The position numbers and the translations under genes were made by a program. The notes beneath the pieces are model-generated. The model worked only from the letters and a program-made list of their open reading frames with translations. It did no database searches and was not told the origin of the DNA. From Rhabdophis nuchalis (lineage: Eukaryota; Chordata; Lepidosauria; Squamata; Natricidae), in the NCBI GenBank assembly GCA_039707465.1, contig CM077644.1, forward strand, positions 83,825,375 to 83,889,374: a stretch of DNA of 64,000 nucleotides, written 5' to 3'. Positions 1 through 64,000 of the stretch are shown here, in pieces; within the stretch, counting starts at the first letter, position 1, and each line of letters opens with the position of its first letter.

Positions 1-1639
<1,639 letters not shown>

Positions 1640-1880
1640 CAGAGGTGTTATTCAGCAGGTTCTGACCAGTTCTGAAGAACCGGTAGTGGAAATTTTGAGT
1701 AGCTTGGAGGACTGGTAAATGCCACCTCTGACTGGCCCTGCCTCCTTCTATTCTGTGCATCCCGAGTCGCAGCTGAACAGGAAGAAATGGGGATTTTACA
1801 GTATCCTTCCCCTACCATACTCATTAAGCCACATCCAACAAGCCATGCCCACAGGAAAAATTTTTTGAATCCCAACACTG
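1640..1880 (+). mobile_element. hAT-type miniature element, 'accggt' family
   Basis: The left end reads cagaggtgttattcagcagg and the right end, reverse-complemented, begins cagtgttgggattcaaaaaa, so the termini are imperfect inverted repeats. Flanking 8-bp sequences ataggacc and agaggacc match at 7 of 8 positions, which fits an hAT target-site duplication. The interior carries the phrase gttctgaagaaccggtag shared with the elements at 33477, 49877 and 59072. It has no transposase. Confidence 0.8.
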
Positions 1881-1888
1881 AGAGGACC

Positions 1889-2485
1889 CATTTTTAAACA
1901 TTCAATTTATTTTTAGAGTTTTCATTTTGATCATTTTTAAAATATATTTTATTTACTAAACATTAGCATGATTTTATAGTGAGTACTTCACTTTCATAGA
2001 GGAGAGACTAGAGACTAACATACTAACTTAACTCATAGTTAAAATGTATGCTTTCTTTGGGTTTTACAAAATATTTAATTTTATTGTGTCAATTCACAGT
2101 TCTAATTACACAATGTTTGGGTAAAATTTATGGCTTTACATGAAACTTAGAAGGAGAAAATGGTGGTTTTATGAAACTTACATGCTTACTGTATTTCTAT
2201 AAAATATTTTATGACTTGATAGAAAATCGGGGTAATCTTAATGATTTTCAACAATTTTAAGAGGCATCTGTACCTCAACAACCATATTGGTATTTAGCAT
2301 ATTAGGCAAAGGAAGCATTTGAAAAGTTTGCAAATAACAATTTATTTACATGTAGGAGCTGTAGGAGCTTACATTTATTTCAAGTGATGTTATACTACCC
2401 CCCCCCCCCCCAATATGGCAGATTAACTTGGAATGGGTTCAGTTTTATCCAAAAGAGCACATATTAATAACTTATTTTTTGTATA
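1889..2485. other. Unassigned AT-rich sequence with a poly-C run
   Basis: No gene seen. A run of about 15 C residues lies at 2398-2412. Confidence 0.5.
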
Positions 2486-2492
2486 TATACAT

Positions 2493-2560
<68 letters not shown>
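2486..2560 (+). repeat. (AC)n/(AT)n dinucleotide repeat
   Basis: The sequence moves from interrupted ACACAT units to pure (AC)n and then (AT)n. It directly abuts the first unit of the tandem array at 2561. Confidence 0.95.
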
Positions 2561-3652
<1,092 letters not shown>

Positions 3653-3685
3653 GGCTCCCCGCTATGTAACTATAAATTAATTTAC

Positions 3686-3781
<96 letters not shown>
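3686..3781 (+). repeat. (TTA)n microsatellite
   Basis: About 32 uninterrupted TTA units follow the last partial SINE unit. Confidence 0.97.
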
Positions 3782-3897
3782 CTCTCCTATACTTCTCACT
3801 CTTCATCTCATTTACTTGGTGTAATTCAGCTTCTGAGCGAGTTCCATTTTATGTTGATGGTATTTATAATTCCTTTTCAATATACATATTTAATTTT

Positions 3898-5886
3898 TTT
3901 TTTATATTGAAAAAGTTTTATTGAGTTTACATTTTTTGTGGGGTAGGGTAAGGGTTACATAGAAATTTTGAGAGTAGTCACGTCAAAGTCGTCGGCTCCT
4001 CCGGTACCTCAAGTTACATTATTAAAAAGAAAGAAAAAAAACATTTCACATAACACTACAAGCTGGGAGCAAGTACATATTCCTAAATTTTTCAATTATA
4101 TACTGTCAGTCAATTACAAAAATCCAGATTACAAATATCATACAATATTACTCAAAAAAAAAAAAAACAAGGGCAAAGTTATTTTTTAGATCTGAGTCTC
4201 TTGGCAATTGTATCTTCCCCCTTCTCCCCCGGGCCCCCAGCAGACGGGGCCATGGCTCCCCCTGCCCCCCCTGGATCTTCTCCCAGGACAGAGGAATGTT
4301 TTTTAAGAAAGGCTTCCACCTCAGCAACTGTTTTAATCTTCACTCTACCTCCTTCGCAGAACACCAGCATCCCTTCGGGTATCACCCACTTGAACCAGAT
4401 CCCATGATCAAACAATGTTTTAGACAAGAAGGAAAATTTCCTTCTAGTTTCTCTAATCTTTCTTGGAATCTGCTTCAAGATGGTAACCTCCTTTTGTTGG
4501 TAAATCATAGGACTCCCTCTTTGCGCCTTCAAGATCTCCTCTCTGGTTGACCTTCTAACAAATTTTACATGTATCTCTCTGGGTACTTCATTCATCCTGG
4601 CATATGCAGAATTTATTCTGTAGACTAGGTCAATGTCCCCTCTGATCTCATCTTTAGGTTTATGTAAATAGTCTGCAATAACTGTACTCATAAGATCAGG
4701 GAGACATTCACCATCCATCTCAGAAACATTCTGAAATCTCAAAAAATATGTCATCCTTTCCATATCTATCCTAGTCACGTGCCCATTTATTTCCACAACC
4801 TCATTAGAAACATTTTTAATCTCTCCCTTAGCCCCCTCCAGCCCCCCTTTCAATTCTTCATTTTTCTGTGTATTCTCAAGCACTTGTTTTCGAGTGTCCA
4901 ATAATTCCTTTTTAAAGTTGACATTTTCTGCCCTCTGGGCCTTAATTTCTAATACCAAATTTTGTATAACAGATTCAAGGGCAGTCATTCTTTGTTCAAG
5001 GCGTGCCAGCGTTTCTTCTTGTGCCATGTTTAGCTGTTAAAATCCGTGCCAATAAAATGGCGTTTTTAGGGTGGGGCTGGTAGGCAGATCAGGAGTCCAA
5101 AGTTCTTAAAGTTGTATAGCTGCAAAATTCAGAAACCAGTAGAGAAACACTTTTCCAACTCCATAGGTATAATAACGAAGGCAATCCAGAAAGGAAAACA
5201 CAAATCCAAAAAAAGAAAATTCTTCATCAATAATTAGAGGAAGTCCAAATCACAAAGAGACACTGGTAATTTTCCATAGGTCATAGTCAGTCGGGGACAA
5301 AGAGAAGCCATTTTCCGCCCAAACTCAGAGCCCAAGGGAGAAAGCGGTTAAAAAGCAAAAAAGAAACTGTTTCAGCCAGACCTAGAGACATAATTGCAAC
5401 AAGCCGCAAAGTAGTTTCCCTTGTTAAAGACCATCCAGATTAAAAGTTTCCGATTCCTCTCAACGAGGCATTTCCGAGTGCCGCTTTTAGTCCAAGGGGG
5501 GGGTTTTGGAAACAAACACCCCCCTCCAGTCCCTTTCAGCCCGGCTGACAGTACAGGAAAAAAAGTTTTAAACGCTCACTCTCCGCTCGCAGCTGAGGTC
5601 CCGAAAAGCCTCCCGACTCTTCCGATCGTCTCTCTTCATGGAATTAAATGGTGCCGCCAACCTTTGGCGAAGGGAAGACCCCCCGCAGCATGTCCTCTTC
5701 CGCCTAAGCCGAGGAGCAGGGTCGCTCGCCCCACTGCCGTGGGGGGGGCTTCCCTGTCAAGCCGGCTTTACGGGAGAAGCCCCAAACAAGGGGCTTCTCG
5801 CCCCCGTGGGGGGGGGCAGGAAAAGGAACAAAGCGGCGAGCGAACCCTAAGTTCGCCCGTCGCCGCCGGAGCCGGAACCGGAAGCC
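3898..5886 (-). mobile_element. ORF1-only L1 element (HAL1-like), copy 1
   Basis: On the minus strand it starts ggcttccggttccggctcc, has a CpG-rich 5' region of about 860 bp, one ORF1, a 3' UTR of about 280 bp, an AATAAA signal and an A-rich end. No endonuclease or reverse-transcriptase ORF lies between ORF1 and the 3' UTR. A 13-bp direct repeat, catatttaatttt, flanks it at 3885-3897 and 5887-5899, which fits target-primed insertion of a full-length unit. The copy at 37330-39306 has the same architecture end to end, so the lack of ORF2 is a property of the family and not a private deletion. Mammalian HAL1 elements have this design. Mobilisation would need L1 ORF2 in trans (inference). Confidence 0.85.
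4179..5027 (-). CDS. L1-type ORF1 protein (RNA-binding chaperone)
   Basis: This is an intact 282-codon frame that starts at an ATG (MAQEETLARL). Residues 8-85 are heptad-rich and predicted coiled coil (LEQRMTALESVIQNL and onward), the trimerisation region in L1 ORF1p. Residues about 88-178 fit the RRM domain (RIDMERMTYFLRFQNV, then YRINSAYARMNEVPREIHV and RRSTREEILKAQR). Residues about 180-245 fit the C-terminal domain (ILKQIPRKIRETRRKFSF to AEAFLKKH-like). The tail is Gly/Pro/Ala-rich and ends with basic RLRSKK. ORF1p binds LINE RNA in cytoplasmic particles as a nucleic-acid chaperone. No ORF2 follows. The open frame suggests this copy is younger than, or under weaker decay than, the copy at 38191, which carries a frameshift. 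Confidence 0.9.
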   Translation of the reverse strand: MAQEETLARLEQRMTALESVIQNLVLEIKAQRAENVNFKKELLDTRKQVLENTQKNEELKGGLEGAKGEIKNVSNEVVEINGHVTRIDMERMTYFLRFQNVSEMDGECLPDLMSTVIADYLHKPKDEIRGDIDLVYRINSAYARMNEVPREIHVKFVRRSTREEILKAQRGSPMIYQQKEVTILKQIPRKIRETRRKFSFLSKTLFDHGIWFKWVIPEGMLVFCEGGRVKIKTVAEVEAFLKKHSSVLGEDPGGAGGAMAPSAGGPGEKGEDTIAKRLRSKK

Positions 5887-5899
5887 CATATTTAATTTT

Positions 5900-6404
5900 A
5901 ACCTATATCTTTCTCCTCCTTTTTTAAAAGAGAAAAAATGTATACATATATAGTCATTGTGCTTTTAACCCCCGCCGCCCCCTCCCAGCCTAATTTTGGC
6001 CATGATATAGACCTAGTTACAATTCCCAGATATTCTCAGCATTATATTTATATAATTATGCATCCTTGCACGGCCCACTTTGTGATTCTGTCTTTAAATC
6101 TCAATAGTTTGCCATTGTAAGTATATTTCATGTTCCTTCTCCATTTTTGGTTTAGATTACCCTTAATTTTCTATAAATAGCAATCCTTACTGTTCAATGT
6201 TCATTATGATTCTCTTAATCTACTATATAGAATAACAAATGGTATACATCTCACTTTGTTCATCATCTTAGAAGTTCTATATATGTCCATGTTTCGTATA
6301 TTTTAACCCATGCTTCATTGTTCTTCTATTGTCATATTCAATCAATTAGAACTGTCATGTATAAAAGTGAGTCACAAACCTCTGCTTTACAATCTCCCCA
6401 TATC
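5900..6404. other. AT-rich sequence, partly duplicated across the LINE insertion
   Basis: No gene is seen. The stretch about 6265-6400 (tccatgttt...tattttaaccc...catattcaatcaattag) recurs in diverged form at about 6880-7010, on the other side of the LINE fragment. It may be tandem sequence from an older, unidentified repeat. Confidence 0.45.
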
Positions 6405-6866
6405 TAGTTACCTCCGTGACCGCCTGCTGCCCCATACATCAGATTCGCTCCCACAGAGAAGGTCTTCTCCGGGTGTCGTCGGCGGGGCAATGCCATTTGG
6501 TGAAGCCCAGGGGAAAGGCCTTCTCTGTGGGGGGCCCAGCCCTCTGGAACGACCTACCTCCCGAACTCCGCATAATCTCTGACCTCCGCCTGTTCCACCA
6601 GTGCCTTAAAACACACTTTTTTTTATCTAGCTGGCCTGGCATGACCTACACGGTTCCGAACCTGACTGTTAGTGGATCAATGTTTTAATTGGGGGTTTTA
6701 ATGTGGTTTTAGCGCAGGTTGGTGGTTTAATATAGTTTTAATGGGTATTTATATTTTGTATATTTGTATTTCTATGTTTTTTAATTTTCCTGTGTGCCGC
6801 CCCGGGTCCCTTTGTGGGAGATGGGTGCGGGATACAAATTTGTAAAATAAAAATAAATAATAATAT
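6405..6866 (+). mobile_element. CR1-group LINE, 5'-truncated 3' fragment
   Basis: The sequence aligns by eye to the last codons of the reverse-transcriptase ORF at 58540-58780. The shared phrases are CTAGYTACCTSCG, ttcgctcccacagagaagg and ccctctggaacgacct. It continues into the family 3' UTR (gccgccccgggtccct) and ends in an A/T-rich tail (aaaataaaaataaataataat). The coding part is broken by frameshifts. Confidence 0.85.
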
Positions 6867-8091
6867 CAGTTTCATATTTGTCCATATTCCACATATTTTA
6901 ACCTTTATTTATCTTTCCATTATCATATTCAATCAGTTAGCAACCTAATTTTATTATCATATTTAGGAGTAAACCCCTTATCTCAGCTTTACATTTTCCC
7001 ATATAACAATTTCTAGTTGTCTGATTTTTTACTAGTAAGTCTTTTGTCTCACTTCTCTATTCCTGTCTTCTCCCTTTTCTTTTTTTAAAGTTTTTTTTTA
7101 TTTTTGCACATACAAAATCAAACAAAACATATCCTCATCAGTTATGTATAACATGTTGTTTGGTTACAAGATTCCCTTTTCTTTGTTTTGACATGTCACC
7201 CTGTTCAGCTCGGGGGTCGCATAAATAGTTAGGATGCCAGAGTCTCATTCATTATCGGAATTAACCAGACAAATCATTCCACCAACTAAGAACGACCATG
7301 CACCCCCCCACCCCACCCCAGAATTGAGAAACAGCTATTGATTTGTCAATCCTTTCCAGTCCTGGTGAGGTTTCCATGTTGGCTTAATTCTTAAAGTTTC
7401 ATTTGAGATCTGATTTCAACTTCTGGATCCCAGAAGTTGTTATTTGTAAGATGGTGTAAATTATGAGTCTGCTATTCAACAAAGAAAGGACAAATGTGCT
7501 AAAGGCATGATGATGTTATCCCAGAATGTATCACTGAAATAGTCAACAGGTGAAGGCAGCATTGCATAACTCTTACGGATTGTGTGTGGTTACTCTTGAT
7601 ACTTTTGACTCTTTCAGACTAAATTAATCAAAAGTTGTCCACCATGTAGTAAAGTAGTAATCCTTCATTCCTTTTTGTGTGTTATTCTAATAATGGTTTT
7701 TTTATGTAGGAATCTTGTCATATTCTAGCGTGATTAATTATATTAATTTATTTTGAATACAACTTAACAAATACTATTTTTCTCTTTAAAGAAAAGGGAG
7801 CATGTGTGCAATTGTGCATTTCCTGAATTAGCATAACTAATACCTAAACAAATGTTTGTTAGTAGAAGTTATTCATTAGGCTAGGGTAAGCAATCCTTTG
7901 GGAATGTGGACACATTTTGAATTGTGACAAGGTGACTGGGGGGAAAAACATCTTGCCAGATCACAAATGTTTGCCATGTGCCATGCCATGTACATGGCCA
8001 ATCTCAAAAGAATCCAATTGCAGACAGTAACTCTGTGAGTTTTGTATTAGCTACTTCATCTTGTTTTCACCAATGATTTAACGAATGACTG

Positions 8092-8094
<3 letters not shown>
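6867..8094. other. Unassigned AT-rich sequence
   Basis: The first part repeats sequence found before the LINE fragment. A T-rich stretch near 7080-7130 could be the tail of an old minus-strand retroelement. Otherwise nothing recognisable. Confidence 0.4.

Positions 8095-8137
<43 letters not shown>
8095..8137 (+). repeat. (AC)n microsatellite
   Basis: About 20 AC units, slightly interrupted at both ends. Confidence 0.95.
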
Positions 8138-8273
8138 ACATTATATGAATTTCTTAGTCATGTGTGAAGTCTTGCAAATAATTTTGTGGACTCTGAGAGG
8201 GTCTTGAGGAAACTGTAATGACACAATGGAAAGATATTGCGATGGAGATGGCGCAAAGAGATATTGCCTAGGG

Positions 8274-10708
8274 CCGTGATGGTGAACCTATAGCACGTAT
8301 GCCAGAAGTGGCACACGGAGCCATTTCTCCAAGCACGTGGAGCCATCAACAATTGTTCTTCTGAGTTCGGGCACAGCAGCCAGCTGGTCTTCACATGCAT
8401 TGGCGTGCCAGAAAGCAGAAGAGGAGCCATTCTGTGCGCATGCGCACACCAGGAAAATGATCTTTTTGTTTCCAGGGCTGCACATGCGTATTGGCCATTT
8501 GGTGATCTGGTTCCTGTCGTGCATGTACACAAAAACATAAACAGGAAGATCAATGGCTGCACGTGCCAAGAGACGTGGAGGGAGGGATCCCAGCCCTCGC
8601 TTCTTAGCAGAGCAGAGCTGTGGTTGGGGCTTCCCACCCTCTCTACCTGAGCAGGCTTCTTGCATGGCCCCAGCCCTCCAGGCCGTAGTTCATCTGCAGT
8701 CTGGAGTGCCTGGCCAGATTGGTCGGTCCAGAAAAGCAGCGGCAGCAGCAGCCACAAGTGGAAGGTCACAGTAGCCGGCTGGTCTCTGCAACCCGTCCCA
8801 CACCAGCCAGAAGTGGCACTGTGACAGCTGCCAGGGATGAGGGGGCAGAAGCAGCAAGGACAGGCAAGGGCTTCCCTCCCTCTGCAGCAGAGCAGGGTAC
8901 TTGCACAGCTCCAGCCCACAGCACTGACATGCATGGACAGTCTGGAGTGCCGGGACAGGAGCCCCAGAAAAGCAATGGCAGCCACAAGTGGAAGGGCAAG
9001 AGTGGCCAGCCAGCACCTGCAGCCACTTCCACACCAGCCAGAAGCAGCACTGTGACAGTTGCTGGGGGTGAGGGAGTGGTGGTGGCAGGGACGGGCAAGG
9101 GCTTCTCTCCCTCCCCATCCAAGTGGGCGGTGTCTATATGCGGGTAGTTCGCCTCCCTGCCAGCAACTTCTCCAGCATTCCGACTGGAAGCAGCAGTGCA
9201 AAAGTCACTGTTACCAGGAGTGAAGGGGTGGCAGTGGCGAGAACGACCACCACCCCTTCATCCCTTCTCCAGCAGCAGCTATTGCCCTGCTGCTTCCAGC
9301 CAGGATGCTGGCGGAGGAGCTGCTGGCAGGGAGGTGAGCTACCTGCATCAAGATGCTGCCGAGGGCCTGGCAGAATATATCCTGGCGGGAAGCAGCAGCG
9401 CTCCGGACTGTGGATGCTCATCAGAGCCATGGGCTGGAGCTGTGCAAGAAGCCTGCTTGGGCAGGGAGAGGGAGGGAAGCTCGGGCCCATCCATCCTTGC
9501 CATCACCAATCTTCGCCCCCAGTACCGGAGTGCCGCTGAGGCCCTGGCAGAATATATCCAGGCTGGAAGCAGCAACACTACAGTTGCCACTACTCTCGTT
9601 CTGTTTGATAACCACCTTGCTTGCCGCAGTGCGAGGCGAGCGCTGCTGGGGAGAAATCAGTGGGAGGGGGAGAAGAAAACAAACTTCTGCTAGGGATGCC
9701 TTATTCCTCTCCCCCTGATTTCTCCCCAGCAGTGTTCCTCTCACGCAGCAACAAGTTGTGTGTGTGTGTAAGGGGGGCTGCCTATGGCTGGTATTCGCTT
9801 CCCTTATTGTTCACTGCTGCTGCCCCTGCAGGACGGAGCATTACTGCCTCTTCCCTGCTGGCTGCAGCCTAGGTCCCACTTCCCTGCTTAGCTGGCCAGC
9901 TAAGCAGCGAGGGAGCGAGCCGCGATGAGCAGTAAGGGAAATGAGCGCGGCCAGTATCCTTGCTTCCTCTCTCCGAGAGCCACAGCAGTGGGAAACCAAG
10001 GCAGCCCCCCTTATACACACTCACACACACAAAACTTGTTGCTGCCGGAGGTGAGCACTGCTGGAGAGAAATCAGGGGGAGAGGGAGAAGGCATCGCTAG
10101 TAGAAGTTTGTTTTCTTCTCCCTCTCCTGCTGATTTCTCCCCAGCAGCGCTCGCCTCGTGCCACAGTAAGCAAGGTGGCTCTCAAAGAGAATGAAATAGG
10201 TGCAGCACTATTCTAACATCCGAGGAAGGAAGAGGAGCCAGGCCCTCGGCTTTTGGAATGAAGCCTGCTTCATTCTCATTTGGAGCTGCCTTGCAAAATG
10301 GGGAATTTTCTGGCATTTTGCAACCGGAGGTAGCCCAATGCCCTGGGGCTCACCATCGCCTGAAGCAAAAGCAGCCTCCCCAAGCCTCCTGTAGGCCCTC
10401 CAGAAGTCAGAAATGGCTTCAGGAAAGCCTCCGAAGGCTGGAAAGGGCAAAAAAATGGCCAACTGAAAGTTCGGAAATGATCCATTTCTGACTTCCAGAG
10501 GGCCTCTAGAAAGGCAGGGGAGGCCATTTTTTCCCTCTCCAAGCTTTAGAAAAGTCTCTGGAGGCTGGGTAGGGGGCACATGCGCATGCACGGGGGTCAC
10601 GTGTGCATGCACAGTTGGGTGGGGAATTGAGTGGGCACGCAAGGAGGTGCAGTAGCATGCATGTGCGCAATTCTGGCACGCCATTAAAAAAAAGGTTTGC
10701 CATTACTG
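8274..10708 (+). mobile_element. Large non-autonomous hAT-type element, 'gatggcgaacc' family
   Basis: The left end is ccgtgatggtgaacctatag. The right end, reverse-complemented, is cagtaatggcaaacctttt. The flanks are gcctaggg (8266-8273) and gcgtaggg (10709-10716), an 8-bp target-site duplication with one mismatch. The same termini bound the elements at 23301-23673 and 40492-41069. The interior is GC-rich and contains direct repeats with a spacing of about 240 bp (cagtctggagtgcc near 8697 and 8938), inverted copies of the same module near 9410-9460, and a large palindrome. Several long overlapping frames cross it on both strands, including a 347-codon minus frame at 8158-9201. They show no domain I recognise, and I treat them as GC-rich filler. 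No transposase is seen. Confidence 0.85.
9594..10197. repeat. ~600-bp imperfect palindrome
   Basis: The centre is a perfect 24-bp palindrome at 9884-9907 (ctgcttagctgg / ccagctaagcag), with its axis between 9895 and 9896. Outward, matching arm segments include gcgaggcgagcgctgctggg near 9635 against cccagcagcgctcgcctcg near 10140, and ccaccttgcttgcc near 9611 against gtaagcaaggtgg near 10167. Both arms are symmetric about the same axis. It lies wholly within the hAT-type element. Confidence 0.9.
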
Positions 10709-10794
10709 GCGTAGGGAATGTTCAAATAAGAGACAGTGTAACCTGCAGCTGAATAGTGGATGGGGAAATAGTCTTTGAAGCAACCCTGTTTAAG

Positions 10795-11105
10795 GCCAGA
10801 GTGGAACAATTCGCCTCAGCCAACTTGCCATGGCCACCTTGCTGTGGGACAATTCACCACCACTGACTCGCCTACAGACAACATGCCCCAAGACAATTAA
10901 ATAATTCAATTAATTATTTAAAATAATTTTCAAAATATTTAAATTTTTGTCATTCATATTTCATTTTGTCCCTTCTTTCACATCCTTTAATGATTCTATT
11001 CCACCATTTTTTCAATATTGTCCGGTGATGAATTGTCCCATGGTGAGTTGGCCATAGTGATTTGGCCATGGCAAGTTGAGTTGTCATGCTGCGGTGGGTT
11101 GTCTT
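10795..11105. mobile_element. Foldback / miniature inverted-repeat element
   Basis: The arms near 10808-10870 (caacttgccatggcc, gggacaattcacc) are the inverse of those near 11025-11090 (gatgaattgtccc, ggccatggcaagttg). They surround about 150 bp of very AT-rich sequence. The superfamily and target duplication could not be fixed by eye. Confidence 0.6.
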
Positions 11106-11348
11106 AGACCCTCTAAGAGTATAAAGGTGATGGCAGGAGAATTGTACTTTCAGACTTTCAAAATTCTTTTAATATAGCATTAGCATAATAAATTAGAATT
11201 AGTTTACTGATTGAGCTTCTTATAAGATTGATAGAATTTCAAGGGGTCTCTGCCCCTTACTTTAATAAATGATGCAGTAAAATATGATATAGTAGACTGT
11301 AAGATAGTGTGTGTATAAGGGGTTATATTATAATATATTAAAACTTGC

Positions 11349-11849
11349 AATATTGGCTTTCCGGGTGCGCTTCAAGATATTAGTGACCACCTTTAAAACG
11401 CTCCATGGCAAGGGACCTGGTTATCTTCAAGACCTCCTCCTGCTGCAAAATACCTCCCACCGACCAGTTCGCTCTCACAGAGAGGGTCTCCTCAGGGTGC
11501 CGTCGGCCAGACAATGTCGGCTGGCAACCCCCAGGGGGAGAGCCTTCTCTGTGGCAGCCCCTGCCCTCTGGAATGACCTACCCCCTGAATTACGTACTAT
11601 CCCAGACCTACATCTCTTCCGTCGGGCCCTGAAGACACACCTATTTCATGCAGCTGCCCTGTCATAGCCTTGTTTTAACTGGGCTTTTAGTATTGGTTCT
11701 AAATTACAGGCCGAATTATTTAATATATTTTACTATGTATTCTTAATTCTGGTTTTCTGTTTTTACTGTGGCTGTTCACCGCCCTGAGTCCCGAGAGGGA
11801 GAAGGGCGGTATATAAATTAAATCAAATAAATAAATAAATGAATAAATA
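11349..11849 (+). mobile_element. CR1-group LINE, 5'-truncated 3' fragment
   Basis: It starts at the equivalent of the RT C-terminus (ttccgggtgcgcttcaag) and keeps LRVPSARQ, SVAAPALWNDLPPELRT and the family 3' UTR (caccgccctgagtcccgaga). It ends in (AAAT)n. The residual frame 11311-11667 is a fragment and not a gene. Confidence 0.87.
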
Positions 11850-14435
11850 TTCTTGTATGTGGATATGCCTTTCTCCTATCCATCAGTTACTTACACCCTA
11901 ATACAAAGTACATGGCAGTAAATTTAATATAGCAGTATTGGCTAATATTTTTTGATGGATGTATCTTTAATATTCGTACTTCAGAAATGCTGTTTCTTTT
12001 TCCTTTTCAGAGAAAGAAAAAGCGAGTGTCCTGCATTAAAAAATTCCTTTTTTTCCCCCTTAGAAAATACAATTTTCGAAGTATTAGATCTGGTGATCTC
12101 TAAAATGTATTACTTCCTCCAAAGGCAACACTGTTCAAAACAAGCAAGTGTGATATGAAAACAGTCTAAAATCTATCCATCGTGTCATAGACTGCTCAAT
12201 GTTTTCATAACAGTTCCCAGGAACTGACAAAACACAGTAGAGTTGTTAGCAAAGTTAAATAGATGTTAGGTTGCACCCTGGGGAACAGAAAAATTGAGCA
12301 TCCTAATTCCCCATACCAATTATCTATGGAGAACTAAAAGTAACATTTCTGACACGTATTTCTCACATTCACAGAAAAACTTACATACAACAAAGATGCC
12401 AACTATAAAAAAACCTTTAAAAAATGGCAAGTGCCTACATTTTTAATGAAATACCAACTCTAAACTTGATTTAGGTTTCTTAAACAATTTTTTGTTACCA
12501 AAATCATTTCCATAGAAAAGCAAAAAAGGTATTGAATGTGAAGGAATCATTCCTGTTATGCAGGTTGCCATATAATCAGCTGGAGCCATTCAGGCTGCTG
12601 AAGACAGGTAAAATGTCACGTACTAAATGGCTAATGGGCAACTGTAGCATAACAAAGGACATTCCTCATCAGATAATTAACTCTGATTACGTACTGACCA
12701 TGCAGATAGCACAGGGAAAGGAAAAACGCTGATAGGCAGAGAAGGGATCGAGCACAAACAGAGCAGGAGTTGGATTCAGCCAATAAGAAAATGTGTGTTG
12801 TTCCTTGGATGCATAATAAAAGAGAGCTTTGGATTTGTATCTGGGCTCTCACCCCACGAAATTTGAATCTGATGTCTTCCTTTGTGAGAGGCCACATGAA
12901 TGGCACATTAATAGTTCATATAACCCTTTATTTTCCACACTTTCTGGTGAAAATAACATAGGCTGGCACACTTCACCAATTTTTGAATTTACAATTCTCA
13001 ACAATCTGTCCATTATTAATCTTTTATGTCCATTTAATGAACATGTGGGAATAATGAATAATAAAATGTGAACAACTTCTTTAGCTGAGGAACTAGTCTA
13101 GTTATTCAGCTGCAATGATGCCTTGAATATCTGAGCACTCCTAGTATTGTGAAACTTCATCCATACCATTACCATTCAACCCTGCTTGGTCATCCCTACG
13201 TCTACTACGGATACTCAATTTGGAGAGATGTTGGAATCTCATTCAATTTGATATTCTTGTTCTTGTTGGTGTAGGAGCTCTCAGTCAGCTTAGCTTGCCT
13301 AGCTCCCTTGTTGCTGTTGCTCATGATGCTCACAGGTAACACTTTACAATTAATATAAGAATCGATGATGTTTATTCTTCTGCCTTATTAACTCCATTAT
13401 CAGATCATGAGGGCTGTTATGTTCCATTTAATAAAGTTCTACTTCCTCAGAGCCACCTGCAACAAGATCAGAGTGCCATTTTCAAACACAAATATGGGGA
13501 AAATGCCAGCAATTGTGCTTATATTTTTGGCTTTGCTTTTATTAAAAATAGGAATACATTTGCCAGCACCTTAACTTTTTATGAAAAAATGATACCAGCC
13601 AAATCAATAGAGGCTTTCGTTTATCATCTTTTAAACTCTGATCTTCGAAATTACCTGTATCTTTTTTGTTTGCTATTTTTGGGACAGAAGGAAAAGTGCA
13701 GAGGTAGTGGCTTTCTGTGGAGAATAGCTGTGCTGTTTCATTACTTAGTATTTATGTAGAAGAATTAAATCTTTTTCTGAGTGGTGTAGAGCTGAGTTTC
13801 AGAAATTGAGGCAGAAATATAATCTTCTAGACTTTTCCATAAAATAAATTAATTGTCAATTCAGATCAGAAATGTAATGTGGTTAAAAAAGACTCTGTTA
13901 CAACTACTCAGTGAGACATTGTTAGGTGGAAAAAAGTAATAAAATTAAGGAACATGTTGCATGTATAATCTCTGAAGATGCTAAAAGCTTCACCACTACT
14001 GATCTAGTCACAAAAAACATTCTGATTTGAGTACAGAATTGTTTATGATTAAAGTTCAATATTTTCTACTTTCCTTCCAACATGGATTTATTATAAATTA
14101 CAAATAGTTGTTATTGTACCAAAACTGCCAATGAAATTCTCTGTAGTTTCTTAGATGTCCAGAGAAACAAATTGTGATTAGAACTTAATTGAGACCCTGT
14201 ATTTTAATCAGCAGTTTTAGACTCGTCTTTTTATCTTGGGGTATGAATCGCTATTCTGATTTATCTCACTTCATCTTGGAATCTAGGTTTTTGCCCAATG
14301 ATACATCTCTGCATTGAAAAATATACATCTTGGTATGTGAACAAGACTGATTCTGTGGGGTTGAATTCTCTTAGTTAATATAGCGGAATTTAATGCTCAC
14401 AGTAAAGAGAAAGAGAAAGACAGAGAGAGAGAGAG
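11850..14435. other. Unassigned sequence, no repeat recognised
   Basis: This is about 2.6 kb without recognisable transposon or coding similarity. Short frames only. A short GA-rich tract lies at about 14405-14436. Confidence 0.5.
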
Positions 14436-14660
14436 TTTAGTCTACAGATTAAGACATCAGACTAGAAAACAGAAGACCATGAGTTCTAGTCGCAATTTAG
14501 GCAATGAAGAAAGCTGGGGGATCTTTGTCTTGTCACTTCATCTCAGCCCTGAGAAGGAGATAATGGCAAACCACTTCTGGAAAATCTTCCCAAGAAAACT
14601 TCAGGGACTTGTCCAGGCAGTCTCTCAGAATTTGACAAAACTGAACGGAATAAAAAGAAA
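14436..14660 (+). mobile_element. Sauria-type SINE with Bov-B-like 3' end
   Basis: A tRNA-derived head (gagttctagtcgcaa around 14480) is followed by ctcagccctgagaaggag, aatggcaaaccacttctgg, ccaagaaaacttcaggga and gtccaggcagtctc. It ends in an A-rich tail. That order is typical of squamate Sauria SINEs, whose 3' region is shared with Bov-B LINEs. Confidence 0.75.
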
Positions 14661-15289
14661 ATTGTTCATAGGTTGAAAGATAACCCCTGTCATTACAAAT
14701 CTGCTTTAATGGCCATGATTGAAAAACCTTTATGTTTTTCTGGAGTATTTTCTGTACAACTGTTTTTTTTTTTTAAAAAAAGATCTAGTCAAGCTGAAGA
14801 AAAGTTTTGCATGTTTTTCTAGCTTTTCTCACAAATATCCTGTTTTCCCTATGGGCTATTTGCCTCTAATCTATGTTTTAGCCCATTAGCTCCAATAGTA
14901 ACTAACTTTAAAAAGTTAATGTTTTTTTAAAGCAGTTCTAATTTCCAACATTTACAAGCTACAGAAATTTGCAAATTTAGCTTTTTGATCTTTCTTTAGC
15001 TACCATTTAGCATATTTCACTGTTATTAAACTACGCACATGGTTAAATTATCACCAGAGTGGGTTTTCATATTAATATGATATAACTATATCATGAACAA
15101 ATCTTCAAGAATTAGTAACAGGTGAATAATGCATTTTGCATTACTTTTGCATTAGTGTGGGATGCTTTGTAAAGATAGTGCTATAACCTAAATTCTTTAA
15201 GCAATCATTGTATGATTTTTTTGGGGGGGGGAGAGGTTGTTAGACTATTTTTCTTCAAATGTCCACATTGGCATCAGTAGTGCATGCAT
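14661..15289. other. Unassigned AT-rich sequence
   Basis: Nothing recognised. A G run lies at 15219-15228. Confidence 0.5.
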
Positions 15290-15390
15290 TAAGGGAGGAA
15301 GCATACGGCTCTCCTTTTCTGCCTTTCGGCTCATCACCAGAGACCATCTAGACAGAAAGCCAAGAATTCCATTTTAATATGTGTGTTAGT
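15290..15390 (-). repeat. Diverged fragment of the 337-bp SINE-like unit
   Basis: The phrase ctgcctttcggctcatcacc...accatctagacagaaagcc matches, with changes, the segment tctgcccttcgactcaacct...atcatccagacagagaacc in the array at 2561-3652. It lacks the tRNA-like head. Confidence 0.55.
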
Positions 15391-15411
15391 GATTGATCAG
15401 CTCATAAAAAC

Positions 15412-15413
<2 letters not shown>

Positions 15414-15456
<43 letters not shown>
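15414..15456 (+). repeat. (AC)n(AT)n microsatellite
   Basis: This dinucleotide tract ends exactly where the left arm of the following inverted repeat begins. A shorter (AT)n tract, 16135-16150, abuts the right arm. Confidence 0.93.
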
Positions 15457-15457
<1 letters not shown>

Positions 15458-15551
15458 TTGTTTTCGTAGATTTTCACGGGTGTAGGTATGCTGGCATAGC
15501 TGGCTTCGGGGATTTTCCCGTGTATAAGGCATAGAAAAGTTGTTGCAACGT

Positions 15552-15581
15552 TTCGACAAGATCTCACTTGTCATCATCAGG
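15552..15581 (-). ncRNA. Hammerhead-ribozyme-like core, left arm
   Basis: Read on the minus strand: CTGATGA, then GACAAG, loop TGAGAT, CTTGTC, then GAAA. CTGANGA and GAAA are the invariant core strands, and GACAAG/CTTGTC makes a perfect six-pair stem II. The downstream CGTTGCAACAAC could only give a very short stem III, as in the dimer-type hammerheads of Penelope-like elements. Confidence 0.5.
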
Positions 15582-16010
15582 CAGCCTTGAGTGTGACTGC
15601 GGAGGCATCGCCCCTCTTTAAATCTTGGTGGGGGGGGGTGGAGTGCTGACTATTGTTGTGAGTGGGTTGATTGGCTGTGCAGTTGCATCGTGACTGGTAG
15701 ATTGATGCTGATTGGTCATTGAAATAGAGAAGCAATCTAACAGCATGAACAAACGTGATGATACCTCCTGCCTACCAGATATCTGGAAGCCAGCATTGAC
15801 CAGCAGATGAGCCCCACCCTCCAGCCAAGCCGTTGAAATTCAAAACAAGGAGAAACATACAAATGAGACCAATCAGCATCAATCTACCAGTCACGATGCA
15901 ACTGCACAGCCAATCAACCCACTCACAACAATAGTCAGCACTCCACCCCCTCCACCAAGATTTAAAGAGGGGCGATGCCTCCGCAGTCACACTCACAGAC
16001 ACAAGGCTGC

Positions 16011-16040
16011 CTGATGATGACAAGTGAGATCTTGTCGAAA
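16011..16040 (+). ncRNA. Hammerhead-ribozyme-like core, right arm
   Basis: Read on the plus strand: CTGATGA, TGACAAG, loop, CTTGTC, GAAA. The core and stem II match the left-arm copy. The next base differs (TGTTG here, CGTTG there), a CpG-type change. Confidence 0.5.
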
Positions 16041-16150
16041 TGTTGCAACAACTTTTCTATGCCTTATACACGGCAAAATCCCCGAAGCCAGCTATGCCAG
16101 TATATCTACACCCGTGAAAATCTACGAAAACAAATATATATATATATATT

Positions 16151-16754
16151 TTCATAGGCATGTAAATCATACCTTTCCAACACATGCCAGTTGTTACTGG
16201 ATAGAAAAAAAATATAGATCTCAACTGAATTCAGTAACGTAATTCAGCTGAAGTTTCTTGCTGACAATGTACATCCCAAGAGCACAGTACTTTGTGACAA
16301 TAGCGGAACACCACAATTGTAAGACATCCTGTGCATTTGGCTGGGGACAACAGCCTGTTATGTGGAGAGCAGAGAGAGCAATTATTTACAATTTAACTTT
16401 GATGTGCAAGAAAAGTTTTATTGTGTGTCAAATATCATGTGTAATGCTGGGGAGAAATTTATCATAGGTGACATGCCGAGCCGAAGAGATTTCCTTGCCT
16501 TCTGAAACTTAGCTGTGTGAAGTAGAAAACTTTCAACTATGAAAAAGCAATCTTCTAAATTCTTTAATACCCTTAGATAATTGTTAGCACTTTGAGAGAA
16601 AAAAATATTAAAACTTCTACTAGATTATTGCATTTGTCTCTAGATTACCCATTCATAAGAGTAACTTTCTCTTATGAGTACTGTATGAAAGCCTAGCACC
16701 TATACCTAGTACTTTGAACAAAATACCCCCATCTTCACCTTTAATAAACCACAG
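16151..16754. other. Unassigned sequence
   Basis: No gene or repeat family recognised. Confidence 0.5.
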
Positions 16755-18396
16755 GAGATATGTCATGTTCCTTCTTGCTTTAAATGCTCTACTATTATCT
16801 GGTTCCCAAGAAACTTTCCATCAAGGAGTTGAATGACTATGGACCTGGTTGCTCTGGCATCTGTAGTTATGAAAACCTTTGAAAGATTACTACTGACCCA
16901 CCTGAAAATCATCACAGATCCACTGTTGGACCCCTTGCAGTTTACTTACTGTGCAAATAGATTGGCAGATGATACTGTGAATATGGCACTGTGCTACACC
17001 TTGCAACATCTTGACTCCCCAGGGACCTATGCATGGACCTATATCTTTTTGTAGACTTCAGCTCAGTATTCAATACCATCATTCAGAAATTCTTCGCTCT
17101 AAGCTAATTTAGCTAGCTGTGCATGTCCATCCTTGTAGGTGATTTCTGACAGATAGAATGCAACAGGGAAGCCAACTACATTGAATACCCAAACAATTAG
17201 TATGGATGCCCCTCGTGGATGTGAGCTACCTCCATTACTTTTCCTCTCTATACCAATGACTGCATCTTGTAAGATCTCTCTGTTAAAGTACTGAAGTTTG
17301 GCAGATGATACAGCAATCATTGGTCTCACTTGAGATTGAATAACTAGCTCTTTGGTACAACTGAAACAATCTGGAACTGAACATACTTAAAATTGTGGAG
17401 ATGAAAGTGGATTTCAGGAGATGCTCTCCTATTTTGCCACCTCTTACACAGACAACACAGTCCTTCATGAAAAAATAAACAGTTAATGTTTTATTTTACT
17501 GCAACAGAGGGAGTTGGAAGTCAATGCTGCTGCTTCTTTTTCTTAACCCTTCCTCACGTCTCTACCCTCCATTTCCCTGCCTTTCCCTGCTTTCCTGTTT
17601 ACTTTTGTATGTAATAACTTATAACTTAATAAAATGTTAAAACTTGCAACCCCCTCTCAAAGAACAGTAGAGTCCTTCAAAGAACAGTAGGGCCCTTCAG
17701 GTTTTGGGATTCCATAATCTCACAGGATTTGAAATGGACACCTAACATTAGAAACGTCATTAAAAAGGCACAATTCTTAGAATGTCTTCCTGCATCAACT
17801 CAAAAGGCTCAGACTACCACAGGAGCTGTTGATACAGTTCTACAGAGGAATTATTTAGTCTATCATTTGTACCTCTATAACTGTCTGATTGGTACAGCAA
17901 CCAAACTGTCAGATATAGATTTCAATGGATAGTTGAGATGCAGAAAAATAATTGTAACCAGCATGTCTTCCATTGAGGACCTGTATATTGCAAGTGTCAG
18001 AAGCATGGCTGTGAAAATATCTACAGACCCCAAATATCCTGGACATAAACTGTTTTAACTCCTACCTTTAGGGTGCTGCTATAGGGCATTGCATGCGAAA
18101 ACAACTAGACATAGAAACAGGTTTTTTTCACCTTAGGCCATCACTCTGCTAAACATCTAATTTATAATGTATAAGACATATACATTATGCCTTATGTATA
18201 AATATATCTACCCATGTAGAATGGCTGTACTACTATTCTTCTTCTCATCTTTTCTACTATCTTCTCTTACAGGTATCATTATTATGGTTATTACTATTCT
18301 GTTGTTTTGCATGTACACCAAGAGCTTCTGCACTGGAGACAAATCCCTTGCGTGGCTCATCACACATGGCCAAATAAAGTATTCTATTCTATAAAG
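16755..18396 (+). pseudogene. Decayed CR1/Rex1-like LINE reverse transcriptase
   Basis: Translated pieces in several frames follow the order of a non-LTR RT. Near 16850 is VALASVVMKTFERLLLTHL with DPLLDPLQFTYCANR. Near 17050 is a broken motif A (DFSSVFNTII-like), near 17225 LPLLFLSIPMTA-like remnants of motif B, and near 17300 FADDTAIIG-like motif C. Near 17730 is KWTPNIRNVIKKAQ. The 3' end near 18330-18396 (gagacaaatcccttg, ggccaaataaagtattctat) matches the tail seen inverted at 36570-36730. Many stops and frameshifts make it inactive. The segment about 17470-17700, with an AATAAA and a doubled caaagaacagtag motif, looks like an insertion. Confidence 0.75.
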
Positions 18397-18728
18397 CATT
18401 CTAGTTGTTAAAACTCAAGAATCATTGCAAGTTTCAAACCCTGACTTGTCTTATTCAATGTTACATGGGTCAGTTTTTCTGACAACAGATCTAAGGAATA
18501 ATGTAGAGTCAGAGAAGACCTTGAAACTAATATCTGTGTTGCTTACCCTTTAACTTCATTGCAAAGACCTGGAGTATTCTGTATAAGGTAATCCAAAATA
18601 TTTGAGAAACGTTCAATAGCATGCAACATCTCAGAAAAAGAAATCTCAGCTTGAAAGTAGAGATTAACCATTTGACATGTTACTGAGGTAGCAACGGAAG
18701 ATACAGAGGTCTAGGGCTGGCCTAGGCC

Positions 18729-19157
18729 TGTAACATTGGTCAAGTAAACTTTGGTCAAGAAGTAAGATTGCAAGCTATGCTCAATATACTGCTGTACTTG
18801 CAAAAAGGTCCTGCCCAGACAGCATCCTGTTTGCTGGGTTGCTCCCACGATCTTTTCCCAGCAACTTCCCCATTTATCTCCTTGCTAGCCACAAATAGCC
18901 TCTGAATGCATATATCTTGTCGACCTAAGCAAACTGTGTCAACCGGTAGGTTTTCGAGTTCCCCAACTCCATATTTGGGCAGATGTAGGAGAACGGGAAT
19001 GTCTACGTCACCGAGGGTATAAGAGACAATCCTTGTCAATATTTGGGGGTTCAGACATGTTTGTATGGGCTGCGGGCCCATCTCTGAATCTGTGCACAAT
19101 AAACTCTTTGCTGCTTTGAAGAGCTTGTCTGTGTCTTGGCTTTCCTACAACATTACA
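18729..19157 (+). mobile_element. Possible solo LTR of an endogenous retroelement
   Basis: The segment begins TGTAACATTGG and ends CAACATTACA, giving TG...CA ends with a five-base inverted repeat (TGTAA/TTACA). Inside, in sensible order, are a TATA-like GGTATAAGAGA (about 19016), an AATAAA signal (about 19099) and a T/G-rich stretch after it. The length of about 430 bp fits an LTR. I see no clear flanking target duplication and no internal gag or pol sequence, so the call is tentative. Confidence 0.5.
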
Positions 19158-19883
19158 AAGCTGAAATGAAATCAAGATAACAAAGGGTGTGGTGGTTTTT
19201 GTTCAAATATAAGAGTCATTATTTATTTTGTTATATTTGCGAATATAAATTCTTCATGTTTGAAGCATAGCTGTCAGTTGATTTGCTTTCAATTTTTCAT
19301 ATGAACTTAACCAACTAGATGAAGGCTATATTCTGAATCTATTTTTCTCTACCAAGATGGTTGTCCTTGAAAGACAACACTGTGACTTTCAGTGCCTTTT
19401 TAATAACATCAGCTGATACTTCCTGCAAAAATCCCAGTGCAATATGATTAATACCTTCTTCATGAATTGACTGATACAAGAATAGGAACAGGAATGAGAA
19501 CAATATGTGTGGTCCTAATGTTACATTAGTCTGGAAAGGGGAAGATTTACGTCAGATATTTTATGGAAATATATGCTCCATAAAGAAGACATTATTTCCT
19601 CGGCATATGTATAATGCCATTAAGAGGATTATGGAGCCCTAGGGGTTCTCCCCCCCCCATCATTGAAAGGTGCTTTCCTAATTTTTGACAAATATCCTAA
19701 TGTATGTTTGTGAAAAGCAGCTCTTGCACTTGTTTTGAGCAAACTTCCTCTTCTTATCTATAGGTTTTTCCAGATATATGATAATGAATATGGAGAAATC
19801 CCTTTCAAGGTAAGAAAGGAAGAGTATCTACATTGCTACACAACCTGTCCTGGACAGTCATCATGCACTAGAGAAAGGATTAG
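19158..19883. other. Unassigned sequence containing a possible microexon
   Basis: No repeat recognised. The only coding-like signal is the exon-shaped stretch at 19774-19809. Confidence 0.4.
19774..19809 (+). other. Candidate 36-nt microexon
   Basis: A pyrimidine-rich tract (cttcctcttcttatctatag, then tttttccag) precedes it, and a strong donor CAAG|GTAAGAA follows. Between them are 12 in-frame codons, IYDNEYGEIPFK, without a stop. An alternative acceptor at 19763 gives 46 nt. I cannot assign the peptide to a protein family, and short exon-like matches arise by chance. Confidence 0.3.
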
Positions 19884-20118
19884 CAATGGCAATAGCAATA
19901 GCATTTGGGTTTATATATTACCCCATAGCACTTTATAGCACACTAAAATGTAGAAGCATTATTTGCATATTGCCGCCAACAATCTAAGTACTCATTTTAC
20001 CAACCTCAAAAGGAGGGAAGACTGAGTCAACCTTGAGCCTGCCAGGATTGAACTCCAGGCTATGGGCAGAGTTTGCCTGCAATACTGCACTTTAACTGCT
20101 ATACCACCAGGGCTCCAT
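19884..20118 (-). mobile_element. tRNA-derived squamate SINE with ATTGCT tail
   Basis: On the minus strand: ggagccctggtggtatagca (A-box region), ttcaatcctggcagg (B-box region), ggttgactcagtcttccctc, ggtaaaatgagtac, tataaagtgctatgggg, then (GCTATT)n. The order matches the plus-strand copy at 21352. It appears close to full length. Confidence 0.85.
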
Positions 20119-21351
20119 TTTTAAAGTTAGACCAAGTTAGACTATTAGACAAAATAAATGAGGCATTATAACATAAGATGATCAAGGAAACAATTCTACA
20201 TGAGGAAAATGTCCAGAAAATCTCTGAACCAGCCAATCAAGGTTAGTGTCAACTTGGCCATAAAAGAATCAATGCATAAAAGGAATATATAGTCCAGGTT
20301 CCCAAGTACTGTGCCATCTCCATTCTGTCAACAAAATATTGACTTGAAAATCAGTACTCTTCCCTAGATTGGTGTATGGGCGTGATTTCCACTTGAATTC
20401 CCAATGCCAACATTAAAAAGACTGGGGAAAAAAATGACATAAACATGTATCAGCTTAATGAGGTATTTATATATAAAACAGTGCTTCTGTTCAGAACGAC
20501 TTTATATAGCCTTTCCATTAATAAAACTGTTAATAATGTGATCAGTAAATGATTAGTATATTACTATAAATTTAGGCTCATTGTAAATCTTTAATGTGTC
20601 AGATTTTCAGTCAGAGCACTCGTGATGTTTACTTACTACTGGTCCTTTGAAAAATTAATTTTATAATACATTATCACAACATTGTGGCAGCTAATAAAGC
20701 AATTGAATTAATTTATTAATATTGCATTTATATATCTTTGTAAACTTGAACAATCAAACAACAGTGGAATTCCTTATGAAAAAAAATATGTTTTCTCCAA
20801 CCATGACAACATCAGAAACATAAAAAAGTAAAATTAAACCTTCTTTCTCTGAAAATGTGGAGAATTCAACTTCCACAAAACAGGAAATACTTTCATTGAG
20901 GGGGGAAATGGTTCTCCATATCTGAAGAATTTACTGAATGTTTTAAAATCCAGATTAAATTCAATTAAAACTCATTCTAACTCTCTGGATTGTTCTTTAC
21001 TAATTCCACTCATGGAAATTAGTAATTACATTTTCCACATAACTAAAGTGTCATTCCCAAAGAGATCACTTTATTTCAAAAGATTCTTTCTAAAGGCTGT
21101 CTGATTCTGAATAAAGCTAGGGAATCAATACAGTAAACTGCTTTCATATCTCAGGTAAGATAGTGTCCATCTGTTTTAATCTAAACATTCGAAAGAGTAA
21201 TCAGGAACATAAATACACTAACATCAGGTTAACTTGATGCAGACATACAGATATGGCTCCCTTGAATATTAAAAATTACTTGTGAGTAAGCACACACCTG
21301 TTTGTATTGCATACTGCAGAACTCAAAATATATAGCATCATGAAGAATATA
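20119..21351. other. Unassigned AT-rich sequence
   Basis: No gene or repeat family recognised. Confidence 0.5.
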
Positions 21352-21563
21352 AAGAGCCATGGTGACGCAGTGGTCAGAATGTAGCATTGCAGACTAATTC
21401 TGCCGACTGCCAGCAGTTTGACTCAGCTTCCATCCTTCCAAGACTGGTAAAATGAGGACCCGGACTGTTGGGAGCAATATACTGACTCTGTAAACCACTT
21501 AGAGAGGGCTGTAAACCACTGTGACACGGTATATAAGTCCGATTGCTATTGCTATTGCTATAA
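21352..21563 (+). mobile_element. tRNA-derived squamate SINE with ATTGCT tail
   Basis: It starts agagccatggtgacgcagtg (A-box region), and the B-box region is partly deleted. Then follow ccatccttccaagactggta, aaatgaggacccgg, ctctgtaaaccacttagaga and ggtatataagtccg, with a (ATTGCT)n tail. The phrase gagagggctgtaaaccact is typical of this family. Confidence 0.87.
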
Positions 21564-22134
21564 ATTTTCTATAAGACCAAATGCAAATCAGTTCTGTGTA
21601 AAATCTGTTGTAGCTTATTCCCAATTAATGTCACATTGATGCTGCTTCATTATGCCTTTGTGATACAATAAAGAAATATGATGCAAGGTAAAAGGTTGTT
21701 CTTTCCAAGATTCACATGGTGACTTGAAAATACAAATTCTTATGTCTCTTTCTTTGAAATGTACATTTATTTCCACCCACATGCTGAAAGAAATTATGTT
21801 CACTTTATACAAGGCCAGACACTTTAATGTTTCTTTCCACCCTATCCAATATGTTTTGTTTAAATAATGTATTAGAATTGAATTATATTTGATTTCCTGC
21901 TACCATGCATCACTTACGTTTTATCATTTAAATAAACATGAATATGGAGGTACATGGAACTAGGATACATTTTCTAAATGAAGATTCTTTATTAAGATGA
22001 AATAATAAAGTGACACATGGTGGTAAATGAGAAGCTCCAACCAAATATTTCTTCCAGGGAATAGTAAACAATGAATCGATGAGATCATAAAACTATTGAT
22101 TAACCAATTTCATTGTAATTTTTACAACGACAAT
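21564..22134. other. Unassigned sequence
   Basis: Nothing recognised. Confidence 0.5.
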
Positions 22135-22137
22135 AAA

Positions 22138-22191
<54 letters not shown>

Positions 22192-22195
22192 AATG

Positions 22196-22257
<62 letters not shown>

Positions 22258-22258
22258 C
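22135..22258 (+). repeat. Compound (GAT)n then (ATT)n microsatellite
   Basis: About 18 GAT units pass through a short TAATGATT junction into about 20 ATT units. The poly-Ile, poly-Asp and poly-Tyr frames are artefacts. Confidence 0.97.
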
Positions 22259-22320
22259 ACATTTATATCCTGCTGCAAATGTGCAGAGACTTTTAGCAGT
22301 TCATAAGGTAGAATAAAAAG

Positions 22321-22600
22321 ATCCATAAAGGCGGTAAATGGGACTTGCAATTCTGTTATTAAATGACATAGCCATAAAATGGCAGTACCCATTGCTATCA
22401 TTAGGTGAATCTTGTGTGGTTGCAATATTCCCCTGGCTGCATGATGACCATTTGCGAGCTTCTGCTAGATTCCCCATTGATTTTGCCTTCAGAAGCCAGC
22501 AGTGAAGATTGCTAATAGCAATACATGACTGCAGGATGAAACTGCAGCCCAGTGTCTGATTGGTTGATCCTAATAATATTTGGGTTACAGATACTGTCCC
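22321..22600 (+). mobile_element. Diverged mariner-type miniature element remnant
   Basis: Phrases such as gattccccattgattttgcc and ttcagaagccagcag resemble the internal ttccccattgactttgcttg and cagaag of the elements at 26119 and 29114. The ends are not resolved. Confidence 0.4.
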
Positions 22601-22762
22601 TTAAAACTTAAAGTGGGACAACGATAATGATGATATTGATGATGATGATAATAAGCTTGTGTGCTGCTCATCAATGCTAGGCACCTCACAACAATTAAAA
22701 AAATACACATTAATATCAGTAAAACATCAAAGATAAAGATGAAAGATGGTAGGTGTGATATA

Positions 22763-23240
22763 CAGTGGTACCTCGGATCACGAACTTAATTCGTGAAATG
22801 ACTCTGGTCGCGATCCGATTTGGTTGTGATGCGAGGCACAATTTCCCATAGGGTTCAATGTAAATCCGATTAATCCGTTCCGACCTTGTTTTTTGGTTGT
22901 GATGCGAGGCACAGTTTCCCATAGGGTTCAATGTAAATCCGGTTAATCCGTTCTGACCTTGTTTTTAAAATGTCCGCGGCTCCAGTTCGTGAAGCGAAAC
23001 GGAGGTCGTGAATCCGGGCATTTTTACGAACTTTTCCGTTCGTGATGCGAGGGCGGAGTTCGTGATGCGAGGCAGAGTTCGTGAAGTGAGGCAAAGTTCA
23101 TGCAGTGGAGCATTTTTTACGAACTTTTCCGTTCGTGCAGCGAAACGGTGTTCGTGAACCGGGGCACATTTTTTGGGAAATTTTTGGTCGTGAAGCGAAT
23201 TGGACGTGATGAGAGGCATTCGTGGTCCGAGGTACCACTG
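22763..23240 (+). mobile_element. Tc1/mariner-type miniature element, 'cagtggtacctcg' family
   Basis: The inverted termini are cagtggtacctcggatcacg and cagtggtacctcggaccacg (right end reverse-complemented), flanked by TA on both sides. Internally a segment of about 72 bp (ggttgtgatgcgaggcaca to gaccttgttttt) is duplicated head to tail at about 22831-22975. The second half repeats short modules of the type gttcgtgatgcgaggc. It has no transposase. Confidence 0.87.
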
Positions 23241-23300
23241 TAGTTAAAACCTTAGTTGAAAGCTAGGTCTTTTTTTTTGTCTTTTAACGATCCCGTAATC

Positions 23301-23673
23301 CAGTGATGGCGAACCTATGGCACGGGTGCCACAGGTGGCACACGGAACCATTTCTTAGGGCACGCGAGGCATTGCCTTGTCAGTACTAGCATGCATCTGT
23401 GCACTGGCCAGTTGATTTAGGCTTTCTTTTGAGTCCATTTTTCACCCTCTGGAGGCTTCAGGGAAGCTCCTGAAGCCTCTGGAGGTGGGGAGGGGAGGCT
23501 GTTTTCACCCTCCCCAGACTCCTAGAAAGCCTCTGTAGCCTGGGGAGGCGAAAAAAGCACACCAAAAGCAGAGGGTCATGCATATAGCATTATGGGTGTG
23601 GCGCGCCGATGCACGCCCCCCCTGCGCTCCCCTCGCTTTTGGCACGTGAGCCAAAAAAGATTAGCCATCACTG
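23301..23673 (+). mobile_element. hAT-type miniature element, 'gatggcgaacc' family
   Basis: The left end is cagtgatggcgaacctatgg and the right end, inverted, is cagtgatggctaatctttt. The 8-bp flanks are ccgtaatc (23293-23300) and ccataatc (23674-23681), with one mismatch. The interior has the family phrases ccctccccagactcctag and gcctctgtagcctggggagg. Confidence 0.9.
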
Positions 23674-23681
23674 CCATAATC

Positions 23682-24754
23682 TCTTGGGGTGGAGTCAGGG
23701 AAACTGAATGGAGCTGAGTGTTTTCTGGCAGGATGCCCTTCATGTCGTGGCAGCAGATATTTTCTCTTTGTGCCCAGAGAGAGAAATATCTGCCGCTACC
23801 TAGGATCGAACTAACAGCCCCTTGATTATGAGGGAAGAACTCCACCACTGCACTACTCCAAGAGCTAGGTCTTCATGATTCTTCTAAATAACAGCAGATG
23901 GGGAGTCATCTGGATTTTGGAGGGAACAGGTTTCTTGAGGACATGCACTTTTATAGATAAAGGTTGTTTCTGAGAAATAACATTGCTTAATCAAAGGAAA
24001 CTGAAGCATGCCAATTAGTCAGGGAGTAGTTATGGGAGACAAGGATTCCCTCAAGTAGCTATTTCCCGATAACTAGGTTTGTTTTAATTTTGTTTTGTAT
24101 CTATACTGATTTTTTTTAATGTTAACTTCCAATTGTCTATTTATTTTATAATTTTGGTAATTTTCTTTGTTTAGAAATTCAAAGGACCTATTGCTATAAA
24201 TATTGTTAGGTCTCTACGTTTGAAACTGCCATTTACAGGGTTCTGTGATTTGCACAGAGAGCATTTGCTGAGTTCATGGAAGACACAGGAAAAGCAAAAC
24301 AATAATGGGATGATTCCCCCCCTCCTCTGTTAACATTTGAAAGGGGTCCAAGGTTGGAGCAAACAATTTAGGCACACTCTCCCAACATTAGGCAAAGAGA
24401 CTGAACAGAGCAAAATCAAGTATAAAAGGACATCGGTTGACATCTTACTAACATAAACGAATGGCCTTCTCCTCTGTCAAATTCTGTCATCCTGCCTTAT
24501 TTTTCTTTCAGCAACAAGAAAAGACATTTTTATTCTCCCAGGCCTTTTAATAAAGTGCTAATGTTGTTGTGATTTTTATTTTTGACTCCTTTTTTTCTTT
24601 TACTGTTTTAATGTTTATTTTACAGTTTGTGTTATTTTTCCATTTTATAAAATGTTTTAATATTATGTTTTTATTAATGATTTCAACCTTTCTGTTCATG
24701 GCTGAACAATTTGGAGATTTTTTTTAAATGGAAAGCAGCGTAGAAGTATTTTAA
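23682..24754. other. Unassigned sequence
   Basis: No gene or repeat family supported. Confidence 0.5.
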
Positions 24755-24958
24755 ATGGGGCTGCTAGAAATTTTAGATGGGGATTTTAGTTTTTAATTGG
24801 ATTTTTAGCGCAGGGAAATATTTAATTTGTTTTAATTTGTTTTTTAACTATATGTATGTATTTATTGTTTTATTAGTCCTGTGCACCGCTCCGAGTCCCT
24901 TCGGGGAGAGGGAGCGGTCAACAAGTTTAATAAATTATTATTATTATTATTATTATTA
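24755..24958 (+). mobile_element. CR1-group LINE, 3' UTR only
   Basis: The 3' UTR phrases ggatttttagcgcaggg and ctgtgcaccgctccgagtcc are followed by gggagcggtcaacaagttta and an (ATT)n tail. No coding part remains. Confidence 0.85.
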
Positions 24959-25371
24959 AATGATAAATACATATATACATAGGAGACTCGGAAAGCAGTA
25001 TGAAAATACTATAATGTTGCATGGAATACTAAGCAAGAATCATTCTGTTTGTTAGTATTTTAGTAGCTTAAAAGAATCATCTTCATTCTGTTCCTGACCT
25101 AAATATTTTTAGAATGCTGTTCCAGCTATTTTAGTCATAGATTTGTTGAAATTTTGCATAGCATGTCTCTGCAATGGGAGAGAAATAAGGCCTACAGTTA
25201 TTAATATTAAAGCGTGCATGCCTCCCTTGTTAGAAGCGAAACTGCTTACTAATAAGTCCCATCTTTCTTTTGGGAAGCATCTTATTGATTTATTTCCCAA
25301 GAGATTTCTTTAATATATGATACCAAGGCTTCCTGATGTATAAAGACAACCCTGAGTCTTGTGTGCAGGTA

Positions 25372-26118
25372 TCCTGTTTCCCTGAAAATAAGACCTCCCC
25401 AGATAATAAGCCCAATCAAAACAGGCTCCGACTCAACCCGTCCAAGACTGAGTGGCTGTGGTTTCTGGCGTCACGACATAGCCAGTTGGTTCCATCTCTG
25501 GCTATTGGGGGCGTGTTATTAGTTCCCGCAGAGAGGACCTCCTAAGGGTGCCATCGACTGGTCAATGCCAGCTGGTGACTCCCAGGGGAAGATCCTTCTC
25601 TGTGGCAGGCCCCGCCCTCTGGAATGACCTGTCCCCCGACCTTCGTACAATCACGGACCTACGCTTCTTTCGCCGGGCACTACAAACATAGTTTTTTCAT
25701 GTGGCCAGCCTGGCATAGTCTTTTATTATTGATTTTTAGTTAGGGTCTTAATTATGAGTTTTAGCACAGGCTTTAAAATTGATTTAATTTATTTTTAACC
25801 ATGTTTGATTGTATTTATGACTTCTGTTTTATTATTCCTGTTGCACCGCCCTGAGTCCCATTGGGGAGAGAGGGCGGTATAGAAATAAAATAAATAAATA
25901 AATAAATCGGGCATTTGAGCACATGTGCTAAAATAAGCCCTCCCCCCAAAAAATAAGCTGCCCCTGAAAATATTACAACACAGCAACAGCCATGAGGTGA
26001 CCACGCTCACCACCTCCTGCACCTCAAAAATAATAACACCTTTCCAAAAATAAGGCCAAGTGCTTATTTCAGGGGTCAAAAGAAAATAAGACCCTGTCTT
26101 ATTTTCAGGGAAACACGG
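25372..26118 (+). mobile_element. TA-flanked miniature element, 'gaaaataagac' family, split by a LINE
   Basis: The left end is tcctgtttccctgaaaataa and the right end, inverted, is ccgtgtttccctgaaaataa, with TA at 25370-25371 and 26119-26120. The family sequence is interrupted between aataagcccaatc and gggcatttgagcac by the LINE at 25427-25911. The right TA also borders the next miniature element, so two elements sit end to end. Superfamily by TA target and ends: probably Tc1/mariner. Confidence 0.8.
25427..25911 (+). mobile_element. CR1-group LINE with internal deletion, inserted in a miniature element
   Basis: It begins at RT sequence equivalent to NPTKTEWLWF (LNPSKTEWLWFLASRHSQL) and then jumps at about 25520 to the late segment gagaggacctcctaagggtg, so several hundred bases present in the 56839-59000 copy are missing. 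It then runs through LWNDLSPD-type sequence and the 3' UTR to an (AAAT)n tail. Confidence 0.83.
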
Positions 26119-26411
26119 TAGTCTTCAACTTATGACCACAATTGAGCCCAACATTCCTGTTGTTAAGATGAGTTTGTAACCTCATTGTTAAGTGAATCTG
26201 GCTTCCCCATTGATTTTGCTTATCAGAAGGTTGCAAAATGATCTTAGGACAAAGCAATGGTCATAAATATGAATCAGTTGCCAAGTGTCTGAATTTTGAT
26301 CACATGATCATGTGGCTGCTGGAAAGGTCAGAAATGTGAAAAATGGGCATGAGTCACTTTTTCAGTACTATTGGAATAGTCACTAAGCTAATTGTAAATT
26401 AACAGTTGTAG
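26119..26411 (+). mobile_element. mariner-type miniature element, 'agtcctcgacttac' family, decayed
   Basis: Compared with the better copy at 29114-29508 it shares tagtcttcaacttatgacca, cttccccattgattttgctt, gccaagtgtctgaattttga and gtcactttttcagtac. The right end is eroded. Confidence 0.7.
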
Positions 26412-26877
26412 TTAACAGAGCATTCACTGCTTCATATCTAATTCATCCCAATTAGATGTGAAACAGATATGGAAGCTAGAACACTTTATCATGCTTCCTC
26501 TTTCATCACTTTAAAGCATCTTTGTGATTATTTGTGGGAGATAGAGTTGGAAGGAAGGGAATCAATCAAGGTAGAAGAAACAGTAGGATCCAGAAATCTG
26601 TTATAGGCCATTTACTAATTCTCAACTGCTTGTGCTGTAAAATACCTGTTAATGTTTTCTCTCAAACTTTTGAGTGTGTAATAATGTTCAATTTGGGCTG
26701 CCAGGTGCCTTAACTATGTAAAATTATATAGAACAAAAAAAAGAGTTTTTCTATTCATTTAAAAAGATGTATAAATTGCATAGTTCTGTAAATTATGGAA
26801 ACTGCATATTTTCTGCAAGGAGACTACATTTTTTTGACTAATCAAACAATAGACTATTACATACAGTTAATATTTAT
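26412..26877. other. Unassigned sequence
   Basis: Nothing recognised. Confidence 0.5.
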
Positions 26878-26879
26878 TA

Positions 26880-28723
26880 CTGTGTTTCCCCGAAAATACA
26901 ACATGTCTGGCTAATAAGCCCAACTGGGCTTTTCAGAGCATGAACCACAATAAGCTCTCCCCCCAAAACTAAGCCACCCCCAACTATTTAAGTACGAAAA
27001 GAGCCTGCTGCAAAAACAACAGCAGGCCAGCAATGTGATCACACACACACACGCCTGTTTCTTCTTGTGCAAAAAAACCCTTGCCCACCCCACCCCAATT
27101 GTAAATGCCACCTGCCTGCTTCCCTTCCCTGCCCTCCCTTTAGTGAGGAAGGTGGGTGGGGAAGAAGTGAGGCGTGCCTCTTAACTGCATTCCTCGCCCT
27201 TTTGTCAGGGATTCCCCTTGTAAAAAGCCCTGAGGGCAAATGTCAGGCCATACACAGGGGTTTCCTCCATGTCCATCTCTGTGGGCTCCTGCAGCTCTGG
27301 CACCAGGTGCTTGGCGGCGCACAGGAGGCTCTGGTGCAGGAGCGGGTAACTTGGGCAGAGCACTTGCGCCCAGCTATTGGTCTGCCCACTGTCATCACTG
27401 CCCAGCAGGCCAGAGACCTGGCTGAGGGAAGGCAGAAGTGCCACGGTGAGGCTGGCAGCAGGGGCATGCTCCTTGGATTCGGTTGTCTGCATTTGCCACT
27501 CGGGCTCTGACAGCTCAGCCTGCTGGCTGAGCGCGCAAGCCACCACCAGGTCATAGAGCTCAATGCTAGAGTTGGCCAGCACCAGCCCGGTGGCGCAAAG
27601 GATGGTGACCAAGAAAGACCCTCTATCCTGCAGGAGCAGCGCGTTTACCTCCAACTGCGCCCACGGGTAGTGCGCCAAGCGCATGGCCAGCTCCAGCTGC
27701 AGCACCAGGGCCATCTTGGGTTCCTTCTCGTCCGAATGACGGTGGATGCCGCGGCCAGAGAAAGGAGCCCGGTGGAAGTCGCACACCAGACAGCCCCGCT
27801 GCTTGGATGGAGAGCTGGACCCGCCGCTCCTGCCGCCACCCACTTCATGTGACCTGGCCACGGAGCAGAGGACTTTGGTGCCTCTGTGCAGCTCCATGTA
27901 GGCTGAGCCTTTGGCTTGGCTCAGCAGCCCCATGCAGGCGAAGAGCGGCTGCAGGGCTGAGGGGTCCCAGCTGGCTTGGCCTGCCTCGCTGCTCACCTTC
28001 TGGCCGGTGGGCATGTACAGCAGTGGCAACTGCGACTCCTCCGGACCCTGCACTCACCAGTGATCCAGTGGCATGGCACCCAACATTGGCGCGCCAGCTC
28101 TGGAAGGGGACGGGTGAAGGATAGGCAGCAAGGCCTTTTCCTCTGGCAGTTCCCCCTGCTGGCTTCGGCTCTCTGCGGCTGCCACCACCGCTGCTGCTTC
28201 TTCAAGGTTGGGGTTTCCTGGAGCACTTTTTGCAAGGCTTGGAGTGCTCTGTTCACGGGGAGCATCTGTGGAGATGCTCAGCCATCCAGGCTGTGGTTGG
28301 CCCAAAGGTGCTTTTTTCTCCCCCACACCACCCTGTCATTAAAGGGAGGGCAGGAAAGGGAAGCTGGCAAGCTGCCTTTACAATTGGGGTGGGGAGTGTT
28401 GGGCTGTAGGGCACGCCTCTTACCTTTCCAAGTCTGCCGTTATCCTCGCCATTGTGTCCAGGGAAGCCCCTGGTTAAAAAAAAATCTTTCTTGTAAGTTC
28501 TATCAAACTTCTTGAACTTGTGAGAAGGTTTTTTGTTTTTTTTACCAGTAGCTTCCCTGGACACAATAGTGAGGAACACGATGGCGCTTGAAAGGTAAAA
28601 GGCTCTCCTCACTTCTTGCGTGCCCCAGAAAACAATAAGCCCCTCCCCCCTCTAATAAGCCCAAGGCCATTTTCCGTGGGTCAAAAAAATATAAGACCCT
28701 GTCGTATTTTCAGTAAAACATGG
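26880..28723 (-). mobile_element. TA-flanked DNA transposon carrying a captured EXOSC6 segment
   Basis: The left end is ctgtgtttccccgaaaatac and the right end, inverted, is ccatgttttactgaaaatac. TA flanks both (26878-26879, 28724-28725). The termini and the subterminal 'aataagccc' phrases place it with the element at 25372-26118. Longer inverted arms lie inside the ends: 27085-27150 (ccaattgtaaatgcc...ccctgccctccctttagtg) is the inverse of 28325-28400. Between the arms, about 27165-28315, is the EXOSC6-like sequence plus about 240 bp upstream of its start. No transposase is seen. The structure resembles the host-gene-carrying Pack-type elements known from plants. No poly-A or T tract or retroposition-type target duplication is visible at the edges of the gene segment, so I favour DNA-level capture over a processed copy landing in the element. 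Confidence 0.8.
27205..28074 (-). pseudogene. EXOSC6: EXOSC6 (exosome subunit MTR3) copy with early stop
   Basis: EXOSC6 is one of the six RNase PH-fold subunits of the RNA exosome ring; the ring is catalytically inert in animals and threads RNA to the nucleases. The minus-strand frame holds the family's landmarks in order: MPLDHW-stop at 28074-28054, then (numbered from 28053) GPEESQ at residue 3, GLLSQAKGSAY at 42, GTKVLCSV at 58, CDFHRAPF at 91, YPWAQLEVNALLLQD at 129, NSSIELYDLVV at 161 and SLTVALLPSLSQVSGLLGS at 201. Codon 7 is TGA where the family has Arg, a CGA-to-TGA change, so the natural start is cut off and the next frame has no good ATG. A stretch of about seven residues is missing after NSWAQ (residue 230), and the C-terminus reads on into about 30 extra residues. 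The mammalian gene is intronless, so absence of introns says nothing about origin. Identification is from remembered family sequence. Confidence 0.85.
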
Positions 28724-28725
28724 TA

Positions 28726-29111
28726 TATTAACTGTTATAATTATAATATACATAATTGTATACATAAAGAGAAAGAGAAGTTGAATGGATCTATGGATCC
28801 AACACAATATATTGATGTGTAGAAACAATAACTATTTGTAAGAATAGGAAGGTATCTCTTCACTGTATCAACAGGTATAGTAAAAGGTAGTATAAACAAG
28901 ATTGAGTTAAATTTCTTTTTCTCTTATTTATTGCTTTTAATTTCTTTCATTTACTACTTATTCTTTTTGCATGTTTTGCATAAATTCTTTAACCCCAAAG
29001 AGAATTATACAATATGTATGCCTTTGCATGATTCTGACACAATTACTGAATTTGGGAAAAGTTACTTACAACTTCTATTTTTGAGGAATACACAGTTTTC
29101 AAAACAGAACA
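28726..29111. other. Unassigned sequence
   Basis: Nothing recognised. Confidence 0.5.
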
Positions 29112-29113
29112 TA

Positions 29114-29508
29114 CAGTTAGTCCTCAACTTACAACCACAATTGACCCCAAAATTTCTGTTGCTAAGTGAGACATTTGTTAAATGAGTTTTGCCCCAGTGA
29201 TGACCTTGCTTGCCACCATTATTTTGTGAATCACTGCAGTTGTTAAATTAGAAACCCGGTTTTTAAGAGAATCTGAATTCCCCATTGACTTTGCTTGTCA
29301 GAAGATGGCTAAAGGTGATCACACGACCCTGGGACATTACAACAGTCGTAAGTGTAAGTCAATTGCCAAGCATCTGAATTTTGATCACATGACTGTGAGG
29401 ATGCTGTAACAGTCATAAGTGTAAAAAATAGTCATAAGTCACTTTTTTCAGTGCTGTTGAAACTTTGAATGGTCATTAAACAAATTGTTGTAAGTCCAGG
29501 ACTTCCTA
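29114..29508 (+). mobile_element. mariner-type miniature element, 'agtcctcgacttac' family
   Basis: The left end is cagttagtcctcaacttaca and the right end, inverted, is taggaagtcctggacttaca, with TA at 29112-29113 and 29509-29510. The body is largely palindromic with gtcataagtcacttttttca near its right side. It has no coding capacity. Confidence 0.85.
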
Positions 29509-29684
29509 TACAGGTAAAATACAATATTGTGTCTTTAACTGAGTAATGGTTCTGACGTGGGTGAAAATGCCACCTTTGAAAATTATAACTGAATCACTAT
29601 GTTACTTATATATCCCTTCATTTAATAGATCTAATAATATCCTACCATTTAGACTGCTTATCTTCATAGATGGTTGTGTATCTA

Positions 29685-30734
29685 TCTTGTATATAAATAA
29701 AAATGTAACAACAGTTTGTTCAAAAACGCTAATATTAAAAAGTATTGCACCAATCGCTTCCAAATTTTCACACAACGTTCCTTTGAAGTACAGCACCAAT
29801 GATATGTGTAGATTGTGTGGATGTCAAACCTGTGCCATGTACATGCCATGCAAATGTTAAAGTGCGTCTCTTCTGAGTTTTTCCCTCACGCTTCTTCTGT
29901 TGCGTCATGTACACGTTCTCGCAAGATCCTGAACCGCCACCTCCCGCTCCTCCTGCCCTCGCACCCAGCTGGCAGGGTCGTGTGGGCGTGGTGTCCCACC
30001 CTATCAGGCACCGGAGTGATAAGGTCGGCAGAATGAGCAAGGAGCCCAGCGAGCCAGTGGGCGGACAGAGGGGCCCAGTGAACGTTTGTGCACAAGGCGA
30101 GGCAGCAACAGCAGCGGCAGTGGGCAGGAGGGTGGAGGCCTGCAGGAGGAGGAGGGCAGCAGGGATGGCAGAGGCAAGAGAAGGAGGTTGGCAGCAACGG
30201 AAGTGGCAGCAGTGAGGAGGGTGGAGGCCTGCAGGGGAGGAGGGCAGAGGCCTGCAGGAGGAGGAGGGTGGCAGGGACAGCGGAGGCAAGAGAAGGAGGT
30301 CAGCAGCAATGGCAGCGGCAGCAGGGAAGAGGGCGGAGGCCTGGATGTGAGGGGAAGTGTTGGTTTCCCTCCACCTGGACGCTCTTCTTCTCGAGCAGGT
30401 GAGGGGCTGGAGAGAACTGCGGGGAGCCAGAAGGCGCCTGTGAGGGTGGGGGGAAAGAGAGGAAGGAGCCCTGAGAGGAAACTGAGGCAGGGAGGAGAGG
30501 GAAGAAAGGGGGTCGCTAAGGGGGTGTCTGAGGGAAAACTGAGGCAGGGAGGGGAGGGGGTTGCTGAGAGGGACTCTGAGGGGAAACCGAGGCAGGGAAG
30601 GAATGGGGTCTCTGAGGGGGTCTCTGAGGGGAAACCGAGACAGGGAGGGGAGGGGGTCGCTGATAGGTTCTCTGAGGGGAAACCTTTCCATTTAACTAAA
30701 CTGGGCACAGCAACCCGTGGCCGGGTACAGCTAG
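29685..30734 (+). mobile_element. Non-autonomous Helitron
   Basis: The 5' end is TCTTGTATATAAATAAAAAT (a start at 29681 is also possible). The 3' end is ACCCG-tggc-CGGGT hairpin, then acagCTAG. The element lies between host A and T, as Helitrons do, without target duplication. The same termini on the opposite strand bound 51265-52341. The interior has about 480 bp of GC-rich sequence (29900-30390), followed by degenerate tandem modules of the type ctctgaggggaaaccgaggc. The overlapping long frames on both strands (such as 29768-30691 minus) are low complexity and unrecognised. No Rep/helicase. Confidence 0.8.
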
Positions 30735-33476
30735 TAGTACATAAATAGTTGGTGGAGGGGAAGTGAGTGCCTTACATGTATTACAGTTACAGGGAAACAT
30801 TCCCCATTCATTCTATAATTATTTCTAAGGTGATTTGCTATGTCCCTATTTTCAATTAATCCAATGAGAAGACATCATTAGGGAAATTCTCCCTTAAGCC
30901 AACTAGGAAGACTGCAGAACAGTGCAAATCATGTCTGCTACATACCTACTTTGTTTTGCAACAATAAAATAAGATCTACTACATTTTGGAATTTCTGTGA
31001 AAAGCACACTAGATGTGAGAAAGAAAAATGAAACAACTTTTTGGGCGGTGTTGGGCATTTTAAGAAAAAAAAACTTCTAGAAAAGTTGAGGATGAAGTCT
31101 GGCATACTATTAATATAAAGATAGCACTTTCCTTTTCTTGCTAGTTCACAATTACATTTCATGTATCTCTTTAAATCCCCAAGTGCTTATGCTGTAATGA
31201 AGTAAACTCCTATCTTATTTACACTAAACAACAGCTTTAAAATTGGAATGTTCCCAAAACATGCAACATGATTTCTCCCCAATATATAAATATTTCAATT
31301 GTGTTGCAATTACTTCTGCCTGTAGAATTTTAATTAAGTTATATTTCAAGTACTTCAAATCTCTTTGTTAATGTTAAAACACTTCTACTTATCACACTTT
31401 CAAGATTGACAGCAGTCTGTGGTCTCTATACAGATTATGTTTTCAGTAAGTAAACAGGTATGGTGGCAAAATGGTGAACTTAGACTTCAAAATAGTCAAG
31501 AGCTTAACATTTCTGCTGACTCTGTTTTCCGTGTGCGGATTTTTTTTTCTGGTTCAAGGAAATCTAGGTCATCCTGCAAATGTTATTGCCTGCAATATCC
31601 AAGTTCCTGGCACAGTGTTTTTCCTTCTAGATAATGTACTTTGAATGATGAAATAGGAGTTCAATGCCATGTTAGCTCAGGAGGAAAAGGCAAATGTGTT
31701 CAGAAATGTGATACAACTGCCTAAGAAAAGCTCACAAACGATGAATGGGATTCTTTGCATGGCAAAGGTGACCTAGAGACATCATTAAAGGAAATTGCTT
31801 TGATTTCATGATAAAGTTTAGGCAGCAAACCTAACCCTCTAACTTTTCCTCCAAGAATTTGACCACAATTCTAATTTTAAATGAAAATGGGTTAAAATGG
31901 TATACTTGGTATTGTTGCTTGTTTTACATAACAACTAAGAGACTAAGTGGTGATTTTATTACAGTTGGTTTGATGGTTTAGCCTAGAAACAAAGTAAATC
32001 AGCAAGCAAACAAAAGGAGAATTCGAAAACCAAATTGGACATCCATTCATTCATTCAGGTAGGTATTGCTGTCGAATTGAGATTCAATTAATGAATTATG
32101 TAACAGACATTATAAGGCTCAAATCATTCTCCATGTCAGCCTTTGCTAAGTTTGAGTAGAGGCGTCCATTCTTAAATATGCTGTTGTTGGGATTAAACTA
32201 CTCCTAGAGGTTAATCTAATCCCAAAAATATGCAAATTTTACTACATCTACAGCACTTTCTAGAATAGATTTGGCTATGTGAAAATTCAAGTGCTATAAA
32301 ATAAACGGATTATAATCATTGATTTTTGGCAGATGCATTGGAAATAAATGAATAGACCTAATTGTCTAGAAATGATATGCCTTTCCAATACCAGAAACCA
32401 CACAGAAATATAGTCATTTCATATAATTACTGTACTGCGATACAAACCTTTTATTACAAACATTTCTAAATAATCAATGTAATAGTTTTGACTTAATCTC
32501 TTTGAAAAAAATGTATCCTAAACCATAACTCAATAAATTTTAATAGGGTAAAAAAGAATATCATAAGAAAGTTCACAAACATTTGAATTCTTCAGAACTT
32601 CAGGCATGAAAATCATTGCAAAAATCAGGGAATGGTGGAAAAAGAAATATAGGCCAGACGTTTCAGCAACGAAGGTGAGTTTGTGGATCTGTCTTCAGGT
32701 AGACTGCATGGCTTGAATGTATAATTACTGCCGCATACCACAGAGAAAGAAAATTGTTACTTTTCCTAGCTCTGATAATACATTTTTCAGTCTCTTGCCA
32801 GCATTGAGACAATTTTTTTTTATGTTTTTCTCTGACTGCATTGAGGCAGTAATTGCTGCAAAAGGGGCCCAGACCAAGTACTGAGTACATATGCATGCTT
32901 ATACTTTTCAGAGGTCCAATATTGTTCTATGTACAATCCTTGTTTTATTGATTGCATGTAATATTCTAATTTTCTGAGATATTGGGGTTTTCATGAGCTG
33001 TATGCCATAATCATCACAATTATGACAAATCATGGTTTGAACTATCTTGCTTTGCATGTAATGAGTCTTATCTCATATATTAGTTTCACCTTTTAAGTTG
33101 CATTATTGAAATAAATGAATTTTTGCATGATATTCTATTTTTTTGAGTTTCACCTGTAGATGAGGCAGTTTTTCATACGGACTCCATTCATATGGAATAA
33201 ATAAGAAAACATACATTACCAGTGACAGCCAAATAGATTTTCATGGAAGTGTTATTTTGGTAAGCTTGAAAATAAATCTAGTTAATGGATCAAGTTAATT
33301 TCTCTTTTAGAATTTTTCAAATATAGCTAAATTTTTTAACACAGTTGCACTTCCTAATCGATCAGGGGGGTGGGATCTCCAATATGGGGATCTGGATATC
33401 ACTAAATTTGGCCCTTTGTGTTGTAATTTATAGCTTCTGAAATGTTTGAAAAATTAAAACTACCTTACTCTCTCAT
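30735..33476. other. Unassigned sequence, repeat-poor
   Basis: About 2.7 kb without recognisable elements or frames longer than about 80 codons. Confidence 0.5.
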
Positions 33477-33773
33477 CAGTGGTGGGGTTCACATTTTTTT
33501 ACTACCAGTTCTGTGGGTGTGGCTTGTTGGGCATGGCAAGGATTTGTGGGCATGGCTTGGTGGGCATGGCAGGGATACTGTAAAATCTCCCTTCGCACCA
33601 ACTCCAGGGGAAGGATGCTATAAAATCCCCATTTCCTCCTGATCAGCTCAGGAGACAGAGAATAGATGGGGTCGGGGACAGTCAGAGGTGGCATTTACCG
33701 GTTCTCTGAACTACTCCAAATTTCTCCTACCGGTTCTCCAGAACTGGTCAGAACCTGCTGAATACCACCTCTG
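33477..33773 (-). mobile_element. hAT-type miniature element, 'accggt' family
   Basis: One end is cagtggtggggttcacattt and the other, inverted, is cagaggtggtattcagcagg. The 8-bp flanks tctctcat and tccctatt match only in part (5 of 8). The interior shares gtgggtgtggcttg and ctaccggttctccagaac with the copies at 1640 and 49877. Confidence 0.75.
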
Positions 33774-34185
33774 TCCCTATTGGTTATTCAGTTGAACTGG
33801 GTATTATTTCAGGCATATACAGAAGGAGGGAAATGTAGCTTTCAGCCTTGCCTTGAGCTTGAAGGAAGAATGTGCAGATGAGGGACATGTCCACACTGCT
33901 CCTTTATGTTGCTCCTGACCTGTGTTTAAACCTGATAAGAAAATCCTGTTTGGATCAAGATAATTTGGTGGGGCTTTCATGATAGTCAAAATGCACCATA
34001 CCATGTCTGAACAATCTCCTTCTCCTTCTTAATTTTCTGTTTTAGGAAAACAATCTTCAATTGTTTTGCTCTGTGAGCAGATCACACTAAGCATATATTC
34101 TTTTTCTCTTTCTGTACAATGTATATTAAAAATATGCACCCATGACATTAAATTAAATTTTATTAAATATAAAGTTAAAGCGTCA

Positions 34186-34270
34186 AGTGGTGGGGTTCAA
34201 ATTTTTTTACTACCAGTTCTGTGGGTGTGGCTTGGTGGGCATGGGAGGGATACCCATTCCCACCAATTCC
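34186..34270 (-). mobile_element. hAT-type 'accggt' family, half element
   Basis: The sequence agtggtggggttcaaatttt, ctaccagttctgtgggtgtg and cttggtgggcatgg matches one end of the element at 33477. The other end is missing. Confidence 0.65.
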
Positions 34271-35431
34271 AGACTTTAGACTTCCAAATTATTATTTGTT
34301 TAGGACAAGAAGAAAGTTGCCCAATTTCAATCTAAGCTTTCACTTTTTAATCTATACTGGTAAAGGCAAAGCTATCAATGGGACAGGAAACTGGAAGTTC
34401 CAGTATCTTCACCATCTTGCTCTTTAACAGAAACTTGTAAACCCTCGACACAGGCATTTTGCATATAATCAAGGTACACAAAATAAAATAGGATCATATC
34501 TCTTATGATAATGAAAGGATATGTTGTGCAACATATAAGAATATGATCCATCATTATGGAAAAGAAATAATATAGTTACAGTAGTCTAAAGCAGTTGTGT
34601 TTCAGTTCTTTTTTCTTGTAAACAAAAACATATTTTGTTTTCCTTTTGTCAGAAATAAAAGTCTGATTAAGTTTAGTTTCTCTTCCAAGCATGTAAGCAT
34701 TTCCAGTGGATTCTGTTTCATGAAACGGTTGAATGCTTTCTGCTATTTTTGTTATTCCCTTTCTTTGGCCATGTTGGTGTAAGGATATACACTGGAGAAA
34801 TAAAGACTTCAATCTGAGCATTCAAGCAGAGATATCTAAAAATGCTTTGACATCACAAAAATAGGTTGTAACTGACACAGAACAGAATCAACCTGAAGAT
34901 GGTTACATTATCATACACACTTGTAGCATTTGGCATTGTGTTTGCATTGAGAGGAATACCATGCTGCATTTTATCAGCAATTCTATATCCATGGACATCA
35001 TATCAGTGCTTAGCACAAATCAAGTCAAATATTCCTAGGAACATTTCAATTATAGAACAAACTACCAACTTTCAGGGTTTCTTTTGAATTTCTGATTAAT
35101 CAACAGCTTTTCTCCAAGGTTTCCTTGATTCCATAGCTTTCTGAAAGCAAGCATTTTAGTCAGTCAGTCAGTCAGTCAATCATTCTCATTTTCTAACTGA
35201 CTTGCTTTCAATCAAACAAGCCCATTGTGATTAAGAAGAAAAAGTCAGATTTCAAGATCCTATGTTGGGGGAGGGGAGATTTACCTCATTTTATTTTCAG
35301 GGTATAAAGATAATGACATAATAATGACCCGCCTATTAAACAAATTTATGAACTTGAGTTCTTCAGCACCATAAGTATATGGGGTTATTGTTTGATCTAG
35401 CTTAGTATGAACCACACTAAATAGCAGAGAG
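34271..35431. other. Unassigned sequence
   Basis: No gene supported. A short (CAGT)n tract lies near 35158-35178. The 62-codon hydrophobic frame at 34899-35087 has no recognisable homology or gene context. Confidence 0.45.
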
Positions 35432-35518
35432 TGTAAAAAAAAATAATCAGAATATAGCTGGAAGGGATCGTGGAGGTCTTCTAGGTTAACCCCTGCTCAA
35501 GCCTATAGATCCTATACC

Positions 35519-35839
35519 CAGGGGTGGCATTCTACCGTTTTAACAACCAGTTCACTGAGCACGGGGTTTGTGTATGCATGCTCAGTTTGCTCACATGAGC
35601 ATCTAACATGCCTGATGCATGCAGTGTGTGCGTGCACAGATCACAGGAAAACATCTGAGGCACGGCAATCCACTCTGCCATGCTGATCAGCTGGGCTAAA
35701 AAACAAGGATATAAAGGTGAGTATAACCCAGGGGCGGGTGGGCCCACAAGAAGGTCGAAGTGAACCAGTTCACTGTCAGCTGAACTTCAGAACTACCTGC
35801 TCGGCTGAACCAGGCTGAACCAGTAGAATCCTACCCCTG
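35519..35839. mobile_element. hAT-type miniature element inside CR1
   Basis: The ends are caggggtggcattctacc and, inverted, caggggtaggattctactgg. The perfect 8-bp duplication cctatacc lies at 35511-35518 and 35840-35847, within CR1 sequence. Confidence 0.9.
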
Positions 35840-36030
35840 CCTATACCATTTCAGACAAGTGGCTGTCCAATCGCTTCTTTAAAACCTCCAGTGATGAAGC
35901 ACCCATAACTTCTGAAGGCAAGTAGTTCCATTGGTTAATTGTTCTCACTGTTAGGAAGTTTCTCCTTAATTCCAGGTTGGTTCTTTCCTTGATTCGTTTT
36001 TATCCATTGTTTCTTGTCTTGCCTTCTGGT

Positions 36031-36398
36031 CAGTAGTGGGTTTCAAATAATGTAACAACCGGTTCTCTGCCCTAATGACCAGCTGGGTAGGCGTGGCTCA
36101 GTGTCATGTGACTGGGTGGGCGTGGCCAATGCAACATCACTCACGTCAATGAGTGCCTTGTCTTAGGTGTTACAATGTCATAAGGGTTAACCAGAGAGGC
36201 AGTTTCTTTAAGCAGGGCAATAAAGATTAAGCTAGACACAATACCAGAATGTTTCCTTCCTGCCTTCCTTACAGGATTTCCTGTAAAGAGGGGTAAAGAC
36301 AAAAGGAGATTTCTTCCAATAATTGGTTCTCTGGACTGCTAAAGAGGTTAACAACCGCTTCTCCTGAATAGGTGCGAATCTGCTGAATCCCACCACTG
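36031..36398. mobile_element. hAT-type miniature element inside CR1
   Basis: The ends are cagtagtgggtttcaaataa and, inverted, cagtggtgggattcagcaga. The duplication is cttctggt / tttctggt (7 of 8). The interior has aacaaccggttctctgcc near the left end and an inverse gttaacaaccgcttctcc near the right end. Confidence 0.88.
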
Positions 36399-36569
36399 TT
36401 TCTGGTGCTTTGGAAAAGAAGTTGACCCCTTCTTTCTTGTGGCAGCTCTTCAAATACTGCTATCATGTCACTCCTAGTCCTTCTTTTTTCTAGACTAGCC
36501 ATACCCAGTTCCTGCAACTGTTCTTATTTTAGCCTCCAGGCCTCACCTTTGCCTGATTTATGAGAGCCT

Positions 36570-36730
36570 TTGCATAAAACATTACTTGAATCTTTATTTG
36601 GCCAAGTGTGATTAGACATAAAGGATTTGTCTTTGGTACAGAAGCACTCAGTGTACTTACAAAGCAACAAAGAGAATAATGATAATAATACTAATAAAAG
36701 GGGGAAGTAAAGGATATAATTAGTCTTCCC
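36570..36730 (-). mobile_element. CR1/Rex1-like LINE 3' tail
   Basis: Reverse-complemented, it reads ctgagtgcttctgtaccaaa, gacaaatcctttatgtc and cacttggccaaataaagatt. This is the same tail as 18300-18396 on the plus strand. Confidence 0.7.
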
Positions 36731-37329
36731 TTTATAAACTACCCCAGTGACAACTGGCTTCCATCCAAGAATCACTTCTAAACTTTTTGAAAATGCTTTT
36801 TCCTTATGAAAAATAGTCTGCTCTATCCAGTTAGAATTGTTAAGTAAACTTTGACAAAATTAAAGATAATTAAAAATAACTTTAATAGGTTTTTAGAATC
36901 ATTTTACACATAAAGCCAGATGTTGATTTAGCATTTCTGAACCTACCCTAGAGGAGTTGATATAATGATAATCATGTGATATGCCACAGCAGCTGGTGAT
37001 CTCACTATACATTGTTAAACATGCATTATCATAGTGTTCATAGAAAAAGAATGCACTACTTCATTATAAATACTGTATATCTCTGGGGAACACTAGCAAT
37101 TATATACACTAATTCATTTTAATTCTACTATATTATTTACTAATAGGGCAATTAGCTCAAGTTGATACCAACAGATCTGTAAAGGTAAATAAATAAATAT
37201 TAGAAATAATTCCCAAAGGTACAAGTGATTAAACTAGCCAGGTGTAGAAAAATGCAGGTAATCCTCAATTTAGGACCATTCATTCAGCAACCTTTTGAAG
37301 TTATGGCCATCAAAACCTCAAAGTTGTGG

Positions 37330-39306
37330 GCTTCCGGTTCCGGCTCCTGCGGCGACGAGCGAGCCTAGCGCTCACTCGCCGTTTTGTTGCTTTTTCTGCC
37401 CCCCCACGGGGGCGAGACGCCCCTTTTTTGGGGGTCTCCCGTAGGGCCGGCTCGGCAGGGACGCCCCCCCTCACGGCGGTGGGGGAGGCGACCCTTTTGC
37501 CGCGGCTTAGGTGAAGGAGAACATGCTGCGGGGGGTTCTCCCTTCGCCAACGGCTGTCGGCGCCATTCACTTTAATGAAGAGGGCTGAGCGGAAGAGATC
37601 GGAAGGCTTGCCGAGGCTTCAGCTGCGAGGGAGAGTGAGTTTTAAAAAGACTTTTTTTTCCTTGCTGCCAGCCAGGCTGAATGGACTGGGAGGGGGGTGT
37701 TTGTTTTCAAAAAAACCCCCTCGGACTTAAGCGGCACTTTAAAATGGCTTCTCTGGAAGAGAAAACGGAAATCTTAAATCCGGACTGTCTCTAACAAGGG
37801 AAAGTGGTATGCGGCTACTTGCAACATTGTGTCTAGGTCTGGCTGGTTAAAAAAAAAATTATTATTTTACTCTCTCCTCTGGGCTCTGAGATGGGCGGTG
37901 GAAAGTGGCTTTTCTTTGTCCCTGCCTGACTATTTTAATTATGGAAAATTTCCAGCGTCTTTTTACAATTGGGACTCTCTCTGGATATTAATGAATAATT
38001 TTTTTCTTGGATTTGTGGTTCCTTTCTGGATTACCTTCGTTATTATAACTATTGAGTTGGAAAATTGTCTCTCTCTTGGTTCCTGAATTTTACAACGTTC
38101 CAACCTTGATCTGAACTTTTGGCTCCCGGTTAGTCTCACCAGCCCCATCCTGAAAACGCCATTTTGGTGGCATTAACTCTAACAGTTAAGATGGCTCAAG
38201 AAACAGCACTGACAAGTTTAGAACAACGGATGGCTTCTCTTGAAACTGTTATACAAACTTTGGTTCAAGAAATTCAGGCCCAGCGGGCAGAAAACATCAT
38301 TTTCAAGAAGGAGCTATTGGACACACGGAGGCAAACGCTGGAAATCACACAGAAGACTGAAGAATTGGAAGGGGGGCTGGTGGGGGTTAAGGGAGAGATT
38401 AAAAATGTTACTAAAGAGGTTGAGGAAACAAGTGGGCATGTGTCTAGGATTGATATGGAAAGAATGACATATTTTTTGAGATTTCAGAATGTTTTTGAGC
38501 AACCTGGTGAATGCCTCCCTGATCTTATGAGCACAATTTTAGCAGACTATTTACAAAAACCTAAGGATGAGATCAGGGGGGACATTGACCTAGCCTATAG
38601 AATTAACTCAGCATATGCCAGGATAAATGAAGTGCCTAGAGAGATACATGTGAAATTTGTTAGAAGGTCAACCAGAGAGGAAATCTTGAAGGCGCAGAGA
38701 GGGAACCCTTTAATTTACCAAAAAAAACGGTCACTATCTTGAAGCAGATTCCTAGAAAGATTCGAGAAGCAAGGAGGAAATTTTCCTTCTTGTCTAAAAT
38801 TTTATTTGATCATGGGATTTGGTTCAAGTGGGTGACACCCGAAGGGATGCTGGTGTTCTGGGAAGGAGGAAGAGTGAGGATTAAAACAGTTGCTGAGGCG
38901 GAAGCCTTTCTTAAAAAACATTCCTCTGCCCTGGGGGAAGATCCAGGGGGGACGGAGGGGGCCACGGCCCTGCCCGCTGGGGGCCAGGGAGGAGAAAAAG
39001 AAGATACAATAGCCAAGAGACTTAGATCGAAAAAATAACTTTGCCTTGATTTTCCTGAACAATTTTGCATAATATTTTCTGGATTTTTTGTAAATGTCTG
39101 ACAGCATGGAATTGAGAATTTAGGTATATGTACTTGCTTTTACCTTGTAGTGTTATGGAAAATGCTTTTTTTTGTTATTTTTTTATTGTGTATTTTGAGG
39201 TCTCGGAAGGGCTGACGACTCTGACGTGAATGCTCTCAAAATTTCTTTGTATCCCTTACCCTACCCTATAGAAAAAATGTAAAACCAATAAAACTTTTTC
39301 AATATA
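37330..39306 (+). mobile_element. ORF1-only L1 element (HAL1-like), copy 2
   Basis: An 18-bp perfect duplication, aaaacctcaaagttgtgg, flanks it at 37312-37329 and 39307-39324. It starts gcttccggttccggctcctg, with a CpG-rich 5' region, ORF1 at 38191, a 3' UTR of about 270 bp with AATAAA, and tttttcaatataaaaa at the end. All segments align with copy 1 at 3898-5886 and neither has ORF2. The intact target duplication and complete 5' end show that this short form itself was inserted. Confidence 0.88.
38191..39038 (+). pseudogene. L1-type ORF1 with a frameshift
   Basis: It starts MAQETALTSLEQRMASLETV, like copy 1. Coiled coil, RRM-type segment (RIDMERMTYFLRFQNV, YARINEVPREIHVKF) and C-terminal segment (QIPRKIREARRKFSF to RLRSKK) are all present. 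The frame shifts in an A run at about 38720-38728: by comparison with copy 1 one A is missing, so the first frame ends at 38742 and the rest continues from 38739 in another frame. The break falls between the RRM and the C-terminal domain. Confidence 0.88.
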
Positions 39307-39390
39307 AAAACCTCAAAGTTGTGGACATTGCGGTGCCCCCATGGTTACATGGTAAAAATTTGGATCTTGGCAGTCCACTAGCAACTTAAC

Positions 39391-40491
39391 GCTGTAGGAG
39401 AACTTCAACTGCCCATACCTACATATCTTCTCTCCATCTACGCCCCTTTGGTACCCTGAAGTCCATGTCCCTAGATGACCATTACAATTTCTCCTGCATA
39501 TCCAGGCTGGACCTTTGTGAGATAGCTGCCACATGAGGTTTCTTCCTTTTGTTACTTTTTGAGACCTTGTGAAGATGGTGTCACATAGATAGCAGTTATT
39601 TCACAAAGGGCCAGGCTAGGCAACCTCATCAATGGTAGGAGCAAAAAGATGACAAAGATCAACTGAAAAGGCAGAGTGCAAGGTGGCAGAGGCTTTGGAG
39701 TGCAGGAGGCAAAAGCAACTGAAGTTGGGACTGGACTGACGCAGTGGTGGATTCCTGGTGTCACACGAGCATTTGGGGTCAGTTTGAGGCTAGTATTCAT
39801 GCTGTACTTATTGCAGCCCAAGAGCTGTGATGCACCAAGAAAACAGTTGAAAAGGAATGTGACCTTGGTAGATGGAGGAAGAGATGCTATCCAAGAATTA
39901 TAGGGTTATAACACAAGAATTATAATACAAGTACAAGCAAGTACTTAGTTTCAAATAAGAATCTTATATAAAGACAATGTATGTAAGCAAATTTCTATTT
40001 CTTCCCATTTTTATTTTCTATGGAAGTAAGGGATCTTGCCTCTATTGTGAAGATGAGGAAATCTGCATCTGTTTAACATTTGGGTAACTGATAATTATTT
40101 TTTTCACTTTTAGAAATAATTCCCATTCTTTGCAAAAAAAAAAAAATCATGACAGCTGGCTGTATTTTAAAAGGAAAGAAAACTGGACAGATTTGTGGAG
40201 GATGTGATTAGTATTGTTTACTAGGCTTGGCGGCCAAACTCAAAGGCAACATGCCTAATATGCAAGTTCCTGGAGAATAACAGTGATCTTACAGGATGCC
40301 CCCTAGCTGGCCACATTCTGATATTCTTGAAATTTTGTCTGATGTAATAGAACTTCTATTAACTACTTATGAGCAGAGATAGAATTAGTCAAAGGTTTTA
40401 TTTTTATTCTGTGATTAATCTTTGGTAAGATTCACAGCCTTTGGGGCGGGTTGGTAGCTCAACAGCTCAAGTCCTAACCAAGGACCTAGGA
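39391..40491. other. Unassigned sequence
   Basis: No gene or repeat family recognised. Confidence 0.45.
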
Positions 40492-41069
40492 CAGTGATGG
40501 CAAACCTATGGCACACGTGCCACAGGCGGAAGGTGGAGCCATTTTTCAGGGCACGCGAAGTGATGCCCTGTCAGCTGGCCAGTGCGCATGTGCACGCTGG
40601 CCAGCTGAATTCGCCCTTTTTTGCAGGCTTTTTTCACCCTCCCCAGGCTCCATAGGCTTTATAGGAGCCAGGGGAGGGTGAAATGAGTCTCCCCCCCAGA
40701 GGCCCTCCGGAGGCTTCATGAACTTCCCTAAAGCCCCCAGAGCACTCCAAATGACGCGCCACTGAAACCGGAAGTGACCTCCGATTTGCTTGCAGCATCA
40801 TTTTGAGTGCTCTGGAGGCTTCAGGGAAGCCTTCTGAAGGTTGCTGAAGCCTCCGGAGGGCCTCCCGGGGGGGGGGGAGGCTCCTATAAAGCCTCTGGAG
40901 CCTGGGGAGAGTGAAAAGAGCATGTAAAAATGGGGGGGGGCGGAGCCTGTAGTGCGTGCATGCACACTGGGGGATTGCACATTGCATTATTAGTGCAGCA
41001 TGCCTGCACACAACCCCCCTGCACTCCCCCGCTTATGGCGCATGAGCCTAAAAATGTTTGTCATCGCTG
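40492..41069 (+). mobile_element. hAT-type element, 'gatggcgaacc' family
   Basis: The left end is cagtgatggcaaacctatgg and the right end, inverted, is cagcgatgacaaacatttt. The 8-bp duplication acctagga is perfect (40484-40491, 41070-41077). The interior has an inverted-repeat arrangement of ctccggaggcttcatgaa-type modules and several poly-G tracts. Confidence 0.92.
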
Positions 41070-41084
41070 ACCTAGGAACTGGTA

Positions 41085-41600
41085 GGATATAAACTGGAAG
41101 GAAGGAAGGATATAAGCTGTTCCATGTAGGGTGGTTTATTGTAGATTCATTTATTATAAATAAATAAACTTTATTATGGATGATGAAGCATCTTTGATTC
41201 ATTAATCTTTGTTTGGTCACTTTGCAGGTGTTCCTTCCACAGTTGCATCATTGTTTTTTGAAATCCCATGGCTGTTGGTTCTGCCTGGTAGTAATATTTA
41301 AGGATTTCTCGATTTTCTTCAGTTGTATAAGTTTTGTGCTTTGGTTCCAGTCAATTTGCAGTTGCATGCCCTGGTTCCCTGGCAGTAGCAACTGAGCCCT
41401 GTAGCCCTTTTTTCGACAGATGTCCAGGAGCCATAGCATTTGATATGGTCCTTGTTGACCTGGGCACTGAATGACCTGATGTGGAATTTTGTTGGATTTT
41501 TTCTCATTATTAGTGATGGTAGGTGCCTGGGTTGGATCTCAGTGCTAAGCCACTACTAATTCAAAGATGATAATCCCATAACTGTAGGAATCACACCAGA
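41085..41600 (-). mobile_element. LINE ORF fragment, possibly R4/Dong-like
   Basis: Minus-strand frames give QVNKDHIKCYGSWTSVEKRA, then in another frame PGNQGMQLQIDWNQSTK and EKSLNITTRQNQQPWDFKKQ, and near 41200 VTKQRLMNQRCFIIHN. The three frames read as one disrupted protein. The family guess rests on memory of squamate repeats and is weak. Confidence 0.4.
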
Positions 41601-41636
41601 TAGCTGTTCAGGCCCAGCCATGGCAGAAAAGTGGTA

Positions 41637-41850
41637 TACCTTCCTGTTTGGTGGTAGGAAGGAAGGATCAGGAAAGAGGAGAGGAAAGAGGCCTACCTTC
41701 CTTTTGGTGGTAGGAAGGAAGGATCAGGAATTGGAGGGGGGAGGAAAGAGGACTACCTTCCTTTTGGTGGTAGGAAGGAAGGATCATGAATGGGAGGGGA
41801 GAGGAAAGAGGACTACCTTCATTTTGGTGGTAGGAAGGAAGGTTTAGGAA
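41637..41850 (+). repeat. 60-bp minisatellite, about 3.5 copies
   Basis: The unit starts cttttggtggtaggaaggaa at 41701 and 41761, with variant copies at about 41645 and 41821. Because 60 is divisible by three, a frame stays open across it (VVGRKDxEL... repeats), but nothing suggests a protein. Confidence 0.93.
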
Positions 41851-43295
41851 CTGATGATGATGATGATGATTGCTATGATTTAGGAATATATAAAAAATGG
41901 AAACATAAAAAAGAAATCAATTGACATCTCTCCATTTTCTTTCCTCATAGAGCATGAAAAATCTCAGAACCTAAGAAATGATGGATCCAAGAACAAATAT
42001 GATTCCATTTTTTTTTGTTACTACATGACAAAAGTTGTATTTATGCAAGTTACACAATTGATACACTAGACTTAAATCCCATACCACACAATGCAACTTG
42101 TCTTAATTATCCTTCTTGGGATGGAAAAATGTATATGCTAATTGATAATCTTTTGGAAACATCTAACAGAAATATAAAACATATGTAAAACTTTCCTGGC
42201 ATTGGTTTTTAAAAATATATATATATTTTGATTAGAATCAATATAATAGAACAGTGGCAGTTTCACACACTTACAAGAAACTTATTCAGGTCTCTAGGAT
42301 ACACGGAAAGTGAAACAAGTAGATCTTGGCTAATATGATGCAGTTCAATTTAACAGCAATTAATTCTAATAGATTAAATTGAAATTAGTCTTTCTTGCTT
42401 TCTTTATGAATAAATCTAAAAATTACTCATTTAGGGGTGGTTTTGTTTTGCAATATATACAATATAAAGGCAGATTATTTGTTGATTTTCCCTTGTTTTC
42501 TGGTTAAGTATGAATTGCTACTCTAACCCATCAGTACCTCTGAGACAATCAAATGTATTTGTATTCTCTTTATTACTTCCTTTCCCCCCCCAAAATATAT
42601 GCGGTATGTAAGATATTAATGCAATAGTATAGATGAAATAATTAAACTTGAAATATGGCACGCCACTTAAAAGGTGTTTAATATTGTTTAAGTGATTATT
42701 TAATGGGACTATTTGGTATAATTTATTTCAGTTTCCACGTTATAATTATTGCAATGGTTCTCTTGACCCAAGCCACCTACGATAAAATCCACAGCTGTTC
42801 TGGAAAACTATTATACTTTATTAATTCACTAATCAAAAACATTTTTTTTTTCATGAAGGAAATTTTATATCAGACCCAGAAACCTGATCAGCAACTGTCT
42901 TCCCAGTAGATGGCAAGTTTGCTTCATAATACAAATGTAGTAAGACACTGCATCATTTTTCTTTCTTAATGAAATCTAAACAGAAGCTCCAGCTTCCCAC
43001 ATGCTATACAGAGATTGGTGGCAACGCTGAGTAATCCAGGCAGTAAATATAGCATCTTCTTATCCAAATTAATTACAGTTACCAGAGTAAGCCCCATTTT
43101 CTATTAATTATAGTTGTGTGTACTAAAGTGAAGACAATAATGTCATAACTAAAATGTCACAACAGATGGGAATTGCAGAACCTGTACAATTGTGACTGTC
43201 GATTAGTAGGGTGAATATAGATTTCTATGAAATAATGGATGTGAAATATCCATGGATTAAGTTTAGGAAAAGAAACAGAAATGAGGTTCAGTCAA
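41851..43295. other. Unassigned AT-rich sequence
   Basis: No gene or repeat family recognised. Confidence 0.5.
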
Positions 43296-43441
43296 ACCAG
43301 GTAAAGGTAAAGATTCTCCTCGCACACATGTGCTAGTCGTTCCTAACTCTAGGAGGGTGCTCATCTCCATTTCAAAGCTGAAGAGCCAGTGCTGTCCGAA
43401 GACTTCTCCCTGGTCATGTGGCTGGCATGACTAAACACCTA
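43296..43441 (+). mobile_element. Squamate SINE-like fragment
   Basis: The phrases ggtaaaggtaaagattctcc, gtgctagtcgttcctaac, ggtgctcatctccatttcaa, ccagtgctgtccgaaga and catgtggctggcatgactaa belong to a common squamate short interspersed repeat. Its tRNA-like end is missing here. Confidence 0.7.
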
Positions 43442-43535
43442 AATTTGACTAAACACCAATTAGTTTAGTCAAATTAGTTTGAATTAAATCAGGGTTGTTG
43501 GGTTTTTTTGTTCTTTATAATAGAAATTAGTCCAG

Positions 43536-45212
43536 CTGGCATCCTGGGAGTTGACACGAGGCTGGCTCCAAGAGGTTGTCAACGCATCCTTAAGTGAGGG
43601 TTCCTTGCCTGCTTCCCTAAAAGAAGCGATGGTGAGGCCCCTCCTTAAGAAGCCCTCTTTGGATCCAGCTCTTTTAAACAACTACCGTCCAGTCTCCAAC
43701 CTTCCCTTTGTGGCGAAGGTTGTTGAGAGTGTGGTGGCACAACAGTTTCCCCGTCACCTGGAGGAAGTTGACTATCTAGATCCGCGCCAGTCCGGCTTTC
43801 GGCCCGGGCATAGCACCGAGACGGCATTGGTCGCGTTGGTTGATGATCTCTGGAGGGCCAGAGATGGGGGTTGTTCCTCCATCCTGGTCCTATTAGACCT
43901 CTCGGCGGCTTTCGATACCATCGACCATGGTATCCTATTGCATCGGCTGGGGGGGTTGGGAGTGGGAGGTACCGTCTTACGATGGTTCTCCTCCTACCTC
44001 TCTGGCCGATCGCAATTTGTGTTGGCAGGGGGGCAGAGGTCGACCTCGAGACCACTCACTTGTGGGGTGCCTCAGGGGTCGGTCCTCTCGCCTCTCCTGT
44101 TTAACACATACATGAAGCCGCTGGGTGAGATCATCCGTGGTTTTGGGGTAGAGTACCATCTATACGCTGATGACACTCAGTTGTATATATCTACCCCAAA
44201 CCACCCCAACGATGCCGTAGCGGTGATGTGCCAGTGCCTGGAAGCCGTGCGGATCTGGATGGGAAGTAACGGACTTAGGCTCAACCCGACCAAGACCGAG
44301 TGGCTGTGGTTTCCGGCTGCCCGATTCAACCAGCTCACTCCATCGCTGGCCATAGGGGGCGAACATCTTGCCCCTGTGGATGGGGCGCACAATTTGGGTG
44401 TCCTCCTGGACTCCCGGCTGTCCATGGAAGATCAAGTAACAGCCGTGGCCAGGAGGGCGTTTTACCAGGTTCGCCTGGTTCGCCAATTGCGCCCCCTATT
44501 GGATCGGGACGCCCTGCGCACAGTCACTCATGCGCTCGTGACATCCCGACTGGACTATTGTAACTCTCTCTACATGGGGCTCCCCTTGAGGTGCACCCGG
44601 AGACTTCAGCTAGTCCAGAATGCAGCCGCGTGAGCAATTATGGGAACCGCTGGGTTTACCCATGTAACACCGCTCTTGCGCGAGCTGCACTGGCTACCTG
44701 TCGTCTTCCGGGTGCGCTTCAAGGTGTTAATTATCATCTTTAAAACGCTCCATGGCTCGGGACCTAGCTATCTGCGGGATCGGTTCCTGCCTCATACATC
44801 CTCGCGGCCGATTCGCTCCCACAGAGAGGGACTTCTCCGGGTGCCGTCCACTAGACACTGTCAGCGGGCGACACCCAGGGGAAGGGCTATCTCTGTGGCG
44901 GGCCCGGCCCTCTGGAACGACCTCCCCCCCGATATCAGGACGACCACGGACCTCCGCTCCTTCCGTCTTAAATTAAAGACTCACTTTTTCTGTCTGGCCG
45001 GCCTAGGATGAGTCTCTCTGCCTCTGGGGTTTTATGGGGAATTAGTATTGTTTAGTTTTAATGGGAATTTTAGCGCAGGTTATATTTAATTTGTTTTTAG
45101 AATTGTTGTATGTATTTGGTTTTTATTCTACCTGTGCACCGCCCCGAGTCCCTGTGGGGAGAGGGTGCGGTTCTACAAATTAAAAATTATTATTATTAAA
45201 TTATTATTATTT
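43536..45212 (+). mobile_element. CR1-group LINE, 5'-truncated, near-complete RT
   Basis: It is collinear with the copy at 57309-59000, from TRGWLQEVVNASLSEGS through the RT domain, C-terminus and 3' UTR (gcaccgccccgagtccctgt) to an (ATT)n tail at 45186-45212. It starts about 470 bp further 3' than the other copy. Confidence 0.92.
43551..45011 (+). pseudogene. CR1-group reverse transcriptase with one nonsense codon
   Basis: The frame has NYRPVSNLPF, SGFRPGHSTETALVA, motif A LDLSAAFDTIDH, motif B GVPQGSVLSPLLFN, motif C YADDTQLY and LNPTKTEWLWF. All catalytic Asp residues (motif A and YADD) remain. TGA at 44631-44633 replaces the Arg codon (CGA) of the 56871 copy, after which the frame continues to 45011 through RELHWLPVVFRVRFK and GPALWNDLPPDIRT. 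The 5' end is truncated, so there is no start codon or endonuclease. Confidence 0.92.
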
Positions 45213-45524
45213 ATCTGAACCAGCCCATATCAATGCAATCAATTATGGCTCTCTATAGGCAAGTATCAGTGACATGTTGGGTTCTTGAAGTCCTCTGACC
45301 TTGATTTTCTTCTGACAGATATTTCATTAAACATCTGATAACATCATTGTGTAGAGGAGTTTACTGGCTGTTTGCCTGTGGGAGATTACAGTTTATTGGC
45401 TGTTAATATGTGGGAGTTTATTTTATAACCTTTAATCGGGGTATTGCTTTTTTAACTGAGTGTTCTTTGAATGGGGGATTGTTTCTTCCTTGATTTTTCT
45501 TGTTTATTTAATGCTGATGCCTGT

Positions 45525-45712
45525 TTATCAAGGTGCTGGAATGGCTTGCCTTCAGAATTCATGGGTGCTCCATCACTGGAGGTTTTTAAGAAGCGATTTG
45601 ACAGCCATTTATTTGAAATGACATCAGATGATCTGAATGAGCAAGGGATTGGATTAGAAGACATCCAAGGTTACTTCCAACTTTATTGTTCTGTTCTGTT
45701 CTATTTAATGAA
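45525..45712 (+). mobile_element. CR1 LINE 3' end with TTCTG-type tail
   Basis: The residual peptide WNGLPSEFMGAPSLEVFKKRFDSH is the CR1 RT C-terminus. It is followed by the 3' UTR and a short (TTCTG)n run, attgttctgttctgttcta. It is the same region as the minus-strand copies at 35432 and 63428. Confidence 0.8.
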
Positions 45713-46445
45713 AGAGGATGGATTTAGGACTGCATATAAAAAGTATTCAATTTGACAACACTTACAAATTCAAACACAAATTCAGTTGGGAAACTGCAGA
45801 CATTTTAAACTACACCAATCCCAAAAATGCAAGATAATTTCTAAAAGTTTGGCATTTTGATGAATCAGCCATAAACAAACAAATTGTGATAAGTTCCTTA
45901 TATAAATATTCACCAAAAGGAAGCAAGCAAAGATCAAGGGAAGGGACAAATAGATATGCCCTAAGCACATCTGCCCTCATCACACATCTATTAAACCAAT
46001 ACACAGCAAAATAGGAATTAGCACCAGATAAACAGGACAAATAATACCTTAATCAAGGCAGGAAGGCAGGAAAACAGGAAGGAAAAGCTTCCACATATAA
46101 ACAGCTAGTAAACTCCATTCACCCATGAACTGATATTACCTACCATAGTATTGTTATTATAGAATATCTGTAAGACGAAAAACAAGCACTAGAGCAAGCA
46201 CCAAAAATGCAACCACTCAGCTGTGAGCGACATACATTTTCCCCTATTGCAACCAAGTGACATCTTTTCTAGGTGTAAATTGTTCTGACAATATCACAAA
46301 TTGTTTGTAACTATATGTGAAAGGTGAATGAGACAAGAAGCTCTCTGATTGAGTTTCTAAAAAATCACAATATGTGAATGAGGGAAATAGTTATTCCAAT
46401 TGCAAGCGATGGTGCAAATTGAATGCATTTGATTAAGGATCTATA
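45713..46445. other. Unassigned sequence
   Basis: Nothing recognised. Confidence 0.45.
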
Positions 46446-46453
46446 ATCTAATC

Positions 46454-46822
46454 TAGGGGTGTTAAACTCAATTTCATTGAGGCTCGCATCAGGGTTGTGT
46501 TTGACCTCGGGGGGGGGCATGGCATGGGTGGGCATGACCAGCTCGACATTACTCATGTCTATGGTGGTCCGCCAGCAAAAACTGAGCTTGGGAGGGCTGC
46601 ACATGGCTCTCCTGATCTCCATTTTTGTTGGCAGAGGGCTGCAGGAGGCTGTGGCAGCCGAAAACAGAGTTTGGGAGATTGCGTACAACCCTCCCGAGCT
46701 CTGTTTTCACTGGCAGAGACACCACACACCAGTCGTTCACTGTTTGGAGGCCAGTCCTATGGGCCAGATCTAACAACCCTGCAGGCTGGATCTGCCAGTG
46801 GGCCTTGAGTTTGACATCCCTG
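46454..46822 (+). mobile_element. hAT-type element, 'ggtgtcaaactc' family
   Basis: The ends are taggggtgttaaactcaatt and, inverted, cagggatgtcaaactcaagg. The 8-bp duplication atctaatc is perfect (46446-46453, 46823-46830). A shorter relative lies at 54937. Frames crossing it are on both strands and unrecognised. Confidence 0.92.
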
Positions 46823-46830
46823 ATCTAATC

Positions 46831-49800
46831 TACCTGTATAACCAACAAAATTGTGATAACAGAAGTATTCCTGAGCTCAAGTATGAACAGATTTTCTTTC
46901 AGATTTTAGGAACAAAAGGATTAACATTCTGGTATCTATCACTTACAAGACTGCCTTACAATCTATTTCATGGTCTAATTCAAGGTCCTGGCTATCGATT
47001 TTAATAGTTTCAAATCTGAACATTTAAAGTACCACTATTGCTCATGTCAATCTGTATCCATTCAAATCTCTTAGGCAAGGTTATTATTTACCATTCCTCT
47101 TCTGTTGAAGGCTTGTCAGAGAGAGGCAGGATCTCTCTATGACAACAGGATCTTATCCCCTGGGAACAGATAATATGTTACTTGCTATATTAATGGTATT
47201 TTGATACAGCCTAAATAATATTTTTAATAGGGCTGGCCAAGCCCAAAGCTCTGATTGTTGCACTGCAATCATTACAATAAGAAAAATATGGATTATGTAG
47301 AGCACATCCTATATAAAAGAAATATGCACTGCCATTTTATATAATGATAGGAACACGAATCTTCCGAGAACATCACTAATGATATAGAACCATAGAGACA
47401 AAATCAGAGACTTAAAACAGAAATTATGCTTGCTTTAAAGCACTAACTTTTTGCTGCAAAAAGTGGTGCTATTGGGCTTTAGTTAGACTTCACTGAGCAT
47501 ATTTCATAAGAAGTGAGCTGGCTGCCCCCAGGGGAAATTAATTTTCAATGCAATCATTGAAAACTGGTTTCTCAGAGAACTTACAAAGGCACTGTCATAA
47601 CAGCTTTCCTGTCTTCCTCCAACAAGCAGCTGAAAGCTATCAGCTGCAGTAGGTAGTATGCTAGAAATGATTTCAAAGATCCAAGTGTATATTGGATAAT
47701 TCACAAAAGGATGAAAACATTGTCAAAGAAACAGAGCTGCTTAAGGGTCAAGTTATGGAAAGACAATATTGTTATTTTGTGCTTCGGTTCAAAAAAGGAG
47801 TTCCAGAAAGTTTTTAACAACTGCTTTGTTGGAGATGATTTTGGTCATTTTTGAACTTGAGAGCACTGTGTAAGTCCTAGCTGACAACACTATGGTTTCT
47901 TGATCACCTCTAGAATGTCATTCTATAAAAAAAATGAAGCTGCAACAGTTATGTGCAGTTAGACAAACTGATCTAGTACTGGAAGGGATTGATGTTCACT
48001 ATTCAAGAACATTTTTCACTTGAGAAAATACTTTGTTAGCTATATACCTTCCCTTCCCTTTAAAGATGACAATATATAGTAGGTTATTTAGCTTTTCTTC
48101 CATGAGTTATTAAAACACTCGATATCACCAAAGTGAAAAATAAAATGTTTATTCTTTTCTGAATTATTATATGAAGCTGGCTCTGCAGTATGACCTATAA
48201 CATTTCAGATAAAAGGGACATTGTTGTCAAATCAAGCTAATTCAGTGACTTCCCTTAATAAAGAGTGCTGTTTAACTCTCAACTCATGATTGTGCAATAT
48301 TATGAGAAATTGAAAATGCGAATGTTCAAAGCAACCAATTTTAAAGCTGTGATAACTCATAGGTGATTGGATCAAATGTTTATAGTTTATCTATTTAACT
48401 CAATTTATCCTTTGATTTCAATCATTCCTCTTTTATTTGCCACCATTTCAAATAAAGCCCAGAAAAACATGAAAGATATGAATTCCGATGGGATTGAACA
48501 TACATACCCACATTCCTTGAATTCCTTTTATTGCATTTACCATGCAGGTGTGAACTAGCAATTCACAGATTCACTTTACTTCTTTGATGACAGAATCCAT
48601 TATCAGATCACATTAATATTAGCACTACATTTTACAAAATCTAAAATACTGTCATGAGAGCCATTTCCTTGGAGGCAAAATAGGGGAAGGTTATTTTAAT
48701 AATTAAGTTTTTATCGTTCCCGTGCAAAGGAAAATGCATAGCGGTGCAAAAAGCATAACCGATGTTTGGAAATCAGCTATGCTACACAGAGTTTGGATTC
48801 TATTATTGCTGAAATCTACAGAGTACCTCCATGGGACAGTAGAATTAACTTAGGCCACAGAAATATATATATCTGTTGCAAAATAAGCCAATTCAGTGAG
48901 ATTAATCCTATTGCATATCACACATTGCCTATGAATATTTAAAATAAATCTTTTTGTATCGCTGGGAAATTAGAAATAACATGTGCAGTTTTCTTTTTGA
49001 AAATGAAGATATTTGGAGCAAATAGCCAAAGGCCAAAGATCTGTATGGGCTACTATTAAGACTCCCTGCCAGTGGCATCTGCAGCAAACTGTTATGATGC
49101 CAAAATGACAACACAAATGCCATTTTTATATTCTTGCATGCTATTGTCATCACACACTTTTCACTAGTTGCCCCTTGCTTCCCTCAAAGATGTTGAAGCT
49201 CCCTGACCAATTGACTCTTAATTTTATGATCTATTTTACTGTTTTCAAAACAATGACAGCAGAAATCGGACTTCCTACTGGCAGATCCTTCTGGACAGGA
49301 GAGGAATGGATGCTACAAGGAAAGGGAAAACAGATAGTTTGATCCAAACGCATTAAGAATATGATCTACAAATGGAAACATGAGTATATTTTGTTCTAAA
49401 ATATCACAATTGGAAGAAACAATCCTTAAATATTGCAGTTGAATAAACTTTTAGATGAAGTCATCTTTCTCATATTCGCCCTCATCTTCATCATCTTGGC
49501 TCGCTCCTCAAATAGTTGAAAAATGTAATATACTTAGTCTCTTTTGGATGCTTGTCAGGTCATAATATTTAGATTTCACACTCATCTGCACATCTTTGTA
49601 GTTAGGAATATATTGCAAGGCAGCAGGGTTATGTTAGGCATCCACAATTCATACAAGGCAATAATTTCAGTCATCGATAATAAAAAGGACCATAAAATAC
49701 ATTCCATTGGCAGCCATCTTCAGGAAATAGCTTCTTGGCATGGATGTAGCTTGCCTAATGGATGTTTCTGCAGAATACAGAGTTTTTTTAAAGAAATCAT

Positions 49801-49868
49801 CACTCTTTTCTTAGGCATTTAATATATGGATTCATTTCAAAAGTTACATATGAGTGTCCAGGGCATTT
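46831..49868. other. Unassigned sequence, repeat-poor
   Basis: About 3 kb with no recognisable transposon and no frame longer than about 92 codons. Confidence 0.5.
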
Positions 49869-49876
49869 ATTGTATG

Positions 49877-50123
49877 CAGGCAGGGGTGAAATTCAGCAGG
49901 TTCTGACAAGTTCTGGAGAACTGGTAGTGGAAATTTTGAGTAGTTCGGAGAACCGGCAAATACGATCTTTGGCTGGCCCCAGAGGGATGGGAATGGAGAT
50001 TTTGCAGTATCTTTCCTCTGGAGTGGGATGGGAATGGAGATTTTGTACTATCCTTCCCCTGCCACACCCACCAATCCACACCCACAGAACTGGTAGTAAA
50101 AAAAAAAATGAATTTCACCACTG
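49877..50123 (+). mobile_element. hAT-type miniature element, 'accggt' family
   Basis: The 8-bp duplication attgtatg is perfect (49869-49876, 50124-50131). The left end is caggcaggggtgaaattcag, with four extra bases against the right end (inverted: cagtggtgaaattcattttt). The interior shares gttcggagaaccggcaaat with relatives and has a doubled gggaatggagattttg module. Confidence 0.9.
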
Positions 50124-50131
50124 ATTGTATG

Positions 50132-51264
50132 CTATCATCTTATAAATGGACAGTTTTTACTTATCATACCAGAGTTGGGTATTAGAAGATTAAGGAATTA
50201 TGGCTTAGTAAAGGTGCAGTAAAGCATAACGACTATTATATTCCATATTTTACCTACAATTTGTCACATAAATTGACTGTTGATATTTGCTGTTATTCTT
50301 TTATAAAGCAGTTAAAAATAAAGCAAAGACAGCACAGTGAAACTCCCACTGAGATTTTCAATGTCTGAGCTATAAGGAAGTTTTGACCTTCAGAAATTCC
50401 TGGCCACAAATTGGATGGAAAATGCCAAATGCCGTTTGTGGCCAGCAATCAGGAGCATTAGCAAGAAGAGTGGAAAAAAAATCAAAGCAAAGCAAAGCAA
50501 AACAAAAGCCAACCTCAATACATTGGCCAAGCCTGTGCTCTCAAAGTTCCACCCTTTTTTGACTGTGGGCAACCTGAAGAATTCACAGGCGGTGAGGCTT
50601 CTATCTCACAGGGCTTCAATTGTATCCACAATCTTGACTTTTTGAAACACACTTTTGAAAATGGTCCTGCCAGTAATGCAAAGCTTTGTGCACCAAGGGC
50701 TGTACTTGGTGTTCCAAAGGCATACCATAGCTACACTTCCCAAAAAGGAAAAAGGAATATTTGCAATTAGATTTACTATAACTTAGTTATTTATAATGAA
50801 ATATGCAGCTAATATTCATATGCCAGATGCCAGTAAATTGATGTTCTTTCTCCTTCAATAAGTTAACAATGGAAATTGCATTACCAACTTTGCAAGAAGT
50901 TTTGAGAATTTCACCAAAGGTTTTAGTGCAACATACAGTAACTATAAGATAGGTGTAAAGCATAGCATGAAAATCAATCCCTTTTCTCTGTATTTCCTTC
51001 CTCTTCATATAATCTGTAGCACATCAAAAAGCAGACAGCAAACCAGGATATGTGAGAGAATAATATTTTTTGATTTTGTCTTAATATATCTGTGATGGGG
51101 TCACAGAAGATCAGAGGTAGACTTTTTTCTTGGCTTGGACCCTTCCTTGGGGTCCAACTTCATCCATGGCATAGGGATGTAAAGATTACATAATGACATG
51201 TTTGGAAGTCTGTGTGATAGGGTCAATTTGGGAGTCCCTTTTTTGTGATCATTTTATTTATTTA
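50132..51264. other. Unassigned sequence
   Basis: Nothing recognised. Confidence 0.45.
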
Positions 51265-52341
51265 CTAGCGGTACCCGGCCATGCATTGCTGTAGCCCAGT
51301 CTGGTTAAATGGCCAACCAAACTGTGTACACACAACCGCCTTATCACTCCCAACCTACCTACCTATTGTATTTCTTACTAGCTACCTCTACCTACCGGCT
51401 TACCTACTGTATTTCTCCCCCCCTCTACCTACCTACCTACCTACCTACTGTATTTCTCCCTCTCTTTATCTCTCTACCTACCTATCTACCTACCGTATTT
51501 CTGCCTCTCTCTCTCTATCCCTCTACCTACCTTTCTATCTAACTACCTACCTACCATATATCTCCCTCTCTATATATATATATCCCTTTACCTTCCTACC
51601 TACCATATTTCTCTCTCTCTATCCCTCTACCTACCTACCTACTGTATTTCTCCCTCTCTTTTCTCCTCTACCTACCTACCTACCTACTGTATTTTTCACC
51701 TCTCTCCCTCTACCTACCTATTTATGTATTGTATTTCTCTCTCTATGTATCTATCTACCTACCTACCTGCTGTATTCATACCTCTCATCTATCCTTGTAC
51801 CTACCTACCTACTGTTTTTCTTCCTCTGTCTGTATTCCTCTACCTACCTACCTATCCCTCCCCTCCCCAGACCACTTCCCCCACTTCCTGGTGGAGGCAC
51901 CAGGAGCAGCGGGCATGGCGACAGCATCAGCGAGGAGGCATGGAGGCAGAGGCTTCCCCCCTGCCCTGCCCCACCCCACCCCCAGGAGATGCTGGGTGCG
52001 GCGTTCCATGAGACTACAAGGTGGCTGCTGATGTTGGCCTGGCCCAGGGAGGTGCATGCGCAGATTCCCGCTTTGCCCTTGGCAACGCGCTGCCTCAAGG
52101 CCATTGACTGACGTGGCAGCTGGGTGGGAGGAGTTACAGGGAGGTAAAAACCTCACAAGTGGGGTACATTTTATGTTTGTGTACCGTGCACATGGCACAC
52201 GTGTGCCAGGCACACAAAAGGTACGTATGATTGATTCGGAAGTCCTTGGGAACATTGTGTCAAAATTTGATGTCAATCGGTCCAGTAGTTTTTGAGATTA
52301 GCGGCTTTGCACAAACTATTTTACATTTTTATTTATATAGA
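51265..52341 (-). mobile_element. Non-autonomous Helitron, opposite strand
   Basis: On the minus strand the 5' end is TCTATATAAATAAAAATGTA at 52341 and the 3' end is ggccgggtaccgCTAG at 51265, between host A and T. These match the termini at 29685 and 30734. The plus-strand right part has the conserved subterminal phrase caatcggtccagtagttttt. The interior carries a large degenerate (CTAC)n tract and a GC-rich block at about 51860-52130. Confidence 0.82.
51346..51862 (+). repeat. Degenerate (CTAC)n repeat with tgtatttctccctc modules
   Basis: Runs of CTAC alternate about nine times with a module resembling tgtatttctccctctc at a variable spacing of 60-70 bp, all inside the Helitron. The Thr/Tyr/Leu/Pro-rich frame at 51281-52111 is its translation. 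Confidence 0.9.
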
Positions 52342-54338
52342 TTAGTCAGGCAAAGTTTTCCCATTGGTTTACTTATCGAGTCTACTGGAAAATAACACAC
52401 TGTCAAAAATTCCACAGAACATCAAAAAATGGTGTTACGGGACAGATAATCCAATTCCTGACACAAGTGAAATTAATGTAGGGATGTAGGAACTTTATGT
52501 ATCTTGTCCAAGTTAGAAACTCAAGGTGAGTCCTTTGTTGCAGTTCTTCTCTTAAGAATATTAATCAAATGATCATTTACTTGCAATGTCCAATACCAAA
52601 ACCCATAATCAGTTTTATGTCACGAACTACTCTTTCCATAAATTCTTTGTATTCCTGTTTCTTATTATCTTTAGTCTTATACTTCTTCACTCTCCTTTCA
52701 GAATATAAATGCATTATACTTTAAGAATATATTTTCATTTAAAAAAGTGATCCTAAGGAAAAAGTTTTGGCTTAAGTTGGGGTTTTTTTCTTTGCAGAGA
52801 AATTGATAATTCTAGGGAAAACTGCTATCTAAAGTACATCTTAAGAACATAATCTTTTCCATTCTATCACTATCTCTTTTTACCAAGTGTATCAGAAATT
52901 CTATTGTCAATAACCTCTGAAAAGTACAGAATATCACTTTTACTGTATGCCCAGAAAATCTTCACATCATTTCCATATATTCATCCTGCTTTTCTCTTTT
53001 TAAAATTATACACTGATAGAGGTAGACTTGTCTTTGCTACTGGCATTATGAAGCAGCTGTAAAAACGGTAATAACTGTCAATCTTGTATCTAACTAGGTA
53101 AATCTAAGAATGACACACACACACACCAGAAATTTCAGGAATGTCTTTTTTGTGTGAGTGTGTGGTCACAGTCTACAATTTGTCTTCTTCTCTTCCATAT
53201 CATTTTGAAAGATACTCTGATATTCAGGATTTTTGAAAAAGAACAGGGTGGGATCCTAATTATAAAGAACAGTTAAGAGAGCTTTTAAGAAACAGGATCG
53301 CACTCTGATTCCTAAATGGTAGTTCTTGTAGGCTTCTAAAATGCCTACGAGGGGCAAGTAGGCTGTGAAGTGAATAACATGGTGAAACTCAATTGCATGA
53401 ATTAAATTCAAACTTCTTTGGATCCAAGCCATTACTGTAATAACAATACATCATTGTACTACAACACCTGGAGCTTCTTAAATGAAAGAACATAAAAGTT
53501 GTTCACATTTCCCCCCACCCCGATGTAATCATTTTTTGTAAAATAAAATCTCATCATCGTATTACGGTATGCTTATTCTAAGAAATAAAATGAAATGAAA
53601 AGACTTCTATGATGAATAAAGGAAAGCAACCTATTTTAAAATCCAAGGAAGAATAATGGAAACAGGCTTTTTGCATAACTAGGTAATGTGCAATTGCATG
53701 CATAATCTAGCTAATGTTGCACAGAATTGTCTTAGCTTTCTACTGATGCACAAATCACTCCCTGTTCAGTTGTTTAGTCGCTTGTGGTGATAAGAATGGT
53801 GTCTTACATTTATTGGTTCTGATTAGGGAAAAAAAAATTAGTTTACAAACATCTAGGTATTCCTCGCTGTTGCAAATGTTATCCCGACAGCAATATGCTT
53901 TAACTTTAAAATCAGAATTACAATGAATAACACCTTTGCCTTCATCGTCGTGGTTAATGTTTTTAATCAGCATTTTATCTTAAGTCATAATTAGGAAATT
54001 TATTGTTCTTCAAAAGCTGGCTGGGCAATTATCATTAGAATGCCTCATAATGCTTTTCCAAACAGCTTTATTCTAGAATATATTTGCAGCATTGCCATTG
54101 TGTAGAAGTCTGTCCAGAAACCTTATCATGGTTTAATCCAATAATATCGAGCTGAAGAGAGAAAAAGGAAAGTAGGGACAGTGACAGAATGGTCAAATAA
54201 AAATCAAAGATATTGGATGCAGTGAACAAAGAAGCATGGCAGGAATAATTGTTGCAGTGAACTAAACTGAAATGAAATAGAAAACAATCTAAGGTTACAT
54301 TTAATGCATGCCAGGCTTATTTTAAAATGAATGTAATT
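52342..54338. other. Unassigned sequence
   Basis: About 2 kb without a recognisable element or gene. Confidence 0.5.
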
Positions 54339-54346
54339 CAGTAGAA

Positions 54347-54570
54347 CAGGGATCCAACCTGTGGGCTGCGGCTCACTACCAGGCTGTGGTCTATTTGCAA
54401 CAGATCTGTGTGAGTGGCTTCCTGATGTGGGCGAGGAGATCACAGCCCCACTTGTGCAACCAATAGGTGCTTGTGCAGACGCATACACCTACCCCTCTCA
54501 CAAAACCATTCCCTCTTTCCCTCTTCCCTCGTGCTCTGGGTCACCAACTCAGAAAAGTTGGAGAACTCTG
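54347..54570 (+). mobile_element. hAT-type miniature element, 'ccaacctgtgggc' family
   Basis: The ends are cagggatccaacctgtggg and, inverted, cagagttctccaactttt. The 8-bp duplication cagtagaa is perfect (54339-54346, 54571-54578). It has no coding capacity. Confidence 0.88.
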
Positions 54571-54936
54571 CAGTAGAATATTGTGATTTCTAATATGTCT
54601 GTAGAAGTTACATTGAAAATAGTTTTAATATTGTTGCTCTACTTAGCTTTGACCTTAGGTCCCCACATTACCTGTAAAGAACACTTAACAAAGAGAATGC
54701 AAAAATACCACTTTCCTCATTCTGTACTTTTTCCTTATATTTTGTTTCTGTGACATTTGAGAGAAGAAAGGCATAAGCAGCAAGAACAATAGAAACTATT
54801 ACTTTTCTCTTTTTTTCTTAGCATTGCTAGGTTTTATGTTTACAAATGCTATTTTTCTGAATAAGAAGCTTATATTCTGCAAGATCTAAAATGGTTAGAA
54901 GTTTGTTTTCTTCCTTTTGGGAGCTTTATGTTAGAT

Positions 54937-55074
54937 CAGGGATGTCAAACTCACATTGTCACAGTGGCGTCATGTAACATATCAGGACTTTTCCCTCCTC
55001 CTTTGCTAAACTGGATGTGAACGTGGCCAGTGCTTGACACATTTGGCCCATGGGCCAGGAGTTTAACATCCCTG
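54937..55074 (+). mobile_element. hAT-type miniature element, 'ggtgtcaaactc' family
   Basis: The ends are cagggatgtcaaactcacat and, inverted, cagggatgttaaactcctgg. The flanks tgttagat and tgtcagag match at 6 of 8. It is a 138-bp relative of 46454-46822. Confidence 0.85.
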
Positions 55075-56246
55075 TGTCAGAGCCTTCAACCTTTCTCTTG
55101 CTGGTATTACATTATAATGAGTTTTCCATAGGTTAGTAGTAGATCCATAAAACCTAAAAATGCAGATTTGTTCAAATGTATTATTTACCCTATGCGTAGT
55201 CACTTATGTGCCACTTGTCCATTCTTCTCCCAGGGGGTTGAAACAGTGGATATTCTGTCAGAATTACTGTCTGCCACTTCTGTCAACATTGAAAAATGTT
55301 GGCTACCAAGCAAAGTGACAATCTGCCTTTTTTATAGGTGAATTAGAACATTGTTGTCTGTCTCAGAACTTTTTCCCCCCTCTTCCATTTTGCTGTTCAA
55401 TAGCATAAGGTTTTACAAGTAGAAGAGAGAAATGGAAATGAAGGAGAAGTTTTTCCTCTAGGGTATGTTTAAACTGGAGACTAAGATACAATTACATTGA
55501 AGCAAAAATTGACTTATTGACAGGTTCAGTAGTGGAGGTCAGGAAGCAGAAGCCTAGAGAATGGTGGGTTACAAGGCTCCTCTTTATAGATTTATGCAAA
55601 TTATTTTTTCATTTAATTGGTTATATTACAGTTAATTAGCAACAATGCCACAGGGCATTACAATCATTGTGATTGAAAAGGTTAACCTTACTGATTGGAT
55701 TAATTCATATACATATTAAAATATATAATGAGGAGTGGATAGAATTAGATCAGACTTCTTCTAAACAATAGAACCTTTAATTAAACAAAGGCCCTCAGAA
55801 TTGGTAGCTAAATTGCTATTTTAGCTAAACCATTATCTACAAAGCGTTGATTCCCATTGCTTAGTGTTAATGGTTGCCTGGTACTCATTGTTAACCTTCA
55901 TGGTTGCCATGTGTTTTTGCAGTTAACACTTTCTAAAGGCTTACAGTTGTTAGCGCCTTGTTACTTCAGGTGCACCTGAGAATTCCAAGTGCCTGATATC
56001 TTTTAGTTGAATTTACAATACTGCTTATTAGGAAATACAAACTGGGCCTCAAATGAAACCACTCAGATTTTCTCCTACAGAAAGAAGCAACCATAATAAC
56101 AATAGATGATAGATGATAAAATAGAAAGGACAGATCCTAATTGAAGAACCCCACCCAAAAGGTTGCTGGCAGTTCCCAAATTTCATATAGACTAAATGCC
56201 CTGATGCCAATTCTTCTGGATTGAAGATCCTGCTGCTATATGCCGA

Positions 56247-56250
<4 letters not shown>
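55075..56250. other. Unassigned sequence
   Basis: Nothing recognised. Confidence 0.45.
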
Positions 56251-56324
<74 letters not shown>

Positions 56325-56393
56325 CAACAACAACAACAACAACAATAACAATAACAATAACAATAACAATAACAATAACAATAATAATAAAAT
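56251..56393 (+). repeat. (AAT)n-(AAC)n-(AATAAC)n microsatellite at a LINE 3' end
   Basis: About 25 AAT units change to AAC units, then AATAAC hexamers, then AAT again. It lies directly at the 3' end of the minus-strand LINE tail that follows. The poly-Leu and poly-Asn frames are artefacts. Confidence 0.96.
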
Positions 56394-56560
56394 TTTAATT
56401 TGTAGACCGCTCCCTCTCCCCATAGGGACTTGGAGCGGTGCACAGGGAGGATAAAAAACAATAAATATACAAACATATTTAAAAACATATTAAACAATAT
56501 TCCTGTGCTAAAAATTCCCCATTAAAATACATACATACATATATACATCTTTCCCCATAT
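56394..56560 (-). mobile_element. CR1-group LINE, 3' UTR only
   Basis: Reverse-complemented, ctgtgcaccgctccaagtcc and gggagagggagcggtctaca are the family 3' terminus. The A/T-rich UTR lies to the right. Confidence 0.85.
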
Positions 56561-56838
56561 ACAATATTTGTGTGTGTCACAGCATTCAGAAACATGCAGA
56601 TATCAATACATAATATTTTGCACCTCACCTACAGATCAGGGGATGGGTTCTAGCTGGCGTTACTGCCAGTTTGCTCTTGAGCGCACTTGGCGCATGCTGG
56701 ATGTGTGCTGCATGTGCATGCACAGTTCCATGGAAATGGTTCTGTGCATGCACAGAACTAAAAGAAAAAAGATGGCAACAGTGATGATCAGGCAACCAGT
56801 TTGGGGGCATGGCCAGCCTGGGTCTCTGCCAGTTCTGT
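56561..56838. other. Unassigned sequence between two LINE fragments
   Basis: It contains alternating gcatgcacag-type motifs (tgcatgtgcatgcacagttc, ctgtgcatgcacagaac) that resemble hAT filler seen at 59150-59240. No ends found. Confidence 0.4.
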
Positions 56839-59000
56839 GACCCAGGCTGGCAGCCGAGGAGCTGAGGGCGATGAAACGCCGCAAGAGATGCCTAGAGGGA
56901 AGATGGAGGGCTACTCGCTCCGAATCTGACCGGACACAGGTAAGAGCCCATTTACGGACTTACATTGTGGCGCTGAGAGTGGCCAAACGTCATCATTGCG
57001 CCACTCTCATAGCATCCGCAGAAAACCGCCCTGCCACCCTGTTTAGGGTGACCCGTTCCCTCCTGCAACAGAGGGTGCGGGAAGCCCCGCTACAGGGTAG
57101 AGCAGAGGAATTTGTGACTTTTCTGCAGGACAAAACCGCTCAGATACGGAACGAGCTAGCCCCCATTCGTGGCCCAGTGGGATGCCACGAGGCCGATCTT
57201 GTTTGGGAGGAATTTGACTCCGTTGCTTCCGAGGATATGGACAGGTTACGTGGACGACTGCGAGCCACCACATGTTTATTGGACCCGTGTCCCTCCTGGC
57301 TTGTACTGGCATCCTGGGAGGTGACACGAGGCTGGCTCCAAGAGGTTGTCAACGCATCCTTGAGTGAGGGCTCCTTGCCTGCTTCCCTAAAAGAGGCTAT
57401 GGTGAGGCCCCTCCTTAAGAAGCCCTCTTTGGACCCAGCTCTTTTAACCAACTATCGTCCCGTCTCCAACCTTCCCTTTCTGGCGAAGGTTGTCGAGAGT
57501 GTGGTGGCACAACAGTTTCCCCGTCACCTGGAGGAAGTTGATTATCTAGATCCGCGCCAGTCCGGCTTTCGGCCCGGGCATAGCACCGAGACGGCATTGG
57601 TCGCGTTGGTGGATGATCTCTGGAGGGCCAGGGATGGGGGTTGTTCCTCCATCCTGGTCCTATTAGACCTCTCGGCGGCTTTCGATACCATCGACCATGG
57701 TATCCTATTGCATCGGCTGGGGGGGTTGGGGGTGGGAGGCACCGTTTTACGGTGGTTCTCCTCCTACCTCTCTGGCCGATCGCAATTTGTGTTGGCAGGA
57801 GAGCAGAGGTCGACCCCGAGACCCCTCACATGTGGGGTGCCTCAGGGGTCGGTCCTCTCGCCTCTCTTGTTTAATGCATACATGAAGCCGCTGGGTGAGA
57901 TCATCCGTGGTTTTGGGGTAGAGTACCATCTCTACGCTGATGACACTCAGCTGTATATATCTACCCCAAACCACCCCAACGATGCCGTAGCGGTGATGTG
58001 CCAGTGCCTGGAAGCCGTGCGGATCTGGATGGGAAGTAACGGACTCAGGCTCAACCCGACCAAGACCGAGTGGCTGTGGTTTCCGGCTGCCCGATTCAAC
58101 CAGCTTTCTCCAACGCTGGCCATAGGGGGCGAACATCTTGCCCCTGTGGATGGGGCGCGCAATTTGGGAGTCCTCCTGGATACCCGGCTGTCTATGGAAG
58201 AGCAAGTGACAGCCGTGGCCAGGAGGGCGTTTTACCAGGTTCGCCTGGTTCGCCAATTGCGCCCCCTATTGGATCGGGACGCCCTTCGCACAGTCACTCA
58301 TGCCCTCGTGACATCCCGACTGGACTACTGCAACTCCCTCTACATGGGGCTCCCCTTGAGGTGCACCCGGAGGCTTCAGTTAGTTCAGAATGCAGCCGCG
58401 CGAGCAATTATGGGAACCACTAGGTTTACCCATGTAACACCGCTCTTGCGCGAGCTGCACTGGCTGCCTGTCGTCTTCCGGGTGCGCTTCAAGGTGCTGG
58501 TTATCATCTTTAAAGCGCTCCATGGCTCGGGACCTAGCTACCTGCGGGATCGGATCCTGCCTCACACATCCTCACGGCCGATTCGCTCCCACAGAGAGGG
58601 ACTTCTCCGGGTGCCGTCCACTAGACTTTGTCAGCGGGCGACGCCCAGGGGAAGGGCTCTCTCTGTGGCGGGCCCGGCCCTCTGGAACGACCTTCCCCCC
58701 GATATTAGAACGACCACGGACCTCCGCTCCTTCCGCCTGAAACTAAAGACACATCTTTTCCGCCTGGCCGGCCTAGGGTAGTCTCTCTCTCTATGGGTTT
58801 TTTAATTGTTTATTTATATTGAGTGGGGATTTTTAGTTAATGGGATTTTAGCACAGGTGTTTGTTTAATCTGTTTTAAATTGTATGTATTTTTGTATATT
58901 TATGGTTTTTATTCTCCCTGTGCACCGCCCCGAGTCCCTGTGGGGAGAGGGAGCGGTTAATAAATTCAGTTTTATTATTTTATTATTATTATTATTATAT
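56839..59000 (+). mobile_element. CR1-group LINE, best copy in the window
   Basis: A 5'-truncated element with an open RT frame, the family 3' UTR (58785-58965, with gtgcaccgccccgagtccct) and an (ATT)n tail. The 5' break lies within ORF2 upstream of the RT (the frame stays open back to PRLAAEELRAM), so the endonuclease domain is missing. Six further fragments of this family are in the window. Confidence 0.93.
56871..58781 (+). CDS. CR1-group LINE reverse transcriptase (ORF2, C-terminal part)
   Basis: 636 codons without a stop. Residues 1-190 are the linker before the RT. NYRPVSNLPFLAKVVE and SGFRPGHSTETALVALVDD form the fingers. Motif A LDLSAAFDTIDH has the first catalytic Asp at residue 266, motif B GVPQGSVLSPLLF lies at about 322, motif C YADDTQLY lies at 355-358 with both Asp residues, and LNPTKTEWLWF (motif D/E region) follows. 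The C-terminal part (LREL-HWLPVVFRVRFKVL, GPALWNDLPPDIRT) is typical of CR1/L2/L3 LINEs. The protein would copy LINE RNA at nicked chromosomal DNA. The first ATG is internal to the truncated ORF2, and no endonuclease or ORF1 is attached, so the copy is very probably inactive despite the open frame. The exact clade (CR1, L2 or L3) is not settled by eye. Confidence 0.92.
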   Translation: MKRRKRCLEGRWRATRSESDRTQVRAHLRTYIVALRVAKRHHCATLIASAENRPATLFRVTRSLLQQRVREAPLQGRAEEFVTFLQDKTAQIRNELAPIRGPVGCHEADLVWEEFDSVASEDMDRLRGRLRATTCLLDPCPSWLVLASWEVTRGWLQEVVNASLSEGSLPASLKEAMVRPLLKKPSLDPALLTNYRPVSNLPFLAKVVESVVAQQFPRHLEEVDYLDPRQSGFRPGHSTETALVALVDDLWRARDGGCSSILVLLDLSAAFDTIDHGILLHRLGGLGVGGTVLRWFSSYLSGRSQFVLAGEQRSTPRPLTCGVPQGSVLSPLLFNAYMKPLGEIIRGFGVEYHLYADDTQLYISTPNHPNDAVAVMCQCLEAVRIWMGSNGLRLNPTKTEWLWFPAARFNQLSPTLAIGGEHLAPVDGARNLGVLLDTRLSMEEQVTAVARRAFYQVRLVRQLRPLLDRDALRTVTHALVTSRLDYCNSLYMGLPLRCTRRLQLVQNAAARAIMGTTRFTHVTPLLRELHWLPVVFRVRFKVLVIIFKALHGSGPSYLRDRILPHTSSRPIRSHREGLLRVPSTRLCQRATPRGRALSVAGPALWNDLPPDIRTTTDLRSFRLKLKTHLFRLAGLG

Positions 59001-59071
59001 TACTACCGGTTCAGCCGAACTGGTCTGAACCCACTTCGGCTACAGATTCAAAAATTGTTCATGGAGCTAAT

Positions 59072-59289
59072 CAGAGGTGGTATTCAGCCAGTGCTCTCTA
59101 GTTCTGGTGAACCGGTAGCGGCAGCTGTAGGAGGCTCCGTGCACCTGCCCTAACATAATGTGTGAGCACTGCGCATGCACAGAAGGTGGTGCGCATGTGC
59201 AGACAAGGCTTGTGCAAGTGAAGTGAGCGTGCGTGTGAGCGCACTCACATTTGTGAACCAATATGAAAGGTAAGTGAATCCCACCTCTG
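59072..59289 (+). mobile_element. hAT-type miniature element, 'accggt' family
   Basis: The ends are cagaggtggtattcagccag and, inverted, cagaggtgggattcacttac. The 8-bp duplication gagctaat is perfect (59064-59071, 59290-59297). The interior has many TG/CA-rich gcgcatgcacag motifs. Confidence 0.92.
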
Positions 59290-60970
59290 GAGCTAATGCA
59301 CAAATAATCTTACAAAGAGTTCAGACTGGAAAAATATGTAGAAAGGGCCAACCAAAATGATCAGGAAGATCAAAAACATCTGCAAGATAAAGCTAGAGCA
59401 CTTTATCTTTGCAAAAAGACAACAGAGTATGGACACAATTCAAGTGTGTGAAATCATGCATGGCAAGGTCAGTATCTAAATTAGGCAGCTACTAGTTCTG
59501 ACAATAATTTTTCATTCCAGCCTTTCAAAATTTATTTATTTAGTAATCAAATCTATATGATCAGCCATCTATCAAAAGGAATTCTGGGAGGTTAAATAGA
59601 AACTAAATTATGGTTTAAACAGGAGATGGTCAATGTTTGTTTTAAACTGCTGTATTAATTTGACCTAAAATAAATGAACAAACATGTCTATGAAGATTCT
59701 CAGTCACCCAGGTCATAGTTGTCCCAAAGGCTCTCAGCTGAAGAAGTTGCCTCTTGAGAAAGCACCTTTGGGAAAACAAACAAAAAAACAGTGTCATTAA
59801 AAGTATACATTCAGGAATCTGTTCCAAATACAAGAATTCTGAGGATTAAGAGTGGCTTCTTCTGGAAATGTGTCAAAATCTAGTTATTCCAGAAAACTGG
59901 ACTAAGAGAGGGAAATTAACTTTGCAACAACTATAGTATTGTAAATATTATTGTTTCATTGCTTTACTGATCTTATGAAATAGAATGTTGTACTTGTGAA
60001 CCACAACTGAATGTGACTCAGGCATTCTAAAAGTCTCCCAAACAAACCAACAAATAAGTAAAAATGTTTAAATTGAAACTAGAGAAATGAAACAAAAGGG
60101 GGAAAAATGCACCACCATACAGAGAATGTCTTCTGAGTTGCATCACAGTTTTGATAACAAAAACATTAGAAACATGGTTTAATCAGAGAACAGAAGTCTT
60201 AAAGAGAAAAGATTTGATATCCCACTTGTGGGTGGTTGATGAAAGCATGAGTCTTTAGATTTTTAGGGTAATTGTAACCACCCCTAAAATGGTAAAGTAT
60301 TATAGCTAAAACAATTTTAAATCTTTATTAGTTAAGAGACATCAGCTACATTTCTAAACTTATGGGCCACATGTCTGCTTAGAATTGGGTTGATATAATG
60401 CAATGTTGTGGCTGGGGTCCTACTAAACTAAATAGGAATATGTTCATATGCAAATGCTGGGAGATATTTTCATTTAAAAACAACTAGAATTATGCACAGG
60501 AAGTTCTATTAAAAGGGAATTAACAGAAGGTAAATTCTTCATTAGATACTTAAATCTCAGCATTTTTCCATGCAATTAAAGCTAGCATATACTGTAAATT
60601 CACATCCAGTACTTGGAGAAGTTGTTGTTTTGAAAGTCCGGATCCAATTCCATTAGGATTCTGGCTTTGTACATATAATATCTGATCTGTATCAGATGCA
60701 CTCCAGGCTTTCTTTCTTTCTCAGGACAAGCAGGGGGAAAATGTAAGATGTTTTGCTGAGTTGCAATGTGTATAACCGACCAGTTTGTCTAAAAATTGGA
60801 CTGAGTCAATAAAATCCCTGAAGCATGGCATGGAAAAAGTAGACAGGCAGGAAAGTTCTCATAATCTCATACTATCAGCATTAGAAATTATTTAACAAAG
60901 GTGATTAACAATAGCAGATAATTACTTGTGGAACTCCAACTTGGATGTCCCAATGGTACTTTTGCAAGAG
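59290..60970. other. Mostly unassigned; Penelope-like scrap at 59670-59790
   Basis: At 59684-59770 tctatgaagattctcagtca, cccaggtcatagttgtccc and gaagttgcctcttgagaaag match, in inverse or direct order, sequence around 61070-61110 and 61778-61835. The rest is unrecognised. Confidence 0.45.
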
Positions 60971-61038
60971 GCGACTAGATCCTTGAAGACATTTCACTTC
61001 TCATCCAAGAAGTTTCTTTTCTTCTTCTACTGATAAAA

Positions 61039-61069
61039 CTGAAGAAGCTTCTTGAATGAGAAGCAAAAT
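61039..61069 (+). ncRNA. Decayed hammerhead-like core
   Basis: CTGAAGA is followed by stem II GCTTCT / AGAAGC, then CAAAAT. A functional core needs GAAA here. The two differences from an expected GCGAAACG (G to A at 61065, C to T at 61069) are both CpG-type transitions. Confidence 0.4.
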
Positions 61070-61106
61070 GTCTTCAAGGAAAGACAAAGTCCAGTTGCCT
61101 TTTGAA

Positions 61107-61769
61107 CAGAGGCGTAGCGTGGGGGGTGTAGGGGGGGCCGGCCGCACCGGGCGCAACATCTGGGGGGGCGCGCTCCAGAGACCCGACTCGGAAGCTCTCC
61201 TCCGCGGGTCTCTGGAGTTGGCGGCGGCGGCGCCTGGGCGCGCCTGGGCCGGCGAGAGTCGGGGAGCGAACAGCGGCCAGTAGGGGCCAAACCCTCCCGG
61301 GCCATCCCCCGGCTGAGGCCAGCGCCGGCTCCTCGCACCCGCCAGCACCACCCGAGGGGGCCGGGCGAGACTTAAAGGCGCAGGTCTTTTGAAGCAACGG
61401 CCGTGCGGAGACCCTGGAAGACTCCGTTCCGAGCCAGCCAGAGGAGCGGTGACCTGGGCCCCGCGGCGGCCCGGGAAGACCCTCTTCTTGCCCTGGCTTT
61501 CGGGCCGTCGCCCTCCGTAGAAAGGAGCGTCGGGTGTCCCAGGCCCGCACCACGCAAAGGGCGCCCGCTTCTCCCCAAGGCGAGGCAACAAGTGTCGGAC
61601 CCGGATGGCCGAGCCCTTTGGGCAGCGGCTGCCCACCGGATCCTCGCGGGAGGTGCGTGGGCTCGACACCACAAGAAGAGCTGCCTCCCCCGAGTGCTAA
61701 AATCCACGGGTTAGGGGGCGCAAATTACTTGCCTTGCCCCGGGTGCTGACAACCCACCCTACGCCACTG
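61107..61769 (+). mobile_element. CpG-rich hAT-type element
   Basis: The ends are cagaggcgtagcgtgggggg and, inverted, cagtggcgtagggtgggttg. The 8-bp duplication cttttgaa is perfect (61099-61106, 61770-61777). The interior is strongly GC-rich with many CpGs, unlike all surrounding sequence, and open in several frames on both strands (such as 61001-61672 minus, which runs out of the element). No protein family is recognised. Confidence 0.92.
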
Positions 61770-61835
61770 CTTTTGAAAAAGCACCTTTGTGACAACCATG
61801 ACCTGGATGACTCAGAATCTCCATAGACTTCCAAC

Positions 61836-62805
61836 TTGGATGACTTTAAAAAGAATCTGATAAATTTATGGATGATAGATCCATCAAGATTTTTAGTTTT
61901 GAGATAATATCTTACCTTTAGGTATGGAGGACAATGGAGTAGGAAAAAAAATCTGCTTGTCAGCATCCATATACATCTGATTGACCATGGAAAACACTGT
62001 TAAACAAGGTGCACCTTGGCCTGATCTAGCAGATGTATTGTTTTATAAATCTTTTGGGTTCTTTTATATAAAAGAGAAGGGAAAAACACTTAATGCTTTC
62101 CCTTGCTCATCATTGAACAATCTATACTCCATGGTTACTTCAGTCTCTTAATGAGAGTGTTGAAAATGCCCAGTAAAGACTACTTTAAGATGATTGGAGT
62201 TTCAGACAAAAAGGCTTTATGAAGTTTGGCAGTTCTTGAGTTTTTTTTCAAAACTAGTTTGATTCTTCCTTCAAATAATGTCCATTAAACTTAATTACAA
62301 AGAGAAACCTATTTTGGTTATACAAATAATATCCCCATGTAGCCTAATTTAAAATAATTGCCTATATCTCTTTTGTTCCAAAGGGAAAACACAGACTAGA
62401 GAACTGCTGACTGATTTAAAATGCCTTTAACTACATTAGTGTATTATCCTTTGCCTGAGATTTCCCCTCCCCGCAATCTCTGGGTTACATATGCAGTTAT
62501 GGAGAATGAAGTTCCAGTGTATTTGTAAGTAACTTTCCACACAAGGTTGAGTGGTCATTCATTTACCGAAAAAAACTAATGAGACTGCTCTCTCTCTCTC
62601 TGACCTCTTTTTCTTCCTTTTGACAATAACTGATGTTATGATCATTATTATTTTCTAGCTGGGGATTGAATTCTCATCTATGATGGTTCAGAGGTTGGAG
62701 TAAAAGGCTATCAAAGCATCTGACAAAAAAGGAAAGATGCATTTGACTCAAAGGAGTTATTACTATGACACGGAGTCTTACAACAAATAGATGGAGATAA
62801 AGTTA
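61836..62805. other. Unassigned sequence
   Basis: Nothing recognised. A short (CT)n tract lies at 62589-62602. Confidence 0.45.
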
Positions 62806-62897
62806 TTGTATTATTTGTGACAATGTGTATTGAAACAAGCGGGTAGACATGGCTAACCTTATTTCAATGGTGTTCTGGTCTGTCACAAATAATACAA
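62806..62897. repeat. 92-bp hairpin with 17-bp perfect outer arms
   Basis: ttgtattatttgtgaca at 62806-62822 is the exact inverse of 62881-62897. Further in, attgaaacaag and cttatttcaat also pair with one mismatch. A remnant of a small inverted-repeat element is likeliest. A hairpin RNA is a formal alternative. Confidence 0.75.
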
Positions 62898-63427
62898 CAA
62901 AGTTCTTTTTCCCCCAGTGTTCAACAGTATCTTGTCTTAAAACTGTCTTGAAAACTCACAGCACACTCTTTGGTACGACATTACTCACAGCTAAACATTT
63001 TATATAGTAATCTCTTTGGAAAGACATTATAGCCCTTTGTGCAATGGTGATCTTAGGAGACAATATTAGTGGGGAAGATTTGGAATGATAGTATTAAAGG
63101 TTGCCCACCAAGGCCAAATAAAGAAAATGGGCAAAAGAAAAGATACTGTTGCTAGACATTAGCTGCCTTGAAATCACGTCCAAATGAAACCTATATTTTT
63201 TTTCCTGAAAATCTTACATGGCTATAATAGTATTATTCATCTAAACAAAATCTGAAGCAAAGATTTGCTTAAACAAAATCTAAAAGTGAAGACATTCCAA
63301 TGCTTAAGGTATGAAAAAAGATACTTTAAATAAATATTAGCTCTGAGATTAAAAAGATGGTTAGTACTACTTATCTGAAGTATATAGAATAATCTGTAGA
63401 AATGTTAATAAGTATTCATAATAAAAG
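62898..63427. other. Unassigned sequence
   Basis: Nothing recognised. Confidence 0.45.
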
Positions 63428-63737
63428 AATAACAGAGTTGGAAGGGACTTTGGAGGTCTTCTAATTCCACCCCTGCTCAAGCAAGAGACCCTATACTATT
63501 ACTGTCCAATCTTTTCTTAAAAGCCTCCAGCCTCCACCCACAACTTCTGAGGGCAAGTCATTCCACTGGTTAATTGTTCTCACTGTTAGAAAATTTCTCC
63601 TTAGTTCTAGGTATCTTCCCTCCTTGATTACTTTCCATTTATTGTTTCTTATCTTGCCTTCTGATGCTTTGAAAAATAGATTGACTCCTTCTTCTTTGTG
63701 GCAACCCCTCAAATATTGGAACATTGCTGTCATGTCA
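63428..63737 (-). mobile_element. CR1 LINE 3' end
   Basis: The plus-strand phrases agagttggaagggactttgg, cacccctgctcaagcaagag, ttggttaattgttctcactg and gaaaatttctccttagttct are the inverse of the CR1 terminus, the same region as 35432-36537. The coding side is frameshifted. Confidence 0.87.
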
Positions 63738-64000
63738 CCCAATTCAATTCAATTTAATTTATTCAATTTATATCCCGCCCTTCTCCGTGAGGACCCAGGG
63801 CGGCGCACAGGAATTTAAAACAATATACAAAATAGTACCAATTATAATTTAAAAACTTATTAAATGACAAAGCCTGCGCTAAAACCAGATTAAATCCCCC
63901 ATTTAAATTGTAAACTATCCCTCCCTCCTCCCTGGAACCCCCTAAAAGCCAAATTAAGAATTTTGTTCAAACACCCCTAGAACTGCGACCCGCCCACCTC
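63738..64000 (-). mobile_element. CR1-group LINE 3' end, runs off the window
   Basis: A (TTCAA)-rich tail, then tatcccgcccttctccgtga and the inverse of the family 3' UTR (cctgtgcgccgccctgggtc reverse-complemented). It continues past position 64000. It adjoins or interrupts the preceding CR1 copy. Confidence 0.83.

Follow-up and report, generated by a model that had tools for sequence, protein, structure and literature searches.

Animal DNA transposons that carry host sequence between their ends have been described as Pack-TIRs, 370 of which were counted in 100 animal genomes, 81 of them vertebrate; 208 Pack-TIRs were associated with hAT and 115 with TcMariner elements (Tan et al., 2021; PMC8277862). 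They are distributed among 55 species, and none is listed for birds or insects. The original prediction for the DNA analysed below had called Pack-type capture rare in vertebrates, a statement that this survey weakens. Animal Pack-TIRs are mostly single-copy, which is explained by gap filling, and four multicopy Pack-TIRs from frog and alligator were ascribed to fork switching coupled with transposition (PMC8277862). According to the same survey, a Pack-TIR retains at least 10 bp of each consensus terminus, has both ends from one TIR element around an internal non-element segment of 100–5000 bp, is no retrocopy, and has a parental copy elsewhere in the genome with flanks lacking TEs, an identity of at least 90% being asked for so as to select young cases (PMC8277862). 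A further described case is Ssk-FB4 of Drosophila, in which nearly the whole of a small gene and its 5′ flank, without about 200 bp of 3′ UTR, lie in a foldback-type element with rearranged repeats (PMC8277862).

The element described here was found in a 64,000-nucleotide stretch of DNA (the window) at positions 26880–28723. It is 1844 bp long and carries a decayed copy of the gene for the exosome subunit EXOSC6/MTR3 on the minus strand. Direct reading confirmed the predicted limits and the flanking TA dinucleotides. Outside the cargo, the element and its only relative in the window comprise the following parts:

26878–26879, no strand: left TA of the target-site duplication (direct reading)
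26880–26904, plus: left terminal inverted repeat (outer arms alignable; terminal motif)
26880–27005, plus: left part, colinear with the relative at 25372–26118 (local alignment)
27083–27166, plus: inner arm A (inverted counterpart at 28316–28404; score 107, shuffle maximum 32)
27162–27226, plus: inner arm B, common to both halves of the hairpin at 28405–28617 (scores 43 and 48, shuffle maxima 31 and 26)
28316–28404, minus: inverted copy of inner arm A (complementarity and alignment)
28405–28617, no strand: long foldback (hairpin) formed by two inverted B copies (folding energy)
28593–28723, plus: right part, aligning in order with the right half of 25372–26118 (local alignment)
28699–28723, minus: right terminal inverted repeat (terminal motif; outer-arm alignment)
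28724–28725, no strand: right TA of the target-site duplication (direct reading)
25372–26118, plus: cargo-free relative, TA-flanked and split by LINE-derived sequence at about 25420–25907 (direct reading, motif, alignment)

The terminal repeats of 26880–28723 are imperfect and about 20–31 bp long. The motif GTTTCCCYGAAAATAAGAC, derived from the ends of the relative, occurs four times in the window at no more than three mismatches, and these are all four ends of the two elements: it fits the two ends of 25372–26118 without mismatch, by construction, and those of 26880–28723 with 2 and 3 mismatches. Dinucleotide shuffles contain it 0.05 times on average, and none of 100 reaches four occurrences. 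After removal of the LINE-derived insert of the relative, which resembles LINE sequence elsewhere in the window, 26883–27005 (123 bp) and 28593–28725 (133 bp) align with it in order, both with a local score of 101, compared with best scores of 39 (left) and 31 (right) in 200 mononucleotide shuffles. Motif and alignments together bear out the predicted match between the ends of the two elements and the placement of the gene between inverted-repeat element ends. Judged against the sole other element in the window, both ends come from one TIR element, the halves of which are 3–14 bp apart in the relative and separated by about 1.6 kb in 26880–28723. Next to the relative, a copy of another dispersed repeat (26119–26376) directly abuts its right end; a second copy lies at 29118–29462, and pieces of the two are 74–86% alike.

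Both elements combine a TA target duplication with short terminal inverted repeats, as is typical of Tc1/mariner elements, and from this we infer a superfamily assignment of Tc1/mariner type. No transposase was seen in the element; the two frames scanned outside the gene (28057–28326 and 28256–28651) had no Pfam match, and a protein search with one frame of 25372–26118 likewise gave no match. Searches of the literature for published terminal-repeat letters matching the element's ends and of viral contigs with the terminal motif returned nothing (0 matches in the contigs). The flanking stretches ACAGTTAATAT (26863–26873) and ATATTAACTGT (28725–28735), the first A of the latter being the final base of the right TA, form a perfect 11-bp inverted repeat. 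AT-rich palindromes are frequent sites of TA-inserting elements, and the element probably landed in such a palindromic, AT-rich target.

Inside the outer ends the structure is more involved. The internal inverted arms, noted beforehand as about 70 bp long, are present at 27088–27166 and 28316–28394, with 79 nt and 81% complementarity. Half of the arm of the hairpin 28405–28617 recurs as arm B on the left, so the order is A-B on one side of the cargo and inverted A-hairpin on the other, an asymmetry for which one clean insertion offers no explanation. The 213-nt foldback has a folding energy of -101.5 kcal/mol (z -13.5), which none of 200 shuffles matched, and is predicted as a possible source of double-stranded RNA. 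A search of 26700–28900 against Rfam returned five miRNA families (E 2.4e-7 to 0.14); all were below their gathering scores and all fell on the hairpin, and they are for that reason put down to its shape. Protein searches with the inner-arm frame yielded three candidates, none of them scoring.

The cargo between the arms, 27227–28264, amounts to 1038 bp of non-element sequence, a length within the 100–5000 bp range of Pack-TIRs. It and the adjoining repeat fragment are made up as follows:

27227–27245, minus: junction stretch with a tentative native stop codon at 27243–27245, outside the open frame (tail match)
27246–28074, minus: coding part of the EXOSC6/MTR3 pseudogene, with its ATG at 28072–28074 (Pfam, structure, protein matches, tree)
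28054–28056, minus: in-frame TGA at codon 7 (direct reading)
28075–28264, minus: GC-rich 190 nt upstream of the ATG (GC 0.611, CpG o/e 0.40)
28265–28315, no strand: 51-nt interspersed-repeat fragment (other copies at 61776–61827 and 59687–59730)

The identification of the minus-strand frame as EXOSC6, already proposed from its motifs, was upheld by several lines of evidence. The frame 27205–28053 matches Pfam RNase_PH (1.5e-12), and its best solved-structure match is human EXOSC6 (9.1e-57, residues 2–249). Among 37 protein matches, headed by snakes, 26 are named EXOSC6/MTR3, three have hypothetical or domain names and eight are unnamed. Coding homology is firm from 28074 down to about 27262, and the copy shares about 65% protein identity with native snake EXOSC6 (178/273, P0001). 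In a tree of 32 protein rows, comprising the copy and 31 natives (P0019, P0032, P0033, P0034, P0035, and P0037 were omitted), the copy clusters with the full set of 11 native snake-side rows at 100/98, with 10 of them excluding Candoia at 99/93, and with eight, excluding also Vipera latastei and its neighbor, at 97/88. Since the tree places the copy with the snake-side rows, we infer that the host is most likely a snake and that the capture occurred along the snake lineage, perhaps inside the colubroids. Its finer position is unsure because of its odd composition and its long end branch (1.0 vs. a median of 0.11, about nine times as long). A search of viral contigs with P0001, a protein from the snake side, gave 19 pattern matches, none of which was confirmed.

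The copy is considerably decayed. Read from its ATG it starts MPLDHW*, where the snake rows have MPLDHRR; the TGA at codon 7, absent from the original prediction, directly precedes the open frame 27205–28053. Behind the stop, codon 21 (28012–28014) has become an ATG from which the frame could restart. The copy is altered at 33 of 127 columns that are invariant in 28 squamate rows, compared with 0–9 such changes in each native row when left out in turn (9/136 in Anolis), and at 59 of 201 residues invariant in nine snake rows. For these counts, which rest on the 28 rows including the nine snake-side ones, Naja (altered C-terminus), a Thamnophis fragment, and the marsupial outgroup were also omitted. 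With sorting that favors the CpG reading where several fit, 38 of the 59 changes agree with CpG to TpG/CpA, eight are other C>T or G>A changes, 12 are other single changes, and one needs more than one; 19 of the 23 snake-invariant arginines are changed. Sites that are conserved in lizards too were not spared (33/127 vs. 26/74; P 0.20 by Fisher's test and 0.25 by permutation within residue classes). All indels in the protein alignment are small and in frame, which is slightly orderly for a neutral relic and a mild counterpoint, although a protein alignment of a single open frame displays in-frame indels only. An intact frame under purifying selection, as functional EXOSC6 would have, is thus lacking, given the stop at codon 7 and the decay counts. 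Because of this stop, the altered invariant residues and the CpG-type decay, the copy is, judged from its sequence, a dead pseudogene and not a working gene, and its pattern of change is what would be expected from neutral decay of a methylated relic.

At its 5′ side, the cargo extends beyond the coding part, which has a GC content of 0.633 and a CpG o/e of 0.42, similar to the 190 nt upstream of the ATG (28075–28264); these are suspected to represent native 5′ UTR or promoter. The predicted length of the upstream sequence, about 240 bp, held (28075–28315), but 51 nt of it are dispersed repeat, and when the upstream 242 nt were compared with N-terminal extensions back-translated from two lizard-side records, the result was no better than chance, as 11/60 and 56/60 shuffles were as good or better, and so did not speak for EXOSC6 flank. 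The upstream frames had no protein family match, and of two such frames compared with solved structures one had no match at E ≤10 and the other a best E of 0.24, to an unrelated chain.

The 3′ side of the cargo bears on how it was acquired. The last recognized element base before the 3′ end of the gene is the inner end of arm B (27226), so that the element resumes no more than 35 nt from firm coding homology and 16 nt from the tentative stop. The match of the last codons alone is within chance (107–108 of 300 shuffles do as well), and the gap between gene and element is probably 16 nt and 35 nt at most. A 3′ UTR of ordinary length would not fit into this gap, and both the 3′ UTR and the poly-A tract of a processed pseudogene are missing: the longest run of T in 27081–27260 is 4, and neither AATAAA nor ATTAAA is present on the gene strand in 26990–27260. 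These features argue against an origin in which a LINE reverse-transcribed EXOSC6 mRNA that was inserted into the element, or in which a retrocopy was captured later. EXOSC6 is a single-exon gene, and the absence of introns is therefore uninformative, although an intronless copy would suit retroposition of such a parent; LINE reverse transcriptase sequence is also present in the window (56841–58778, RVT_1 1.2e-35). Moreover, an exact 10-bp direct repeat is found near the ends of the cargo (27257–27266 and 28210–28219), the longest between 27181–27279 and 28061–28359; only 4 of 300 mononucleotide shuffles contain one of that length. It counts mildly toward a retrocopy, but on the left it overlaps coding homology and on the right it is set about 45 nt inward from the cargo border, which makes it a poor, though still conceivable, target duplication. 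The original prediction had derived DNA-level capture from missing poly-A and missing duplication; the former part stands, together with the lack of a 3′ UTR, while the latter is qualified by this 10-bp repeat. Overall, we regard retroposition as a rather unlikely source of the copy.

Nesting of two elements would account for the inner arms in another way, if arms A and B were the ends of a cargo-bearing foldback element that had landed in an older TA element. The relative at 25372–26118, with its nearly contiguous halves, lacks both arms, the A arms stand in inverted orientation on either side of the cargo, and the hairpin folds independently, all of which would agree with nesting. However, inspection by eye recognized no target duplication around the inner unit, the outer borders of the A arms (27083 and 28404) are not equivalent, and B lies inward of A on the left whereas the hairpin lies outward on the right, so we consider nesting unlikely as well. 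It is, finally, barely conceivable that 26880–28723 holds the genome's sole EXOSC6 and that the element ends are coincidental: nine of the 11 snake-side rows show the gene at full length, the remaining two being one fragment and one row with an altered C-terminus, whereas this copy has a stop at codon 7 and has lost constraint, and element-derived sequence lies close by on both sides.

Capture of a snake EXOSC6 segment at the DNA level by a non-autonomous TA element, followed by neutral decay, is in our view the probable origin of this locus. It is the missing poly-A together with the resumption of the element 16–35 nt past the coding end that favors, though it does not prove, capture at the DNA level over retroposition. 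The capturing element would have been a non-autonomous DNA transposon bounded by TA duplications and short inverted repeats, and the EXOSC6 DNA that it took up would have comprised nearly the whole reading frame and probably part of the 5′ flank, but no 3′ UTR. Template switching while the element was being repaired or replicated would be the likely route and could also have left the duplicated, inverted inner arms that flank the cargo; the presence of both A and B around it might reflect several switches or a foldback element. The captured copy would then have decayed neutrally, chiefly by loss of methylated CpG, and would no longer yield a full EXOSC6 protein. Read from the single copy within the window, the breakpoints and any microhomology or captured flank are putative. 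It is very doubtful that the element, once loaded, transposed and amplified before its death and thereby spread EXOSC6 coding sequence with its promoter through a snake lineage, where, given the strong hairpin next to the cargo, truncated MTR3 or double-stranded or antisense RNA might have acted on the native exosome gene.

Two other loci in the window were noted in their own right. A 663-bp insert at 61107–61769 (GC 0.71, CpG o/e 0.82) has the ends CAGAGGCGTAGC and CTACGCCACTG and is bordered on either side by an 8-bp CTTTTGAA repeat; it looks like a hAT element, in which the CpG-rich interior may represent another captured promoter-like segment. A scan of two of its frames gave no Pfam match above cut-off. 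The stretch 7113–7388 matches 18S rRNA on the minus strand (Rfam RF01960, 69.3 bits, model positions 1194–1485 of 1831) and probably is a displaced piece of rDNA; a long inverted repeat was looked for around it and none was found.

Transposon uptake of host genes is a known process, and 26880–28723 is probably a new example of it. Literature searches gave no match linking EXOSC6 to transposons in snakes and none on Pack-TIR in reptiles. The locus extends the animal Pack-TIRs by a case, most likely from a snake, in which a TA-type element took up a protein-coding sequence almost in full. Once related snake genomes are compared, the stacked inverted arms and the place of the copy in the tree would suit it to testing gap filling against fork switching, and the pseudogene is a warning for the annotation of EXOSC6 copies. 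Compared with native snake EXOSC6/MTR3, the copy is recognizable nearly end to end but differs by its early stop, its small in-frame indels and its changes at conserved residues. With the TcMariner Pack-TIRs, it shares the ends of one element around a host segment of 100–5000 bp, the TA duplication, a short degenerate element, and few bases missing between the halves; it differs in being older and in its duplicated inner arms (PMC8277862). At about 65% protein identity, it probably fails the 90% filter for young cases (PMC8277862). By analogy, the closest parallel in outline is Ssk-FB4. According to the same source, the FB4 element has 9–10 bp duplications, inverted repeats of about 700 bp and an assignment to MULEs instead of TcMariner, and Ssk-FB4 is multicopy and described as a protein family, whereas 26880–28723 has a TA duplication, short repeats, a pseudogene as its cargo, and one copy seen (PMC8277862).
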